64,000 nucleotides of DNA from Bacteroidota bacterium (lineage in GTDB: Bacteria > Bacteroidota > Bacteroidia > Flavobacteriales_D > Crocinitomicaceae): positions 1-64,000 of the forward strand of contig VGMY01000001.1 of the NCBI GenBank assembly GCA_016866255.1. Reading direction: 5' to 3'. A program made the position numbers and the translations under genes. Numbering within the stretch: the stretch's first letter is position 1; every line of letters starts with the position of its first letter. The notes below the pieces were generated by a model. The model worked only from the letters and a program-made list of their open reading frames with translations. It made no database searches and had not been told where the DNA came from. Positions 1 through 64,000 of the stretch are shown here, piece after piece.

Positions 1-170
1 TTAAAAATCCCGAAACATTAGAAAGAGAGGTGATTGGATTACGATCTGCCATGAAAGCGTTTGGAATAACTAATTCATGGATTATCACCTACGATGAAAC
101 AAAAGAACTTGAAGTCCAAGAAGGTATTATAAACGTTGTTCCTGCTTGGCAGTGGTTATTGGCTATTTAA
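1..170 (+). CDS. C-terminal fragment of a DUF4143-type AAA ATPase (partial)
   Basis: The window opens inside a reading frame (frame 3) that ends at TAA 168-170. About 55 residues are visible. They contain an ELEV stretch followed by VVPAWQWLL, which resembles the extreme C-terminus of the widespread archaeal/bacterial AAA ATPases with a DUF4143 domain (a nuclease-like fold followed by an acidic turn and an I-P-A-W-x-W-L-L end). The function of these proteins is poorly defined; many are accessory genes. The start and the P-loop lie outside the window, so the family call rests on the tail only. Confidence 0.5.
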   Translation, partial: KNPETLEREVIGLRSAMKAFGITNSWIITYDETKELEVQEGIINVVPAWQWLLAI

Positions 171-180
171 AAATTTGTAG

Positions 181-1554
181 ATGATTAAAATGTTAAGCTT
201 ACTTTGGTGTTTAGTTTGGGGCATGTTGTTGCACGCCCAAACCCTCACCGCGACCTTTCCTTCCATGGCGGGAGAACTTGTGCGTTTTGGAACCTTTCAA
301 GGCATTCAATCGCGCACCCTCGACAGCGTTAGGGTAGGGCCGAACGGTTCCTTTTCGTTTTCCTTTAAGACCGATAAACCGGCCATTGGCTACCTCATCA
401 CCGCCGAGAACAAACCCTACTTTTTAATCCTCGACAAAAACGAGCGCATTCGTTTGCAAGGCGGTCATCTCAGCTTTTCCGAAAGTGTGCAAATCCTGGA
501 GGGCCAGCAAAACCAAGCCTTCGCCACTTACGCAGTGCAACATCCCCGACGCGAACAAGCGCTCAGTGCGTGGGGCTATTTGGAAAAGATCTACACCCTT
601 GATAGCCTCTTCGCCGTTCAAGCCGTTCCCTCCAAGGCCATCCAATCCGAAAAGGTTCGCATCCAACAAGAAGATCAAGCCTACCTCGAGGCACTGAATC
701 CTTCGTGGTACGTGCGTTGGTACTTGCCCATGCGAAGGTTGGTGAGTGACGTTTCCACCATTGCCCAATACCGAACCGAAGAAATTCCAGCAACCCTCAC
801 CGCCTTTCGAACACTCGATTACACCAACGAACGCCTCTACCGCAGCGGCTTACTCAAAGACGCCATCGAAAGCCATTTCTGGCTCTTAGAGAATTCCGGA
901 CGCTCCTTGGATTCGGTATATCTCGAAATGAAGGTATCCATTGACTCCATGATGCTACATCTCGTAAAAAACGAATCCCGCTTGAACGAAGTCACGGATT
1001 ACCTGTTCGACCTCCTCGAACGTCACTCCTTGTTTCAGGCATCGGAATACCTCGCCTTAAAAGTCTTGAACGAGAGCAGTTGTACCCTCAATTCCGACTT
1101 GGCAAAACAGCTCGAAACCTACCGCGCTATGAAAAAAGGGAACATCGCACCCGATATGGAATTCAAGGGTAATTTGAAGACGTCTGTTCCAAAACTCAAG
1201 AAACTATCGGAACTTAAAAGCTCCTACACCTTGGTGGTTTTTGGTGCCAGTTGGTGTGAAACCTGCAAGGAAGAGGTTCCCAAAATTGCCAACTTGTATC
1301 CAAAATGGAAAGGCAAAGGGGTGGAGGTAGTCTTTGTTTCCTTGGACGAAACCAAAGAAGCATTTGAGCAGTTTGTGCAAGCGTTTCCCTTCACGTCCTA
1401 CTGCGATTACGGCAAATGGAACAGCCCGATTGCTACTTCCTATTACGTGTTCGGAACCCCCACCATGTTTTTATTGGACGCCAAACGGGAAATCCTGCTT
1501 CGGCCTAATTCCATCTCCCAAATGGATGCGTGGGTGGATTGGTATTTGAAGTAG
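181..1554 (+). CDS. TlpA-like thiol-disulfide oxidoreductase with N-terminal DUF4369-like region
   Basis: A 457-residue exported protein. Residues 1-20 form a signal peptide ending in HAQ. The N-terminal part (about 21-120) is beta-rich and resembles DUF4369, a domain often fused to thioredoxins in Bacteroidota. The middle is helical. The C-terminal third is a thioredoxin fold with the redox motif W-C359-E-T-C362 and the cis-proline context GTPTMF. Such proteins are thought to reduce disulfides in the periplasm, for example during cytochrome c maturation or for client proteins. No partner gene lies next to it. It converges on the methyltransferase with only ten bases between stops. Thioredoxin assignment is secure; substrate is unknown. 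Confidence 0.85.
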   Translation: MIKMLSLLWCLVWGMLLHAQTLTATFPSMAGELVRFGTFQGIQSRTLDSVRVGPNGSFSFSFKTDKPAIGYLITAENKPYFLILDKNERIRLQGGHLSFSESVQILEGQQNQAFATYAVQHPRREQALSAWGYLEKIYTLDSLFAVQAVPSKAIQSEKVRIQQEDQAYLEALNPSWYVRWYLPMRRLVSDVSTIAQYRTEEIPATLTAFRTLDYTNERLYRSGLLKDAIESHFWLLENSGRSLDSVYLEMKVSIDSMMLHLVKNESRLNEVTDYLFDLLERHSLFQASEYLALKVLNESSCTLNSDLAKQLETYRAMKKGNIAPDMEFKGNLKTSVPKLKKLSELKSSYTLVVFGASWCETCKEEVPKIANLYPKWKGKGVEVVFVSLDETKEAFEQFVQAFPFTSYCDYGKWNSPIATSYYVFGTPTMFLLDAKREILLRPNSISQMDAWVDWYLK

Positions 1555-1564
1555 CATGAATTAA

Positions 1565-2293
1565 TCATTGCAACAACCGGTTGTTGATGCGCTTAATCCT
1601 AAATCGCTTGATTTTTCGTAGGAATTTTTGAAAAAGCGTTAAGCTCGAATCAATGGTTTCTTCCTTGAACGGTCGTTTCAACCGCAAGACAAACCACTGG
1701 TATTCATCGTGGTGCCAAATGCCGTATTTTTCATACTGCATGAGTTCTAAATTCGCTGCATCCAATTGTTGAATCATAGGTGCAAATGGAACAGGTTGGT
1801 CGATGACTTGCAAAGAATGGGCCTCTAAGGCGATGTCGTGGGCAATGTAATCGGGATTGGGAAGGTTGATTACGAAGCGTGTGTTTGGTCCCATTACTGC
1901 TGCAATTCGTTCGAATAAGGCAGCGTGCTTTTCCAATGGAACATGCTCGAGCACATCAATTAAGGTAATGTAATCGGGGTAATTTAAGGTAGTTTCAAAA
2001 GCCGTAATGTCTTGCGTGCTGAAGGTAAGGTTCGGGGTGGCTATATGTTCTTTCCCGTATGCGATTGAGGCTTCGCTAAGGTCAATGGCGTGAATTTGTC
2101 CTTGGTTGATGGTTCGTTTCAGGAGGGAAGTCATCATTCCTATGCCGCAACCCAGTTCAAGTACTGAACTATGAGCATTTAATCCAAGTCCGATGAGGCG
2201 TTCATATACGCCATAAATGCGGTCGTTGATTCCCGTTGCGGCTTGTTCCCGAACGTAACTGTCGTAAAAGGCGCTCACGCGTTCGGTTTCCAT
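1565..2293 (-). CDS. Class I SAM-dependent methyltransferase
   Basis: A 242-residue protein with the Rossmann-type SAM-binding motif VLELGCGIG near residue 44, an acidic end of the second strand (AIDLS), and the post-III motif LIDVLEHV. These features place it in the Methyltransf_11/23 type. The substrate cannot be read from the sequence; small-molecule or quinone/polysaccharide methylation are all possible. Its ATG lies one base after the lipoprotein stop, so it is the last gene of a cmk-lipoprotein-methyltransferase operon on the minus strand. The C-terminal ~30 residues are strongly basic. Confidence 0.8.
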   Translation of the reverse strand: METERVSAFYDSYVREQAATGINDRIYGVYERLIGLGLNAHSSVLELGCGIGMMTSLLKRTINQGQIHAIDLSEASIAYGKEHIATPNLTFSTQDITAFETTLNYPDYITLIDVLEHVPLEKHAALFERIAAVMGPNTRFVINLPNPDYIAHDIALEAHSLQVIDQPVPFAPMIQQLDAANLELMQYEKYGIWHHDEYQWFVLRLKRPFKEETIDSSLTLFQKFLRKIKRFRIKRINNRLLQ

Positions 2294-2294
2294 C

Positions 2295-3059
2295 TTATTT
2301 TTTCGTTACGTAGGCTTGTTTTGCGGGCAGGTAGAAGAACTCACGCAACATCATGGGGCTTTTTATGATTTTAGGCCGAGCTATGTAATAGTTCTTGACC
2401 GTATCCGATAAATAAATATTTGCCGCATAGATTTGTATGTTCTTACGTGACTGACGCGCAGTTTGAACGAATTCAAAGGCAAAGGCCTCGGCATTCGGTG
2501 TACCAATCCCATCAAATTCGGGCCATTCAAAAAAGCGAGAAGGCATGTGGTTAATGATGGTAAAGAACGTTCGGAATCCTGAGTTACGAATGCGGTAGGT
2601 GACCAAGATGTCCTGATAGGCCGGATTGGTGATGGATGCAAAAGCGATATCCAAAGGTAAATAAGGGGACGAAGGAATGGCAATGGCGTTTGAGATTTTA
2701 TCAAGGCCTCCATCGTAAAAAAACATGATGTTGTGGTTGCCCATAAAACCAATTTCTGCCAACTTGGCTGCCTTGGCATCCTTGGAGGCTGCATACAAAG
2801 CGTGGTTGAGGCGATTTACTGTTATTACACCATCTTCTTTGCCATCCGGGTCGAGGTGTGCCCGGTATAGATGCATCCTGTATTGTTCGTTGACAGGTAT
2901 TTGCAATTGCGCCTCGGCATGCCTTCTTGCCCTGCTTTCGAGGTCGCCCGTTTGAGGTATCTCCGATTGGGAAGGTTGAACAGGATTTATTGAGGGGCTT
3001 TCTTCACTTTGACAACTCGCCGCCCAAACAACTAGGAATAGAAAGCTGCTACCCTTCAT
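2295..3059 (-). CDS. Hypothetical lipoprotein
   Basis: A 254-residue protein with a short signal peptide and a lipobox-like WAASC with cysteine 16, followed by a Ser/Glu/Pro-rich linker, so it is predicted to be a lipoprotein exported and anchored in a membrane. The mature domain has repeated aromatic and charged beta-like segments but I do not recognise a family. Its start overlaps the end of cmk by eleven bases and the methyltransferase follows after one base, so translation of all three is probably coupled. Confidence 0.7.
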   Translation of the reverse strand: MKGSSFLFLVVWAASCQSEESPSINPVQPSQSEIPQTGDLESRARRHAEAQLQIPVNEQYRMHLYRAHLDPDGKEDGVITVNRLNHALYAASKDAKAAKLAEIGFMGNHNIMFFYDGGLDKISNAIAIPSSPYLPLDIAFASITNPAYQDILVTYRIRNSGFRTFFTIINHMPSRFFEWPEFDGIGTPNAEAFAFEFVQTARQSRKNIQIYAANIYLSDTVKNYYIARPKIIKSPMMLREFFYLPAKQAYVTKK

Positions 3060-3744
3060 GGCCTAAAACGGTTTTGACCAGTTGCAACGCTTTTTTCAAT
3101 TGTTCTTCTCGGCTAATGCTACTTGTGTCGAAGACGATGGCGTCTTCCGCTTTTATTAAAGGGCTAATGGCGCGCTTTGTATCGAAGTCGTCGCGCTGTA
3201 ATAAATTCTCTTTCACCTCTTGAAGGGTAGCTGCTGCATCGTTTTTTTGCATCTCTTGAAACCTTCGTTGGCTTCGCGTTTCGAGGTCAGCGGTAACAAA
3301 TAATTTCAATTCCGCCTCGGGAAATACCACCGTTCCAATGTCCCTGCCGTCCATTACTATTCCTCCGCGACTGCCTATTTTTCTTTGCGATTCGACCAAT
3401 TTTTTCCGGACTTCACCAATAGCCGCCACTTCTGAAACAACTTGAGAAACTTCCTTAGAGCGAATTTCAACGCTGACATCTTGGCCATTGAGGATCAAGG
3501 CTTGGGAACCATCGGTGGAGAAATGCAAGGTAACTTCAGGAAGTATAGCGATCAATGCTGATGCGTTCAACCTTCGCTCATTAAAGAGTCCCTTTTCCAG
3601 TGCAAACCATGCCACGCCTCGGTACATAGCACCGGAATCGATGAAAATATAACCCAGCGCTTTCGCTAAGTCCTTTCCCAGGGTGCTTTTTCCGCTGGAG
3701 GCATAGCCATCAATGGCAATGGTTATTTTATTCGCATGGACCAT
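3049..3744 (-). CDS. cmk: (d)CMP kinase
   Basis: Cytidylate kinase phosphorylates CMP and dCMP using ATP, supplying CDP and dCDP for nucleic acid and phospholipid synthesis. The 231-residue length is typical. The P-loop GYASSGKS is at residues 13-20, followed by the CMP-binding region with DSGAMYRG and the motif DGRDIGTVVFP. The ATG at 3744 is supported by a TACCTTTG promoter-like box five bases upstream (3750-3757). It is the first gene of a three-gene minus-strand operon. Confidence 0.96.
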   Translation of the reverse strand: MVHANKITIAIDGYASSGKSTLGKDLAKALGYIFIDSGAMYRGVAWFALEKGLFNERRLNASALIAILPEVTLHFSTDGSQALILNGQDVSVEIRSKEVSQVVSEVAAIGEVRKKLVESQRKIGSRGGIVMDGRDIGTVVFPEAELKLFVTADLETRSQRRFQEMQKNDAAATLQEVKENLLQRDDFDTKRAISPLIKAEDAIVFDTSSISREEQLKKALQLVKTVLGHEG

Positions 3745-3749
3745 GGTTT

Positions 3750-3757
3750 CAAAGGTA
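3750..3757 (-). promoter_or_regulatory. TACCTTTG -7 box for cmk, 5 nt before ATG
   Basis: Read on the minus strand this is TACCTTTG followed by AAACC and the cmk ATG. It matches the Bacteroidota -7 consensus TAnnTTTG. The spacing would put the transcription start at or next to the start codon, giving a leaderless mRNA. Confidence 0.6.
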
Positions 3758-3794
3758 CGTATTTGAAGCCAATGTCGAGTTCTAACCCTTTACT

Positions 3795-6700
3795 TTATTC
3801 CTTCACAAAGCGAACAATGGCCGCTCGCTCTTCATTATATAAGCCCAGATAATAGGTTCCTGCTGCTAACTTATGCGACATTTCAAGCGTGTTTTTGGCG
3901 GTTCCGTTACTTGCGCCCAAACGAAATTCGGAAACTAATTTTCCGTCGGTGGTAAAGAGTTTTCCTTCCACCACATCTCCCACTACGCCATCCACTTCCA
4001 AGGTGAAGGTTCCATTATTGGGGTTAGGGTAGAGCAATACCACCGTCAAACCGTCCTGTGGATTTTCCAATCCTTGGGTCGCTTCAACGGTTATTTCTAC
4101 CGTTCCGATGCAACCGTTAACATCTTTGATATAAAGGGTGTACGTTCCCGGAGCCAAGTTGGTGAAGAGGGTTCCTGAATAGTAATTGGTTCCATTGATG
4201 CTATAGGTATACGGCATATTTCCTCCATTTCCTGTTACGGTTATGGTTCCGTTATTGCCGGTGGATGCTGTAGAAATTCCTGTGAGCGTAACTTGCGTTG
4301 GCTCAACCACCGTTGTTTGAAAGGTTTGCGTACAGCCGTTGGCATCTTGGATTCCTACGGTGTACGTAGCCGCCGTCAAGTTGTTGAAGGTTGCGCTGTT
4401 TCCGTATGCACCACCGTTTACATTGTAGGAATACGGACTCGTTCCGCCGGTACCGCTAGCAACGATGCTTCCGTTGGACTCTCCGAAACAGGTAATGGCC
4501 GTCGGAATGGCATTGAGCGTAAGTGCATTAGGTTCGGTAATGGTCGCGCTGACGGTACCCACACAGCCGTTGGCATCTTTCGCGTAAAAGGTATAAGTTC
4601 CGGCGCTTAATCCGGTAAAGCTGTTGGAACCTTGGTAGGTAACGCCGTTTTGCGAATACGTGTAAGCCGCCTGTCCTCCTGTCGCTGATAATTGAACGCT
4701 ACCGTTATTTTGTCCGTTGCAGGTTATCTGTGATGCTGTCGCGGTAGCTGTTATGCTAACCGGTGGATTTAGGTTGAATGTTCCTTGACCTTGGCATGCG
4801 TTGGCGTCAGTAACCGTGTAATTGATGGTTCCTGCGGGAAGGTTTGAAAATACGCCGCTACCCTGCGCAGCTCCACCATTAATCTGGTAGGTGTAAGGAG
4901 CGGACCCGCCGTTAACGGTTAAGGTGATTTGCCCGTTGCTGCCAGTACAACTGGGCTGGGCGTTAACCGCATACGTTACGTTCAGCAAGTTGCCTCCCAC
5001 CGTGATGCTTAGGTTAAATGCGTCGTTGCAGGTGTTTTCGTCCGGGGAAACGCCGTTAGCTTCGGAGGTTGTTAGCACCACGGAATTGTTTCCAGCTACT
5101 AAGCCGCTGATGGTTACGAAAACGGTGTCCGTGTTTCCGATGGCGTTGAGTTGGTTGGAATTAAAATTGACCGTGGTCGCTGCACCTGCGCCAACCTGCC
5201 ATGTGAAGCTTCCTGAAGTTACGGGAGCTGAACCGTAATTTTGCACAATAACACCAAGTTGTGTCGTTGCTCCGCAAAGGGTTGCTGGATTCACTACGTA
5301 GGCTCCAACAACACCCGCATCGTTCACATCCGGATTCATTTTGATGGCGGCAACTCGGGTACGGGTTGAATTCGCGTCGCGGTAAACCCCGGTGTAGTAA
5401 AACGTTTCTCCATTGAAGTCATCGATCGCCATGTGGTGATAATCGCCCCATCGGGTATTGCCTGTTTTTGAGGAGGCTCCTGCGATGATGGTGGTTTCGG
5501 TCATGGTCATTTGCCCGAGCGGATCGCACGGTTTTCTTCCCGTCATTTTGATCGAAGGGAAATCGCCTGCCGTAGTGCTAGAGGTTGAATAAGCCATGAT
5601 GATGTTACCGTGCTTATCAATGTTGATGGCTGGCATCCAACGGTTGGTGGTCCCTGGCGCGTACGTTCCTTCTTGATAGAGGGACCAATTCGCCGAGGTA
5701 CTTCCGCTAGGACGACGCAGTTCGCACCATCGAACTCCTGATCGGTCATTTCCATTAACATCCGTTACTAAACACGCCATCAAGGTTTGGTGGGTTGCAA
5801 AAACACGCATGGGCGCTTTGAACATGACCGTTTCCCTCAAGGGGTCTAATTTGGTATTTACACCCGGTTGAGGAACACAGGTAAAACTCGTGAGTCCACA
5901 CAATTTGGAATCAATTTCCGCAATAGCGATGTCTTGAATTTTGGCGACGGTGGCAGAAGTATTGGCCCAATTAATCGTCATTTCCCAAAGCTCTAACCAG
6001 TCGTTGGTCGGGCTGTCTGGACTTCCGTTGGAGTGTGATTCGTCGTCGCGGTGGCGAATGAAAAGCGGCTTCATTCCGGCAGGAGCAGCAAGATCTCCTT
6101 CGAGATCGACGGGAGTGATGGATTGAAAACCGAATCCGTTCAAGGAATATCCAACGGGAATTCCGATGAATGGGGAAGCCGTTCCTGCGAGCAGGTTGCT
6201 CAAACGCATGGCGTAGATGCGCGGAGGACCTCCTTCATTCGTGGAAACCAGGAAGGCATCGGAAGTAGGGCAGAAGCCCCATTTTGGGTAATCCGGAAAG
6301 GCAGGACAATTGAACTGGTAGGTGTAATAGGCACCTTGAGGATTGTTGGTTTGGGAAACGTGCAGTAGCAGTTTGTTTCCACCGTTGGAGAATTCCATTA
6401 AAAACCATCTTCGCAAGGGTTTGTAATACAGCACGATGGGATCTCCAAGGCCGCTTGGTCCACCCAAGGTTTGCATGGTTAACGAGCTCGAAATGGTGGC
6501 TCCTGTGCTCTTATTAAAAATTCGGTAAACCGCACCTCCTCCGGAATTGGTCGAGGCAATGGTCACCGCACTGTCCGCATCTACGGTTGGATCAGGGGGC
6601 GACATGTTTTGTCCTAAGCCGTTGCCTTGCCACAAAATAGTGGCGGCAGTCGTTTTCTCGGTAGACTCATGCTGTTGCCATACCCAATCGGGATTGTGCG

Positions 6701-6905
6701 TTTGCGATTGGTCAACCTGTACGTCTTCCCTTCCTTTAAAATTCGGTTTGAGTACGGTGTTCGCTGGCTGCGCGTCTTTCAATGGAATGGGAACTAAGTG
6801 GCTAATGCTCGGTTCGAAAAATCCATAAAACTCAGAGTTTTGGGCGCTTAGGCCGAAGGGCAAGCTAAACGAGAGCGCAAGGAGAAGTTTCTTCATGGAG
6901 TCCAT
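3795..6905 (-). CDS. Large secreted protein with SprB repeats and T9SS type A sorting domain
   Basis: A 1036-residue secreted protein. A signal peptide ends near SLPFGLSAQ. Residues about 90-530 form a large domain with repeated references to D-x-D-x-N-G loops, perhaps a propeller-like extracellular fold. Next comes a CARDB-like segment (about 540-640), then four SprB-type repeats of about 73 residues (650-941) each with NGS/ITC, PYxYxxNG and TYT..DANGC. The C-terminus (LYPNPNNGTF...AGTYYLGL) is a type A T9SS sorting domain that directs export through the outer membrane and anchoring. Probably an adhesin or surface protein. A second possible start is at 6896; a TAACTTTA box lies eleven bases before 6905. 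Confidence 0.85.
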   Translation of the reverse strand: MDSMKKLLLALSFSLPFGLSAQNSEFYGFFEPSISHLVPIPLKDAQPANTVLKPNFKGREDVQVDQSQTHNPDWVWQQHESTEKTTAATILWQGNGLGQNMSPPDPTVDADSAVTIASTNSGGGAVYRIFNKSTGATISSSLTMQTLGGPSGLGDPIVLYYKPLRRWFLMEFSNGGNKLLLHVSQTNNPQGAYYTYQFNCPAFPDYPKWGFCPTSDAFLVSTNEGGPPRIYAMRLSNLLAGTASPFIGIPVGYSLNGFGFQSITPVDLEGDLAAPAGMKPLFIRHRDDESHSNGSPDSPTNDWLELWEMTINWANTSATVAKIQDIAIAEIDSKLCGLTSFTCVPQPGVNTKLDPLRETVMFKAPMRVFATHQTLMACLVTDVNGNDRSGVRWCELRRPSGSTSANWSLYQEGTYAPGTTNRWMPAINIDKHGNIIMAYSTSSTTAGDFPSIKMTGRKPCDPLGQMTMTETTIIAGASSKTGNTRWGDYHHMAIDDFNGETFYYTGVYRDANSTRTRVAAIKMNPDVNDAGVVGAYVVNPATLCGATTQLGVIVQNYGSAPVTSGSFTWQVGAGAATTVNFNSNQLNAIGNTDTVFVTISGLVAGNNSVVLTTSEANGVSPDENTCNDAFNLSITVGGNLLNVTYAVNAQPSCTGSNGQITLTVNGGSAPYTYQINGGAAQGSGVFSNLPAGTINYTVTDANACQGQGTFNLNPPVSITATATASQITCNGQNNGSVQLSATGGQAAYTYSQNGVTYQGSNSFTGLSAGTYTFYAKDANGCVGTVSATITEPNALTLNAIPTAITCFGESNGSIVASGTGGTSPYSYNVNGGAYGNSATFNNLTAATYTVGIQDANGCTQTFQTTVVEPTQVTLTGISTASTGNNGTITVTGNGGNMPYTYSINGTNYYSGTLFTNLAPGTYTLYIKDVNGCIGTVEITVEATQGLENPQDGLTVVLLYPNPNNGTFTLEVDGVVGDVVEGKLFTTDGKLVSEFRLGASNGTAKNTLEMSHKLAAGTYYLGLYNEERAAIVRFVKE
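4083..4955 (-). repeat. Four tandem SprB-type repeat units (coding)
   Basis: Within the surface protein, four diverged units of roughly 73 codons repeat the pattern cysteine, N-G-x-I/V, G-G-x-x-P-Y-x-Y, then T-Y-x-x-x-x-x-D-x-N-G-C. They are typical of Bacteroidota adhesins such as the gliding adhesin SprB. The DNA copies are well diverged, so recent duplication is unlikely. Confidence 0.8.
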
Positions 6906-6916
6906 ATTTTTGTCGC

Positions 6917-6924
6917 TAAAGTTA
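6917..6924 (-). promoter_or_regulatory. TAACTTTA -7-like box upstream of the SprB-repeat gene
   Basis: On the minus strand TAACTTTA lies eleven bases before the ATG at 6905. It matches TAnnTTTG in all but the last base. On the opposite strand, TATTTTTG at 6928-6935 could serve yaaA, 56 bases upstream of its start. The 86-base divergent gap therefore may hold both promoters. Confidence 0.4.
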
Positions 6925-6991
6925 GGTTATTTTTGTATTAGGTTTTAATAAGTTAATAACTTGTTGTCAAGTGTTAATGAAAGTTTGATGT

Positions 6992-7735
6992 ATGAATTAC
7001 GTAATGCTAATATCGCCGGCTAAAAATTTGAAGAAACAAGCGGCCATCGAACCGGAAAGGTTACTGACCCCCAGCTTTATGGCGGAGTCAAAGCTCATAC
7101 ACCGTGCTTTGGCGAAGTTAAAATTTCAACACCTTGTTGATTTAATGGGCGTATCGGCTACCTTGGCAAGGGAGTCTTTGGACATGATTAAAATGTGGGA
7201 TCACCGATTTCTCTACCGCGCGGTGGAAATGTTCGACGGGGAGGTGTACCGAGGATTGTCGGTGGATACGCTTTCGGAAGGTGCTCAAGAACGCATGAAG
7301 GATCAACTGCGGATTTTATCCGGGCTTTACGGAGTGCTGCATCCGGACGACTTAATCGCACCTTATCGCTTGGAAATGAAGACGAAACTTCCCGTGAAGA
7401 AGGCGGAGAATCTTTACCAATTCTGGGGAAATAAGTTGGCGAAGCAGTTGAGTACGGAAGCTGAATATTTGGTCAACCTCGCCTCCGACGAGTACAGCAA
7501 AGCGGTATTGCCGCATTGGGATAAGACCAAAGTCATCACGCCGGTTTTTATGGAAGAGAATGAAGGTAAACCAAAGGTAGTGATGATGTACGCCAAAAAT
7601 GCCCGTGGAAAAATGGCGCGCTTCGTCTTGGAAAATAACATCCAACAATTATCCGATTTGCAAGGCTTTGACCTGGATAATTACCGTTTCGTTAAGGATT
7701 TATCGGAGGAAAACCGTTGGGTGTTTTTGCGGTAA
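6992..7735 (+). CDS. yaaA: Peroxide stress protein YaaA
   Basis: A 247-residue cytoplasmic protein with the family signature LISPAKNLK at the N-terminus and YKAVLPHWD and NARGKMARF-like motifs later. E. coli YaaA lowers free iron and so limits Fenton damage during hydrogen peroxide stress; the fold binds DNA. The length fits the family. It is divergent from the SprB-repeat gene and is the last chromosomal-type gene before the accessory island; the first copy of the island's direct repeat begins 24 bases after its stop. Confidence 0.95.
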   Translation: MNYVMLISPAKNLKKQAAIEPERLLTPSFMAESKLIHRALAKLKFQHLVDLMGVSATLARESLDMIKMWDHRFLYRAVEMFDGEVYRGLSVDTLSEGAQERMKDQLRILSGLYGVLHPDDLIAPYRLEMKTKLPVKKAENLYQFWGNKLAKQLSTEAEYLVNLASDEYSKAVLPHWDKTKVITPVFMEENEGKPKVVMMYAKNARGKMARFVLENNIQQLSDLQGFDLDNYRFVKDLSEENRWVFLR

Positions 7736-7758
7736 GAAAAAAAGTGGATTAAATTTCA

Positions 7759-7780
7759 AAAATCATTTTTTTCTTCCGAA
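7759..7780. repeat. 22-bp direct repeat, left copy (island boundary)
   Basis: An exact 22-base sequence beginning AAAATCA, with a run of seven T and ending CTTCCGAA, recurs at 11629-11650 in the same orientation. The two copies are 3870 bases apart and bracket the AT-rich gene block. This could be a duplicated attachment or insertion site. The T run also makes it look like part of a transcription terminator, so the role is open. Confidence 0.65.
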
Positions 7781-7906
7781 TCAAAATACTAGATTCGTAT
7801 CAATCGATTAAGTCCTCCAGCAATTTAATGAAAGAGTAGCGATGAGTCACGGTGGTGAAAGCATTTTGTATGCTCTAATAAGGTGTAACCCCTAAAATGT
7901 TAATAT

Positions 7907-8374
7907 ATGAGTATTTGGTTTAAAAAAGTTAAAGAGGAGTATGGTTGGATGGGAAATATGGCGCCATATCCCATCAAGTTTGATGGTAAAGTTTGGCTCA
8001 CAAGTGAAGCTTTGTTTCAAGGTATGAGGTATGATGTTGTGGGTATTAAGGAAATAATTAGGAGTGAAAAAAGTCCAATGGGGGCAAAAATGAAAGCGAA
8101 AAAGTTCAAGGATCAAATGGTGGTGGTTCCAATGTCTGCCGAGGATGTTGAGAATATGAGAAAGTGTGTTAGAATGAAATTTGATCAGCACCCTGAGTTG
8201 AAAAAGGAATTAATGAAAACAAAGGGTGTTTTTATTTATGAGGATATAGGTAATAGAAATGGGGAGAGGCATAAGTTTTGGGGTGCAAAAAAAATAAGTG
8301 AAAATGAGGGAGATGGTCAAAATATGATGGGAAAAATTTTAATGGAGTTGAGGGATGAGTATTTGATGGAGTAG
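7907..8374 (+). CDS. NADAR family protein (YbiA-like N-glycosidase)
   Basis: A 155-residue protein with the NADAR/YbiA pattern: an N-terminal N-M-A-P-Y-P-I segment, WLTSEALFQGMRY (the family's aromatic/acidic substrate-binding stretch), the MGAKMKAKK loop and the C-terminal KFWGAKK with LMELRDE. NADAR proteins cleave N-glycosidic bonds in riboflavin intermediates or ADP-ribose derivatives; some remove ADP-ribose from guanine in DNA as antitoxins of DarT enzymes. No DarT-like toxin or riboflavin gene is nearby, so the substrate here is unknown. It is the first gene of the AT-rich island. A perfect hairpin includes its stop codon. Confidence 0.88.
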   Translation: MSIWFKKVKEEYGWMGNMAPYPIKFDGKVWLTSEALFQGMRYDVVGIKEIIRSEKSPMGAKMKAKKFKDQMVVVPMSAEDVENMRKCVRMKFDQHPELKKELMKTKGVFIYEDIGNRNGERHKFWGAKKISENEGDGQNMMGKILMELRDEYLME

Positions 8375-8392
8375 GGAGGAAGGTTCTCCCTA
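8372..8392 (+). terminator. Perfect 7-bp hairpin overlapping the NADAR stop codon
   Basis: TAGGGAG (8372-8378) pairs exactly with CTCCCTA (8386-8392) around a seven-base loop; the left arm begins with the stop codon itself. No T tract follows, so it may protect the mRNA 3' end or separate transcripts rather than act as a classical intrinsic terminator. Confidence 0.45.
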
Positions 8393-8444
8393 TCCCTTCG
8401 AAGCAAAAAATGAAATGTTATTACTAATTCTAAATTTAAACAAA

Positions 8445-8981
8445 ATGAAAAAAATCTTTTTTAGTGTTGCGATTATGACAATTACTTCGGCAATCAACGC
8501 TCAAATAACAGAAGAAAAAACAATGGAGGATGGCAGCGTGGTAATTTCTTACACACCGAAAATTTTCACAAAAGAGGAATCGGAAAAAATTAATCGAAGA
8601 ATTAGATTGATTCCAACTACGGAGTATTTACGAAAACATCCAACCTTGCCTTTTGCGTATGCATGCATGAACATGCTTGAAGACGAATTTAACATGATCA
8701 TTAAACAAGATAGTTCGCTCAATGAAGCAGCCAACAATTGTTTTTTGTCGCATATTTACTCTAATGAAAATTACGAAAACAACACCCCGGTGAGATATCA
8801 TCAAATTTGGACTTTGTCGGAATCAACCGTCAACTATGACCATAATAGTCTTGCTACTGGTTTAATCGAAATGATGAGGGATAACGGTCTTCAGCATTTA
8901 ATCAATAAAAACGCAACGTTTTTTTGCCAAGAGTTTGAGTTTGAAAATAAGTTCTATTTGGTGGCCATTGTGAATGATTAG
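8445..8981 (+). CDS. Small secreted protein of unknown function (possible CAP-like), island paralogue A
   Basis: A 178-residue protein if started at ATG 8445, which gives a clean signal peptide ending INAQ and is preceded by a TAAATTTA box. An upstream in-frame ATG at 8415 would add ten hydrophobic residues. The mature protein has a D89-S-S-L-N-x-A-A motif and, 72 residues later, N-x-T-x-F-C161 followed by EN..Y.V.IV. The same two motifs occur at nearly the same spacing in the protein at 10625-11068, so the two look like divergent paralogues. The layout (D-x-x-L-x-x-A-A helix, late strand ending the protein) is faintly like CAP/SCP domains; that part is inference. Confidence 0.6.
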   Translation: MKKIFFSVAIMTITSAINAQITEEKTMEDGSVVISYTPKIFTKEESEKINRRIRLIPTTEYLRKHPTLPFAYACMNMLEDEFNMIIKQDSSLNEAANNCFLSHIYSNENYENNTPVRYHQIWTLSESTVNYDHNSLATGLIEMMRDNGLQHLINKNATFFCQEFEFENKFYLVAIVND

Positions 8982-9003
8982 TTGGGTGTTTAAAAGTACC
9001 CAA
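8982..9003 (+). terminator. Hairpin directly after the secreted-protein stop
   Basis: TTGGGT (8982-8987) is complementary to ACCCAA (8998-9003) around a ten-base loop. It starts at the base following the stop codon. No strong T tract follows. It resembles the hairpin at the end of the preceding island gene in position. Confidence 0.4.
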
Positions 9004-9013
9004 AGAAATAGTG

Positions 9014-9021
9014 TATATTTG
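9014..9021 (+). promoter_or_regulatory. TATATTTG -7 box for the HExxH gene
   Basis: TATATTTG fits the Bacteroidota TAnnTTTG consensus exactly. It lies 29 bases before the ATG at 9051 and just after the hairpin of the upstream gene, suggesting that the metallopeptidase gene pair has its own promoter. I see only a weak -33 match. Confidence 0.5.
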
Positions 9022-9050
9022 ATAAAAAATGAACAATCAAAATTAATAAT

Positions 9051-9983
9051 ATGAGTGGTTTGACAGCTTATCGATTCTCAGCGCAAGAAATAAATAAAAT
9101 GCTTTGGCTGAAGGATCTTTTTACGGAAAATGGTTATACTGTTGATCGCTTTCCAGAGGTATATTATGATACTTTTGAGAATGCTTGTGAAGTGTGGCCA
9201 TTCTTGAAAGGAAATAAATATGAGGAGGGAACTCCTGATTATTTGGGAGTATATATTCCAAATTATTCAAAAATAAAGTGCGAGGAAAATTGTGATTTAA
9301 AAATAGTTAATGAAGGTGTTATTGTATTATTTAAGGATAGAATCTTAGTTTATGCTGAAATGATTGAAGGCAAACAAGCATTAGGATTGTCTGTTATAGA
9401 GAATTCACTGAAAGAAGTAGTGCTATATCACGAATTAGGACATTGGTTTTCTCATTGGCCCCTTGATGATTCTGGCGCTAACTGGAAATGTGGATATGAT
9501 GCAAAAGATAAAATTACTCATGAATCTTACGCACAGATTATTGCCTATTGGTGTTCAGACGGAAATCCTTTGAATGAATTAATTCTAGAAGATTATTTAA
9601 CACCAATAAATACGGCATCACCTTATTATATGTATTTAGCATTGATACCTCATTCCAAGAGTGATATTTTGAATAAACTTAAATTAATTCGCAAACACAT
9701 GGGGTGCTCGGCTATTTTAACAGATGAAACGGCCTATGATGTTATAAAATCAAATATTATAGATGAAATTGTTGATTATGCATCAAATTCTCTTAGAAAA
9801 TTAGAATTAGATAAAGCAGATTTAAATTCTATCAAAACTGAAATATTAAACGAATTTATAGCATACCGTTTTGGTAAAAATACTGAATATGATTACATAC
9901 TATGTATTCTAAATTTAAATGGGCTTTTGGATGAAAAATCAAAAGCTATTTTGAAATTTGAACAGAAATTTTGTCTCTCCTAA
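9051..9983 (+). CDS. HExxH zinc-metallopeptidase-like protein of unknown family
   Basis: A 310-residue, predicted cytoplasmic protein (no signal peptide or membrane segment). It carries H127-E-L-G-H131 in a helix preceded by EVVLY, followed 27 residues later by T-H-E158-S-Y-A-Q, a plausible third zinc ligand. This arrangement recalls ImmA/IrrE-type peptidases, which cleave repressors or antitoxins, but the rest of the protein is not recognisable, so the family is an inference. Its C-terminal half is helical and charged. Codon use is strongly AT-rich compared with the flanking chromosome. A small gene follows after thirteen bases and is probably cotranscribed. Confidence 0.6.
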   Translation: MSGLTAYRFSAQEINKMLWLKDLFTENGYTVDRFPEVYYDTFENACEVWPFLKGNKYEEGTPDYLGVYIPNYSKIKCEENCDLKIVNEGVIVLFKDRILVYAEMIEGKQALGLSVIENSLKEVVLYHELGHWFSHWPLDDSGANWKCGYDAKDKITHESYAQIIAYWCSDGNPLNELILEDYLTPINTASPYYMYLALIPHSKSDILNKLKLIRKHMGCSAILTDETAYDVIKSNIIDEIVDYASNSLRKLELDKADLNSIKTEILNEFIAYRFGKNTEYDYILCILNLNGLLDEKSKAILKFEQKFCLS

Positions 9984-9996
9984 TCTCTAAAAAAAA

Positions 9997-10401
9997 ATGG
10001 AAAATAACGAACTGAAATTTTATTGGTATCCGGGCAATAATATAGATGGAGTAAATTTTGAAATGGATAAAGAATATGTTGTTTTTGAAATTAAAGAAAT
10101 ATTAAGTAAAAAAAATAGTAATAGGATCAATGGTTTTTTTATTCATTTCGGAAAACCATTTTTATCGTTTTTATCTAGAGAAAGTAAAGAATTTCATCGA
10201 ATAATTATCAAAAACAATGATGAAGGTCAATTTCTAGAGAAAACTGAGGTTTTTTCATATACAGATTTCAAATGTGTAAAAGATTTTAAAAAAACATATT
10301 CTACTTTACCAAATTCAATTACTGAGGCCAGTAGAAATGACCTTCAAAAAGGATCGAGTATGCTTAGAAGATTTAGGCATTTTGAAGAAGATGATTGTTA
10401 A
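9997..10401 (+). CDS. Small hypothetical protein, partner of the HExxH gene
   Basis: A 134-residue, AT-rich reading frame thirteen bases after the HExxH gene. It starts with FYWYPGNNIDG and is rich in Lys, Phe and Asn; no signal peptide, membrane segment or known motif is visible. The tight spacing and similar base composition suggest that it acts with the metallopeptidase-like protein, for example as its substrate or regulator, but nothing in the sequence proves this. Confidence 0.5.
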   Translation: MENNELKFYWYPGNNIDGVNFEMDKEYVVFEIKEILSKKNSNRINGFFIHFGKPFLSFLSRESKEFHRIIIKNNDEGQFLEKTEVFSYTDFKCVKDFKKTYSTLPNSITEASRNDLQKGSSMLRRFRHFEEDDC

Positions 10402-10439
10402 TATTAACAGAGTCGTCCATTCATACAAAATTCGTAACC

Positions 10440-10463
10440 AATAAAAACCGAAGCGTTTTTATT
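10440..10463. terminator. Perfect 9-bp AT-rich hairpin downstream of 10401
   Basis: AATAAAAAC (10440-10448) pairs exactly with GTTTTTATT (10455-10463) around a six-base loop. The T run in the right arm (and A run in the left) could end transcription in either direction. It lies 38 bases after the stop of the 134-residue gene. Confidence 0.5.
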
Positions 10464-10480
10464 AGATCATATGCAACCTA

Positions 10481-10502
10481 AGAAGCGATGAAAATCGCCT
10501 CT
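10481..10502. other. Stem-loop with GAAA tetraloop
   Basis: AGAAGCGAT (10481-10489) and ATCGCCTCT (10494-10502) form a nine-pair stem with one mismatch, closed by the four-base loop GAAA. GNRA tetraloops are typical of structured RNA. It lies in the 223-base gap before the second secreted-protein gene. No T tract follows. Confidence 0.4.
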
Positions 10503-10560
10503 GTGTTCTGCAAACGTGTTCATTTATGTATAAAGCGTTTTTTGGTCAAATTTTGAAAAG

Positions 10561-10581
10561 AATCGTTTTTTTTTCGCCGAA
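10561..10581. repeat. Imperfect third copy of the island repeat
   Basis: This stretch keeps AATC, a long T run and the CCGAA end of the 22-bp boundary repeat with a few changes. It lies between the hairpins and the gene at 10625. It may mark an internal junction, meaning that the last two island genes arrived separately, or may be chance similarity in T-rich DNA. Confidence 0.3.
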
Positions 10582-10624
10582 TATCTTTTTTTTTTCAGTT
10601 GTATAATCCATCAAAAAATAAATT

Positions 10625-11068
10625 ATGAAAAAGCTATTTTTAACCTTAACTGTCATCCTAACTTCAACAATAGGAGCGAAAGCGCAAAATGCCAATAACT
10701 TTAAAGTGGAAAAATTTGAGAAGCTTCTCATTAAAGAAATGTACCAGCAGTTTCCGGGTATGACCTTGGATACAACATTAAATTTTGCTGCAAGAGCAAC
10801 AAGTCAGGCAGGGGCAGGATATCCAGATTGCTACGGAACTAAAAAAGGAGGCATGGTAAACACAGCCAACGAAGAAAAGGCTGAAGCCGCAAAATTAGTT
10901 GCAGCGTATAAGGAATACCTTAAAAATGTTTTGTATTTAGACGATGTAGCTTTAACCAGATGCAACTTTACAGAATTCTGTGCTACTGCTACCAAAGAAA
11001 ATGGGATGGTTCGTTATGGACTTATCGTAGACAACAACTTTAGTAGCAGTCTATCACCTGGTAATTAA
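10625..11068 (+). CDS. Small secreted protein of unknown function (possible CAP-like), island paralogue B
   Basis: A 147-residue protein with a clear signal peptide ending AKAQ. The mature part has D49-T-T-L-N-x-A-A and, 70 residues later, N-F-T-E-F-C119 followed by EN..RYGLIVDN, matching the pattern of the secreted protein at 8445-8981. Three cysteines in the mature part may form disulfides. The fold could be a short CAP/SCP-like domain; this is inference from the position of the helix and last strand. It sits in the AT-rich island, after a 223-base gap with two stem-loops. Confidence 0.6.
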   Translation: MKKLFLTLTVILTSTIGAKAQNANNFKVEKFEKLLIKEMYQQFPGMTLDTTLNFAARATSQAGAGYPDCYGTKKGGMVNTANEEKAEAAKLVAAYKEYLKNVLYLDDVALTRCNFTEFCATATKENGMVRYGLIVDNNFSSSLSPGN

Positions 11069-11126
11069 TACAATAAACATTGCTCTGTGCTTGAAAAAAT
11101 AAGCTAAATTAGCTGAAAATAAATTT

Positions 11127-11570
11127 ATGATAGTTGTTGTAAGAGTTCATGATTGTCTATCAGCTGGTGGAAACGTACGAGCTTGTTCCTATAGAGCATG
11201 GAAGACGGGTAGATTATTGAGGGATGCTGCATTTCGAAATCAAATGAGATTTCTAGTAGCAATGAATGGTCCTCATGTAGTTGGAGTTTTTTGTATTAGA
11301 GCAGTTGCGCCTGACGTTTTGCCCGGACGAGTTCAATTTGGTATCGATCAAACTACTGAGGATTGTGCCAATGATATTGTTGCATTGATTACACGTTTTT
11401 CGCAAGTATCTAATAAGTTAAAGTATCAAGGGACAAAGTATTTATTAGCGGAAGACTTTAGACTGGTTGGAATAGAAATACCAAATACGGAGTGTTGTCA
11501 ATTCGAAGAAATTTATTTAGCGCAAACAGCCCAAATACCTAATATTGAAGGAAGACCCCATGGCTTTTAA
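11127..11570 (+). CDS. Hypothetical protein, last gene of the island
   Basis: A 147-residue cytoplasmic-looking protein. It has a beta-rich centre with ACSYRAWKTG, then MRFLVAMNGPHVVGVFCI. A loosely similar W..G...R....LV...G.VVGV. pattern occurs in some PUA/EVE-like RNA- or base-binding domains, but the resemblance is weak and I do not assign a family. The upstream sequence has a short AGCTAAATTAGCT palindrome. The right copy of the 22-bp direct repeat begins 59 bases after its stop. Confidence 0.45.
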   Translation: MIVVVRVHDCLSAGGNVRACSYRAWKTGRLLRDAAFRNQMRFLVAMNGPHVVGVFCIRAVAPDVLPGRVQFGIDQTTEDCANDIVALITRFSQVSNKLKYQGTKYLLAEDFRLVGIEIPNTECCQFEEIYLAQTAQIPNIEGRPHGF

Positions 11571-11628
11571 TTTCTTTTAAATCTTTACTTAGAAACTAAG
11601 TTTCCCTGAAAATTTTATTAATACTCGT

Positions 11629-11650
11629 AAAATCATTTTTTTCTTCCGAA
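11629..11650. repeat. 22-bp direct repeat, right copy (island boundary)
   Basis: Identical in all 22 bases and in orientation to 7759-7780. The rest of this gap (11571-11781) holds no gene; it ends with the terminator of the DUF456 gene. Everything to the right returns to the base composition of the main chromosome. Confidence 0.65.
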
Positions 11651-11748
11651 AACGTTGTTCATTTTTGTTGTGCAGATGGGAATGGACCTCGCCACACACC
11701 GAATTGAAAAGAAGTTAATTCACCGAGGAGGGTTACCAGAAGGATAAA

Positions 11749-11779
11749 GGGGGCTACATGTAGTGGATTGTAGGCCCCC
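11749..11779 (-). terminator. Intrinsic terminator of the DUF456 gene
   Basis: GGGGGCTACA (11749-11758) pairs with TGTAGGCCCCC (11769-11779) with one bulged G. Read on the minus strand the hairpin begins three bases after the DUF456 stop and ends in CCCCCTTTAT. The strong GC stem makes a rho-independent terminator likely. Confidence 0.75.
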
Positions 11780-11781
11780 AT

Positions 11782-12276
11782 TTATAAAGTCAACCAAATA
11801 AACGCATAATATCCCCAAACTAAGGCCATCAAGCTAACCATGAGGAAATTCAACAAGATGGCGAACAAAAATCCAAGGAACGTTCCAAAGGCAGCCTGAA
11901 TGGCTCGTTGACGATCCTCGGGATCGTGCATCAATTCACCAATAAGCGCTCCTAGGAAAGGACCAAGAAGCATCGAAAAAGGAATGGGGAGTACCATGCC
12001 AACGAACATACCGACGTAAGAGCCTCGAACGCCGTATGTTGAACCCTTGAAAACTTTGGTTCCATAGGCGGGAATGGTCCATTCCAAAATAAGGCTTAAA
12101 AGAGCTAAAACGGCCGTTGCAACGAGCATCCATGCAGGGATATCGGTGCCCGGAACAAGGTATAAAGAGAGTACCCCCAACCAAGCAATGGGAGGGCCGC
12201 TGAGCCCTGGAACAAAGGCCCCTATGTACCCTAAGATTATGCCAAGGCCCGACAAGATGAACAAAGCAATATCCAT
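11782..12276 (-). CDS. DUF456 domain-containing membrane protein
   Basis: A 164-residue integral membrane protein with four to five hydrophobic segments and the family signature GAFVPGLSGPP near residue 20, plus the glycine-rich LGPFLGALIGE loop with a GxxxG pattern. DUF456 proteins are small inner-membrane proteins without an assigned role. The gene stands alone on the minus strand and has a GC-rich terminator directly after its stop. Confidence 0.88.
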   Translation of the reverse strand: MDIALFILSGLGIILGYIGAFVPGLSGPPIAWLGVLSLYLVPGTDIPAWMLVATAVLALLSLILEWTIPAYGTKVFKGSTYGVRGSYVGMFVGMVLPIPFSMLLGPFLGALIGELMHDPEDRQRAIQAAFGTFLGFLFAILLNFLMVSLMALVWGYYAFIWLTL

Positions 12277-12350
12277 GAAACTTTTTTCTTTGTGTGGGTT
12301 ACGTAGAATAAGTTGCTTAAATTTAAATAACTTTTTGCAGTAATAATAGG

Positions 12351-13403
12351 ATGGTGCAAGCTAAATGGTCTCGTATTTTCGCAATTACCTTATTAAATAG
12401 CTCTATTGTTATTTGCTGGCAAGCCTACCATTTTTACCAACCAAAAATTCTCGAGCAGTTCCATATGCTCGAGGCACTCAGCACCCTGGATTATTCCAAA
12501 AATATTTGTCTTGCGATTATGCCGGTTCTTGCAGGGATTCTGGCAGACCGTCTTCACCAACGCATCGGATTTACTTACCTGATCTTCACGGTGGGCATAG
12601 CATTTACTGCATTCATTTTCCTGGCTTCGTCGTACGTGTTTCTCGAAATATCTCCTCCTTATCTCAAATCCTGCATCCCTGTTTTTATGGTGCTCTGGCT
12701 GGTTGGCATGAACAGCTTTTACGGCCCGGCTACGGGAATTATTCTCAAAGCATCCAGCCCCGAGGACCTGCAAGCCACTCTGGGCGTCTTATCGTTGGTC
12801 ACCAATCTGCTATTCGCGAGCATCCCTCTCCTTATCTTTTTTTTAGATGCTGTCGGGGGGAGCATGACTTTTTTGATAGGAGCTTTAATTCTTTTACTCT
12901 CCGCTTTTTTCTTTCGAAGGTACACGAAGGAGGTTGCTCCCAACGATTCAATCCCTACGATTGGAAAACGATCCCATTTTATATGGCCAATCCTGGGAGG
13001 TTTTGCGTTGGGTTCCACCGTCTATTTTGGGATAGGTTTGTCTTCATCCAACGAATATTTTAACGGATTTCCTTTAAATGTTCCTGTCTTTGTTGTGGCC
13101 GCATTTATTGGTTTATTCTTAATTAAACTGCAAAGGCCTTTCATAGAAAACATCAATTTTCCCATCGGTTTATTTTTGGTGTGTTCAGCGGTTTTCGGAA
13201 TTCATATTAGCGGTTCGCTTTGGTTGATTTTCACACTGTTGGCCGTACTTTCCGTTGGAGTAGCCATGGTGCAGTTTTATGCTTTTCCTTGGGCACTTCG
13301 GGAAATTCCAACGCAGCACACTCACTTAGCCGTGGGCTGCCTGTTCGGTGCTTTTTCGGTGCCTTTTTGGTTGCTGCCTAAACTCCTTTCGTGCATCGGA
13401 TAA
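12351..13403 (+). CDS. MFS-like transporter, shortened
   Basis: A 350-residue polytopic membrane protein with about ten hydrophobic segments. The loop after the second segment reads AGILADRLHQRIG, matching MFS motif A (G-x-L-A-D-x-x-G-x-R/K). MFS carriers normally have twelve helices and about 400 residues; the C-terminal half is shorter here. The substrate is unknown. It is followed after 35 bases by an SRPBCC gene on the same strand. Confidence 0.65.
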   Translation: MVQAKWSRIFAITLLNSSIVICWQAYHFYQPKILEQFHMLEALSTLDYSKNICLAIMPVLAGILADRLHQRIGFTYLIFTVGIAFTAFIFLASSYVFLEISPPYLKSCIPVFMVLWLVGMNSFYGPATGIILKASSPEDLQATLGVLSLVTNLLFASIPLLIFFLDAVGGSMTFLIGALILLLSAFFFRRYTKEVAPNDSIPTIGKRSHFIWPILGGFALGSTVYFGIGLSSSNEYFNGFPLNVPVFVVAAFIGLFLIKLQRPFIENINFPIGLFLVCSAVFGIHISGSLWLIFTLLAVLSVGVAMVQFYAFPWALREIPTQHTHLAVGCLFGAFSVPFWLLPKLLSCIG

Positions 13404-13438
13404 ATTAAACCTTTTCGTACTTTCTTTGTTAGTGGAGC

Positions 13439-13966
13439 ATGTATCAATTAAAACGAACGCAACTGGTTCGCGCCGATATTGCAAGTTGTTGGGATTTTTT
13501 CTCCTCTCCTCACAACCTTTCCTTAATCACTCCATCCTCTATGGGTTTTGCGGTTATCACTGAAATTCCCGATAAGATGTACGAAGGGCTGATGATTGAG
13601 TATACGGTTAAACCCTTACTTGGCATTCCCATGCGCTGGGTTACCGAAATTAAAACCGTTCGCGAAAACGCTTTTTTCGTGGACGAGCAGCGTGTTGGCC
13701 CTTACAAGATGTGGCACCATGAGCACCACTTTAAAGAACTTGGCGATATGGTGGAAATGACCGACATTGTTAGTTATGAACTCCCTCTCGGTATTTTTGG
13801 AAGGTTAATGCATCGGTTGATTGTCAAGAAGAAACTCGAGAGCATTTTCACCTACCGCTTTGCGGCAGTAGAAAAGCTGTTTAACCAAGTAGCTTCAGAA
13901 TCCGTAACTTTGAGCCATGAAGTTCAAGGATTATCCAGTGCATCCGGCCATTCTGCGGGCAATTGA
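13439..13966 (+). CDS. SRPBCC family protein
   Basis: A 175-residue protein with the START/Bet v1-like pattern: an N-terminal strand, a helix W-D-F-F-S-S-P-x-N-L with ITPSSMGF, and strands around WVTEI and VGPYKMWHHEHHF. Similar Bacteroidota proteins are annotated as cell-division inhibitors or polyketide cyclase-like, but their ligands are unknown. Its last 50 bases overlap the start of the DEAD-box helicase in another frame; the final ~17 residues therefore have no family counterpart. Confidence 0.8.
   Translation: MYQLKRTQLVRADIASCWDFFSSPHNLSLITPSSMGFAVITEIPDKMYEGLMIEYTVKPLLGIPMRWVTEIKTVRENAFFVDEQRVGPYKMWHHEHHFKELGDMVEMTDIVSYELPLGIFGRLMHRLIVKKKLESIFTYRFAAVEKLFNQVASESVTLSHEVQGLSSASGHSAGN
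13905..13912 (+). promoter_or_regulatory. TAACTTTG box inside the SRPBCC gene, 4 nt before the helicase ATG
   Basis: TAACTTTG followed by AGCC and ATG matches the Bacteroidota -7 consensus at leaderless spacing, yet lies wholly within the coding region of the upstream gene. It supports both the 13917 start and a transcript that begins at the helicase start codon. Confidence 0.5.
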
Positions 13967-15122
13967 TGACTTAGGGTACAAGCGTCCTACCGACATCCAG
14001 TTCAAAGTTATACCTCACATTTTAAACGGTGAAGACGTCATGGCGGTAGCGCCTACGGGTACGGGTAAAACGGCGGCTTTTGCCATTCCGCTGATACATC
14101 AAGTTCAGGCCAATGTGCATCGAAAAGGGGTGCAGGTGTTGGTGATGGTGCCCACCCGCGAATTAGCGCGTCAAATTGAACAGGTGTTTTTAGGCCTCAG
14201 CCAGCACTTATCCATTGGCATTCTTTCCCTCATTGGCGGCGTAGAACAGGACCAGCAAATTAAAAAACTGCAAGAACGGACCCAGGTGCTGATTACAACC
14301 CCAGGTCGCATGTTCGACTTAATTGCCCAAGGATTCTTGGATATTTCAACCGTCAGTACGTGGGTGCTCGACGAGGCCGATGTAATGCTGGATCTTGGCT
14401 TTGCAAGGGATATAGTTGATGCGAAACGCAAGCTCCCAAAACATAAACAAACACTTTTCTTTACTGCCACTATTAACAAGAAAATCAAATCATTAGCCTA
14501 CGATGTTGTGCGCGATGCCATTCGGATTCAAATCACCCGAGGGAATCCGGTTTCTAAGAACGTGGACCACCAGGTTTTGAGGGTGGAAATGGACGATAAG
14601 CGCTTTTTTCTTGAGAACATATTGACGGAATATCCTAACGAACGCTTCATGATTTTCGTGCGTACCAAAGTCCGTGCGGAAAGGGTTCAAAAAGCCATGG
14701 AACGGGTGGGCTTGAAGGTGGAAATTTTGCACGGGGGTAAGGCCCAAGAGGAACGTTTCGTGACTCTTCAACGTTTCCGTCAAGGAGAAAATAAAATCCT
14801 CGTGACCACCGACCTTGCCTGCAGAGGCATTGATATCCCCGAGGTGGAATACGTGATTAACTACGATTTGCCCGATAATCCCGAAAACTACGTGCATCGC
14901 TGCGGAAGAACCGGACGGGGAAATCGGCGAGGACAAGCCTTGAGTTTTTGCAGTACCGGCGAAATGGCTCTGTTGGATGCGATTGAAACGTACACCGGCA
15001 ACGAGGTGGAACGCTACACGATGAGTTCGGAAGAATACACTGAAATTCTTAAAGACCGCTTAGATCCCGATGAAAACTGGTACAAACTCCTTAAAGAAAA
15101 CGATTCCGAAGAGTGGGATTAA
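13917..15122 (+). CDS. DEAD-box RNA helicase (RhlE/SrmB-like)
   Basis: A 401-residue ATP-dependent RNA helicase core. The Q motif begins with F3 and ends RPTDIQ; Walker A is APTGTGKT (45-52), followed by PTRELA, TPGR, DEAD (with V following), FTAT in place of the usual SAT, RGIDIPEV and HRCGRTGRG. It lacks a long basic tail, ending in an acidic stretch. Likely acts in ribosome assembly or RNA decay. The start overlaps the SRPBCC gene by 50 bases because the Q motif requires ATG 13917. Its TAA shares a TTAA tetranucleotide with the stop of lon on the other strand. Confidence 0.93.
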   Translation: MKFKDYPVHPAILRAIDDLGYKRPTDIQFKVIPHILNGEDVMAVAPTGTGKTAAFAIPLIHQVQANVHRKGVQVLVMVPTRELARQIEQVFLGLSQHLSIGILSLIGGVEQDQQIKKLQERTQVLITTPGRMFDLIAQGFLDISTVSTWVLDEADVMLDLGFARDIVDAKRKLPKHKQTLFFTATINKKIKSLAYDVVRDAIRIQITRGNPVSKNVDHQVLRVEMDDKRFFLENILTEYPNERFMIFVRTKVRAERVQKAMERVGLKVEILHGGKAQEERFVTLQRFRQGENKILVTTDLACRGIDIPEVEYVINYDLPDNPENYVHRCGRTGRGNRRGQALSFCSTGEMALLDAIETYTGNEVERYTMSSEEYTEILKDRLDPDENWYKLLKENDSEEWD

Positions 15123-17599
15123 TTCTTCCGTGAAATTTTCACAGGCTCCTTGACCTTTTCTTCCAGCAGGGCAAGGTCCAGCACATTCTTCATGGTATCT
15201 ACATAGTGGATTTTTAGGTCTTTGAGGTAGCGTGCCTCAATTTCGTCAACGTCCTGCTTGTTCTTATGGCTCATAATGATTTCTTTAATGCCTGAACGTT
15301 TTGCGGCCAGGAGTTTTTCTTTAATGCCTCCAACGGGCAAAACATCGCCGCGTAAGGTAATTTCTCCGGTCATCGCCAGGTGTTTTTTAACCTTTCGTTG
15401 GGTAAATAGCGATGCAAGTGAGGTCAGCATGGTGATTCCTGCACTCGGTCCATCTTTAGGGGTTGCTCCTTCCGGAACGTGCAGGTGAACATCGTAAGCA
15501 TTAAAAACGCCCGGCGAAAGCTCAAGCCATTTGCTGTGAGACTTGAGGAAGGCTAACGCGATGGTTGCGCTTTCTTTCATGACCTCCCCAAGATTTCCCG
15601 TTAGGGTTAATTTTCCGCTTCCTTCCGAGATGGAAGACTCAATAAACAAGACATCGCCGCCCACGGAGGTCCATGCAAGTCCCGTAACCACGCCAGCAAC
15701 CTCGTTGTTCAGGCTTTTTGACGGGTTTCTTCCGGCACCCAGGTATGAAAAAATATCATTTGTGCTTACGTTGGTCGTGTATTTTTCGTCATTCGCAATC
15801 TGCTTTGCTCGCGAACGAACCAATTTGGCAATTTGTTTTTCAAGACCTCGCACTCCCGACTCGCTGGTGTAGGAAACAATCACCTGTTCCAAAGCAGCCT
15901 TGTCGATTGAAAATTGTTGCTTTGAAATACCATGTTCTTTGAGCTGTTTGGGAATAAGATGCTTTTTTCCGATCTCGATTTTTTCTTCTACGGTATATCC
16001 GTTTACCTCGATGATCTCCATTCGGTCGCGCAAGGGGCCCTGAATATCGCCTAAGCTGTTGGCGGTCGCAATGAAAAGCACCTTCGAGAGGTCGAATTCA
16101 TTTTCTACGTAGTTATCGTAAAAACCGAAATTTTGCTCCGGATCGAGGACCTCCAAAAGGGCAGAGGAAGGATCTCCGTGATGGCTTCTTCCCAATTTGT
16201 CAATTTCATCAAGCACAAATACCGGATTGGCAGATTCTGCTTTTCGTAAATTTTGCATCACCCTTCCCGGCATGGCTCCGATGTAGGTTTTACGATGACC
16301 GCGAATTTCGGCTTCGTCATGAAGCCCTCCCAAAGACATCCTAACGTATTTTCTTCCCAAGGCTTCGGCGATGGATTTTCCTAGTGAGGTTTTTCCAACT
16401 CCCGGAGGGCCGTAAAAACAAAGAATTGGAGATTTCATATTCCCCCGAATTTTGAGCACTGCGAGGTACTCTAGGATGCGTTCCTTGACTTTTTCCAGCC
16501 CGGAATGATCGCGTTCAAGGATCTTTTTTGCGCGGTTTAGGTCGAGGTTATCTTTGGTAAATTGGTTCCACGGAAGGTCAAGTAACACATCGAGAAAATT
16601 CATTTGGACCGTGTACTCGGCTCCTTGAGGATTCATGCGCTGCAATTTATCCAGCTCTTTGTAAAAGGCTTTCTGAACTTTTTCATTCCATTTCTTGCTC
16701 TCCGCTCGCTCCCGAAATTCTGCAACATCCTGGTCTTGTGGATTGTCGCCGAGCTCATCCTGAATGGTGCGCATTTGCTGGTGTAAAAAGTATTCCCGCT
16801 GTTGACGGTCTAAATCGCGTTTGACTTTATTGTGGATTTCGTTACGCATTTCCAGCATTTGTGCTTCGAGGGTCAAGTGTTCCATCACCAAAACCACCCG
16901 CTTTTTCATATCCATTTCTTCAAGCATCTCTTGTTTCTTCGCAACGTCCGCATTCATGTTGGAAGAAATAAAATTGACTAGAAAAGTAGGACTATCGATG
17001 TTACCAATGGCAAATTGTGCTTCGGAAGGGATGTTGGGGCTGTCGCGTATGATTTGAAGTGCCAAGTCTTTTACGGTACTAATCATTAGCTGAAATTCCT
17101 TATCTTTTTTATCAATAGGAGTTTCTTTCAAGATGTTGACCCTGGCTTTCATATAAGGCTCGGTTTGCAAAGGATTCAGGATTTCAAAGCGGCGTTTTCC
17201 TTGAATGATTACCGTAGAACTTCCATCGGGCATTTTCAACAAGCGCACAATTTCTGCCACCGTGCCAACATTGTTTAAATCGCTGAAATCGGGGGATTCT
17301 TGCTCCTGGTTTTTTTGAGAAACCACCCCGATGATTTTATTTCCTTTGTTGGAGTCCTGAATCAATTTTATGGATTTGTCGCGCCCAACAGTGATAGGGA
17401 TCACCACTCCCGGAAAAAGGACGTTGTTACGTAAGGGTAGAATGGGTAACTCTTCGGGGAATGCCTGTCGGTTCACGGATTCCTCTTCCTCGGCGGTAAT
17501 TAATGGTATGAATTCCGAGTCGGTATCTATGGGGGCGAAAAAGGGAAACGAGGATAAATGTTCTTCCATAAGATTATTTGTCAAATTGGCAGAAAGCAT
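15119..17599 (-). CDS. lon: ATP-dependent protease La (Lon)
   Basis: Lon degrades misfolded and regulatory proteins. The order is an N-terminal substrate-binding domain ([14 protein letters not shown]), a coiled region, an AAA+ module with GPPGVGKTS and FVLDEIDK, and the protease domain with the catalytic serine in PKDGPSAG and lysine in [12 protein letters not shown]. Length (826 or 816) is typical. The start is ATG 17599 or, equally possible, ATG 17569 before EEHLSSF. It converges with the DEAD-box gene with overlapping stops, leaving no room for a terminator between them. Confidence 0.97.
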
Positions 17600-17727
17600 C
17601 GATGAAGTTGCGCAGTAACACGGTTCATCATTTTTTTCTGCACGTTGCTAAAGCTAGGTTCAATACTTGTGCCAATCCAAATTAGCGGAAATTTTGTCAT
17701 AGGTTACGCTTCTCTGAAGAAGTATTG

Positions 17728-17735
17728 TACTTTTG
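17728..17735 (+). promoter_or_regulatory. TACTTTTG -7 box for the PNGase F-like gene
   Basis: TACTTTTG matches TAnnTTTG exactly and lies fifteen bases before the TTG start codon at 17751, predicting a leader of about ten bases. No convincing -33 TTG/TTTG is seen at the usual spacing. Confidence 0.5.
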
Positions 17736-17750
17736 TTAAAAGATTGAACA

Positions 17751-20700
17751 TTGCGCCATTTTGCTTTCACGTGTTTCTTTATGGTGAGCATTTTCGTACT
17801 AAACGCTCAAGATACCACATGGGTTCAAACCTTCACCTTTGACTCCATCACTAACCGCCACGATCAATTTCTGTTTCCCGCCTCCTTGGATACTCTGCGC
17901 TTTGAAAAAGTGTTGATGTATTACAAGCTAAAATGCAGTCCTTTGACCACTTGGGATCAATACGATTGCGGGGAATGGGATTACCTAACTTACACCCGCG
18001 TTTTCGACCACACCGGGGATTTTGATTCTGTTAAAAGGGAGTCCGGGAAATACTTGGCTAATTTTGCTACACCGGTAATTATTCCCTACAACACAGCACA
18101 AGCAGCTGCGCAGTGGTTCCATGTCCAAGAACACGTGCAGTCGTATCGATCGGGCGAATCATTGCAAGATTTTGTGTTGAATGCTGGCAACGCCACAACC
18201 CAACTTCCCTTTCATACCCAAAGCCATGGAGGCATCTATCAATTCGTTGTAACGGCGCAAGAACTGCTAGCTGCAGGCGTTCAACCAGGCGACTTACAAT
18301 CCCTAACCCTCTTTGTGAGCAACATGGGTTTGAACGAAGGTCTTCCGTTTCCGAAAATTGCGCTTAAGGCAAGCAGCCTCGCCTCGTTAACTGCTTTAGC
18401 ATCCGGTGGTTTCACCGAGGTATACAACCGAAATATTGCGGCTGGAAGCCTACAAATGGGAGCCAATCGCTTTTTGTTTTATCAACCTTTCACCTGGGAT
18501 GGCCTCCAAAATATTATAGTTCAATGCACCTTTAACCAAGATGCACCTCTTCAAAGTCAAGCTTCTTTTGATGCAGAAAACGCTCCGACGGCAACGAGTT
18601 GGTATTTTGAGGGAAGCAATGGTGTCATGGAATTCGACGGAACCAATTATTCGATGTTGGAACTTTCCGATACCTTGATAAACGGCAATTTGACCATTGA
18701 ATTTTGGGCCAAGGGCGATGCTAACATCGGAACCAATACCACCCTCCTGGAAGCATACGATACGCTCAACAACCGAATCTTGAACATTCACATGCCGTGG
18801 AGCAATAACAACGTCTATTGGGATGCGGGCAATCAAACCGGCTACGATCGCATCAATAAACCGATGAATGCTGCAGAAATTGATAACAACTGGAACCATT
18901 GGGCCTTTGTTAAAAAGCAAAGCACCGGACAAATGTTCATCTACAAAAACGGTCATACTTGGCATTCAGGTAACAATTTGAACCGGACGGTCGGGTATAT
19001 CCATCGGTTTATGTTGGGCGCGAATCGCGATTATGGATTAAAATGGAAAGGCCAGTTAGACGAATTCCGGGTCTTTAAAACAGCGTTGGATTCTGCCACC
19101 ATTTTAGCGAACTATAAGACGAAAATCAATAATAGCCATCCAAATTACAACGCGTTGATGGTGTACTATGATTTCGATAATGAAAATTATGCCGACGACC
19201 GTTCTCCGAACGACTACAAGTTGATGTTGAGCGATGGGTTCGATCCCATTACGGGAAGCATGATCAAAAGTGCAACGCCGCTTGCAGGGATACAATCCGT
19301 GAACGAACGTCCGGTTGTTGCCTTTGGTCAAGGGATTGTGGCAGGCGCAGTACAAACGCTGAATGTTTTGGAGCAAAAGTCCATGGAACCAACGGTGATT
19401 TTTGAGATGGCTCCGGTGAACCGACACTTTGAAATCGTGAACTCCTTCCGATATACGACAGCACCATTGGTGTATGAGTTTAGTTCGACGGGTGCGGTCC
19501 AGAACACGTTAGCGGTGGTTTACGGGCAGCAACTCATCAATGACACCGTGGTGTGTTATGAGCAGCCTTATGAAATCATCAAGGACGTTGAAATCGCTCG
19601 ATACATTACTCCGTATGGAATCAATTTTGATTTAGGTCCCAACGGTTTCTCTTGGATTTACGATGTTACCGATTACCAACATTACTTGCACGGTTTAGTG
19701 GATTTAGCGGCGCATAACACGCAAGAGTTGTTGGATTTGAAATTCGCTTTCATTAAAGGAGTCCCGCCTAGGGATGTGCACAAGCGAGAACCGATTTGGG
19801 CAGATTGGCGTTCGTACAATTTCGGGCAGATGGCGAACGATGCCGTTCTTCAGAACAAACCTCTTGTCTTGTCCGACTCCTCGGAAATGTTTAAGGTAAA
19901 AACGCGTATGTCAGGACACGGGCAGGTAGGAAATTTTGCCTGTTGCGAGTGGGTTCCCAACGATCATGGAATATCCGTAAACGGGATTCCCCGCTTCAAT
20001 TGGAATATTTGGCAGGGAACAGAATGCGGCGACAATCCCAACATTGGACAGGGAGGCACTTGGCCTTACGCCCGAGAAGGGTGGTGCCCCGGTGATCGAG
20101 TGAAAGATTTTGATTTTGAGTTAACCCCTTTCGTTCAGCCAGGCGATACCGTTTCGTTGGATTACACCGTAAACTCAGTGCCCGCTGGAGACCCCGGTCA
20201 AGCGGGGGGCAACTACATTGGGGCCTTCGATTTGATTTCCTATTCTGCACCCAACTTTCAAAACGACGCTGCCATTGCTGATGTTCTAAATCCGAACAAT
20301 TGGGAATATTACAGCAAGTTCAATCCAACATGCTCTAACCCAAGAGTTGTGCTAAAAAATACCGGTTCAAATCCCCTTACTTCTTGCTTTATCCGTTGCT
20401 GGATTACCTACGGCAATGAGATTCAATTGAATTGGACTGGGAATCTTGGTTTTCTTGAGGAGCAGGTAGTAGAGATTCCTGTCAACGATTTAGGCTTTTG
20501 GATGGATTTGGATTCAACGGATACCTTTACAGCCTATGTAAGTAATGTGAACGGAGCCTTTGGCAACGACGAATACCTTCAGAACAGTGTAAAGCAGGTA
20601 AAATTTGATGCACCGGAAGTAATCAATGGACCGTTTTTCATCTGGCTCTCTACCAACAACAAGGCCATTGAAAATTCCTACAAGCTCATGGACGGAAGCG

Positions 20701-21230
20701 GAAATGTACTTTTTGAACGAGACCAGTTAACCAATCAAACGCAGTATAAGGATACCTTTGATTTATCCCCCGGTTGTTACAGCGTAATAATCGAAGATTC
20801 GGACCACGACGGCTTGTCGTTTTGGTATTCCGCTCAGGTGGAAGGAGAAACCAACGGTCAAATGCGTTTACGCTATGTCGGAGGGAGTTATATCGAGCTT
20901 TTTCCGGGCGATTTTGGCCATTACCACCGCTACGATTTTTCCGTTGGTTTTGGCGTAGGTTTGGAAGAGGCTCAACTCGACCATGAGATTGCTGTTTTTC
21001 CAAATCCAGCACAACAAGAAGCGACCGTGGAAATTTCAGGTTTTGTTGGCCATAAAGCCACCCTTCAGCTTTTCGATATCATGGGAAAACTTTGGATAGA
21101 ATCTCCGATGGAGGCTGCAGAGTCTTTTGCCAGCGTTACTTTGGATCTGAAAGGTCTACCCGTAGGGACCTATGTGGCGAAAGTGCTTACGGAAAAGCAG
21201 GTGTATGCCAAAAAAATCATCAAACAATAA
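17751..21230 (+). CDS. Secreted PNGase F-like protein with LamG domain and T9SS sorting domain
   Basis: A 1159-residue exported protein. The best start is TTG 17751, because an in-frame stop lies just upstream and ATG 17781 would cut the signal peptide short (it ends VLNAQ). Residues 23-100 resemble the first PNGase F lobe (CGEWDYLTY). A LamG/concanavalin-like domain (about 290-450, with WNHWAFVK and LDEFRVF) is followed by a second PNGase F-like lobe (about 590-850) with HGISVNG, FNWNIWQGTECG and GGTWPYAREGWCPG. The end, VFPNPAQQE...LPVGTYVAKV, is a type A T9SS domain. PNGase F releases N-glycans from glycoproteins; activity here is not shown. Confidence 0.85.
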   Translation: MRHFAFTCFFMVSIFVLNAQDTTWVQTFTFDSITNRHDQFLFPASLDTLRFEKVLMYYKLKCSPLTTWDQYDCGEWDYLTYTRVFDHTGDFDSVKRESGKYLANFATPVIIPYNTAQAAAQWFHVQEHVQSYRSGESLQDFVLNAGNATTQLPFHTQSHGGIYQFVVTAQELLAAGVQPGDLQSLTLFVSNMGLNEGLPFPKIALKASSLASLTALASGGFTEVYNRNIAAGSLQMGANRFLFYQPFTWDGLQNIIVQCTFNQDAPLQSQASFDAENAPTATSWYFEGSNGVMEFDGTNYSMLELSDTLINGNLTIEFWAKGDANIGTNTTLLEAYDTLNNRILNIHMPWSNNNVYWDAGNQTGYDRINKPMNAAEIDNNWNHWAFVKKQSTGQMFIYKNGHTWHSGNNLNRTVGYIHRFMLGANRDYGLKWKGQLDEFRVFKTALDSATILANYKTKINNSHPNYNALMVYYDFDNENYADDRSPNDYKLMLSDGFDPITGSMIKSATPLAGIQSVNERPVVAFGQGIVAGAVQTLNVLEQKSMEPTVIFEMAPVNRHFEIVNSFRYTTAPLVYEFSSTGAVQNTLAVVYGQQLINDTVVCYEQPYEIIKDVEIARYITPYGINFDLGPNGFSWIYDVTDYQHYLHGLVDLAAHNTQELLDLKFAFIKGVPPRDVHKREPIWADWRSYNFGQMANDAVLQNKPLVLSDSSEMFKVKTRMSGHGQVGNFACCEWVPNDHGISVNGIPRFNWNIWQGTECGDNPNIGQGGTWPYAREGWCPGDRVKDFDFELTPFVQPGDTVSLDYTVNSVPAGDPGQAGGNYIGAFDLISYSAPNFQNDAAIADVLNPNNWEYYSKFNPTCSNPRVVLKNTGSNPLTSCFIRCWITYGNEIQLNWTGNLGFLEEQVVEIPVNDLGFWMDLDSTDTFTAYVSNVNGAFGNDEYLQNSVKQVKFDAPEVINGPFFIWLSTNNKAIENSYKLMDGSGNVLFERDQLTNQTQYKDTFDLSPGCYSVIIEDSDHDGLSFWYSAQVEGETNGQMRLRYVGGSYIELFPGDFGHYHRYDFSVGFGVGLEEAQLDHEIAVFPNPAQQEATVEISGFVGHKATLQLFDIMGKLWIESPMEAAESFASVTLDLKGLPVGTYVAKVLTEKQVYAKKIIKQ

Positions 21231-21290
21231 CACGTAATAAGGTTTCCTTTCGACAGAAGTTGATACCTTAGTGGAGCTAGAGAGTTAGAC

Positions 21291-23624
21291 ATGAAAAAAG
21301 TACTTTTGATCGCTTATGTTCTTATCACGTCATGGTATCTTAACGCTCAACTCAACGTTGACTCGTTGTCGCACATCAATTATCAACAATTGCACGGTGC
21401 AAATTTGAACGATGTATGGGGCTATGAAGATGAATTAGGCAACGAATATGCCATCGTAGGAACGAGCAAAGGAACATCGATTGTTGACATCACCAACCCA
21501 ACATCACCGGTTGAAGTGTTTTGGTATCCTGGTTCGGAATCCATTTGGAGGGACCCCTGTGTATATGGAGACCACGCCTACATTACGACCGAAGCCAATG
21601 ACGGTTTGTTAATCATTGACTTATCGCCGCTACCGCAATCAACCAACTTACCTGTATCGGTTTACACGGGACCGGCAGGTCAAACTTGGACTTCGGCGCA
21701 TACCTGTTTTTGCGACAGCCAAGGTTTCGCCTACATCTTTGGCTCGAATCGCGGGAATGGAGGGGTTATTATGCTGAACTTAAATGCCGATCCGATGCAA
21801 CCCGTTGAAGTAGGGACCTTCGATACTTGGTACTGCCACGACGGATACGTTCGCAACGACACCATGTTCCTTGGTCATATCTACGATGGTTTCTTTAGCA
21901 TTGTGGATGTTACTTTTAAAGCCAATCCGCAACTTTTAGCGACCCAAGTGACCCCAAACCTATTCACGCACAACATTTGGCCTTCAACGATTGGGCAATA
22001 TGTATTTACAACGGATGAAGTCTCCGGGGCCTACATTGCGGTTTACGATATCTCTGATGTAAATGCCATTCATGAAGTCGAACGGATTCAAAATTCACCC
22101 GGAGCAGGCGTCATACCCCACAATACCCATGTTAATGGCGATTATCTTGTAACCAGTTATTACTCAGACGGCATTGTTATTCACGATTGCACCAACCCTC
22201 AAAATTTGGTAAAAGTTGGGGAATTTGATACCTACAACGGCCAAACGACCGGCTTTGACGGTTGTTGGGGAGTTTATCCTTTTTTCACGAGCGGTACCAT
22301 CGTTGCTGCGGATATTACCGAAGGCTTATTCATTTTAGGACCAACCTATTCCAAAGGAAGTTATTTAAGAGGAAACGTTACTGAAACCGGAACGAATCTG
22401 CCATTGAGTGGCGTACAGGTAACGTTGTTCAACAATCCGCAACCCGATAACACCAACATTTCAGGAGATTACATTACGGGAATTTATCATACGGGACAAG
22501 CGAATGTGCTATTCGAAAAAGTAGGTTATGCTCCCTACAGTACTACGGTAAATTTGGTACAAGGCCAAGAGGTGATTTTAGACGCACAGATGACTCCCTT
22601 ACCTCCTTTTAACCTACAAGTCAACGTTACCAATGCTTCTAATGGGACGCCAATATTCGATGCCAAAATTAAATTGAGCCATCCCTTAATCGATCACCCT
22701 GGAACCACGAATGCCCTCGGCGAGGAACAATTCACCCTGTTTTACCAAGAACCGTATCAAATATTTGTCGGAAAGTGGGGTTATTTGCCCTATTGTTCTA
22801 TTCAAACGATCGACTCAAACACGGGGATTATTAACCTTGTTCTTCAACCGGGATATGGCGACGATTTTGAATTGGATTTAGGTTGGAGCGTCAACAGCAC
22901 CGCCCAAACCGGAACCTGGGAGCGTGGAGTACCGAATCCAACCTCCAGCGGAAGTACTGTTCAAGGCGATGTACCCTGGGACTGCGGAAGTTCTTGCTAC
23001 GTGACCGGCAACGATGCCAACTTGCATCCGGATTTCGACGACGTGGACCAAGGGAATACCGTTTTGGTTTCTCCTCCGATGGATTTAACGAGCTTTACCA
23101 ATCCTCATTTCAATTATGCAAGAGGTTATTACAATTTTTACGGCCCGCAATTGGTGGATGATACGTTGAAAATTTTTGCGAGCAATGGAACCCAAACGGT
23201 GCTGATTGATCAGGTCTTTCCTCCTGAAGAAGCCGCTATGCAGTGGGAGTATAGAAGCGTCGCCTTAAGTGGACTTATACCCATCACCTCTGCCATGCAA
23301 ATATCGATCGTAATCTCGGATGAGGATCCCGACATTAACATTACAGAAGCTGCCATCGATGAATTTTACGTTACGAATTATTCCGTGAGCGAGCTCGTTG
23401 AAGGGCATCAGGAAATAAAGGTATTTCCAAATCCAGCCTACACAGAGGTAACCTTTACCGGTTCTTTTACGAATGAAGGATATGCGCTGTACGATGGAAT
23501 GGGAAGGAATATTCTCGAAGGAACATGTTCAGAGGATTTTCTTACCTTGAGGGTTGATGGTTTTGATAAGGGGATTTACGTACTTTACATCGGAAATTCG
23601 CGCTTGAGATTTATTAAAGATTAA
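21291..23624 (+). CDS. Choice-of-anchor B / LVIVD-repeat secreted protein with T9SS sorting domain
   Basis: A 777-residue exported protein with a signal peptide ending LNAQ. The N-terminal ~340 residues contain LVIVD-type blades (SIVDITNP, LLIIDLS, GYVRNDTMF, HNTHVNGDYL), the choice-of-anchor B propeller. Two carboxypeptidase-regulatory-like beta domains follow (about 355-520), then a jelly-roll-like segment and a type A T9SS sorting domain (VFPNPAYTEV...KGIYVLYIG). Its role outside the cell is unknown. It follows the PNGase F-like gene by 60 bases and has an imperfect -7 box, TACCTTAG, at 21264-21271. Confidence 0.85.
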   Translation: MKKVLLIAYVLITSWYLNAQLNVDSLSHINYQQLHGANLNDVWGYEDELGNEYAIVGTSKGTSIVDITNPTSPVEVFWYPGSESIWRDPCVYGDHAYITTEANDGLLIIDLSPLPQSTNLPVSVYTGPAGQTWTSAHTCFCDSQGFAYIFGSNRGNGGVIMLNLNADPMQPVEVGTFDTWYCHDGYVRNDTMFLGHIYDGFFSIVDVTFKANPQLLATQVTPNLFTHNIWPSTIGQYVFTTDEVSGAYIAVYDISDVNAIHEVERIQNSPGAGVIPHNTHVNGDYLVTSYYSDGIVIHDCTNPQNLVKVGEFDTYNGQTTGFDGCWGVYPFFTSGTIVAADITEGLFILGPTYSKGSYLRGNVTETGTNLPLSGVQVTLFNNPQPDNTNISGDYITGIYHTGQANVLFEKVGYAPYSTTVNLVQGQEVILDAQMTPLPPFNLQVNVTNASNGTPIFDAKIKLSHPLIDHPGTTNALGEEQFTLFYQEPYQIFVGKWGYLPYCSIQTIDSNTGIINLVLQPGYGDDFELDLGWSVNSTAQTGTWERGVPNPTSSGSTVQGDVPWDCGSSCYVTGNDANLHPDFDDVDQGNTVLVSPPMDLTSFTNPHFNYARGYYNFYGPQLVDDTLKIFASNGTQTVLIDQVFPPEEAAMQWEYRSVALSGLIPITSAMQISIVISDEDPDINITEAAIDEFYVTNYSVSELVEGHQEIKVFPNPAYTEVTFTGSFTNEGYALYDGMGRNILEGTCSEDFLTLRVDGFDKGIYVLYIGNSRLRFIKD

Positions 23625-23632
23625 CTAAATAT

Positions 23633-24595
23633 ATGACCGTTCTGCGCCCAAATGTTTCGCTCGTCATTCCCTTGTTGAACGAAGAAGAATCGTTGAAAGA
23701 ACTGCATCAATGGATTGTTTCGGTGCTTCAAAAAAATGCCCTCAGCTACGAACTTATTTTTATTGATGACGGGAGCAGCGATTCAAGTTGGGAGGTGATC
23801 ACTGCTCTTCGAACTTTGGATGCCAACATTCGGGGAATCAAGTTCCAAAGAAATTACGGTAAATCTGCTGCGCTTCAAACCGCCTTTCAAGAGGTACAGG
23901 GCGAAGTGGTAATCACCATGGACGCCGACTTACAAGACTCCCCTGAAGAAATTCCAGATTTATATCGCATGATCGCTGAGGAGGGCTATGATTTGGTTTC
24001 GGGTTGGAAGAAAAAGCGGCACGATCCTCTCACGAAAACCTTGCCAACGAAATTGTACAATTGGGCTGCCCGCAGAATCACAGGAATTCACCTTCACGAT
24101 TTTAATTGCGGATTGAAGGCTTATAAGCTTTCGGTTGTGAAGAGCATTGAAGTGTACGGTGATATGCACCGCTATATGCCTGCCTTGGCAAAATACGCAG
24201 GATTCAAGAAAATAGGTGAGAAAACAGTCCAACACCAATCGCGGAAATACGGGTATTCAAAGTTTGGACTGAATCGTTTCTTGCACGGTCCTTTGGACCT
24301 GATGACGGTGGCTTTCATGGGGAGGTTTGGTAAAAAGCCCATGCATTTTTTTGGCGCCCTGGGAACCTTGATGTTTTTGGTAGGTTTTGGCTTTGCGTTC
24401 TATTTGGGTGTCGATAAGTTGTTCATTCACACACGGGGCGTAAAGTTGGCTGACAGGACTGAGTTTTATGTTGCTATGATATCCATGTTGATGGGGTTGC
24501 AATTTTTCTTAACAGGATTTATCGCGGAATTGGTTGGTAGAAATTCTTCTTCTCGAAATAATTACCTCATCGAGGAAAAAAGCGGATGGGATTGA
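23633..24595 (+). CDS. Glycosyltransferase family 2, DPM1/GtrB-like
   Basis: A 320-residue membrane-anchored glycosyltransferase. The N-terminal GT-A domain begins VSLVIPLLNEEESL, then FIDDGSSDSS and the metal-binding MDADLQDSPEEI, with the NCGLKAYK acceptor-loop motif typical of polyprenyl-phosphate mannosyl/glucosyltransferases. Two membrane helices lie near 240-265 and 280-305. It probably loads a sugar onto undecaprenyl phosphate at the inner membrane for later transfer to a surface glycan. It starts nine bases after the preceding T9SS gene and overlaps the next gene by ten bases. Confidence 0.9.
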   Translation: MTVLRPNVSLVIPLLNEEESLKELHQWIVSVLQKNALSYELIFIDDGSSDSSWEVITALRTLDANIRGIKFQRNYGKSAALQTAFQEVQGEVVITMDADLQDSPEEIPDLYRMIAEEGYDLVSGWKKKRHDPLTKTLPTKLYNWAARRITGIHLHDFNCGLKAYKLSVVKSIEVYGDMHRYMPALAKYAGFKKIGEKTVQHQSRKYGYSKFGLNRFLHGPLDLMTVAFMGRFGKKPMHFFGALGTLMFLVGFGFAFYLGVDKLFIHTRGVKLADRTEFYVAMISMLMGLQFFLTGFIAELVGRNSSSRNNYLIEEKSGWD

Positions 24596-25128
24596 GTAAT
24601 TGGGGAGTCAACCAAGAATGGACCTTATTCCTGGACCGTGACGGGGTCATTAACGAACGAATTTTTGGTGGTTACGTGTTGCGATGGGAGGAATTTCATT
24701 TTTTGCCCGGCGTTATAGACGGTTTAGCCTACATTGAGGGAAAAATTGGCCGAATAATCGTCGTAACGAATCAACAATGTGTGGCCTTGGGTAAAATTTC
24801 AAGGGAAGATGTCGAGCGAATTCACGACTTGATGAGGGCGGAGATTGAAAGGCAAGGTGGAAGAGTAAACGCGGTCTATACAGCCATTGAACGAAAGGGA
24901 GATAGGTTGTCCAGAAGAAAACCCCATGCATCGATGGCGTTGGAGGCTCAGCGCGATTTTCCTGAAATTGATTTCGCTAAAAGCATTATGGTGGGGGATA
25001 CGGATACCGACCTGCAATTCGGTCAAGCCTTAGGGATGCGAACGGTTTTAATTGAAAGCGAGGAAAGGGTAACCGTTCGTGCAGATTTTCGTTGCAAATC
25101 TTTGAACACTTTTTTATCCGCGTTATGA
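24586..25128 (+). CDS. HAD-IIIA hydrolase, GmhB/HisB-phosphatase-like, without the zinc loop
   Basis: A 180-residue haloacid-dehalogenase phosphatase. Motif I is FLD17RD19GVIN, motif II VVTNQQ, then RRKP (near 105) and motif IV VGDTDTDLQ. This order fits D-glycero-D-manno-heptose-1,7-bisphosphate phosphatase and histidinol phosphatases. Those enzymes carry a Cys/His zinc loop just before the RKP; here the loop (YTAIERKGDRLSRRKP) contains no cysteine or histidine. Location among LPS-type glycosyltransferases, including a GT9, favours a heptose-phosphate role, but the substrate is uncertain. It overlaps both neighbours. Confidence 0.8.
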   Translation: MGLSNWGVNQEWTLFLDRDGVINERIFGGYVLRWEEFHFLPGVIDGLAYIEGKIGRIIVVTNQQCVALGKISREDVERIHDLMRAEIERQGGRVNAVYTAIERKGDRLSRRKPHASMALEAQRDFPEIDFAKSIMVGDTDTDLQFGQALGMRTVLIESEERVTVRADFRCKSLNTFLSAL

Positions 25129-25877
25129 AATTTGTCCTCTCAGGCGTGTTTTGGCTAGTTATTTCGGCGGGTGTTTTCGGACAAAACAAAACCGATGCTG
25201 CCGGAAAGAAACAGGGAGCATGGACGAAATACTCCAGCGATGGGATTACGCCGCTGTACACAGGTACTTTTAAAGACGATTTGCCAATTGGTGAATTCCG
25301 CTATTTCTATCCGAACGGTAAGGTAAAATCCATCGTTCGTAACGAGACCCGGGAACGCGCCTATGTTTGGTTTTACTTTGAAAATGAGCAACTTTTGAGC
25401 GAAGGACAGTACATCAACATGCAAAAGGACAGTTTGTGGAAAACGTACAACGAACAGGGATTTTTGGTGAGTGCGGAGTACTATAAAAATAACCGGTTAA
25501 ACGGTGAAAAAAGAATTTACTATTTGCAGAATCAATGGGAGCGGGGAGAGCTTAAAATTGCGCAATTGGATACCTACAAGGACAGTTTACTGCACGGACC
25601 GCATACCGCGTATTTCTCCTCAGGTACATTGAAGGAACACGGACGCTACGAAAACGGACTAAAGACAGGGGGTTGGGAATCGTATCACCCGGAAGGTCAG
25701 GTTGCATCCCGCCTGAAATTCAGAAAAGGCAAAGCTTACGGTTATTGCATTGCATTCGATGAAAACGGTGCGGAATTGTACCGCAGTTACTGGCTCGATG
25801 GAAAGTCTCTCAAAGGCGAGGAACTGAAAAAGTACTTCCGGCAATGCGAAATAAACGGTGTCACTCCGGAAGAATAA
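25125..25877 (+). CDS. MORN-repeat variant protein (YwqK family), exported
   Basis: A 250-residue protein when started at ATG 25125, which overlaps the previous stop as ATGA and yields a signal peptide ending VFGQ. An earlier in-frame start (25092) would add eleven residues and spoil the signal. The body is a run of MORN-variant units (for example G-T-F-K-D-D-L-P-I-G-E-F-R-Y-F-Y-P-N-G-K). The family is often labelled a toxin-antitoxin antitoxin (YwqK), but exported Bacteroidota members have no known toxin. None is adjacent here. Confidence 0.85.
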   Translation: MKFVLSGVFWLVISAGVFGQNKTDAAGKKQGAWTKYSSDGITPLYTGTFKDDLPIGEFRYFYPNGKVKSIVRNETRERAYVWFYFENEQLLSEGQYINMQKDSLWKTYNEQGFLVSAEYYKNNRLNGEKRIYYLQNQWERGELKIAQLDTYKDSLLHGPHTAYFSSGTLKEHGRYENGLKTGGWESYHPEGQVASRLKFRKGKAYGYCIAFDENGAELYRSYWLDGKSLKGEELKKYFRQCEINGVTPEE

Positions 25878-25878
25878 T

Positions 25879-25886
25879 TATCTTTA
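25879..25886 (+). promoter_or_regulatory. TATCTTTA box, 4 nt before the lipoprotein ATG
   Basis: TATCTTTA, then GTCC and ATG 25891. One base differs from TAnnTTTG. The entire 13-base intergenic gap is taken up by the box and its spacer. Confidence 0.45.
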
Positions 25887-25890
25887 GTCC

Positions 25891-26574
25891 ATGGTGCGAA
25901 AGGTCATTCTATTCCTTTTATTGGTTGGGTGCGCGTTTGGCTGTAAAAAAAAGCAAGCGAACGGCGGTTTAGGCTCGTTTCACTACGGTTATTTTCCCAT
26001 CCAGCAAGGAGCCTATTGGATTTATCAATCGGTAGAAATCACCCACGATGAAAATGCCCCTGTCGCACATGATACCTCGGTTTACTACTTAAAAACAGAA
26101 ATAGGGGATACCCTTTACGACAACGAAGGACGCTTGGTATACAAGTTCAACCGGTATAAACGGAATGGCATTTTTAACCCTTGGATACTTACTGATGTTT
26201 GGACCACGGTTCTTGATGACAATCGAGCCGAAATCGTGGAAGAAAATATTCGGAGGGTTGCGTTGCGATTTCCCGTCAAGACCGCCACCACGTGGGATCC
26301 AAATCAATTTAACGTTTTGGCTTCAAAGCAAGCTTTCTATGAGAAAATTCATACCCCTTTCTCCACGGGGTTTGTAAACGCTGACAGTTCCGCACATGCG
26401 GTAACCATTAAAAAATTGACCCTGGTAACCTATGAACATCAATTTGAGGTTTACGGTAAAAATATCGGTTTGATGACAAAATACTTTAAAGACTTACAAA
26501 TAAGCAATTTCGATACATTGAACATCAAGCAAGGGAAAGAACTCTTTCTTAACCTTTTGGAGTACGGCCAATAA
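25891..26574 (+). CDS. Hypothetical lipoprotein
   Basis: A 227-residue protein with a signal peptide and lipobox around GCAFGC18, followed by KKK. The mature part (GAYWIYQS, VWTTVLDDN, KNIGLMTKYF) is beta-rich and resembles other short Bacteroidota lipoproteins without a named family. It sits between the MORN-repeat protein and a GT9 glycosyltransferase and may belong to the envelope-glycan operon. A promoter-like box four bases before the ATG suggests it also has its own transcript. Confidence 0.7.
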   Translation: MVRKVILFLLLVGCAFGCKKKQANGGLGSFHYGYFPIQQGAYWIYQSVEITHDENAPVAHDTSVYYLKTEIGDTLYDNEGRLVYKFNRYKRNGIFNPWILTDVWTTVLDDNRAEIVEENIRRVALRFPVKTATTWDPNQFNVLASKQAFYEKIHTPFSTGFVNADSSAHAVTIKKLTLVTYEHQFEVYGKNIGLMTKYFKDLQISNFDTLNIKQGKELFLNLLEYGQ

Positions 26575-26577
26575 TGC

Positions 26578-26585
26578 TACCTTTG
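26578..26585 (+). promoter_or_regulatory. TACCTTTG box, 4 nt before the GT9 ATG
   Basis: TACCTTTG, then GCTC and ATG 26590. A full match to TAnnTTTG, fitting into the 15-base gap after the lipoprotein gene. The spacing predicts a leaderless mRNA. Confidence 0.55.
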
Positions 26586-26589
26586 GCTC

Positions 26590-27675
26590 ATGGAATTCAA
26601 CGAAGTTCGAAGGGATTGTAAACACTTCAAGGGCTCGGTTCCCTGTGCGCCCAATAAAGCCTATGGAAGTGTCTGTTCGAACTGCGGACATTTTCAAGCC
26701 ATTGGGAAACGAATTTTAATCATAAAGCTTGGTGCTTTGGGAGATGTTATTCGCACCACTCCCTTATTGGCGAGGTTTCGCAAGAAATACAGCAATTGCC
26801 ATATCAGTTGGCTAACCTTAAGTCCGGAAATTTTGCCGAAGTCCTCCATCGATGTTATATATGCGCTATCTGCTTCGTCGTTATTCGTATTGCAAAACAG
26901 CGAGTTTGACATTGCGGTTAATTTGGATAAAGATCCCGAGGCTTGTATTTTGATGGCAAAAATCAGGGCCAACGAAAAATACGGTTTTACGTGGAATAAT
27001 CAAGCTGTAGCGCCTTGCACCATGGCTGCCGAGCACAAGTTAATGACCGGTTTTTTTGACCAAATATCCAAAGCAAATACAAAAAATTACTTGGAAGAAG
27101 TTTTTGAAATATGTCATGAATCTTTTGAAAAAGAGCCCTATCAAATTGCCTTAAACGAGGATATAGCTGCGCATTGGGCCAAACAACTGAAGCAATGCGC
27201 CAATGGAAAAACAGTGGTTGCGTTAAATACAGGTTGCGGTCCTCGTTGGAACACCCGTTTATGGAGTGAGGAACGCTGGGGAGCCTTGGCAAATTCCTTA
27301 ACCGCCAGGGGATATTTCCCCGTGTTTCTAGGTGGTGCTTTGGAACACGACAAAAATTTGAGTATGTCGGAGAAAAACCAAATTTTTTATCCGGGTCATT
27401 TTGATTTAGAAACCTTCATTAGCCTAACCTCTGCCTGCGATATCGTGGTTACTCAAGTAACTATGATGATGCATATTGCCACGGCCTTGCGCAAGAAAAT
27501 GGTTTTAATCAACACTATTTTCAACCCTCACGAGTTCGAATTGTATGGCCGAGGGGTAATCGTTGGTCCCCCAAATCCGTGCACCTGTTATTATGGAAAT
27601 ACCTGCATGCAAGGGATGCCTTGCATGGAATCCATCGAAGCGGAAGATGTTGTGGAAGCGCTTTTAACCTTATGA
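26590..27675 (+). CDS. Glycosyltransferase family 9 (heptosyltransferase-like) with Cys-rich N-terminus
   Basis: A 361-residue GT-B enzyme. ILIIKLGALGDVIRTTPLL (about 39-57) is the GT9 signature; ALNTGCGPRWNTRLW and GGALEHDKN mark the ADP-heptose-type donor half, and SACDIVVTQVTMMMHIA the donor-binding helix. Before the catalytic fold, residues 1-35 carry C10, C19, C29 and C32, and five further cysteines occur at the end (CTCYYGNTC, MPCM), suggesting a metal site or disulfides. Probably adds heptose or a related sugar to lipopolysaccharide at the inner membrane. The GT4 gene follows after seven bases. Confidence 0.88.
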   Translation: MEFNEVRRDCKHFKGSVPCAPNKAYGSVCSNCGHFQAIGKRILIIKLGALGDVIRTTPLLARFRKKYSNCHISWLTLSPEILPKSSIDVIYALSASSLFVLQNSEFDIAVNLDKDPEACILMAKIRANEKYGFTWNNQAVAPCTMAAEHKLMTGFFDQISKANTKNYLEEVFEICHESFEKEPYQIALNEDIAAHWAKQLKQCANGKTVVALNTGCGPRWNTRLWSEERWGALANSLTARGYFPVFLGGALEHDKNLSMSEKNQIFYPGHFDLETFISLTSACDIVVTQVTMMMHIATALRKKMVLINTIFNPHEFELYGRGVIVGPPNPCTCYYGNTCMQGMPCMESIEAEDVVEALLTL

Positions 27676-27682
27676 TGTAGCA

Positions 27683-28807
27683 ATGAAGATTGTCTTTGTA
27701 TCCACCTTTTACCCATACCGAGGCGGCATAGCGCAATTTAATGCTCTGCTGTATCGCGCATTTGAGAAAGACCATGAAGTAAAAGCAATAACGTTTAAAC
27801 GCCAATATCCAAGTCTCTTATTTCCCGGGAAAACCCAATACGTGACCGAAACGGATGCGGCCGATCCAATACCTGCTGAGCGTTGGCTTGATGCTATAAA
27901 TCCGTTCAGTTATGTGACAACCGCGAGGGCTGTTAAGCGTCATAAGCCCAACTTGGTCATCACGAAATATTGGATGACTTTCTTTGGACCCTCCTTAGGT
28001 TTTGTGTTGGGTCGCCAATCTCGTTTCACCAAGCGCATCGCCATTCTGGATAATGTAATTCCCCACGAGAGAAGGTTTTTCGATAACTTTTTTAACCGCT
28101 ATTTTTTGCGCCGCAACGACGGATTCATCGCCATGACAGAAAAAGTGAAGTTGGATTTATTGAGCTATCTTCCCGATGCGAAATGCACCGTCATTCCCCA
28201 TCCGGTATACAACCAATTCGGTACCAAACTACCGCGCTCGGAAGCTCTGAGGCGTTTGGGTTTGGCGCATTTGGAGGATCAGAAAATCTTGCTTTTTTTC
28301 GGGATTATTCGAGACTACAAGGGCCTTGATCTTTTGATCGATACGCTATCGGGCTTGAAAGAGGATTTTCACCTCATCATTGCGGGTGAGGCTTACGGTT
28401 CTTTTAGCCCTTTCGAACAACAAATAAAAAACCTCGCGTTGGAGAGTCGCTGTCATGTCTTTCAGCGATACATATCCGATGGGGAGGTCCCTTGTTTTTT
28501 CTCCGCGGCGGATGTGTGCATGCTGACTTACAAATCGGCAACTCAAAGCGGGATTACCGGCATTGCTCAACACTTTGAAGTACCGATGATTGCCACAAAC
28601 GTGGGAGGTTTAGCAGAGACCATAAAGCACGAGAAATCCGGATTTATTTGCGATGAAAGGAGCGCTTTGGCCCTTGTCGAATGGGTGAATAAATACTTCA
28701 ACGAAGGTTGGAAAGATCCTATGAGCCAACATATCGCTGCGGAAAACCATAGCAATTCGTGGGAAGAGTTTTCGCGAAAAGCATTGGAATTCGTTGAGGA
28801 ACTTTAA
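27683..28807 (+). CDS. Glycosyltransferase family 4
   Basis: A 374-residue GT-B glycosyltransferase. The N-terminal half starts KIVFVSTFYPYRGGIAQ, giving the glycine-rich acceptor loop; the C-terminal Glycos_transf_1 half has LLFFGIIRDYKGLDLL, then the E-x7-E-type SATQSGITGIAQ and PMIATNVGGLAETI. Likely transfers a sugar from a nucleotide donor during surface-glycan assembly. It is the last gene of the plus-strand glycan cluster; secDF follows with its own promoter. Confidence 0.9.
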   Translation: MKIVFVSTFYPYRGGIAQFNALLYRAFEKDHEVKAITFKRQYPSLLFPGKTQYVTETDAADPIPAERWLDAINPFSYVTTARAVKRHKPNLVITKYWMTFFGPSLGFVLGRQSRFTKRIAILDNVIPHERRFFDNFFNRYFLRRNDGFIAMTEKVKLDLLSYLPDAKCTVIPHPVYNQFGTKLPRSEALRRLGLAHLEDQKILLFFGIIRDYKGLDLLIDTLSGLKEDFHLIIAGEAYGSFSPFEQQIKNLALESRCHVFQRYISDGEVPCFFSAADVCMLTYKSATQSGITGIAQHFEVPMIATNVGGLAETIKHEKSGFICDERSALALVEWVNKYFNEGWKDPMSQHIAAENHSNSWEEFSRKALEFVEEL

Positions 28808-28835
28808 ACACGTTCTTTTTGGGGGAGTTGAAAAG

Positions 28836-28866
28836 TTGATTTTGACGCTGGGAAATTTTATATTTG
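28836..28866 (+). promoter_or_regulatory. Bacteroidota-type promoter for secDF
   Basis: TTG at 28836-28838 and TATATTTG at 28859-28866 are separated by twenty bases, a good fit to the TTG-N17-23-TAnnTTTG promoter of the phylum. It predicts a start near 28872 and a leader of about 27 bases before ATG 28899. Confidence 0.65.
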
Positions 28867-28898
28867 CACCCTTGAATTGAAGAAAATACAAATACCCC

Positions 28899-31826
28899 AT
28901 GAGAAATAAAGGATTTTTTTGGTTTTTAACCATATTGTTGACGGTGGTTTGCCTCTATCAATTATCCTTCACATGGGTGAGTTCTCGTGAGGAGAAAAAG
29001 GCTGAAAAAGAGGCTGTACTGAGGGTGCGGCAATTGCGCGAAGAGGCTTTTAAGCAACCGGATTCGCTCAAAGGCATTGGTTTTCTGCCCAACAACACCC
29101 GCATCGACTTCAACAGTCCCGAAGCGGAGGACCTCGCAAGGGCGGCTTTCATTAATGAAATATTGAAAGAGCGGGGGGGCAAAGCCGTTTATCCTGTTTT
29201 TGGTTCCACGTTTACCGAGGTAAAAAAACGTTCCTTAGCTTTTGGATTGGATTTGGTCGGAGGTATGTCGGTTACCATGGAAATTTCTACGGGAGATTTA
29301 TTGGTGAGCCACGCGCAAGCGCCCAACTCATTGCTTTTTAGAAAAATCTACAACGAAGCTAGCCGGAGATACGACCAGGGAGAAGGCGATTTCTTAGATC
29401 TTTTCAGTTCCGTAGCGTCTGCCAACAAAACGCGATTAAGTCTGCTGCTTAAAGGAGATGGAATTGGGGTCAATTCCACCAATGCCGAGATCGAGAAGTA
29501 TTTTCGCGATATGTTAAATTCCTCAATGACGGGGGTTGAACAAATCATGTACCGACGCATCAACCAGTTTGGGGTAGCGCAACCAAACATCCAAAAAGAT
29601 TTATCGAATAATCGGTTGTACATCGAACTTCCGGGAGTGCAAGACGAAAATACCGTTGCGCAAAAATTGAAGTCTACGGCCAACTTAGAGTTCTTCGAAA
29701 CTTTTGCCCCTTCTGAAATGAGCCCTGAGTTAAATGCCATCGACCTTGCCAGCAAAATGCCGGAAAAAGACTTGGACGACACCACAGCGAACCCTTACGT
29801 GGATACTTCCAACAGCCTTGGATTTGCCAAATTGATTCAACCCGTTGGGGAATTTGCTATTGGATTTGTTTTAACGAAGGACAAGGCCTTGGTCGAAAAG
29901 ATATTGCGGCGCGGAGATGTACAGCAGGTCTTGGCAACCCGAAGCATTCGAATGATGTGGGGAGCTGAGCCTGAGGAGTTGGGCGATAAAAAGAAACAAG
30001 GAGGATACTTTTTGTATGCGTGTAAGATCCCATTCGATGGAAAGGCCAGAGTCAACGGCAAGCACATTTCCAGTGCCTCCACGGGCTACGACAAAGGTAA
30101 GATTACGGTGGACCTCTCCATGACCGCAGACGGTACCACGGAGTGGGGGCAAATGACCACCGAAAACAAAGACCGAATTGTTGCTATCACCATGGATAAT
30201 GTAGTTTATTCCGCACCAACGGTGATTAACCCGATTACAAATGGTAACACGCAAATTTCCGGAACCTTCACGTTTGAGGAAGCAGAGGCCTTGGCGGGAT
30301 TGCTGAACGGTGGGGCATTGCCTGCACCGTGTCTTATTAAGGAGCAAAACCGAGTGGGGCCTAGCATAGGAGCCGAGAACTCGAGTGCCGGGTTGATTTC
30401 TTTTGGCTTCGCGTTTTTCGCGGTGTTGCTCTACATGTTCCTCTACTACGGAAAATCCGGCTTGGCTGCCAATATTGCTTTATTTGCCAACGTCATTTTC
30501 ATTATGGGTTGCTTGGCCTCATTTGGCGCTGTGCTTACCCTCGCTGGTATTGCAGGAATCATATTAACCATCGGAACCGCGGTAGATGCCAACATTTTAA
30601 TTTTCGAGCGTGTTCGCGAGGAGCAACGGGATAATAAAGATGTCACCAAAGCAGTTGAAATAGGGTTCCAAAAAGCCCTTCCCTCCATCATTGACGCCAA
30701 CATGACCCACCTTTTGGTTGCCATCATTCTAAAGTATTTTGGTACGGGGGAGATCGAATCTTTCGCCACCACCTTGATCGTTGGTATTTTTACTTCCGTA
30801 TTTTCTGCCATTTTTATCTCTCGTCTTATTATTACGTATTGGATGGAAAATAATAAGGGGGTAAGTTTCGATACGAAATATTCAAAAGGATTATTTCAAA
30901 ATTTTAAATTTAACTGGATCGGTGCTCGAAAGTATTTTTACCTATTTTCCATTTCGGTAACGGTTGTTGGGATCATCAGTTTATTCAGCAGAGGTTTGAA
31001 AGAAAGTGTTGAATTTACAGGGGGTAGAACCTTTTCGGTAAAGTTTGAAAAACGAGCTGATATTGAAAAAATACGCAAAGCCCTTGAGACCACGTTTATT
31101 GAAAATAAAGAGGTATCGTCGATTGAGCTTAAGACGGTTTCGAACGATTACAACGTAGAAGTCACCACTAACTACAAGTTGAGGGATGACGGAGCAACGG
31201 AAGAAGTTAAGTCAAAACTATTGACCTCTCTTCAAGATCTTGAACCATCGATGGGAAAAGCCAAAATTTTAGGTCAAAGAACGGTGAGTGCCTCCGTATC
31301 GAGCGAATTGTGGAATGCTTCGTTCATTTCCATGTCGGTAGCGCTCTTGGCAATTTTTCTCTACATTTTATTTCGATTTGGTTATTGGCAGTATTCGGTT
31401 GGGGCAATAGTCGGATTGATTCACGACGCTTTCTTCGTGATATCCATTTTTTCTCTGCTGCACGGTTACCTTCCGTTTAGTTTGGACGTTAACCAGGCAT
31501 TTATTGCCGCCATACTAACCGTGATTGGCTACTCCATGAACGATACCGTGATTGTATTTGACCGAATTCGCGAAAATTTGCGTTCGACGGGCGCCACCGA
31601 CCACCATTATGAAATCATCAATAAGTCGCTGAATGCCACGCTGAGCAGAACCTTCAATACCTCTATGATCCTTTTTATGGTGGTACTAATCATGTTCATC
31701 TTTGGGGGTTCGTCGATCAAAGGCTTTTTATTCGCTCTATTGGTAGGAGTTGTAATTGGAACCTACTCGTCGCTCTGCGTAGCAACACCTATTTTGATTG
31801 ACTTTTCTAAGCGTTTGAAAGCTTAG
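28899..31826 (+). CDS. secDF: Fused protein translocase subunit SecDF
   Basis: SecDF uses the proton gradient to pull proteins out of the SecYEG channel. This 975-residue protein fuses SecD and SecF, as usual in Bacteroidota. After one N-terminal membrane helix comes the large periplasmic P1 region (FGLDLVGGMSVTM near residue 114), the SecD membrane block (LTLAGIAGIILTIGTAVDANILIFERV), then the SecF half with FTGGRTFSV, a small P4 domain and five more helices including VIGYSMNDTVIVFDRIREN. The central role of export fits the many secreted proteins in the window. Confidence 0.97.
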   Translation: MRNKGFFWFLTILLTVVCLYQLSFTWVSSREEKKAEKEAVLRVRQLREEAFKQPDSLKGIGFLPNNTRIDFNSPEAEDLARAAFINEILKERGGKAVYPVFGSTFTEVKKRSLAFGLDLVGGMSVTMEISTGDLLVSHAQAPNSLLFRKIYNEASRRYDQGEGDFLDLFSSVASANKTRLSLLLKGDGIGVNSTNAEIEKYFRDMLNSSMTGVEQIMYRRINQFGVAQPNIQKDLSNNRLYIELPGVQDENTVAQKLKSTANLEFFETFAPSEMSPELNAIDLASKMPEKDLDDTTANPYVDTSNSLGFAKLIQPVGEFAIGFVLTKDKALVEKILRRGDVQQVLATRSIRMMWGAEPEELGDKKKQGGYFLYACKIPFDGKARVNGKHISSASTGYDKGKITVDLSMTADGTTEWGQMTTENKDRIVAITMDNVVYSAPTVINPITNGNTQISGTFTFEEAEALAGLLNGGALPAPCLIKEQNRVGPSIGAENSSAGLISFGFAFFAVLLYMFLYYGKSGLAANIALFANVIFIMGCLASFGAVLTLAGIAGIILTIGTAVDANILIFERVREEQRDNKDVTKAVEIGFQKALPSIIDANMTHLLVAIILKYFGTGEIESFATTLIVGIFTSVFSAIFISRLIITYWMENNKGVSFDTKYSKGLFQNFKFNWIGARKYFYLFSISVTVVGIISLFSRGLKESVEFTGGRTFSVKFEKRADIEKIRKALETTFIENKEVSSIELKTVSNDYNVEVTTNYKLRDDGATEEVKSKLLTSLQDLEPSMGKAKILGQRTVSASVSSELWNASFISMSVALLAIFLYILFRFGYWQYSVGAIVGLIHDAFFVISIFSLLHGYLPFSLDVNQAFIAAILTVIGYSMNDTVIVFDRIRENLRSTGATDHHYEIINKSLNATLSRTFNTSMILFMVVLIMFIFGGSSIKGFLFALLVGVVIGTYSSLCVATPILIDFSKRLKA

Positions 31827-31833
31827 TTGTAAA

Positions 31834-31855
31834 GAATGCCCCTGCAGGGGCGTTC
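31834..31855 (+). terminator. Hairpin terminator after secDF
   Basis: A nine-pair stem, with one G-T wobble, surrounds the loop TGCA; the core GCCCCTGCAGGGGC is a perfect 14-base palindrome. It begins seven bases after the secDF stop. The remaining gap to 32080 holds the parE promoter region and no gene. Confidence 0.65.
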
Positions 31856-32056
31856 TATGCCCTTATTTCTAGAAACTTTGATGTTGGGCGCCCAACTTGA
31901 GTTTAAGGTGGGTTTTATTATGGCGAGGGTTTGAATGCTGTAAATCCCAGATAGGAACCTTCAATCAACCACCAAACCGTTATTTACCACCTCTTTTTAA
32001 AGGAATAATGTTCATAAATCGTTGATTTTGCTTGTGTTTTAAGAGGGTTAAAGCAT

Positions 32057-32077
32057 TATTTTTGTTTTCTACCTTTA
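32057..32077 (+). promoter_or_regulatory. Two overlapping -7-like boxes before parE
   Basis: TATTTTTG (32057-32064) is a full TAnnTTTG match with a TTG 22 bases upstream (32032-32034). A second box, TACCTTTA (32070-32077), is only three bases before ATG 32081. The first would give a short leader, the second a leaderless transcript. Confidence 0.5.
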
Positions 32078-32080
32078 AGC

Positions 32081-33958
32081 ATGGCAGAAAATCAATATAC
32101 CGAAGATAATATACGTTCCCTCGATTGGAAGGAACACATCCGATTGCGGCCGGGAATGTACATTGGAAAGTTGGGCGATGGGGCAGCAGCGGACGATGGA
32201 ATCTACATTTTAGTAAAAGAGGTCATTGACAACTGCATCGATGAATTCGTCATGGGAAATGGTAAGCGGGTGGAGGTAAAAGTCAAGGATGGTACGGTTT
32301 CCGTTCGCGACTACGGCAGGGGAATTCCTCTCGGGAAAGTGGTTGAGGTGGTTTCGCGCATGAATACCGGTGGAAAATACGATTCCAAAGCCTTCAAGAA
32401 AGCGGTGGGCTTGAACGGTGTTGGTACGAAGGCGGTCAATGCTTTATCGTCTCACTTTCAGGTTTATGCGGTCCGCGAAGGACAAAAAAAGTCCGCTTCC
32501 TTTTCGATGGGTAATTTGGTCTCAGAAACGGAATTGGAGGCTACAACAGAACAAAACGGTACCTACGTAGAATTCGTTCCCGACGAGGCCGTTTTCAAGA
32601 AGTTTGTGTATAAAACACCGTATCTCGAGAAAATGATGTGGAATTATTGCTACCTCAACCGAGGTTTAAGCATTTATTTCAACGGAGAGAAGTTTCAGTC
32701 CAAAGACGGTTTGAAGGATTTGTTGGAGAACAACATGGACGGCGATCCATTGTATCCCATCGTCCACCTGGAGGACGAAGACATCGAAGTTGCCTTTACC
32801 CATGGGCGGACTTACGGGGAAGATTATTATTCTTTTGTGAATGGTCAACATACCACGCAAGGAGGAACCCATCAAAGTGCGTTTCGTGAATCGGTGGCCA
32901 AGGTCATTCGCGATTTTTACAATAAGAATTATGAGGCTTCGGATATTCGTCAGTCGATCGTTGCAGCGATTTCAGTAAAAGTCATCGAACCTGTTTTTGA
33001 GTCGCAAACCAAAACCAAATTGGGGTCGTTGGAAGTTGAACCCGGTGGCAAGTCAATGCGTGCTTTTGTCAACGACTTTTTAAAAGACAAACTGGACAAT
33101 TACCTGCACCGAAATCCCGGTGTAGCCGAAACCATTGAGAAAAAAATCAAGCAAGCAGAACGAGAGCGCAAAGAATTGGCGGGAATTCGAAAAATTGCGC
33201 GTGATCGTTCTAAAAAAGCAAGTGTTCACAACAAGAAGTTGCGCGATTGCAGAATACACTTGACGGATCTCAAAGACCCCAGACGTGAAGAAACCACCCT
33301 GTTCATTACCGAAGGGGATTCTGCCAGCGGATCCATTACTAAATCGCGCGATGTGAATACCCAAGCTGTTTTTTCGTTGCGCGGTAAACCCTTGAACGTT
33401 TATGGCCTTACGAAAAAAGTGGTTTATGAAAATGAAGAATTTAACCTCGTTCAGGCGGCATTGGACATTGAAGAAGAGCTGGATAACCTGAGGTATAACC
33501 GCATTGTAATTGCTACGGACGCGGACGTAGATGGTATGCACATCAGGATGTTGTTATTGACCTTCTTTTTGCAGTTTTTCCCGGATCTGGTTAAGCGAAA
33601 TCACGTGTATGTATTACAAACTCCTTTGTTTCGTGTACGAAATAAAAAGAAGACGATCTACTGCTATTCCGAGGAGGAACGTAGGAATGCTATTCAAGAA
33701 TTGGGTAAGTCGCCGGAAATTACCCGATTCAAAGGCCTGGGCGAAATTTCCCCCGACGAATTTGTGCATTTTATCGGCGCAGACATTCGTCTTGAACCTG
33801 TATTATTGAGTAAAGAAGCTTCCATTGACTCCATCCTGTCTTATTTCATGGGCAAAAACACGCAAGAACGACAGGATTTCATTATTGAAAATCTCCGTGT
33901 GGAAAAAGACGAGGCAGGTGAAGCCCAAGAAGAAATATCAGAACAAGAAGTAGCATAG
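32081..33958 (+). CDS. parE: DNA topoisomerase IV subunit B
   Basis: The ATPase subunit of a type IIA topoisomerase that separates linked daughter chromosomes. The 625-residue protein has the GHKL ATPase domain ([37 protein letters not shown]), the transducer with QTKTKLGS, and the TOPRIM domain ([22 protein letters not shown]). It ends in a short acidic tail. The classification as ParE rather than GyrB follows from its length, its N-terminus and the paired downstream gene. The partner gene begins three bases after its stop. Confidence 0.93.
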
Positions 33959-33961
33959 GCC

Positions 33962-36661
33962 ATGGCTGAAGAGGAATTGGAATCGAACGACGCCCAAGAG
34001 GAGCATAATCCTTTCGAAAATAAGAAAGTGGACGAAACCATTGTACCTGTTGGTGGGCTCTACGAGAATTGGTTTTTGGATTATGCAAGTTATGTTATTC
34101 TCGAGCGGGCGGTTCCCTCGTTGCAAGATGGTTTGAAGCCGGTTCAGCGCAGAATTTTACATTCCATGCGGGAGATGGAGGATGGGCGCTACAATAAAGT
34201 GGCCAACATTATCGGGAATACGATGAAGTATCATCCGCACGGCGATGCTTCCATTGGTGATGCCTTGGTACAAATTGGGCAGAAGGATCTCATGATCGAT
34301 TGCCAGGGAAATTGGGGCAATACGCTTACTGGGGATGGGGCGGCAGCGGCACGTTACATCGAAGCGCGTTTGTCCAAATTCGCTTTGCACGTTGCGTTCA
34401 ACCCAAAAACTACCCAATGGTTGGCTTCTTACGACGGCAGAAATAAGGAGCCTGAGAACCTGCCGATGAAATTTCCTCTGTTGCTGGCCCAGGGTGCAGA
34501 AGGCATTGCCGTAGGAATGGCGTGCAAGTTTCTTCCGCATAATTTTATCGAACTCATAGATAACTCCATCAACCACCTGCGGGGACGCAAGGTGGAAATT
34601 GTTCCCGATTTTCCGAATGGTGGAATGGCGGATTTTACCAATTATAACGATGGATTGCGCGGGGGCAGGGTTCGGGTTCGAGCAAAAATAAAAAAAGCAG
34701 ATACTAAAACCTTGGTTGTTCACGAAATTCCATTCGGAACTACCACCACTTCCTTGATTGAATCGATATTAAAAGCCAACGATAAAGGAAAGATAAAATT
34801 AAAAAAGATAGAGGATAACACTTCTTCTGAAGCTGAGATTATCATCCATTTGGCGCCGGGTGTTTCCCCCGATAAGACCATTGACGCCTTGTATGCGTTT
34901 ACCGATTGTGAAGTTTCTATTTCGCCAAATTCATCCATCATAGATGGTGAAAGGCCTCGTTTTTTAGGGGTATCAGAAATCCTCAAATACAATACCGATA
35001 ATACCGTTGAATTATTAAAACGCGAGTTAGAAATTCGATTGGACGAATTGGAAAGACAGTGGCATTTTTCTTCGTTGGAAAAATTATTCATCAATCATGA
35101 AATGTACATCGACTTTAAGTTGTACAGCGACCGAGATTCCTTATATGCTTATTTATACCAACAGTTTGAGCCTTTTAAAAAACAGCTCATTCGCGAAATC
35201 GTGGACGAGGATTTACACAAGTTGACCCAAATTCCCATGATTCGTATCACGCGTTTTGACTCGGAAAAAGCCGATGAAGCTTTGTTGAAAATTGAGGAGG
35301 AGATGGCGCAAGTGAAGCATCATTTAGCAAATTTGGTCGACTATGCTGTGGAATATTTTAAAGATCTTAAAAAGCGTTTTGGGCAAGGAAGGGAGCGTAA
35401 AACGGAAATAAAAATATTCGACACAATAAGTGCCACCAAGGTGATTATTGCCAATCGCAAACTCTACGTGGATATCGAAGAAGGCTTTATTGGTTACGGC
35501 TTAAGAAAAAATGAATCGGTAAGTGATTGTTCTGAAATCGACGATATTATTTGTTTTTTTACTTCCGGAAAAATGCTTGTAACGAAAGTTGCGGATAAGA
35601 AATTTGTCGGTAAAGGTTTGGTGTACGCAGCGGTATGGAAAAAAGGAGATACGCGTTCTATTTACCACATGTTTTATCAAGACGGTGCTAGCGGCGATAC
35701 CTATATGAAACGCTTTTACGTGAATAGCATTACGCGCGATACAGAATACGATTTAACCAAAGGAACGAAAAGTTCCAAATTGCTTTATTTTTCGGTTCAT
35801 CCCAACGGAGAGCGCGAAGTTATTTCGGTTTTACTGCGCCCACGGCCGCATTTAAAACGCTTGCGTTGGGACATCGATTTGGGGCAATTACTCATAAAAG
35901 GACGCAATTCTGCGGGCAATCGAGTGACCAAAGAAATTGTTCATAAAATCGTTCAAAAGGAGGTGGGGGGCAGTACCTTGGCAGCTCGAAGAATTTGGTA
36001 CGACGATGTGGTGGGGCGCCTTAACGATGAAGGTCGAGGTCGTTTTCTCGGGGATTTCAAGGGCGATGACCGCATCCTTACGCTTTACAAAAACGGAGAC
36101 TATCGCTTGAGTTCCTTTGATCTTTCTAACCATTTTGATGAGGACATGATTCATCTGGAAAAATGGATACCAAGGCGTCCGATTTCCTGCGTGTATTTTG
36201 ATCCTGAAAAGGAAATCAATTTTGTAAAACGCTTTTTGTGCGAGGTTCTATCTGACAAGCGGGTTTCCTTCATCAGCGAAACGGAAGGAGCTTATTTACA
36301 AGCGGTGTCAACCGCCTACCGGCCCGAGGTACGTGTAGTCTTTAATAAATTATTCAAGGAAACCAAAAACCTTCCCGATTCAGTCTTGAACTTGGCCGAC
36401 ATGATCGACGTTAAAGGCATGAAAGCCCAGGGAAACCAAGTTACCAAAATGAAAGTCAAGGAGATTACGCTAACCCATGCCATTGGAGAAGGAAAAGAAC
36501 CTTGGCCCATGGAGGAGGAGGGATCCTTTGAGGTTACTGGAGAGCTTGAGGGTGAAATTGAAAAAGAGGCCGCTAACGAGGCCGCGTCGAAGGGTGAAAC
36601 CTCGGTAGAATGGGACTTCACCAAGAAAAACGACGACAATACCCCAAGCTTATTTGATTAA
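33962..36661 (+). CDS. parC: DNA topoisomerase IV subunit A
   Basis: The DNA-cleaving subunit, 899 residues. The breakage-reunion domain contains VPSLQDGLKPVQRRIL, YHPHGDASIGDAL and the catalytic tyrosine Y132 in ARYIEARLS. The C-terminal region is a diverged beta-pinwheel without a clear GyrA-box, consistent with ParC, and ends in a Glu-rich tail. It is translated directly after parE. Bacteroidota usually carry gyrA and gyrB elsewhere; whether this genome does cannot be seen from the window. Confidence 0.92.
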   Translation: MAEEELESNDAQEEHNPFENKKVDETIVPVGGLYENWFLDYASYVILERAVPSLQDGLKPVQRRILHSMREMEDGRYNKVANIIGNTMKYHPHGDASIGDALVQIGQKDLMIDCQGNWGNTLTGDGAAAARYIEARLSKFALHVAFNPKTTQWLASYDGRNKEPENLPMKFPLLLAQGAEGIAVGMACKFLPHNFIELIDNSINHLRGRKVEIVPDFPNGGMADFTNYNDGLRGGRVRVRAKIKKADTKTLVVHEIPFGTTTTSLIESILKANDKGKIKLKKIEDNTSSEAEIIIHLAPGVSPDKTIDALYAFTDCEVSISPNSSIIDGERPRFLGVSEILKYNTDNTVELLKRELEIRLDELERQWHFSSLEKLFINHEMYIDFKLYSDRDSLYAYLYQQFEPFKKQLIREIVDEDLHKLTQIPMIRITRFDSEKADEALLKIEEEMAQVKHHLANLVDYAVEYFKDLKKRFGQGRERKTEIKIFDTISATKVIIANRKLYVDIEEGFIGYGLRKNESVSDCSEIDDIICFFTSGKMLVTKVADKKFVGKGLVYAAVWKKGDTRSIYHMFYQDGASGDTYMKRFYVNSITRDTEYDLTKGTKSSKLLYFSVHPNGEREVISVLLRPRPHLKRLRWDIDLGQLLIKGRNSAGNRVTKEIVHKIVQKEVGGSTLAARRIWYDDVVGRLNDEGRGRFLGDFKGDDRILTLYKNGDYRLSSFDLSNHFDEDMIHLEKWIPRRPISCVYFDPEKEINFVKRFLCEVLSDKRVSFISETEGAYLQAVSTAYRPEVRVVFNKLFKETKNLPDSVLNLADMIDVKGMKAQGNQVTKMKVKEITLTHAIGEGKEPWPMEEEGSFEVTGELEGEIEKEAANEAASKGETSVEWDFTKKNDDNTPSLFD

Positions 36662-36670
36662 AGGGATACG

Positions 36671-37171
36671 ATGGTGCGACCGAAACATCTTACACTTTTT
36701 TTGGTCATCCATATAAGTTCTTTTATATACGCTCAAGATGATGGTCGTTGGTATGGTTCTTACAGTTTCGGAATGCAACGAATGGACTTCTTTCATCAAC
36801 TCGGGTTGACGCTTAGAATGCAGTCGTTCCGTATGGAAATCCAACAAGCTTTTGGTCAACGCAGTGCAGCGTCCGGTACCTTGTTCTCCCAAACGGGTCT
36901 GCAGTGCTCCTATGTATTCGCTCGAAAGGTGGTGGAGTTTTCGCCGTATCTTCGGTTGAATTATGGTAGGCTTGCAGCGCCCTTTGCCTTTAATTACTAC
37001 CGCATGGAACTCGGACATCAGCTCAGCTTACCTCTACATCGAAGGCACCTTTTCCCCTTGGATCCCTTTCTTTCAACAGGTATTTCCCAAGCCTGGGAAC
37101 AGCAACATAAAGCCCTGCATACCTTTTTAGATTTTTCCCTATACCTCGGTGTACGTTATGCGTTTGATTAG
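36671..37171 (+). CDS. Hypothetical exported protein, probable small outer-membrane barrel
   Basis: A 166-residue protein with a signal peptide ending IYAQ. The mature part alternates polar and aromatic residues (SYSFGMQRM, LTLRMQSFRMEI, SPYLRLNYGRL, YLGVRYAFD), as in small outer-membrane beta-barrels, and it ends close to an aromatic residue. No family is recognised. It begins nine bases after parC and overlaps the next gene by fourteen bases. Confidence 0.6.
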   Translation: MVRPKHLTLFLVIHISSFIYAQDDGRWYGSYSFGMQRMDFFHQLGLTLRMQSFRMEIQQAFGQRSAASGTLFSQTGLQCSYVFARKVVEFSPYLRLNYGRLAAPFAFNYYRMELGHQLSLPLHRRHLFPLDPFLSTGISQAWEQQHKALHTFLDFSLYLGVRYAFD

Positions 37172-37934
37172 TTTATTTTTCGCTTTGATTGTTTTAGCAA
37201 TAGGATGCAGCAAGCGCAGCGACAGCTCAACACGGATTTTTGGTCACGCGGCCTCTGGATTGAACATTTCGAGCGCAATTTATCACAACAACTCCCGCGA
37301 AGCGGTTCATTATGCGTTGAGCTTACCCCATTGCAGCGGGGTGGAGGTCGACGTACGCATGGATGCCGACGGTCAGTTGTGGTTATTCCACGACGAAACC
37401 CTGGACGCTTCCACCAATTTAAGCGGCTACGTAGAGGCTTCCACAACAACTTACCTGGAATCTGGACGGTACAGCACCATGAAAAAGGAACGGGTGACCG
37501 CTTTGACCTCGGATTTGGTCGATGTATTGCTGCAAGGAGTAACCTTTCTTGATCTTAAAGGGAGCCATAACACCAATAAAGACTCCCTGCTTGCTTCTTT
37601 ACTGTCCTTGAATTTGGATACCTCCAAGTTTTGGATCATCGTTCCAAATCAAGCGTATGTTGAATTGTTTAAAAGTTATTTCCCAACCTATCTTGCCCTT
37701 CAAGATTTTTCAGACTTGAGCAGTTCGTTCCTTGAAAACCAACCAGAACTTCGAGGAATTTGCATTCGAAATGAAAAGATTACGCGAGAACAGGTTAATT
37801 TCCTGAAATCCATTCACAAAAAAACGATTATTTACGAAGTTCGTTCGTCACAGGGTATTTTTAAAGCATTGAAAAAAGATCCCGCCTTCTTATTATCCGA
37901 TGACTTAAAATTGGCCTTAGGGTTGCGCTATTGA
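37158..37934 (+). CDS. Glycerophosphodiester phosphodiesterase-like lipoprotein
   Basis: A 258-residue exported lipoprotein (lipobox LAIGC17) with a TIM-barrel GDPD-type core. The expected catalytic set is visible: H30 in FGHAASG, E63 and D65 in VEVDV, and H78-D79 in LFHDETLD, followed by LDLKG. Such enzymes hydrolyse glycerophosphodiesters to glycerol-3-phosphate and an alcohol. ATG 37158 is chosen over GTG 37149 because it gives a cleaner signal. Its stop overlaps the end of terC on the other strand by seven bases. Confidence 0.8.
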   Translation: MRLISLFFALIVLAIGCSKRSDSSTRIFGHAASGLNISSAIYHNNSREAVHYALSLPHCSGVEVDVRMDADGQLWLFHDETLDASTNLSGYVEASTTTYLESGRYSTMKKERVTALTSDLVDVLLQGVTFLDLKGSHNTNKDSLLASLLSLNLDTSKFWIIVPNQAYVELFKSYFPTYLALQDFSDLSSSFLENQPELRGICIRNEKITREQVNFLKSIHKKTIIYEVRSSQGIFKALKKDPAFLLSDDLKLALGLRY

Positions 37935-38674
37935 GCTTTGTTTCTCCGAGCGCGCATGTTCAATAATTCCACAAACAGGGAAAAACCAAATCCAAAATAG
38001 ATATAGCCTTTCGGAAAAGGGTATTTGAACGCTTCAGCCACCAAGAATACGCCGATAACGAGTAGAAAACTGAGCGCAATGGTTTTAATGTTCGGATTTT
38101 TCTGAATGAAATCGCTGATAATTCCTGAAAAGCGCAGCATAACCAGCATTGAAACGAGCACCGAAAGATATACGATGGCGATTGGGTTGGCGTCAAGTTC
38201 TTGTTGCATACCGTTGACCATTCCAATGGCAGAAATCACCGAATCAAGACTGAACACAATATCCACTAATACGATTTGCGCTACTACGCTTCGAAAACTG
38301 AGCTCGTTTTCTAGGGCTAATTCAGCCTTATGTTTTAGGCCGCGCTGCAATTCCAAAATGCTTTTGTAAACGAGAAATAAACCTCCTGCCAAAAGCACAA
38401 GATCCTTGTAATTGAATTCACCGAACCAAGGTGAATAAATAGGTTCAATTAAATGGATTAGAAGGCTCAGCATGGCCAAGAGCACAAAACGAAAAATCAG
38501 GGCTAGGGTCAGCCCCAAAAATCGCGCACGTTGCTTCAAGGCCGACACTTTCAATTTATCCGTAACAATCGAGATGAATATCACATTGTCGATGCCAAGA
38601 ATAATTTCCAAAATTGAGAGCAGCAACAGGTAAAACCAACCTTGGGGGTGGAAAAAAATCTCGAAGAATCCCAT
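37928..38674 (-). CDS. TerC family integral membrane protein
   Basis: A 248-residue protein with about seven membrane helices and the TerC signature: EIILGIDNVIFISIV in helix 2 and DIVFSLDSVISAIG in helix 5, with paired acidic residues inside the membrane. TerC/YjbE-type proteins export manganese or other metal ions and help metallate exported proteins. Its ATG overlaps the menD stop by one base, so it is translated after menD although no metabolic link is known. Confidence 0.9.
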   Translation of the reverse strand: MGFFEIFFHPQGWFYLLLLSILEIILGIDNVIFISIVTDKLKVSALKQRARFLGLTLALIFRFVLLAMLSLLIHLIEPIYSPWFGEFNYKDLVLLAGGLFLVYKSILELQRGLKHKAELALENELSFRSVVAQIVLVDIVFSLDSVISAIGMVNGMQQELDANPIAIVYLSVLVSMLVMLRFSGIISDFIQKNPNIKTIALSFLLVIGVFLVAEAFKYPFPKGYIYFGFGFSLFVELLNMRARRNKAQ

Positions 38675-40341
38675 TATTTGATAAAGTTAAAAAAGGAATT
38701 CAATACTTGAGGCGATTGGTGCTTATTTGTACGTATTTCGAGGCAATTGATGTCAGTTGTTAGCAGCAATTTGTTCATGGCCTCGTCGAGCAGTTCAACC
38801 TCCTCGATACACGCATATTTCCAACCGTAAGACGCTGATACAGCCCCGTTTCGCGAATGTTTCGCTTCGAAGTATTTTTCGCATTGCGGTGAATCTTTTG
38901 CTCCATCGATGATGTTAAAAATACCACCTCCTTGGTTATTGACTATTAAAATTTTCAGGTTCGGTGAAAGGTCTTGAAGCTGTAGCGCACTGACATCGTA
39001 TAGAAATGAAACGTCACCAATAATAAGGACGTTGAGACGATCGTCTTTGGAGGCATAACCCATGGCTGTGCTGAGGCACCCGTCGATGCCGCTGGTTCCG
39101 CGATTTGACAGGTGAATGCAAGCTTTTGCCGGGTCAAACAATTGCATGTAACGGATAACGGAACTGTTTCCCAGGTGAATTACCGAATGCTCGGGAACCC
39201 GGTTTAAGAAGGATTTATAGACGTTGAAATCCACTAAAACATCTTTTGGTGCTTGAAAAGCCGTCATTTTGCGGTTGGCTTCCAAGTCCAACTTTTTCCA
39301 AACGTTGAAATAGTTTGGAACCTCCAATCCTATGGTCATGCCGCTAAGGCCAGTGAAAAAATCAGTCGGTTGTGCGATGATGGAATGGGTCAATTGTTGA
39401 TAAGTATCCATTTCCCGAAAATCAATCCCCACTCTTATGTGCGCCGTCAAGGGCGCTTTTCGTAAAAAAGATTTGATGCGCTTCGAAACAATTGCCCCAC
39501 CGATGGAAATCAAGACGTCGGGAAGGAATTCAGACGCTACGGCATCATCAATGCAATTGAGTGAACGATCAATGCAGGGAATAAATCGACTCGAGCTAAG
39601 GTTGGAAGTATTTTCTGTAAGGACGACGACGTGATCATGGTGGGCAAATTTTTCTAAAGCATCCTGGAGACCCTGTGATGCTGGAAGCTGGCCGCAAAGA
39701 ACCATGATTTTCTTCTGAAGCATCAGCCTACTCAAGTTGTTTAGGACGCTCGGGTCTACGGTAAAATTTTCCACCACGGAAATGGTGCGATGAAAAAAGC
39801 GTTTTTTATCCTCGGTTTTGTACAGCGGTTCCGCTAGCCCCACATTGATATGAGCAGGACCCAGGTGTAATTTGTTGAACAACAGTGCGGTCTGACGCTG
39901 GTATTGCCAAAGGGTGGTTTTATCTTCTTTTTGGTCCTCAAGGTGCAGCGATCGGTGGGTAAAATCCCGAAATAAATTTCGCTGACGTATGGTCTGGCCA
40001 TCGCCTTGGTCTGTCCAAGCCTCGGGGCGATCGGCTGAAATTACCAACAAGGGAATGGATCGATAGAAGGCTTCGGTTACTGCAGGTAGGTAATTTGTGG
40101 GAGCTGATCCTGAGGTACAACAAATTGCCACGGGTCGCCCTAATTTTTCAGCAAGGCCAAGCGCAAAAAAGGCCGCAGACCGCTCATCGTGAATGACAAT
40201 TGTTTCAATTTTCGGATGATGGTCGGCACTGATTGCCAGGGGTGCGTTGCGAGATCCCGGAGAGAAAACCCAATGAGTCACTCCGTGTTCAACGCACTGA
40301 TCGACGACTAACTGAACTACCCATTTATTGCTGGTAATCAT
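38674..40341 (-). CDS. menD: SEPHCHC synthase MenD
   Basis: 2-succinyl-5-enolpyruvyl-6-hydroxy-3-cyclohexene-1-carboxylate synthase, a thiamine-diphosphate enzyme joining isochorismate and 2-oxoglutarate in menaquinone synthesis. The 555-residue length is typical. VFSPGSRNAPLA, the glutamate-bearing DERSAAFFALG, CCTSGSAPTNY and the diphosphate-binding IIGDVSFLYD...NNQGGGIF are visible. A TACCTTTG box lies four bases before ATG 40341. It follows menF (isochorismate synthase) by thirteen bases. Confidence 0.96.
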   Translation of the reverse strand: MITSNKWVVQLVVDQCVEHGVTHWVFSPGSRNAPLAISADHHPKIETIVIHDERSAAFFALGLAEKLGRPVAICCTSGSAPTNYLPAVTEAFYRSIPLLVISADRPEAWTDQGDGQTIRQRNLFRDFTHRSLHLEDQKEDKTTLWQYQRQTALLFNKLHLGPAHINVGLAEPLYKTEDKKRFFHRTISVVENFTVDPSVLNNLSRLMLQKKIMVLCGQLPASQGLQDALEKFAHHDHVVVLTENTSNLSSSRFIPCIDRSLNCIDDAVASEFLPDVLISIGGAIVSKRIKSFLRKAPLTAHIRVGIDFREMDTYQQLTHSIIAQPTDFFTGLSGMTIGLEVPNYFNVWKKLDLEANRKMTAFQAPKDVLVDFNVYKSFLNRVPEHSVIHLGNSSVIRYMQLFDPAKACIHLSNRGTSGIDGCLSTAMGYASKDDRLNVLIIGDVSFLYDVSALQLQDLSPNLKILIVNNQGGGIFNIIDGAKDSPQCEKYFEAKHSRNGAVSASYGWKYACIEEVELLDEAMNKLLLTTDINCLEIRTNKHQSPQVLNSFFNFIK

Positions 40342-40345
40342 GGTG

Positions 40346-40353
40346 CAAAGGTA
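40346..40353 (-). promoter_or_regulatory. TACCTTTG box between menF and menD, 4 nt before ATG
   Basis: On the minus strand: TACCTTTG, CACC, then the menD ATG. A complete consensus match placed in the thirteen-base gap after menF, predicting a separate leaderless menD transcript inside the operon. Confidence 0.55.
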
Positions 40354-40354
40354 T

Positions 40355-41299
40355 TCAATTCAGCAACGTAAATAAGGTGCTGCTCTTGTTTTCGGTTTCT
40401 ATCCATTCTGCTTCGGGCTTGGAATCTGCTGTAATACCTGCTCCGACATAAGCGTGCAAGACACCTTCAATAATTTGTGCACAGCGTAAATTGACGTAAC
40501 AATGGGTTTGTTCGTTATCAAAAAAACCGATGATTCCTGTGTACAATTCGCGGTCATGTTTTTCGACAACCCTCAGCGATTCTTGTGCTTTGGTTGGGGG
40601 TATTCCACACACCGCAGGGGTGGGATGCAATCGTCGAACGAGGTCGTGGGTGATGTTGCTTGCGGATTCAAACCATAGGTCGGTTCGAAGGTGGGTGACC
40701 GGCCCGGCTTTGTGGTTGTAGGGTCCTTCGGTTTCATAATCCACGTGCATTTCATGGAGTATTCCCTCAATGTAATCAGTTACAATGCGCTGTTCTACAA
40801 TTTCTTTATCCTGCCAATTCGGGATTTCCGTGCTGGAACGAGTACCTGCCAGCGACATGAGGAAATAATGGTTCTTTATTCGGCGTAGGAGCAATTCAGG
40901 GCTGGCGCCAATCCATTCTCCCAAATTTCGGTCGTTAAAATGATACACAAAGGCGGAAGGGTACTTGTCGCACAATTCTTCAAACATGTGAGAGGGTGTC
41001 GTATTTTTCAGCGGTTTGCTGATGGCCCGGGAGAGGACCAATTTTACCAAATCCAATTGTTTGATGTTTTTTTGAATTTTTCGCACCGCCCGGGTAAAAG
41101 AGTTGCGATCCATGTTGTGCGGTTTTATTTTTTTTGTAGGGATAACTTCCCGTGGTTGTTTCATGCTGTGAAAGGCGTAAAAATGGGAGGCATCGGCATC
41201 ACTGACAATGAAACCTGAAACGTTTTGAGGGGAGTCAACGGGAAGAAAAATCCCATAAGATTGCACAATTTCTTGGCCGGGAATCCTGTAGCGCAACAT
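40355..41299 (-). CDS. menF: Isochorismate synthase
   Basis: Converts chorismate to isochorismate, the first menaquinone step. The 314-residue protein is a chorismate-binding domain: VKLVLSRAIS, FNDRNLGEWIGASPELLL, LAGTRSS, HLRTDL, LHPTPAVCGIPP, and VNLRCAQI near the end. It is shorter than E. coli MenF because the N-terminal extension is missing. The neighbouring menD supports isochorismate synthase over anthranilate or aminodeoxychorismate synthase. Its ATG overlaps the thioesterase stop by one base. Confidence 0.92.
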   Translation of the reverse strand: MLRYRIPGQEIVQSYGIFLPVDSPQNVSGFIVSDADASHFYAFHSMKQPREVIPTKKIKPHNMDRNSFTRAVRKIQKNIKQLDLVKLVLSRAISKPLKNTTPSHMFEELCDKYPSAFVYHFNDRNLGEWIGASPELLLRRIKNHYFLMSLAGTRSSTEIPNWQDKEIVEQRIVTDYIEGILHEMHVDYETEGPYNHKAGPVTHLRTDLWFESASNITHDLVRRLHPTPAVCGIPPTKAQESLRVVEKHDRELYTGIIGFFDNEQTHCYVNLRCAQIIEGVLHAYVGAGITADSKPEAEWIETENKSSTLFTLLN

Positions 41300-41724
41300 T
41301 AAACGTGTTTTTTGATCCTCATAATGGTCAAACGTCCAGTGCAGACCAATTGTTCAGTGGCTGTTTCATGGATGTTGACTTCCCAGATATGAGTGGAACT
41401 GCCTGCATGGATTAGGGTTCCCGTAGCCACGACGGTTCCGTTTCGCAGCGCTTTCAAGTGTTCTGCGCTAACAGAAAGCCCAACGGGTCTTTCATCGGTG
41501 CCCTTAGCCATTAAAAAACTGCCGAAAGAACCAACGGTTTCAATCAAGGCAGCAGAGGCGCCGCCGTGTAAAATGCCCATGGGTTGATGGGTCCGATGAT
41601 TTACGGGCATGCTAAATTTGAGGTAGTTGTCCCCAAGTTCAACGCATTCAATGCCCAAGGATTCCATCAGGGTATTGCGGTTCAAAGCATTGACCTCTTC
41701 TAATGTAAATTTTGAAAAATCCAT
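41299..41724 (-). CDS. Hotdog-fold thioesterase, likely DHNA-CoA thioesterase (MenI-like)
   Basis: A 141-residue PaaI/YbdB-type hotdog protein with the motif HGGASAALIETVGS, whose glutamate is the probable catalytic residue, and HLKALRNGTVVATG. Its position directly upstream of menF and menD suggests hydrolysis of 1,4-dihydroxy-2-naphthoyl-CoA in menaquinone synthesis. The start at 41724 (MDFSKFTLE) is chosen over 41748 because a TACCTTTA box lies four bases before it and the family begins there. Confidence 0.82.
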   Translation of the reverse strand: MDFSKFTLEEVNALNRNTLMESLGIECVELGDNYLKFSMPVNHRTHQPMGILHGGASAALIETVGSFGSFLMAKGTDERPVGLSVSAEHLKALRNGTVVATGTLIHAGSSTHIWEVNIHETATEQLVCTGRLTIMRIKKHV

Positions 41725-41728
41725 GCTG

Positions 41729-41736
41729 TAAAGGTA
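41729..41736 (-). promoter_or_regulatory. TACCTTTA box, 4 nt before the thioesterase ATG
   Basis: On the minus strand: TACCTTTA, CAGC, ATG 41724. The last base departs from TAnnTTTG. It heads the thioesterase-menF-menD-terC gene run and decides the start. The remaining gap, 41749-41899, contains no supported gene. Confidence 0.5.
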
Positions 41737-41899
41737 GCTCAAAATCAAAAAATGCAGGAGAAAATTATCGGGTAAAGAACTTACTGAGTTCGCATCAAGC
41801 CGGTCTTATGTTATTCTTGCCATAGCCATGAGCAATAAATCCATCTTATTCACCGACGTGCCCTAAATAAAGACTCATCTTGAAAGAATCCGCAAATCG

Positions 41900-42553
41900 C
41901 TACCTGGTGTAAACGTAGTATAAAATATTAGCCCCCATTTTCAGGGCTTGCTGCCTTTTCTCCTCTGGGTCGTTATGAATTTTTTGGTCTTCCCAACCAT
42001 CGCTGAGATCGGTTTCAAAGGTATAGAGCAAAACCAATCTCCCCTCGTGGAAAACCCCAAAGGCCTGCGGTCGTTTTCCGTCATGCTCGTGGATTTTGGG
42101 TAAGCCTCCCAGCTTGTAGTACGCCGAAAAAATTTCGTGATTCGAAGGAAGTTCCTGTAAATCATGGTCTGGAAAAACTTTGCGTATTTCGCTTCGAACG
42201 TATTCGTCCATCCCGTAATTATCATCGATGTGTAAAAAACCTCCTGCCAGGAGGTAGTCTCTCAAATTCAGGGCTTCATAACGGGTAAAAACCACGTTTC
42301 CATGCCCTGTCATATGCACGAAAGGGTAGAGGTACAAGTCTTTCGAACCTACCTCCACGTAGGGAACATCCCTCGATATCAGGGTGCCTAAGTTCTGATT
42401 GCAGAATTGAGCCAAGTTGGGAAGCGCTGTTGGATTCGCGTAGTAATCACCTCCTCCATTGTATTTGAGCACAGCAATTTTATAAGTTCCTGGTGTTTGT
42501 GCAAAAATCATCCAGCAAAAACACATGGTTGATAGGAGGGCGAGCAATTTCAT
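41900..42553 (-). CDS. DUF4159 domain-containing exported protein
   Basis: A 217-residue exported protein (signal peptide ending FAQ) starting at ATG 42553. The domain has LKYNGGGDYYANPTALPNL, LRDYLLAGGFLHIDDNYGMD and LLYTFETDLSDGWED, the DUF4159 pattern. This family has a glutamine-amidotransferase-like fold (ThuA-related) and no established function. An alternative start at 42610 would add 19 charged residues before the signal, so it is unlikely. It is divergent from carB. Confidence 0.88.
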   Translation of the reverse strand: MKLLALLSTMCFCWMIFAQTPGTYKIAVLKYNGGGDYYANPTALPNLAQFCNQNLGTLISRDVPYVEVGSKDLYLYPFVHMTGHGNVVFTRYEALNLRDYLLAGGFLHIDDNYGMDEYVRSEIRKVFPDHDLQELPSNHEIFSAYYKLGGLPKIHEHDGKRPQAFGVFHEGRLVLLYTFETDLSDGWEDQKIHNDPEEKRQQALKMGANILYYVYTR

Positions 42554-42561
42554 TGGTTGAA

Positions 42562-42569
42562 CAAAAATA
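42562..42569 (-). promoter_or_regulatory. TATTTTTG -7 box for the DUF4159 gene
   Basis: TATTTTTG on the minus strand, eight bases before ATG 42553; an exact match to TAnnTTTG. It supports the 42553 start, with a leader of two to four bases at most. Confidence 0.5.
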
Positions 42570-42702
42570 CGTTTTTCATCTTTCGGTTGCACTATTCTGC
42601 CGTCTTTCATAAAATGTGTAAAAAAAAATCCTGTTGAAATATGGAACCTTTATTTTTAGCGTAATTTTACCTGCCCAATGTAAGGTATGCAAACCTGAAT
42701 TT

Positions 42703-45519
42703 ATGCCTAAAAATTCTTCCATTAAATCGGTTTTAATCATTGGTTCTGGACCCATTGTCATTGGTCAAGCTTGTGAATTCGATTACTCAGGCTCCCAGGC
42801 TGCTCGTTCGTTGAGAGAGGAAGGAATTGAAGTAACCCTGATCAATTCCAATCCCGCGACCATTATGACCGATAAGCTCGTGGCCGACAACGTTTACCTG
42901 ATGCCTCTTGAGCCAGAGAGCATTTTAGAAATTCTTCAACAACACGTCATTGACGCCGTACTTCCAACTATGGGAGGGCAAACCGCCTTAAACTTGTGCA
43001 TCACCTGCGATGAATTGGGCATTTGGACCGACCATAATGTCGAAATTATTGGGGCAGACATTAAAGCCATAGAAATTACCGAAAATCGCGAAGCTTTCCG
43101 TGATTTAATGGGTAAAATTGATGTGCCTATGGCTCCTCAGAAAACAGCAAAATCTTTTTTGGAAGGGAAGGAAATAGCCCAGGAATTTGGTTTTCCCTTG
43201 TGCATTCGTCCCAGTTACACGCTCGGGGGTTCAGGTGCTTCAATTTTGTACACGCCGGATCAATTTGATAACTTGCTTGAACGTGGCCTTCAGCTTTCCC
43301 CCATCCACGAGGTTATGATTGATAAGGCGCTCATCGGTTGGAAAGAATACGAGTTGGAACTGCTGCGCGACTGCAACGATAATGTGGTCATTATTTGTTC
43401 CATAGAAAATTTTGATCCTATGGGCATTCACACAGGAGATTCGATTACGGTAGCCCCTGCAATGACCTTGTCGGATACCACCTTTCAGCGGATGCGCAAC
43501 ATGGCCATTCGCATGATGCGTTCCATTGGCAATTTTTCGGGGGGCTGCAATGTTCAGTTTGCCATTTCTCCCGACGAAAAAGAGGAAATAATCGCGATTG
43601 AAATTAATCCTCGGGTTTCGCGTTCTTCTGCTTTAGCCTCAAAAGCAACGGGTTATCCCATAGCGAAAATCGCCTCAAAACTGGCAATAGGTTACCGTTT
43701 GGATGAGTTGCAGAATCAAATTACGAAAACAACTTCTGCTTTGTTTGAGCCCACACTCGACTACGTGATTGTCAAGATTCCTCGTTGGAATTTCAATAAA
43801 TTCCCGGGTACCAACCGACAATTAGGCCTTCAAATGAAATCGGTGGGTGAGGTTATGGGGATTGGCCGTTCTTTTCAAGAAGCGCTGCAAAAAGCTTGTC
43901 AATCGCTCGAAATTAATCGCAACGGGTTAGGAGCAGACGGAAAAGAATTGACCAATCAAAGCGAAATACTCCACAGCCTTGAAAAGCCGAGTTGGAACCG
44001 ATTGTTTCACCTTTACGATGGCTTAAAATTAGGGATACCCTTCAAAACCATTGCCGAAAAAACGAAAATCGATCCGTGGTTTTTGCGTCAGATTGATGAT
44101 TTAATCAAAACGGAACGCCGAATTGAGCAATTCAGCATCGATACGATACCGTCGGAGTTGCTGTTTGAAGCGAAGCAGAAAGGCTATGCAGACCGTCAAA
44201 TTGCCCATTTGTTGAGGTGTTTGGAATCCGCCGTTTACAGCAAGCGTCGGGAATTTGGAATTAACCGGGTTTATAAATTGGTTGATACGTGTGCGGCAGA
44301 ATTTGAGGCACAAACCCCTTATTACTATTCAACGTTTGAATGGGAAAACGAAAGCAAGGTGAGCGATCGCAAAAAAGTGGTAGTTCTTGGGTCGGGACCC
44401 AATCGGATTGGGCAAGGAATCGAATTCGACTATTCCTGCGTTCATGGAGTATTAGCCGCAAGGGAATGCGGATACGAAACCATTATGATCAATTGCAACC
44501 CGGAGACCGTATCCACCGATTTCGATACGTCCGACAAGTTGTACTTTGAACCGGTTTTCTGGGAACATATCTACGATATCATTCAACACGAGAAACCCGA
44601 AGGCGTTATTGTTCAACTTGGGGGCCAAACCGCCCTGAAATTGGCGGAAAAATTGCACCGCTATGGAATACGTATTCTCGGTACCACTTTTGAGGCATTG
44701 GATTTGGCTGAAGACCGCGGCCGCTTTTCAAAAATGTTGGAGCGCTTAGAAATTCCCTTCCCCAACTACGGGGTCGTGGAAAGTGCCGAGCAAGCCTTAA
44801 TGTTGTCAGAAACCCTAGGTTTTCCCTTGTTGGTAAGGCCGAGTTATGTATTAGGAGGGCAAAAGATGAAAATTGTGATTAACCAAGAGGAGTTGGAACA
44901 TCACGTGGTGGACATTATCAACGAGATGGGGAGCAACCAAATTCTATTAGACCATTTTATCAGCGGGGCGGTTGAGGCCGAGGCCGACGCTATCTGCGAT
45001 GGGGAGGATGTGTATATTTTAGGAATCATGCAGCACATTGAGCCTGCAGGCATTCATTCCGGGGATTCGTACGCTGTCTTGCCTCCGTATAATCTTGGGG
45101 ATTTTGTAATGACCCAAATCGAGGATATTACCAAAAAAATTGCCCTGGCTTTGCAAACGGTAGGCCTCATTAACATACAATTTGCGATCAAGGATGATCG
45201 GGTATATGTCATCGAGGCCAATCCAAGGGCTTCAAGAACAGTGCCTTTCATTGCGAAAGCGTACGATGAGCCTTATGTTAATTACGCTACGAAGGTAATG
45301 TTGGGGGAGAAAAAAATAAGGGATTTTGTGTTCAATCCACGGAAAGAGGGTTATGCCATCAAAATACCGGTTTTTTCGTACGAAAAATTCCCGGATATTA
45401 AGAAAGAACTCGGTCCTGAAATGAAATCTACAGGCGAAGCGATACAATTCATCAAGAATTTAAAAGACCCTTTTTTCACTAAGGTTTACTCAAAAAGAAA
45501 TATGCACCTTTCGAAGTAA
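42703..45519 (+). CDS. carB: Carbamoyl-phosphate synthase large subunit, short form
   Basis: Makes carbamoyl phosphate for pyrimidines and arginine from bicarbonate, ammonia and two ATP. From ATG 42703 (PKNSSIKSVLIIGSGP) it has 938 residues. Both ATP-grasp halves are present (first with PTMGGQTALNL and GGSGASI, second with VVVLGSGPNRIGQGIEFDYS and VQLGGQTALKL). The protein stops at PFFTKVYSKRNMHLSK, so the C-terminal MGS-like regulatory domain found in the ~1070-residue enzymes is missing, as in many Flavobacteriia. carA is not in the window. The flippase starts three bases after the stop. Confidence 0.95.
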   Translation: MPKNSSIKSVLIIGSGPIVIGQACEFDYSGSQAARSLREEGIEVTLINSNPATIMTDKLVADNVYLMPLEPESILEILQQHVIDAVLPTMGGQTALNLCITCDELGIWTDHNVEIIGADIKAIEITENREAFRDLMGKIDVPMAPQKTAKSFLEGKEIAQEFGFPLCIRPSYTLGGSGASILYTPDQFDNLLERGLQLSPIHEVMIDKALIGWKEYELELLRDCNDNVVIICSIENFDPMGIHTGDSITVAPAMTLSDTTFQRMRNMAIRMMRSIGNFSGGCNVQFAISPDEKEEIIAIEINPRVSRSSALASKATGYPIAKIASKLAIGYRLDELQNQITKTTSALFEPTLDYVIVKIPRWNFNKFPGTNRQLGLQMKSVGEVMGIGRSFQEALQKACQSLEINRNGLGADGKELTNQSEILHSLEKPSWNRLFHLYDGLKLGIPFKTIAEKTKIDPWFLRQIDDLIKTERRIEQFSIDTIPSELLFEAKQKGYADRQIAHLLRCLESAVYSKRREFGINRVYKLVDTCAAEFEAQTPYYYSTFEWENESKVSDRKKVVVLGSGPNRIGQGIEFDYSCVHGVLAARECGYETIMINCNPETVSTDFDTSDKLYFEPVFWEHIYDIIQHEKPEGVIVQLGGQTALKLAEKLHRYGIRILGTTFEALDLAEDRGRFSKMLERLEIPFPNYGVVESAEQALMLSETLGFPLLVRPSYVLGGQKMKIVINQEELEHHVVDIINEMGSNQILLDHFISGAVEAEADAICDGEDVYILGIMQHIEPAGIHSGDSYAVLPPYNLGDFVMTQIEDITKKIALALQTVGLINIQFAIKDDRVYVIEANPRASRTVPFIAKAYDEPYVNYATKVMLGEKKIRDFVFNPRKEGYAIKIPVFSYEKFPDIKKELGPEMKSTGEAIQFIKNLKDPFFTKVYSKRNMHLSK

Positions 45520-45522
45520 GCG

Positions 45523-47046
45523 ATGGGCATTGTAAAAAAAGACGCCTTACGTACAACGGTAATATCTTATGTAGGGTTGGTTTTAGGATACCTCAACAAG
45601 GCAGTACTCTTCGTAATATTGCTATCGACAGTTCAAATAGGAATTGTCAATCTATTGATAACGAGTGGGTTATTATTTGCTCAATTGAGTAATTTAGGAA
45701 CCGTTTACGTTACTTGGCGTTTTTTCCCATTTTTTAGAAACGAAACAAAACAGCATTATGGCTTTTTATTGCTGAATTTTCTCGTTGTAATGTTTGGAGC
45801 GATCTTAGTCACGCTCCTGTTTTTCCTGTTTAAAGAGCAGATAGATCAGTATTTTGTGAGGAAATCCCCTTTATTCATCAACTATGCTTGGTGGGTTATT
45901 CCAGTCGGCATAGGTCATGTATTTTTCTTGCTTTTTGAAAATTACCTGCGCGGATTGTACAAAAATGTTCTCCCTGTATTTCTACAAGACGTTGCGTTGC
46001 GGAGCATTACTACGCTAATTCTTTTGCTCTACGGACTCAAATGGCTTTCATTTGATGTTTTTCTGATGTTAATCATGTTAAGCAACACCCTTCCCGCGTT
46101 AGTATTGTTTTTCTACCTAATGCGTATCAAAGAATTCACCTTTTCCCTCAAATCGATTTCTGTTCCTCGCCGATTTCGAAAAATACTCGTTCAATTCAGC
46201 CTCTTCTCCTATGTAAATACCCTTGCAACGATCATTGTAGTGACTATGGATGCAGTTATGATAGGGGGGATGATAGGTTTGGCCGCTGTGGGCATCTACA
46301 CTACAATGGTCCAAATAACCAGTGCCATCCTTGTTCCATTTCGATCCATAGCCAGGGTCAGTTCTCCCATCGTAGCCAAACATTGGAAAGATAAAAACCT
46401 TGCAGGCTTGCAAGATATTTATCAAAAATCGAGCGGTGTGGGTTTGTTCATCGGTTTATGTTCGTTTTTAGTTGTTTTCTTGCCGGTCAGGGAATTGTTT
46501 TCATTTATAAATCCTGATTTTCAGCAAGGAATACCCGTTCTGTTTTTTCTGTTAATCGGGCGCCTAGTAGATATGTATTGCGGACTTAACGGGATTATTT
46601 TTGCTACCTCAAAAAAGTACCAATACGATTTAGGATTTACGCTATTTTTGTGCGTTGGCGTTTTTGTTTTGAATTATACTTTGATCAGCGCGGGATATGG
46701 AATTGCTGGTGTGGGTTTCGCCACGGGTTTCATCTATCTGTTTTACAATTTTGCCCGTTCCTTTTACATCTATAAAGCGTACGGTTTGAATCCCTTTCAA
46801 GCCAGCCACGCTCGCTTGTTTGCCCTCTCTTTTGCCGTAATTATTGCGGTGGTTGCGTTGGAATTTATTTTCCCGTTTAACCCTGCATCGGCAACGTTTT
46901 CAAGGGTGTTTCGTATCGCTTTTATTGAAGTGTTGATCGCAATGGCATTTATATTTCCCGTTATTTTATTCAATCTTGAACCAGAGGTCTCGGGTTTTGC
47001 CAGGCGCATCTACTCGGAGCTTAAAAAGAAGTATATAAAATTGTAA
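45523..47046 (+). CDS. Oligosaccharide flippase (Wzx/MurJ-type membrane protein)
   Basis: A 507-residue polytopic inner-membrane protein with about fourteen hydrophobic segments. The N-terminal GIVKKDALRTTVISYVGLVLGYLNK and the central VGIYTTMVQITSAI are typical of the polysaccharide-biosynthesis flippases of Bacteroidota. It likely moves lipid-linked sugars to the periplasmic face. The start is three bases after carB, so the two may be translationally coupled although their roles differ. Confidence 0.85.
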   Translation: MGIVKKDALRTTVISYVGLVLGYLNKAVLFVILLSTVQIGIVNLLITSGLLFAQLSNLGTVYVTWRFFPFFRNETKQHYGFLLLNFLVVMFGAILVTLLFFLFKEQIDQYFVRKSPLFINYAWWVIPVGIGHVFFLLFENYLRGLYKNVLPVFLQDVALRSITTLILLLYGLKWLSFDVFLMLIMLSNTLPALVLFFYLMRIKEFTFSLKSISVPRRFRKILVQFSLFSYVNTLATIIVVTMDAVMIGGMIGLAAVGIYTTMVQITSAILVPFRSIARVSSPIVAKHWKDKNLAGLQDIYQKSSGVGLFIGLCSFLVVFLPVRELFSFINPDFQQGIPVLFFLLIGRLVDMYCGLNGIIFATSKKYQYDLGFTLFLCVGVFVLNYTLISAGYGIAGVGFATGFIYLFYNFARSFYIYKAYGLNPFQASHARLFALSFAVIIAVVALEFIFPFNPASATFSRVFRIAFIEVLIAMAFIFPVILFNLEPEVSGFARRIYSELKKKYIKL

Positions 47047-47051
47047 TTTTA
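47044..47051 (+). promoter_or_regulatory. TAATTTTA box overlapping the flippase stop, 4 nt before ATG 47056
   Basis: TAATTTTA then ACCT and ATG. The pattern and spacing match the other boxes, but the sequence is made only of A and T and overlaps the stop codon of the flippase, so it is the weakest example. Confidence 0.3.
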
Positions 47052-47055
47052 ACCT

Positions 47056-47736
47056 ATGAATCGTGTGTTTGCTATTTTGTTATTCCTCGGAAATGGTTTA
47101 CACTCCGTGGAGGCGTTTGCTCAAGAGCGCATGGACATTGACGATTCCTTCGTGATTGAACTTGGGTTACCCAATGGTTTTATCAATAAACCCTTTAAAG
47201 ACATTATGCAAGGGCTCGTATACGTAGCTCCGATGTACCAATATACCTTTAAAAATGGGCTTTCACTTGGAGCAGGAGCGCATTATTCGTACTTCAATGT
47301 AAATCAGTTTCGAATCAATCAGGATGTTTACGGTGGAATGCACAGCGGGGCTGTTTTTGTTAAGGTTGGATATGAACGGTTTTGGACCCCTTCGCTTGCC
47401 ACAGATATTTCCATCAAGGCAGGGTTTGTGCAAACAGCGTTTTCTACCGATACCTTGAAAAAGCTGGGATACACCTACCAAGCCAGAGTTTCGAACTATT
47501 TAGAACCAAATATCGGGATATGCCTGGCCTCCGATGTTAACGCCTCTTTTCGCTTATCTTTGGGATATGCTTTTTACGGATTCGGCTTTCGTCCTTTAAA
47601 CCTCGGTGTGGCCTCAGATTTAGGTTATTCTGCTTCTGAGTTCAACAAAGTGTGTTCCTTTTTAATTGTTGGATTTGGTTACTCGCGCTATTTCAATGGA
47701 AAGAAAAGTGCCAATACAGGTTGGGATGAAGACTAA
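47056..47736 (+). CDS. Hypothetical outer-membrane barrel-like protein
   Basis: A 226-residue protein with a signal peptide ending EAFAQ. The mature part has alternating amphipathic strands (YQYTFKNGLSLGAGAHYSYF, FVKVGYERFW, FRLSLGYAFYGFG, LIVGFGYSRYF), the pattern of an outer-membrane beta-barrel of about eight to ten strands. No family is recognised. It lies between the flippase and the antiporter. Confidence 0.65.
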   Translation: MNRVFAILLFLGNGLHSVEAFAQERMDIDDSFVIELGLPNGFINKPFKDIMQGLVYVAPMYQYTFKNGLSLGAGAHYSYFNVNQFRINQDVYGGMHSGAVFVKVGYERFWTPSLATDISIKAGFVQTAFSTDTLKKLGYTYQARVSNYLEPNIGICLASDVNASFRLSLGYAFYGFGFRPLNLGVASDLGYSASEFNKVCSFLIVGFGYSRYFNGKKSANTGWDED

Positions 47737-47764
47737 GGATTGGCTAACCTAAGCTTAAGAGTTC

Positions 47765-49924
47765 ATGAAAAGTTTTTTACAACATTTTTTGCAAGAATTT
47801 CAGCTCCCTTTTACCAATCCCGTTTTGGTATTTTCCTTAATTCTTTTCATTATTTTACTGTCCCCCATCATTTTGCGAAAATTACGCATTCCCGGAATTA
47901 TTGGTCTTATTTTGTCCGGACTGCTCATCGGGCCAAAGGGCCTCGGTATCATCGGTTCGAATTCCATCTTAGACGAGGGTTGGATTAACTTATTTTCGAC
48001 GATTGGATTGCTTTATATCATGTTCATGGCGGGTTTGGATTTGGATCTGAACCAATTCAAACGTTACTATAAAAAGAGTTTGGTTTTTGGGGCGATGACC
48101 TTTTTTATTCCATTGATTTTAGGTTTTCCGTTATGCTATTACGGATTGAATCTTTCCCCCTTAGCGAGTTTATTAACGGCGAGCATGTTCTCTACGCACA
48201 CCTTAGTGGCTTATCCAATCATCGCCAAATTTGGTCTTACAAAGCACCATTCTGTAGCGATTAGCGTTGGCGGAACCATTCTTACGGACTCTGCGGTGCT
48301 CATTATTCTTGCCATCATTTCAAGTGCGTCCAACGGTAATCTTGATCTTGCTTTCTGGTTGCGTCTGATTACGTCCCTGTTTTTTTTCTCAATCATCATG
48401 TTTTTCTTGTTGCCCAAGATTACAAGGTGGTTTTTGAAAAAGCTAGATTCCGAGAAAACATCGCAGTATATTCTGATTTTATCGGTCGTATTTTTCTCGG
48501 CATTTCTCGCAGAGGTTGCAGGCGTTGAACACATTATAGGGGCCTTTGTGGCAGGATTGGTTTTGAACCGTTTAATTCCTCATAATTCGGCTTTAATGAA
48601 CCGAATCGATTTCATTGGAAACTCTTTATTTATTCCTGTTTTTTTGATTTATGTCGGTATGGTAGTTGATTATCGTGCGCTTTTTCAGGGATCGTGGCCT
48701 TTAATCATCGCAGGAGTCCTTACTGCTTTTGCCATTTTTTCGAAATGGCTTGCAGCCTATGCTACCCAGGCTATTTTCAATTTACCCGCCATTGAACGAA
48801 AAATTATTTTTGGGCTCAGTACCTCTCATGCTGCCGCGACATTGGCGATTATTGTAGTTGGCTTTAACGCAAAAATTTTGGATATAAATGTTGTTAACGG
48901 TACCATTCTCCTCATCTTAGTAACCTGTATGGTAGCCAGTTTTGTTATCGAAAACGCCGGTAAAGAACTCGTACTCCTTCTTTCAGACCAAGGGGATGAC
49001 GATGCACTCGAGTCGAAACTTCGCAATAAGCATTTGGTGGTTGCTATGAATAAATTGGAAGGCAACGAGAAACTGCTTGAATTTGCTCTGCAAATTTCGG
49101 ATCCGAAAGTTATCAATCCGATTTCCGTTGTTAGTGTGCTCCCAACCTCAAGTCAAGCACAACAGATAATCTACAAATCCCGAAAAAACTTGGAGGAAAT
49201 CGTTAAGCACTTCTCGGGTTATGAGACAAAATTGAACACAATGGCGACCATCGATTTAAATATCTCTTCCGGCATATCCCGCGTCGCCCTCGAATTAGTG
49301 GCAGATGCAGTTGTTGTAAATGACTCAAATCGTTCCAGTTTGTTGAAATTAATTGTAGGTGACGATCGGGCACATTTATTAGAGTCGTGCGATAAAACAA
49401 TATTCTTCTGTCAGGTTGAAAAGCCTGCTGTTTACTACCGCAAAATGGTGGTTGTTGCCCCTGAATACGCTGAATTAGAACCGTATTTCATTTCCTGGTC
49501 AGAACGCTTACTTCGATACTCCAGCGAGGTGCAAATCGTGATTGAGGCTTTCATGACGGAAAGTTGCTACGAACGTTTTGTCAAGGTTGGACAAGTCAAT
49601 AAGATTAACGCAACAGCCTCGCTCCAAATAACGCATGCATTGGACGATTTTTTTCACTTGGCGAACCTTGATGCCGAGGATTTAATGGTGTTTGTTGGTT
49701 CCCGAAAAAGTTCGATTTCTTATCAGTTTGAGTCGGAGGCTTTCATTTCCAAAGCCCTTAAAGTCAACGAGCAAAACGATTGGGTTGTCATATATCCGGG
49801 TCAAGATTCCGACTTGGCTTATAAAAACTACCAAAACTTAACGGGCAGACCCATTGGTGTAGGGGTGAAAACATTGAGTAAAATCGGAAAGGAGGTAGGA
49901 AGCATTTTTAAAGGCGACGAATAA
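47765..49924 (+). CDS. Kef-type cation:proton antiporter (CPA2) with C-terminal USP-like region
   Basis: A 719-residue membrane transporter. The first ~400 residues form twelve or more helices with IPGIIGLILSGLLIGP, MFMAGLDLDL, STHTLVAYPI, GGTILTDSAVLI and the E-V-A-G-V-E-H-I-I-G-AFVAGLVLN segment typical of Kef/NhaS-type exchangers. The C-terminal ~300 residues are soluble and resemble two universal-stress-protein-like domains, not the usual TrkA-N. It probably exchanges sodium or potassium for protons. Start ATG 47765 gives an intact first helix. Confidence 0.9.
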   Translation: MKSFLQHFLQEFQLPFTNPVLVFSLILFIILLSPIILRKLRIPGIIGLILSGLLIGPKGLGIIGSNSILDEGWINLFSTIGLLYIMFMAGLDLDLNQFKRYYKKSLVFGAMTFFIPLILGFPLCYYGLNLSPLASLLTASMFSTHTLVAYPIIAKFGLTKHHSVAISVGGTILTDSAVLIILAIISSASNGNLDLAFWLRLITSLFFFSIIMFFLLPKITRWFLKKLDSEKTSQYILILSVVFFSAFLAEVAGVEHIIGAFVAGLVLNRLIPHNSALMNRIDFIGNSLFIPVFLIYVGMVVDYRALFQGSWPLIIAGVLTAFAIFSKWLAAYATQAIFNLPAIERKIIFGLSTSHAAATLAIIVVGFNAKILDINVVNGTILLILVTCMVASFVIENAGKELVLLLSDQGDDDALESKLRNKHLVVAMNKLEGNEKLLEFALQISDPKVINPISVVSVLPTSSQAQQIIYKSRKNLEEIVKHFSGYETKLNTMATIDLNISSGISRVALELVADAVVVNDSNRSSLLKLIVGDDRAHLLESCDKTIFFCQVEKPAVYYRKMVVVAPEYAELEPYFISWSERLLRYSSEVQIVIEAFMTESCYERFVKVGQVNKINATASLQITHALDDFFHLANLDAEDLMVFVGSRKSSISYQFESEAFISKALKVNEQNDWVVIYPGQDSDLAYKNYQNLTGRPIGVGVKTLSKIGKEVGSIFKGDE

Positions 49925-49980
49925 GTTAGCCCTCTCTTGGGTAAAAGCTTTCCGTAAAAAAGGGTTCACAATGGGGAATC

Positions 49981-50547
49981 CTATTTACCGCGCGAACTAC
50001 CTGTTTTGACCATCGGCACCCTCTTAGACATAGCGGGTTTTGCACTTCTAGATTCATTTCGGGTCACGGTTTGAACTTTTTTCAAACGATCGCCTTTTGT
50101 CTTGTTAGCTTGCTTTGATCCTTGTTGCGATTTTTCGCCCTCCTTGTCGGGAGTCGCTGTGTCGTCAGTGCCTAAAATCCCTTCTTTAAGGAGTAAATTA
50201 TACCATTGGAACACCTTCTTAATATCCGATAAATAAACGCGATCCGTATCGTAGTTTGGGACTATCGTAGCGAATGTGTTGCGCAGTTCTGTTTCATGAG
50301 ATTTGTGGTCGATGCTCTCGGCACCCTTGAGCCGTGTCGACATGATGGAAAAAACTTCGGACAACTTGACATCTTCGTCCAGCGTAAGAATGCTAATGTC
50401 CTCAACAGCACTGATCTTTTCCGTCGCGAATGCAGGAAACCTTTTCTTCTCCACAAGGGATTCAACAATTACATTCGATTTACCCTGAGAGATAATCTTG
50501 AAAAGTCCCGGTCTTCCAGAAATAGATACAATTTTTTTGAGTTCCAT
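49981..50547 (-). CDS. DUF5606 domain-containing protein
   Basis: A 188-residue cytoplasmic protein, a Bacteroidota-specific family beginning MELKKIVSISGRPGLFKIIS and containing VEDISILTLDEDV and IVPNYDTDRVYLSDIKKVF. The N-terminal part resembles a beta-barrel RNA-binding module, but the function is not established. The C-terminal ~65 residues are basic and low in complexity. A TATTTTTG box lies nineteen bases upstream. It is divergent from the DEAD-box gene. Confidence 0.88.
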   Translation of the reverse strand: MELKKIVSISGRPGLFKIISQGKSNVIVESLVEKKRFPAFATEKISAVEDISILTLDEDVKLSEVFSIMSTRLKGAESIDHKSHETELRNTFATIVPNYDTDRVYLSDIKKVFQWYNLLLKEGILGTDDTATPDKEGEKSQQGSKQANKTKGDRLKKVQTVTRNESRSAKPAMSKRVPMVKTGSSRGK

Positions 50548-50566
50548 AAATGATGCTAATTTCGGC

Positions 50567-50574
50567 CAAAAATA
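50567..50574 (-). promoter_or_regulatory. TATTTTTG -7 box for the DUF5606 gene
   Basis: TATTTTTG on the minus strand, nineteen bases before ATG 50547, a full consensus match. It faces away from the box of the next gene (50653-50660), whose spacer to its own ATG is also nineteen bases. Confidence 0.5.
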
Positions 50575-50652
50575 AGGAAATCTTCAATACTGCGGTTGTA
50601 TTACCTACTTATTATCTTTCCTACAAGAACTTTATTGCGAAAATTAAATGAG

Positions 50653-50660
50653 TACCTTTG
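50653..50660 (+). promoter_or_regulatory. TACCTTTG -7 box for the CsdA-like helicase
   Basis: TACCTTTG, a complete match, nineteen bases before ATG 50680. A TTG at 50635-50637 is fifteen bases upstream, slightly shorter than the usual -33 spacing. Confidence 0.55.
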
Positions 50661-50679
50661 CCGAAAATAAGTAGGAATA

Positions 50680-52413
50680 ATGACATTTGAAGACCTGGGA
50701 TTGCGCAGTGAAGTGCTACTTTCAATTAAAGAAATGGGGTTTGAAATACCGACCCCGATACAAGAAAAAGCAATTCCTCATCTTTTGACCGAAGACAGTG
50801 ATTTTGTAGGTTTAGCTCAAACAGGTACAGGCAAAACGGCGGCCTTTGGCTTGCCGCTGTTATCAAAAATTTCGGGCGCAAAAAAGCTACCGCAGGCTTT
50901 AATTATTTGCCCTACCAGAGAGCTTTGTTTACAAATTACCAACGACATTAACCTTTATGGTAAGTACCTGAATGTTTCCTGCATTTCGGTTTACGGAGGG
51001 GTGGATATTAAAAAACAAATTACGGACGTAAAAAAAGGGACCGATATTGTCGTTGCTACTCCGGGCAGGTTGATGGACCTTATTAACCGTAAAGTAGTGT
51101 TGCTTCACCAAATTCGCTACGTTGTTTTAGATGAGGCGGATGAAATGCTCAACATGGGGTTCAAGGAAGACATCGACGATATTTTAAAATTCACACCTGT
51201 TGAAAAAAACGTATGGCTTTTTTCCGCTACCATGCCAAAGGAAGTCGCATCCATTGCCGCCAGTTACATGGATAACCCCTTGGAATTGTCTATTGGAGCC
51301 AAAAATCAGGGCAATGAAAATATTCTACATACGTATTTTGTGGTTTATGAAAAGGATCGGTACCCCGCCTTAAAAAGGCTTATTGATTTCCATCCGGAAA
51401 TTTATGGATTGATTTTTTGCAGAACCAAAAATGAAACGGCCAATGTGGCTCAAAAGTTGAGCCGTGATGGATACAATGCGGAACCGCTGCACGGCGATTT
51501 GTCACAATCCATGCGCAACATGGTTATGGATCGGTTTAAAAAACGCGAGGTGCAATTGTTAGTTGCTACTGACGTTGCTGCAAGAGGGATTGATGTGGAT
51601 TCCATCTCCCACGTGATTCATTACAATTTACCAGATGACATTGAAAATTACACCCATCGAAGCGGTCGAACGGCAAGGGCGGGTAAAAAAGGAGAATCCC
51701 TTTCCTTACTCACGCAAAAGGAAGTTTTTAAGGTCAAGGGAATCGAACGACAAATTCACGCAGAATTTCAAAAGGGAATGATTCCGAACGCGGCTGAAAT
51801 TTGCCAAATTCAATTGAAAAAATTAGTCCAAAAAATAAAATCAACGACGATAAGGGAAAAGGATATCGAGCCCTTTCTCCCGGAAACCTTTGAGCATTTC
51901 CAGGGTTTGAGTAAAGAGGAAGTGATCAAGCTTTTTATCTCGGCAGAATTTAACCGTTTTATCGAGTATTACGAAAGGGCAGGTGATTTAAATGCAATGG
52001 GAACTGGAGATAAAAGCTCAAAGCCTACTCGGTCTCGTGAAAAAGGGGAAAGACGCCGCGATGAACACAAAACGCGTTTTTTCATGAACCTGGGCAAAAG
52101 AGATGGGCTCAATGTAGGAGGACTTTTAAGAACCCTTTGCGATGCAACGGGCCTTAAGTCTGGGAATATAGGGCGGATCGACATTATGGCTTCTTATTCT
52201 TTTTTCGATACAGACAGGGAGCATGTGGATCGCGTTCTAAAAAAAGTAAACGGCGCCCAATTCGAGGGACATCAAATCAGTGTTGAAGTCGCTGCAGAAG
52301 CCAAGGGGGGAGCTAAAAAATCCATGAATAAATCGAGGGATCAACGAGGTTTCGGCGGGAGACGATCGGAAAAGAAATTCGCACCGCCTTCTTTCAACAA
52401 ACGCCGACGTTAA
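50680..52413 (+). CDS. DEAD-box RNA helicase, DeaD/CsdA-like, with DbpA-type RNA-binding domain
   Basis: A 577-residue RNA helicase for ribosome assembly and cold adaptation. The core has the Q motif (PTPIQ), AQTGTGKT, PTRELC, TPGR, DEAD, SAT, RGIDVDSI and HRSGRTARAG. After a linker, residues about 465-545 form a DbpA-like RRM (TRFFMNLGKRDGLNVGGLLR, IGRIDIMASYSFFD), and the end is basic. This domain set is the CsdA/DeaD type. It is followed after twelve bases by typA. Confidence 0.93.
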   Translation: MTFEDLGLRSEVLLSIKEMGFEIPTPIQEKAIPHLLTEDSDFVGLAQTGTGKTAAFGLPLLSKISGAKKLPQALIICPTRELCLQITNDINLYGKYLNVSCISVYGGVDIKKQITDVKKGTDIVVATPGRLMDLINRKVVLLHQIRYVVLDEADEMLNMGFKEDIDDILKFTPVEKNVWLFSATMPKEVASIAASYMDNPLELSIGAKNQGNENILHTYFVVYEKDRYPALKRLIDFHPEIYGLIFCRTKNETANVAQKLSRDGYNAEPLHGDLSQSMRNMVMDRFKKREVQLLVATDVAARGIDVDSISHVIHYNLPDDIENYTHRSGRTARAGKKGESLSLLTQKEVFKVKGIERQIHAEFQKGMIPNAAEICQIQLKKLVQKIKSTTIREKDIEPFLPETFEHFQGLSKEEVIKLFISAEFNRFIEYYERAGDLNAMGTGDKSSKPTRSREKGERRRDEHKTRFFMNLGKRDGLNVGGLLRTLCDATGLKSGNIGRIDIMASYSFFDTDREHVDRVLKKVNGAQFEGHQISVEVAAEAKGGAKKSMNKSRDQRGFGGRRSEKKFAPPSFNKRRR

Positions 52414-52425
52414 CATACTGCGCCA

Positions 52426-54225
52426 ATGGAAATAAGGAATATTGCCATTATTGCTCACGTTGACCACGGTAAAACGACGCTAGTGGATAAGATCATTAGC
52501 GCAGGGTCTTACACCAATGAACGCGATCGGCCCATTGGTGAATTGATACTGGACAACAATGACCTTGAACGCGAACGTGGAATAACCATAGTTTCCAAAA
52601 ACGTCTCGGTAAGTTACCGAGGCACCAAAATTAACATCATAGACACGCCCGGTCACGCGGATTTTGGTGGCGAAGTTGAACGCGTATTGAATATGGCGGA
52701 TGGTGTCTGCTTACTTGTTGATGCCTTTGAAGGGCCAATGCCGCAAACGCGTTTTGTTTTGGGAAAGGCCCTAGCTATGGGCATCAAGCCTCTTTTGGTG
52801 ATCAATAAAGTGGATAAGGAAAATTGTACGCCGGACGAAGTGCATGAAAAGGTGTTTGATTTGATGTTCGAGTTGGATGCAACCGAAGAACAATTAGATT
52901 TTCCTACCGTTTACGGTTCGGCTAAGAACGGTTGGATGTCGTTCGATTGGAGAAAGCCTACACAAAACATCGAGCCATTGCTCGATACAATGTTATCCCA
53001 TTTTAAGCCAAGGGTTATACCTTTAGGAAATACGCAATTGCTGATTACTTCTTTGGATTACTCGACCTACGTGGGGAGGATAGCTATAGGTAGGCTGAGT
53101 AGGGGGACACTTTGTGAAAACCAAATGGTGCAACTCGCCAAACGAGACGGTACCTTGCAGAAACATAAGATAAGAGAGCTGTATATTTTTGAGGGTCTTG
53201 AACGTAGAAAGGTTGTCGAAGTTATGCCAGGAGACCTATGCGCAATGACCGGTTTGGAAGGTTTTGATATCGGCGACTCAGTGTGCGATGCGGATCAGCC
53301 GGAGCCCTTGGAAACGATCAAAATGGATGAGCCCACGATGTCCATGCTTTTTACCATCAACGATTCGCCTTTTTTCGGAAAAGAAGGAAAATTCGTAACG
53401 TCGAGGCACCTTCAAGAGCGTCTTATGAGGGAGTTGGAAAAAAATTTAGCGCTTCGTGTTATGGAAACTGATAAAGCGGATCGTTGGATCGTTCACGGAC
53501 GTGGAGTTCTTCATTTGTCGATTTTAATTGAAACGATGCGGCGTGAGGGCTATGAGTTGCAAGTGGGGCAACCGCAGGTTATTTTCAAAGAATTGGAAGG
53601 GCAACGATGTGAACCCATGGAGGATTTAACGATCGATTTACCGGAAGAATTCGGAGGAACGGCCGTAGAGGCAGTTTCTAAAAGGAAAGGGGAGTTGAAA
53701 ATTATGCAACCAAAGGGCAATCGTATGATCATGCAGTTTCAAATACCTTCAAGAGGCATCATAGGATTAAGAAGTTACCTGTTGACGCAAACAGCCGGTG
53801 AGGCCATCGTTACCCATAGATTCCTACAATATGAGCCATTCAAAGGAGACATTCCCGGTCGGCAAAACGGCTCGCTTATTTCGTTAGAGCAAGGAATGGC
53901 AATACCGTATTCCATCAACAACCTTCAAGAACGTGGCCGTTTTTTTATCAATCCTAACGAAAGTATTTATGAAGGTCAAGTGATTGGAGAAAATTCACGA
54001 GCTGGGGACATGGTAGTCAATGTTACAAAAACGAAAAAGTTAACCAATATGCGCGCCTCGGGTTCCGACGATAAGGTTAAAATAGTGCCTGCGAAGATTA
54101 TGAGCTTAGAGGAAACATTGGAGTATATTCAGCAAGATGAGTTTGTCGAAATAACTCCCAAAAATCTCCGAATACGGAAGATTTTCCTGAAAGAGGCCGA
54201 TCGAAGAAGGTTATCGAGGGATTAG
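52426..54225 (+). CDS. typA: Translational GTPase TypA/BipA
   Basis: A ribosome-associated GTPase that aids ribosome assembly and stress adaptation. The 599-residue length is typical. G1 is AHVDHGKTT (10-18), with DTPGHADFGGEVERVL, and NKVDKEN for guanine specificity; the C-terminal domain contains PSRGIIGLRSYLLTQTAGEA and the family end KKLTNMRASGSDD. It probably forms an operon with the upstream CsdA-like helicase. Its TAG shares TTAG with the stop of the FtsX-like gene on the opposite strand. Confidence 0.97.
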   Translation: MEIRNIAIIAHVDHGKTTLVDKIISAGSYTNERDRPIGELILDNNDLERERGITIVSKNVSVSYRGTKINIIDTPGHADFGGEVERVLNMADGVCLLVDAFEGPMPQTRFVLGKALAMGIKPLLVINKVDKENCTPDEVHEKVFDLMFELDATEEQLDFPTVYGSAKNGWMSFDWRKPTQNIEPLLDTMLSHFKPRVIPLGNTQLLITSLDYSTYVGRIAIGRLSRGTLCENQMVQLAKRDGTLQKHKIRELYIFEGLERRKVVEVMPGDLCAMTGLEGFDIGDSVCDADQPEPLETIKMDEPTMSMLFTINDSPFFGKEGKFVTSRHLQERLMRELEKNLALRVMETDKADRWIVHGRGVLHLSILIETMRREGYELQVGQPQVIFKELEGQRCEPMEDLTIDLPEEFGGTAVEAVSKRKGELKIMQPKGNRMIMQFQIPSRGIIGLRSYLLTQTAGEAIVTHRFLQYEPFKGDIPGRQNGSLISLEQGMAIPYSINNLQERGRFFINPNESIYEGQVIGENSRAGDMVVNVTKTKKLTNMRASGSDDKVKIVPAKIMSLEETLEYIQQDEFVEITPKNLRIRKIFLKEADRRRLSRD

Positions 54226-55883
54226 TTGAAGCGAATGGTTTTAATGGGATTGATGCTCGCAATAACATAACTTGGCAACCATAAAGCCAAAACACCTACA
54301 ATAAAGGTTCCGATATTGAGTAAAATAAAGGTTCCCAGCGTAAGTTCTACAGGGACCTCTGACAGGTAATAAACCTCGGGATTAAGTTGAAAAACTCCGG
54401 TGCTTTTTTGGATATAATAAATGCTTAGGGCGATTCCGTTTCCAATCAGTAATCCACGACCAATCAAATATGCCGCTTGAATTAAAAAGATCCTTCGCAA
54501 GGATTTATCGTTGGCTCCCATGGTCTTCATCAAGCCAATAAAATTCGACCGCATGATGATTAAAATTAACAGCGCTGAACCCATATTGATAATCCCAATG
54601 AGCAACATCAAGGTTACGATGATTTGTACGTTGACATCTAGGAATGACAGCCACTTAAACAGATCTTTTTCCAAATCGAAAATGCTGATAACCTTGACAA
54701 GTTCTTTATTTTCCGTTGGAATGAGTTCGACTTTTCGCTGGAGAGCAGCAAGCGTTTTCTCAACCTTATACCAATCCTTGACTCGTATTTCATAACCCGA
54801 TAAATAGCGAAAAGAGGTTCCATCACCCGGACGACTTTCAACATAAAATCGACGTTCTTTGCTCTCCGAAAGCGGCAAGTGATAACGGTAAACTGTGCCG
54901 GAAGGATTGAGGCTTTCCTTATAAAATTCAGAGGATAAGGTGTCTTTTTCTCCTTCCAAATGAATGCGGATTGCGTGTTCATCGATCTTGAGGAGTTGTC
55001 CTTGCTCGATTTTGAATACTTTGACCCGGAGAGTTGTATCGCGGATTAGGGGTGAAATGACCTGCCCCCGGTATCTTTGGGGTCCTTTTCCCCAATCATA
55101 AAGCATGTTTTCTGCATTGCCCTGTAGGGTCAAAACTACGGGAAGTAAGTCGTTGACGAGCGAATCACCCAGTTCCAATTGTCCTGAAATCCCCCAATCG
55201 TTCAGTTTCTGCAATACCCGAATGTCGCACAATGCCAATTTCGTATCATAGTCCTCGAATCCTGTGGAGTAAATGCCAACTAACTTAAAATTTCGAACTA
55301 TGGGGGCATTTTTTACAAAGAGGGCTGTAACTTCGTCGTTCAAGTTAAGGTTTAAGCGTCGGCAAATATTGGCCGAAAGAACCAATTCATCTGAAGGCTC
55401 GCGGGAACTATATTCAGGGATTCTGCCTGAGGAAAGATGTTCTTGAAGAAACGACCGGTCGTACATCGAATCAATTCCTTTAAATACTAAACCCAGCACC
55501 TCCTGGGTTTCATTTTTTGCTTGTAACATCCCCGGCTTATAGGCCACGGGATTAAAACCGAGTACATCAGGATGGTTTTTTAATGTCGATTCAAGGGCCA
55601 ACGATCGTTGTATTGGATCGGATTCATAAAAATCTGAATTGTTGATATTTTGAATGAACAGGGGAGCGGAAAACCCCGTAACTTTCCGTCGAATTTCGTT
55701 TTTAAAACCGGTGACAATTGCAAACGTGAGCAGGTTAACAACAATGGAAAGTGAAATACTAATCACAGCAATGCGGAGTATTGGACGCGAAACTTTTATA
55801 CCTTGCGAACGATAAGGAAGCATGCGTTTTGCTATGAAAAATTCAAAAGCCAATAGTCGATTTCTTTTCTTACAAAAGTACAT
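54222..55883 (-). CDS. FtsX-like ABC transporter permease (LolC/E type)
   Basis: A 553-residue inner-membrane protein. The N-terminal AFEFFIAKR and VSRPILRIAVISISLSIVVNLLTFAIVTGF form the first helix of LolC/E-type permeases; a large periplasmic domain follows, then three helices in the C-terminal FtsX domain (NVQIIVTLMLLIGIINMGSALLI, LRRIFLIQAAYLIGRG). Such proteins work with an ABC ATPase in lipoprotein sorting or efflux; the ATPase is not adjacent. Starts at ATG 55883 or possibly TTG 55853; either way the 5' end overlaps that of the divergent gene at 55822. Confidence 0.85.
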   Translation of the reverse strand: MYFCKKRNRLLAFEFFIAKRMLPYRSQGIKVSRPILRIAVISISLSIVVNLLTFAIVTGFKNEIRRKVTGFSAPLFIQNINNSDFYESDPIQRSLALESTLKNHPDVLGFNPVAYKPGMLQAKNETQEVLGLVFKGIDSMYDRSFLQEHLSSGRIPEYSSREPSDELVLSANICRRLNLNLNDEVTALFVKNAPIVRNFKLVGIYSTGFEDYDTKLALCDIRVLQKLNDWGISGQLELGDSLVNDLLPVVLTLQGNAENMLYDWGKGPQRYRGQVISPLIRDTTLRVKVFKIEQGQLLKIDEHAIRIHLEGEKDTLSSEFYKESLNPSGTVYRYHLPLSESKERRFYVESRPGDGTSFRYLSGYEIRVKDWYKVEKTLAALQRKVELIPTENKELVKVISIFDLEKDLFKWLSFLDVNVQIIVTLMLLIGIINMGSALLILIIMRSNFIGLMKTMGANDKSLRRIFLIQAAYLIGRGLLIGNGIALSIYYIQKSTGVFQLNPEVYYLSEVPVELTLGTFILLNIGTFIVGVLALWLPSYVIASINPIKTIRFN

Positions 55884-57057
55884 TAAATTGTGGCAAGCCG
55901 TTGGTTTTGTCGTGCTCTGTAACCTGTCATTCTCCGTAAGTCATACCGACAACACAAAAGGACCAATTATACCCGGCGCTTATCAATTGAATAAATACCT
56001 GGATAGTCTGGTGGGGAAGCAGGTTGCCTTGGTTGCCAATCCAACTTCCTTAGTGAAAAAAACACATTTAGTGGATACCCTTTTGAGGGTCGGTGTTAGT
56101 ATATCAAAGATTTTCGCACCGGAACATGGTTTTCGCGGGGACGGAGATGCTGGCGAGCATATCAACAACGGTATTGATGACAAGACGGGTATATCGGTGA
56201 TTTCCTTGTACGGGAATCATAAAAAACCAACCAAGGAAGATTTGGAGGGCGTTAACATAGTAGTTTTTGATATTCAGGATGTAGGCGTTCGATTCTACAC
56301 ATATCTATCAACCTTGCATTATGTTATGGAGGCTTGCGCTGAAAACAATTTACCCTTAATCCTTTTGGATCGCCCAAACCCAAATGCTCATTACGTAGAC
56401 GGTCCGATTTTACAACCTGAATTCAAGTCCTTTATCGGCTTACACCCTGTTCCGGTTGTTTACGGCATGACCATCGGAGAATATGCACAAATGATCAATG
56501 GTGAAGGCTGGCTAACAGGAGGGATAAAATGTGAACTGACCGTTATTCCCGTATTAAATTATACGCACAAGTCTTCTTACAGTCTCCCCGTACCGCCTTC
56601 CCCGAATTTAAAATCGGATTTGGCAATTGCCCTTTATCCCAGTTTATGTTTGTTTGAAGCAACTACTGTGAGCGTGGGAAGGGGAACTGAACGGCCTTTT
56701 GAGATGTATGGACATCCGAGATTTCCCCAGGAAGGTTTCCATTTTACCCCGACTATGCAGTCAGGATCAAAGTATCCTCCACATGTGAATAAAATCTGTT
56801 CAGGTTTTGACCTTCGCGTGAGTTCAAAGCCGAGAACGTACGAATTGAATTTATTCTATCTAACGAATGCGAGGGATATTTTGGCGGATTCGGCCGTTTT
56901 TATCAATCAAAATTCATTTTTTAACCGTTTAGCAGGAAACTCAGAACTTAAAGATCTTTTATACAAAGGCTGGGGGCCGAAAGAAATTCGTGCAACTTGG
57001 GAGCCAGGATTGAAAGCCTTTCAAAAAATCCGTTCTAAATATTTGATTTACCGCTGA
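55822..57057 (+). CDS. DUF1343 exo-beta-N-acetylmuramidase NamZ-like protein
   Basis: A 411-residue exported protein. The N-terminal hydrophobic segment (about 25-40) is probably a signal peptide. The domain contains [51 protein letters not shown] and [11 protein letters not shown], the DUF1343 signature. NamZ releases terminal N-acetylmuramate from peptidoglycan fragments during cell-wall recycling. Its start is ATG 55822 or 55834; both overlap the divergent permease gene. Its end overlaps purE by ten bases in convergent orientation. Confidence 0.9.
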
Positions 57058-57548
57058 TCCAATTGCTCCTGGCTTTTTTCAACGTCTGAGGCCATGGTTT
57101 TTTGAAAATGCTCCAACTTCTTGGAGAGAGCCTTGTTGCTTACTGCTAACATACGTATCGCGAGGATGCCGGCATTTTTAGCGCCGTTTAAGGCTACTGT
57201 GGCAACAGGAATGCCGTTTGGCATTTGAAGAATACTAAGAATGCTGTCCCAACCATCAATGGAATTGCTCGATTTAATGGGCACTCCTATCACAGGTAGC
57301 GTCGTTAATGACGCCACCATACCTGGCAAGTGAGCAGCACCACCTGCTCCGGCTATGATTATGGAGATTCCGTTCCTTTTTGCCGTTTTAGCGAAGGACA
57401 CCATTTTTTCGGGGGTTCGATGGGCAGAAACAACCTCTTTTGCCACGATCACCCCAAATTCAACGAGAATTTTTTCGGCTTCTTGCATGACCGGATAGTC
57501 GCTTGAACTTCCCATAATAAGAGCTACTTTAAGACTCGGTTTCGGCAT
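57048..57548 (-). CDS. purE: N5-carboxyaminoimidazole ribonucleotide mutase
   Basis: Catalyses the N5-CAIR to CAIR step of purine synthesis. Starting at ATG 57548 ([16 protein letters not shown]) it has 166 residues, the usual class I size; the longer frame to 57659 has no family counterpart. The motifs [18 protein letters not shown] and [14 protein letters not shown] form the active site. Its 5' end overlaps the 3' end of tatA by twenty bases and its stop overlaps that of the NamZ-like gene. Confidence 0.96.
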
Positions 57549-57951
57549 TGTTGATAGTAGTATTGGGCTGTTTATGGGTCGAGCCTTCTGCAGGCAAGGC
57601 CGGTGAGTCTCCTTCCATCGTTGAATTTTTCGGGGAATTATTGGTTCGTTCATGCTCAAAACGAATGGTGTTTTCAGGGCCCGAGAGCGTCGAATTAAGC
57701 GCTTGGTCTAATGCCTGCTCTTCCTCTTTTATAAGGTGTTCAATCTTAAGGTCTTTTTTTATGTCAACGCCCGCCTTTTTAATTTCCTCTTTTAATTCAT
57801 CCGAGGCATTTCGAATGGAATAAATTGCCTTACCAATTGTTCTAGCAATTCCCGGTATACTTTTAGGTCCAAAAAATATTAGCACAATAAGAAAGATGAG
57901 GACTACTTCACTGCCGCCAATATCGTTGAAAAGTAAATAAGGAACACCCAT
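57529..57951 (-). CDS. tatA: Twin-arginine translocase TatA/E-type subunit with long tail
   Basis: A 140-residue membrane protein of the Tat pathway, which exports folded proteins. A single helix (about 14-28, [19 protein letters not shown]) is followed by the conserved FGPK hinge and an amphipathic helix. The remaining ~90 residues are an acidic, low-complexity tail longer than in typical TatA; a TatB-like role is possible. A TACCTTTA box lies four bases before ATG 57951. purE begins inside its 3' end. tatC is not in the window. Confidence 0.88.
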
Positions 57952-57955
57952 GGGA

Positions 57956-57963
57956 TAAAGGTA
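57956..57963 (-). promoter_or_regulatory. TACCTTTA box, 4 nt before tatA ATG
   Basis: On the minus strand: TACCTTTA, TCCC, ATG 57951. It lies in the 17-base gap after the SDR gene, which suggests that tatA-purE has its own, leaderless transcript. Confidence 0.45.
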
Positions 57964-57968
57964 CTATT

Positions 57969-58742
57969 TTATTTTGATTGTATTTTTTCGACCGTATTCA
58001 TCAACAGACCATCTGGAACGAAAGGACCAAAAACCTTAATGAGTATAGCAAAACTGAATTCACTGATCTTGATGCGCTTACCTTTCATCATGGCTTTGTA
58101 ACCCTTTAAGGCAGTCGTGTGTGCGTCAGCTCCTTGCTCAAACATCGTGGAATTGCTCATTCCTGCCGCAACATCAAACTCTGTTTTTACGGGCCCCGGG
58201 CATAGGGCAGTTACCGTAATCGGGGTTTTTCTTAACTCATACGAAGTGGCTTTTGTTAAGGAAATTACAAAAGCTTTGGTTGCAAAATAGGTGGCCTGAA
58301 GAGGACCGGGAATAAAACCTGCCGTGCTTGCAACATTGAGGATCCTGCCTTCTTTCCGTTCGAGCATTTGTGGCAGATATTCGTGCATAAGCTGTGTTAG
58401 CGCTTGTACATTCACTGCAATCATTTTCGCATCGCTTTCTGCGCATCGGTCTGAGAATTTTCCCCAACCGCCAAATCCCGCATTGTTGAAAAGGTAATTC
58501 ACAAAAATACCCTCTCGTCGTGTACTTTCTACTACCTTGTTGACGCCCTCCAACAGCGATAAATCGGATTCTATAACCCATGTTTTCACGCCGTAGGAAT
58601 GGTGTATTTCTTGCGCTAATTGATGGAGTTTCTCAGCTCTTCGTGCTACTAAAACAACATGGTTACCTCTTGAGGCGTGAATTTTTGCCAGCTCCCAACC
58701 GATACCGCTCGATGCTCCTGTTATAAGTCCGGCTTTTTCCAT
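57969..58742 (-). CDS. Short-chain dehydrogenase/reductase
   Basis: A 257-residue NAD(P)-dependent oxidoreductase from ATG 58742. Cofactor motif TGASSGIG at 8-15, NNAGFGGWG, the catalytic serine in NVASTAGF and Y-F-A-T-K are in place; VALVARR-like basic residues after strand 2 suggest NADP(H). The substrate is unknown; the C-terminal KGKRIKISEFSFAILIK is typical of DltE-like SDRs. The ATG is five bases after the stop of the large T9SS gene; a longer start at 58859 inside that gene is unlikely. Confidence 0.9.
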   Translation of the reverse strand: MEKAGLITGASSGIGWELAKIHASRGNHVVLVARRAEKLHQLAQEIHHSYGVKTWVIESDLSLLEGVNKVVESTRREGIFVNYLFNNAGFGGWGKFSDRCAESDAKMIAVNVQALTQLMHEYLPQMLERKEGRILNVASTAGFIPGPLQATYFATKAFVISLTKATSYELRKTPITVTALCPGPVKTEFDVAAGMSNSTMFEQGADAHTTALKGYKAMMKGKRIKISEFSFAILIKVFGPFVPDGLLMNTVEKIQSK

Positions 58743-58747
58743 GGTCT

Positions 58748-61700
58748 TTATCGTATTAAATGAATGAAATGGTAAGAGGATTTCGCTTGAGGATCGGTCA
58801 AGATGATCGTGTATACCCCCTCTGTCAGATCCTTGCCGTTTTGGTCTGTTCCATTCCAATTATTGGGATAATTGTTGGAGGAATAAACAACATTCCCCCA
58901 ACGGTTAAGTATGGAAATTTCCGTATTGGGTTTGAGGTATTGAATGAACAGTACCTCGTTGGTTAAATCGCCATTAGGACTGAAAACATTTGGCATAACG
59001 ATTTCATCGTAAATCGTAATGAAGGCACTCACAGTATCGGCGCAGCCCTCAAGGTTGGATACGGTTAAGCTTACCTGATAGATGCCGGCAGGGTAACTGC
59101 AGCTCCAAGGGGACTGGTTAATGATGGCGCCTAAATTGGTCCAATTTTCACTCGTGTAGTTTGTCGAAGTATTTGTAAAGGTTACCGTATCGCCTTGATT
59201 AGGGAATCCCGGGGAATAAGAAAATGCGGCAACGGGATAGTTTGGTGCGTCCATGGTAAAAAGGCTAGAAGTATCGCTGCATCCATTGGCATCCGTAACT
59301 GTTAAAATGTAATTCCCTGCATTTAGGTTTTGTATATTTAAGGTATTGATGTTTCCAGGTTGCCAAGCATAGGTGTAGGTATTCGTGCCCCCTGAAACGC
59401 TTAAACCGCTAATGCTGCCATCAACCAAACAGGTTGGATTGTTGAGGACGACTTGATTTTCGTTGAGCACAACGGGGCTCAACGAATCAACCACGAAGGT
59501 CTGGGTTGAAACGCAGTTATTGGCATCGGTGATAGATAAAACATAGGTTCCAGCAGATACGCTTGGGTTATTTAAGGTATTCACGCCATTACTCCATGCA
59601 TAGGTTGCTCCACCGGCATTGGTTAATATGCCATTTATGGATCCGGGTTCACCAGAACATCCTTGGGGTAGAATAACCAGTTGCGAAGTATCAATGTTTG
59701 GGCCTCCAATAGAACCAATGGTTATTCCACTAATACTGTCTGTACATCCTTCACTATCGGTCACTACCAGACTATAAGTCCCGGGCGACAAACCAACAGG
59801 TTGGTTTAGGGTGGTTTGTTGATTAGACCACAAATAACTCAATGGGGCCGTTCCGCCAGTAACCATGATGCCCGTAATTCCTCCGTTATCCTGTCCACAC
59901 AATTCATCGATTACTTGTATGAAATTAATATCAATAGAAGGAGGTGCTGTGGCTAGAATGACAAGAGGGCCCACGGTGTCGGTACAGTTGTTTTGATCGG
60001 TTACTACCAAGGTATATTGTCCAGCGGATACGTTATTAAGAGAAACGCTGTTGCTGTTCCCTGGCGTCCACTGATATTGAAGTCCGTTTCCACTGGCAGT
60101 AATTCCTGTTATGCTAGCATCACTTTGACCGCAATGTTCAGGTGTAATTACTGCCTGACTTGCATCGAGGCTGGGGCCCAATGTAAATGGAATGTTTAAG
60201 GGGCTACTGACCGCAGTACACCCATTCGCATCCGTTACAGTTAAGGTATAATTTCCACTGGATAATCCCGAGGGATTTAAGGTGTTACCGCCATTATTAC
60301 TCCATGAATATGTTAGGTTGTTTCCGGTAGTTGTAATTCCGGATATGGACCCGAAGGTTCCATTGCAGGATTGGGGCGTAATCACTACAGCGTTTGTATT
60401 TATCGTGGGTCCGTTGGTTCCAGTAATCGTGTACGAAGCAGACGTAGTTGAACAACCAGCAGCATCGGAAACGGTTAGGGTGTATGTCCCCGCAGGTGCA
60501 TTGCTCAAGTTGAGCGTATTTCCTCCGTTGTTAGACCAAGAATAGGAGTAGGGCTGGCCTCCTCCGCTCACGTTAAGGCCTGTTATACTTCCCGGTACAA
60601 GACAGGTGGCACTCGTAATCACGGGATTTCCACTGATTACAGGGGGGCTTCCAATGACTACAGTAACCGCTTTTCGAAAAGAACCGGGGCATAATCCCAC
60701 ATAATACGTTGTAGTAGAGTTTAGAACGGGTGTCGTGAAGTTGTTGCCATTGCCAACAACGGTATTTCCGAAGGGCGTTGAGTACCAGGTAAAAGCAGCC
60801 ACGGGAGCATTACCAACAGCAGAGGCCGTGAGAACAACACTGCCACTTGAGCAGAGCGTATCATTAGGGGCTACGATGTCGTAGAACGATGAATTCGTCG
60901 TAGAAATGCCTGTATGTCCGCCAGTCGCTCCATTCTGAGGAAAATTGGGAACAAATGTAGAATTGGTGGTTCCTGCGCTTCCTCCATTGACTAAGATTGC
61001 GGGAGAACCTGAGCTAATGGAAATGTATCCTCCTCCTCCTCCTCCTCCAGGACCATCGGCTTCCATTTGAGGATTCGTGGCAAATAAACCAATGCTCAGC
61101 ACTTGATTACCGCCGTTACCCCCATTGGCTGAAAGGTTAATGGTGTTGGGTACAGAATTGGCGTTTGATAGGTAAATCGTTCCGCCACCTCCGGCTCCTC
61201 CAGCCCCGTCAATACCAAATTTTTGAGTTGAGGCTTGCACAGCAGTTTGTCCGTTGGGATTTGCATTTATTCCATTCGCTCCATTGGCTTCAATGGAACC
61301 GGTACCAACGATGGAACCGTAAACTTTGACGTAAGCAATGCCCCCGCCTCGTCCACCACTCCCGCCTTGGCTGTTGTTTTGATCACCGGCACCACCACCG
61401 CCTCCGGAGAATATCCTGGAATTGTCTTGTTGTAGGGGATGACCACCTAATCCTCCTTCTTTTCGTCGGTAGTCGCCGCTCCACAAAACATTATTGGGCC
61501 CAACTGTATTTTCATTTTGATTCGCCGTTGCCCCTGAATAACCCCCTCTTCCGCCACCGGGACTGATGGATCCCCCCATACCGGCAACTTCTAAATTCCA
61601 ATTAACGTTGTAAATGGGGTCAGGAACCCCCTTACCTGTGTAAGACAATGCGGTATTACCGATGTTGCAACCACCTCCGCCGCCTGCATTGTGATTGTTC

Positions 61701-62554
61701 CCTCCACCACCACCGTTGGCAGGAGCGGATTTGCAATACCTCGAGTAAATAGCGTCGTACTCAAAATGAAAACCTGCAATACTTTCGCCCTTTTCTGCAC
61801 CTTGTGAAGGAATGTGCGAAGCGCAAAAACCGATGTCGTTGACGTTGCCTGGCGGACTTCCAAGTGTTTGGTCTTCGGTGTTGCCTCCGCGAAATCCGGC
61901 GCCGGTAGCAGAAATGGAACTGTTGGCGTTGAGCGTCAACGTTCCGTCCACCTCTAGCGCCACAACTCCTCCCGTTGAACCGTTCCATGGCGTCGGAATA
62001 ATAGAGGTGTTCGCATTCACCGTGAGGTTTACAAATCGAGGAACACGGACTATTTGAACCCGGCCAAGGGACGTATAATTGTTCACCAAGGGGCAAAGCA
62101 ACGTAATTCCATTAGCCCCTCCTGTGGCGCGAACTTCGGCTAATTCGAATTTGCCGGCATTGTTATAATTGAGGATTTCTCCCCACAAGGGGATGTGTTG
62201 GGTCCAATCATTTAAATGACCAATCGGCGTAGTGTATGGCCCCCAAAATTGACCGTTGGACGTGACGTACTGATTTGCTGCATAAGTATCAACATTGAGC
62301 GAGGCTCCCTGCATTTGAATGATTAAAATTAAGTCTCCGGGTGTTAGAACGCTGTTAAAATAACCTCCAATCATGCTGTTAGACGCTACGGTAATGGTTG
62401 ACTGACCTGCGTTAGCATTTGCGCTGAGTACGGTGTAACTGTTCAAGGTAGCATTTGGGGTAGTTACGATGTAGGAACCGTTTTTTCCTCGTTGAGCAGA
62501 GAAATTGAACGCCAAAATGACACCAATGCAAAGAAAAATCAACGAGGGCTTCAT
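58748..62554 (-). CDS. Giant secreted protein: Gly-rich region, SprB-like repeats, PKD, gliding-type T9SS C-terminal domain
   Basis: A 1268-residue surface protein. The signal peptide ends FNFSAQ. Residues 25-250 are a beta-rich domain; about 280-560 is extremely glycine-rich (runs of five glycines, RGGG, NGGN). An Ig-like segment (about 565-640), six SprB-like repeats (about 640-1100), and a PKD domain (VAAFSYSPG, 1105-1185) follow. The end, MPNVFSPNGDLTNEV...ILNRWGNVVY...LTEGVYTIIL, is the gliding-motility-associated CHU_C (type B) T9SS sorting domain. Likely an adhesin secreted to the cell surface. The SDR gene follows after five bases. Confidence 0.88.
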   Translation of the reverse strand: MKPSLIFLCIGVILAFNFSAQRGKNGSYIVTTPNATLNSYTVLSANANAGQSTITVASNSMIGGYFNSVLTPGDLILIIQMQGASLNVDTYAANQYVTSNGQFWGPYTTPIGHLNDWTQHIPLWGEILNYNNAGKFELAEVRATGGANGITLLCPLVNNYTSLGRVQIVRVPRFVNLTVNANTSIIPTPWNGSTGGVVALEVDGTLTLNANSSISATGAGFRGGNTEDQTLGSPPGNVNDIGFCASHIPSQGAEKGESIAGFHFEYDAIYSRYCKSAPANGGGGGNNHNAGGGGGCNIGNTALSYTGKGVPDPIYNVNWNLEVAGMGGSISPGGGRGGYSGATANQNENTVGPNNVLWSGDYRRKEGGLGGHPLQQDNSRIFSGGGGGAGDQNNSQGGSGGRGGGIAYVKVYGSIVGTGSIEANGANGINANPNGQTAVQASTQKFGIDGAGGAGGGGTIYLSNANSVPNTINLSANGGNGGNQVLSIGLFATNPQMEADGPGGGGGGGYISISSGSPAILVNGGSAGTTNSTFVPNFPQNGATGGHTGISTTNSSFYDIVAPNDTLCSSGSVVLTASAVGNAPVAAFTWYSTPFGNTVVGNGNNFTTPVLNSTTTYYVGLCPGSFRKAVTVVIGSPPVISGNPVITSATCLVPGSITGLNVSGGGQPYSYSWSNNGGNTLNLSNAPAGTYTLTVSDAAGCSTTSASYTITGTNGPTINTNAVVITPQSCNGTFGSISGITTTGNNLTYSWSNNGGNTLNPSGLSSGNYTLTVTDANGCTAVSSPLNIPFTLGPSLDASQAVITPEHCGQSDASITGITASGNGLQYQWTPGNSNSVSLNNVSAGQYTLVVTDQNNCTDTVGPLVILATAPPSIDINFIQVIDELCGQDNGGITGIMVTGGTAPLSYLWSNQQTTLNQPVGLSPGTYSLVVTDSEGCTDSISGITIGSIGGPNIDTSQLVILPQGCSGEPGSINGILTNAGGATYAWSNGVNTLNNPSVSAGTYVLSITDANNCVSTQTFVVDSLSPVVLNENQVVLNNPTCLVDGSISGLSVSGGTNTYTYAWQPGNINTLNIQNLNAGNYILTVTDANGCSDTSSLFTMDAPNYPVAAFSYSPGFPNQGDTVTFTNTSTNYTSENWTNLGAIINQSPWSCSYPAGIYQVSLTVSNLEGCADTVSAFITIYDEIVMPNVFSPNGDLTNEVLFIQYLKPNTEISILNRWGNVVYSSNNYPNNWNGTDQNGKDLTEGVYTIILTDPQAKSSYHFIHLIR
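59250..60640 (-). repeat. Six tandem SprB-like repeat units (coding)
   Basis: Six diverged units of about 75-80 codons share a cysteine, G-S/D-I-x-G-I/L, Y-x-W-S-N, L-x-x-G-x-Y-x-L-x-V-T-D-x-x-G/N-C. The first two units share NNGGNTLN, the closest pair. Each unit carries the Cys pair typical of the family. Confidence 0.8.
60950..61700 (-). repeat. Glycine-rich low-complexity coding region
   Basis: The region codes for clustered Gly and Asn with runs such as GGGGGGG and GGRGGG and is visibly GC-rich compared with its surroundings. It probably forms a flexible or fibrous extension between the N-terminal domain and the repeats of the surface protein. Confidence 0.7.
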
Positions 62555-62607
62555 GCGTTTAGGACGATGGTGTTGAATAGTTGGTTGTATTGCCCATCGG
62601 TATTTAA

Positions 62608-63390
62608 TTACGAAAGTTGTGTTAAACCGTTTTCGCAGTAAAAATAGCCAATTTTACATTTGCTTTCGTAAAGATTTCTACTTTGGGTGATATTAATTTC
62701 CCGGTCCAAACGTTCGTGGTGAAGGTGGTATTGAAGGGCTTTCCAACGCATATTCTGAACCTTCATTCCCGAAAGCTTGGCACGAAATTCTATGTCTGTG
62801 TCTTCGCCGTATCCGGGAAGCGTGTAATCCATGTCAAATCCGTTTAATTTTTCTAAATCGCTCTTGCACCAGCCCATATTGCATCCAAGGAGTTTTGCAG
62901 TCTTCGAACTGGATATGAGCGGACTGCCAAAATACAAGGCTTCCTCTAGTCTTTTCGTCCCGTTCAACAACATGCGTAACATTCCTAGATGATGGATTCC
63001 TCGGTTGCGTATTCCGGCAGAGGTTTTAGCGTCAAGGTCCGTTCTTCTTCCTGCCGTAAAAATACCATTGCGCAGGTAGCGTCGGTGTTCTTCAATGAAC
63101 TTTGGGTGAAGGATGCAATCGCCATCCGTAAAAACAAGGTGCTCATTGTTGGCTCGAATTATGGCCTTATTAAGAATGCGATTTTTATTAAATCCTGAAT
63201 CCATTTGGTCAATGTGATCCATTTTGAGGGAAGAAATAAAGCGTTGAATGGTGGTTTGAATTCCAGGGTCAATCGTATCGTGCGCTAATATGATTTGTTG
63301 GGGTTGAACGCTCTGCCGAACAACGGAATCCAATACGAGATTTAGGGCCTCGTAATCTTTATAAACTGATATGACTAAAGTTACACCCAT
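62608..63390 (-). CDS. Glycosyltransferase family 2 (galactosyltransferase-like)
   Basis: A 260-residue GT-A enzyme. It starts GVTLVISVYKDYEALNLVL, has the donor-metal motif FTDGDCILHP and the C-terminal catalytic block GYGEDTDIEFRAKLSG, the pattern of GT2 enzymes with the Glyco_transf_7C end. Donor and acceptor are unknown. It follows the cysteine-cluster gene and has a TACCTTTA box seven bases before its ATG. Confidence 0.88.
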   Translation of the reverse strand: MGVTLVISVYKDYEALNLVLDSVVRQSVQPQQIILAHDTIDPGIQTTIQRFISSLKMDHIDQMDSGFNKNRILNKAIIRANNEHLVFTDGDCILHPKFIEEHRRYLRNGIFTAGRRTDLDAKTSAGIRNRGIHHLGMLRMLLNGTKRLEEALYFGSPLISSSKTAKLLGCNMGWCKSDLEKLNGFDMDYTLPGYGEDTDIEFRAKLSGMKVQNMRWKALQYHLHHERLDREINITQSRNLYESKCKIGYFYCENGLTQLS

Positions 63391-63397
63391 GAAGGAA

Positions 63398-63405
63398 TAA
63401 AGGTA
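63398..63405 (-). promoter_or_regulatory. TACCTTTA box, 7 nt before the GT2 ATG
   Basis: On the minus strand: TACCTTTA, TTCCTTC, ATG 63390. One mismatch to TAnnTTTG; the spacer is a little longer than in the leaderless examples and the box lies in the gap after the YkgJ-like gene. Confidence 0.4.
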
Positions 63406-63410
63406 TAAAA

Positions 63411-63887
63411 TTAGGGCATGATTTTATCCATAATGCTCGCAACTGCTGGACATATCAACGCATTCCTCTGGGTTATATCGAGTATTTGAAACATGTTTTT
63501 TCGATGGGTATGCGGGTACTCTCTGCAAGCTAAAGGACGCTTATCATAGATGCTGCAGCCATTGTCGCTGTTGAGAAAAGCGCAAGGGGACTCTTTTAGG
63601 ACATAGTCTTGGTCACTGTCCAAACGGAGGTAGGTGTCCACAAAGTGAAATTCTTTCATCCTAAGGTGTTTGGCGATTCTTCGAATATCGCTGTCTCGAA
63701 AAATGGGGGAAGTTGTCTTGCAACAATTTGCACAATCCAAACAATCGATTTCCTGAAAAACTGCTTCATGTGCCCTATGGAACAACCTATCCAAAGATTT
63801 ATTTTTGCTGTTTTTCCGGAGAAAGGCTTTTACTTCTTTGCTGCGTCCGTAACTCTTTTCTAGCAATGCCCTATGGGTTGATTTCAT
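63411..63887 (-). CDS. YkgJ family cysteine cluster protein
   Basis: A 158-residue protein with the YkgJ/UPF0153 pattern: DCLDCANCCKTTSP in the first half, then CAFLNSDNGCSIYDKRPLACREYPH. The eight or so cysteines probably bind zinc or an iron-sulfur cluster. The role of the family is unknown. Its ATG lies one base after the stop of the partial upstream gene, so the two are cotranscribed. Confidence 0.9.
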   Translation of the reverse strand: MKSTHRALLEKSYGRSKEVKAFLRKNSKNKSLDRLFHRAHEAVFQEIDCLDCANCCKTTSPIFRDSDIRRIAKHLRMKEFHFVDTYLRLDSDQDYVLKESPCAFLNSDNGCSIYDKRPLACREYPHTHRKNMFQILDITQRNALICPAVASIMDKIMP

Positions 63888-63888
63888 G

Positions 63889-64000
63889 TTAATCCTTCGT
63901 GCTTAAGTACTTCTTATCGAACCAAAACGTTCCGAAGGGTATGAGGGACATGATCAAACCGACGACGAAAAAATTACGATCTCGCCGCGTTGTTTGACCG
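63889..64000 (-). CDS. C-terminal fragment of a membrane protein (partial)
   Basis: A reading frame entering from the right edge ends at TAA 63889-63891. The visible 36 residues consist of a basic stretch (TTRRDRN), one hydrophobic segment (FFVVGLIMSLIPFGTFWF) and a Lys-rich end (DKKYLSTKD). This suggests a last membrane helix with a short tail. The family cannot be told from the fragment. Confidence 0.55.
   Translation of the reverse strand, partial: GQTTRRDRNFFVVGLIMSLIPFGTFWFDKKYLSTKD

Follow-up and report, generated by a model that had tools for sequence, protein, structure and literature searches.

IetAS, an anti-phage system reportedly first described by Gao and others in 2020, is composed of an AAA+ ATPase (IetA) and a serine protease of the subtilase type (IetS). 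In FxSxx systems, as described in PMC7159879, a small variable precursor with a more conserved C-terminus is encoded beside a zincin-like peptidase, and the acidic motif type requires four contiguous acidic residues. NADAR proteins act as the antitoxin in DarT1-NADAR systems, according to PMC11543638. The window analysed here, a stretch of 64,000 nucleotides from a Bacteroidota genome (G000), contains two adjacent genes, P1 and P2, whose pairing and predicted fold are well supported. Because relatives of P1 adjoin an IetA-like ATPase, the pair may, by analogy, belong to an undescribed defence module.

The initial annotation had placed in this window a gene of 310 codons followed after 13 bases by one of 134 codons, and the open reading frame coordinates agree (Table 1). 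Both genes are as AT-rich as it had noted, with G+C contents of 30.8% for P1 and 25.9% for P2, whereas the window has 44.7% outside the insert that carries them. The promoter box it had assigned to P1 is present, but the window holds 55 copies of TAnnTTTG where chance predicts 58.7; the motif is thus not enriched, and the box alone is no promoter evidence. The insert (33.2% G+C against 44.7% outside) covers 4,046 bases between yaaA (end 7735) and the gene of a membrane protein (end 11782). Relatives with an empty site have flanking genes that overlap by 8 bases (G025), lie 16 bases apart (G001) or abut (G021), and that show 45-71% identity to those of the window. Genome G004 carries an insert of 4,293 bases at the yaaA site, the left part of which is related and the right part different. 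No phage genes were seen on the insert of the window, and a search of positions 6900-12400 against Rfam gave nothing.

Table 1. Features of the insert that carries the P1-P2 pair (window coordinates)
Feature	Position	Strand	Basis
AT-rich insert (33.2% G+C), yaaA to the gene of a 164-aa membrane protein	7736..11781		empty site in G025, G001, G021
NADAR-domain gene	7907..8374	+	PF08719, E 4.8e-16
188-aa exported-looking protein, accompanies the NADAR gene	8415..8981	+	relatives in L019, L020, L022, L024, L063
TATATTTG, possible Bacteroidota -7 box	9014..9021	+	present; motif not enriched in window
P1, 310-aa HExxH protein, gluzincin-like	9051..9983	+	ATG ORF, alignment, predicted model
H127-E-L-G-H131 codons	9429..9443	+	sequence; H127, E128 and H131 invariant in 22 rows
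E158 codon, likely third zinc ligand	9522..9524	+	invariant in 22 rows; ligand role inferred
P2, 134-aa partner with an alpha/beta body and a disordered C-terminal tail	9997..10401	+	ATG ORF, model, alignment
Tail of P2 (residues 110-134), modelled with low confidence (disordered); conserved KG..ML.RF core	10324..10398	+	pLDDT <50; conservation; tail comparison
UDG-like gene remnant, 35 codons, one in-frame stop	10416..10520	+	54% identity, E 1.5e-5 (small local database)

The residues H127-E-L-G-H131 and E158, which had drawn attention to P1, are found as described, and H127, E128, H131 and E158 are invariant, together with G89, I98, V124, L125, W132 and A161, in a 22-row alignment of P1 and 21 relatives with identities to P1 as low as 19%. 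With dN/dS values of 0.18 and 0.27 in comparison with L019 and L020, P1 looks to be under purifying selection, and this selection and the invariance of the residues take the HExxH/E158 observation beyond chance. The family carries no name in the libraries searched: P1 matched no Pfam family at E 10 or below, no PADLOC model and nothing above the cut-off in PHROGs (two matches, both E 0.3), and its NCBIfam match to DfrL was rejected as due to chance (16.7 of 370 bits); P2 gave nothing above the cut-off in Pfam, PHROGs, PADLOC or NCBIfam.

The P1 family is rare and patchy within the Bacteroidota, judging from the genomes searched. It is present in eight out of 100 relatives, all eight from the genus of the window, and in a single one of 395 genomes sampled from the phylum, which is the window's own genome. 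One scan of genome contigs provided 22 P1 loci, all from metagenome-assembled genomes titled Bacteroidota (some of the species names in the titles look doubtful); with the window and L014 these make up 24 records. Two of them (L031 and L034) are near copies, contig ends truncate three more (L036, L014 and L020), and the first 63 residues are missing from L023. On viral contigs, pattern matches numbered 13 for P1, 140 for its alignment and 119 for the P2 alignment, with 0 confirmed, and the plasmids searched for relatives gave no match. In the part of the literature covered, nothing was found on a P1-like protein or on an AAA+/zinc-protease version of IetAS.

P1 is with high confidence a gluzincin-type zinc peptidase in its fold, as the predicted model and the motif agree, and its activity is a prediction. 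The model (pLDDT 93.3, pTM 0.90) places the HExxH inside a plausible zinc-peptidase fold, in line with the initial annotation. Among 820 chains compared with VIA-align two reached Z >= 8, namely DPP III (5zum; Z 9.2, rmsd 4.7, 196 aligned) and a Colwellia lipoprotein (3o0y; Z 8.4), values to be read with the tool's own warning that a Z near 8 is common; a Z of 9 is modest. Neurolysin (7.8), aureolysin (7.8) and thermolysin (7.4) follow, and the best 50 of the 820 rows are headed by HExxH peptidases of the gluzincin type, among them DPP III, neurolysin, aureolysin, thermolysin, M32 and ACE. Foldseek alone found nothing at E 0.001 with the P1 model, and no credible relative emerged when solved structures were searched by sequence with P1, with its profile, with the P2 profile or with the profile of the N-terminal extension described below. 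Relatives of P1 show weak Pfam matches to Zincin_1 and M48, below the cut-off. E158 is the likely third zinc ligand, and P1 would bind zinc and cleave a protein.

The analogy to ImmA/IrrE drawn in the initial annotation was not supported. The M78 family (PF06114) was matched neither by P1 up to E 10 nor by the four long relatives that were scanned, up to E 1, and hhalign of P1 against three M78 proteins aligned 18 columns at the HELGH motif only (E 3e-4, probability 39); membership of P1 was rejected on these grounds. A peptidase of this type, cleaving a repressor and so freeing a mobile element or stress regulon from its control, is a very improbable reading. It could draw on the HELGH, on a glutamate 27 residues past the second histidine and on an ExxA pattern that is M78-like; against it stand, besides the family searches, a P1 neighbourhood in which no HTH repressor gene was noticed and an insert on which no phage genes are visible.

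P2 was found in two of 60 and three of 100 relatives searched, always directly 3' of P1, and also in L021 (as two tandem copies) and L023, where it adjoins P1. The two-gene module proposed at the outset is thereby borne out: in the database search P2 occurred only beside P1, in five genomes (window, L019, L020, L021 and L023) and three gene contexts, which are the yaaA insert (window, L019), a position 5' of a UDG-like gene and NADAR genes (L020), and a position 5' of a NADAR gene on the opposite strand (L021, L023). The remaining 19 P1 records (of 24) lack P2. Its dN/dS is 0.71 and 0.61 in two comparisons with the window and 0.13 between L021b and L023, so that by these estimates P2 is less constrained in the window comparisons and more constrained in the L021b/L023 pair. 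In the structure comparison the P2 model reached a best Z of just 4.8 (Whirly/PBF-2), which was taken as no match. We consider it very likely that P1 and P2 form a functional pair.

What ties the two proteins together is the C-terminal tail of P2, since this tail is swapped between P2 and P1. Within the last 25 residues of P2, K118, R125 and F126 are invariant in the P2 alignment, and when the P1 and P2 alignments were compared as profiles, just 17 columns aligned, at both C-termini (E 0.019, probability 2.4). The P1 of L022, a locus lacking a P2 gene, extends 16 residues beyond the end of its relatives. When these 16 residues were compared with the P2 tails, the number of shuffles as good among 5000 was one for the window, one for L020 and zero for L021a; the tail of L021b gave no match (1325 of 5000). 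A P2-tail profile run over 492 other ORFs ranked the P1 of L022 first, that of L024 fourth and that of L025 ninth, with unrelated proteins at ranks 2 and 3. In a clade of seven rows around P1 (support 100/99), the five P1 proteins accompanied by P2 lack the tail and the two without P2 (L022 and L024) bear it, and never do both occur. Outside this clade the picture is mixed, with similar short ends in L025, L033, L039 and L040 and none in L026, L027, L029, L035, L037 and L038. The tail was first spotted by eye and tested afterwards. A looser tail pattern, matched by 35 of 332 ORFs, was too common for use; a tighter one, written after the tails had been seen, matched 10 of 332, nine of these being P1 or P2. 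The swap supports the part of the initial annotation that joined P2 to the peptidase as its substrate or regulator, but does not tell these two roles apart.

A second line of evidence comes from long forms of P1. Eleven records (L014, L024, L025 and L027-L034) carry an N-terminal extension, and L020 carries a partial one. In seven of the 11 (L014, L024, L027, L028, L030, L031 and L034) an AAA+ gene lies no more than 1.3 kb upstream; the record of L032 is cut short of that distance, and L025, L029 and L033 are without AAA+. The only short P1 with an AAA+ gene nearby is that of L026, at 4.4 kb. Another contig of the L020 genome ends in an AAA+ gene and, after it, the beginning of an extension, which suggests that the AAA+/extension order continues across the contig break. 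The two AAA+ proteins scanned with PADLOC matched IetA best (E 1.1e-20 and 5.5e-23). With the NCBIfam IetA equivalog two AAA+ proteins scored 70.4 and 74.2 bits, far under the cut-off of 510 bits; for that of L024, CdvC/Vps4 (75.0) came slightly above IetA (70.4), and for the other AAA+ protein IetA came first. A 73-aa protein lies between AAA+ and P1 in L028 (8921-9142) and L027 (354-575), is 63% identical between the two, and is a possible extra component; similar small ORFs were seen in L024 and L029. The extension itself appears weakly sigma-factor-like in sequence: hhalign against an alignment of ECF sigma factors gave E 0.005 at a probability of 7, a stand-alone extension in L063 matched Sigma70_r4 at E 0.0086 (below the cut-off), and a Pfam scan of 10 extensions showed no sigma match among the best 25 of 33 families. 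In L063 (6370-9337) an AAA+ gene is followed by this stand-alone extension and a GEAPP protein, without a peptidase, so that the protease can be lost from the module.

In the window, P1 has no AAA+ gene next to it, and the genome of the window has a related one on another contig (C8), adjacent to the gene of an ECF sigma factor. There, L062 5436-8431 encodes in one operon a 206-aa protein, the sigma factor and the IetA-like AAA+ protein; the operon is conserved in G004, G037 and G044, and a calcineurin-like phosphatase gene near it is similar to the ones found upstream of P1 in L033 and L040. Two further tail candidates were examined and dropped. The sigma factor beside the AAA+ gene on C8 scored 6.0 with the tail profile against a background of -1.7 (sd 5.6), which is not significant, and the I/L-G-F/Y end, found in 12 of 12 AAA+ proteins among those listed, resembles the tails in style only and is an inherited feature of one family. 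Family-level AAA+ proteins are encoded in nine of 15 P1 genomes searched, including all five with P2, where they lie elsewhere in the genome, and are absent in the other six, among them those of the N-extended L025, L029 and L033. Within the genus, AAA+ is present in six of eight P1 carriers against 11 of 53 other genomes (Fisher P 0.004, at a cut-off of E 1e-14 picked after the table had been seen and with kinship ignored). On balance, we lean slightly toward the P1-P2 pair belonging to an AAA+-linked system.

The genes around P1 vary. NADAR genes occur in nine of the 24 P1 records, and any NADAR gene genome-wide in nine of 60 relatives; a second copy of the NADAR gene of the insert is found in L019. 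UDG-like genes of two kinds occur in 10 of the 24 records; one kind has Pfam UDG matches just under the cut-off, and the second presumably belongs here, being so named from its GEAPP motif only. The intact counterpart of the UDG-like remnant in the window is the gene 3' of P2 in L020. Further along the insert, a 147-aa exported-looking protein (10625-11068) has relatives with 57-60% identity that adjoin AAA+ genes in L014, L024 and L064 and another in L061, while neither a Pfam match nor a relative among the loci compared was found for a 147-aa ORF at 11127-11570. A Pfam scan of seven ORFs of the insert and its flanks named no ADP-ribosyltransferase. By eye, proteins of L024 (15540-16757) and L030 (14091-14735) look like ADP-ribosyltransferases, the sole Pfam sign for the former being a sub-threshold NTF2-immunity match, and exported CAP-domain proteins recur in the islands (L024 8155-8706, L025 and L030-L032). 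Scans of the P1 flanks with defence models covered two of the 24 loci, and both were positive: SIR2, a nuclease (PDC-S11) and a type I methylase in L038, and HNH and PDC-S41 in L037.

Taken together, our preferred but tentative reading, to which we give rather less than an even chance, is that P1-P2 is the short form of an AAA+-governed intracellular zinc-protease module that occurs in genomic islands of Bacteroidota, tail-coupled and analogous to IetAS. P1 would be an intracellular gluzincin-type zinc peptidase and P2 its partner. The long form unites the N-terminal extension, the peptidase and often the C-terminal tail in one protein, with an IetA-like AAA+ protein encoded beside it, and in the P1-P2 form the tail is supplied by the separate protein P2. 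The tail would dock the protease to what controls it, the AAA+ ring being the likeliest candidate, and the ring would hold the protease off or feed it; upon invasion or stress the protease might be released and cut a host or invader protein. In the genome of the window the AAA+ partner would be the one encoded on contig C8, acting in trans. For a role in defence or in the control of mobile elements, the IetA-like AAA+ genes beside the longer relatives and the defence genes beside the two P1 loci with scanned flanks give indirect support at best. In the wider proposal, which is possible but doubtful, Bacteroidota would have a conflict or anti-phage system not described before: an IetA-like ring would command an intracellular zinc protease via a portable tail, located on the protease or on P2 as a separate adaptor, with ADP-ribose- and uracil-glycosylase-like accessories.

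Other readings of the same evidence carry less weight. P2 could be a substrate that P1 cuts near the conserved tail, freeing a C-terminal signal or toxin peptide in the manner proposed for FxSxx systems; a small, fast-changing protein with a more conserved, disordered C-terminus, encoded beside a zincin-like gene, fits that pattern as given in PMC7159879. We regard this as unlikely, since the peptidases of L022 and L024 bear the tail in loci without a P2 gene, so that the tail is not simply a product released from a precursor, and since the body of P2 looks folded in the model and no radical-SAM or vWA gene was named in the loci (by eye and in partial scans). The absence of P2 from L022 and most P1 records argues against a toxin-antitoxin couple, in which P1 would be a toxic protease and P2 its inhibitor, kept by the island for its own upkeep: there, P2 is not required for tolerating P1. 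Two small co-directional AT-rich genes, 0-13 bases apart on an insert whose site is empty in relatives, and a nearby NADAR gene, the antitoxin of DarT1-NADAR in PMC11543638, would suit such a couple; a tail borne by P1 suggests coupling, not inhibition, and the toxin-antitoxin models of PADLOC were unmatched, which together leave it rather improbable.

The pair might also be decaying cargo, functionless in the strain of the window and left over from a longer AAA+/protease/UDG-like locus. The UDG-like remnant 3' of P2, the absence of an adjacent AAA+ gene, the different neighbours in the window and L019 and the P2 dN/dS of 0.6-0.7 point that way. However, P1 is intact, with invariant residues and a dN/dS of 0.18-0.27, and P2 is intact as well, and we hold this reading to be improbable. 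If the preferred reading of a tail-coupled, AAA+-governed module is true, AAA+/protease defence modules are not bound to one protease class, a zinc protease replacing the serine protease of IetAS, and a family without a name in Pfam, PHROGs, PADLOC and NCBIfam would receive a function. The natural swap between P2 and P1 then points to a single short segment as the element of coupling, and the control of such a protease becomes directly testable.

Compared with the known systems, the P1 module is a member of neither IetAS nor ImmA/IrrE. With IetAS it shares an AAA+ gene near the protease gene in seven of the 11 N-extended P1 records and, in the two AAA+ proteins scanned, a best PADLOC match to IetA. 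It differs in that P1 is a zincin and IetS a subtilase, in having, besides, an N-terminal extension, the tail, P2 and genes of the UDG-like and NADAR kinds, and in the location of the AAA+ gene of the window on contig C8, away from P1; the S8 (IetS-type) family of Pfam was matched neither by P1 nor by the four long relatives, and the long P1 relative of L028 had no match in PADLOC. ImmA/IrrE peptidases resemble P1 in the HELGH and the spacing to the glutamate, but only this motif aligns. To gluzincins such as DPP III, neurolysin and thermolysin P1 is alike in the HExxH with a downstream glutamate and in the predicted fold, and unlike in having no sequence match to them and in an HWxxHW motif on the P1 side. 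FxSxx-COOH systems likewise combine a zincin-like peptidase with a small variable protein of more conserved C-terminus, as PMC7159879 describes them. The P2 of the window ends in EEDDC, without FxSxx, and thereby has four contiguous acidic residues (EEDD), which are not found in the P2 of L021b and L023; the P1-P2 module differs from FxSxx-COOH in its motif, in its occurrence in Bacteroidota, and in a tail that, in L022 and L024, is carried by the peptidase itself.
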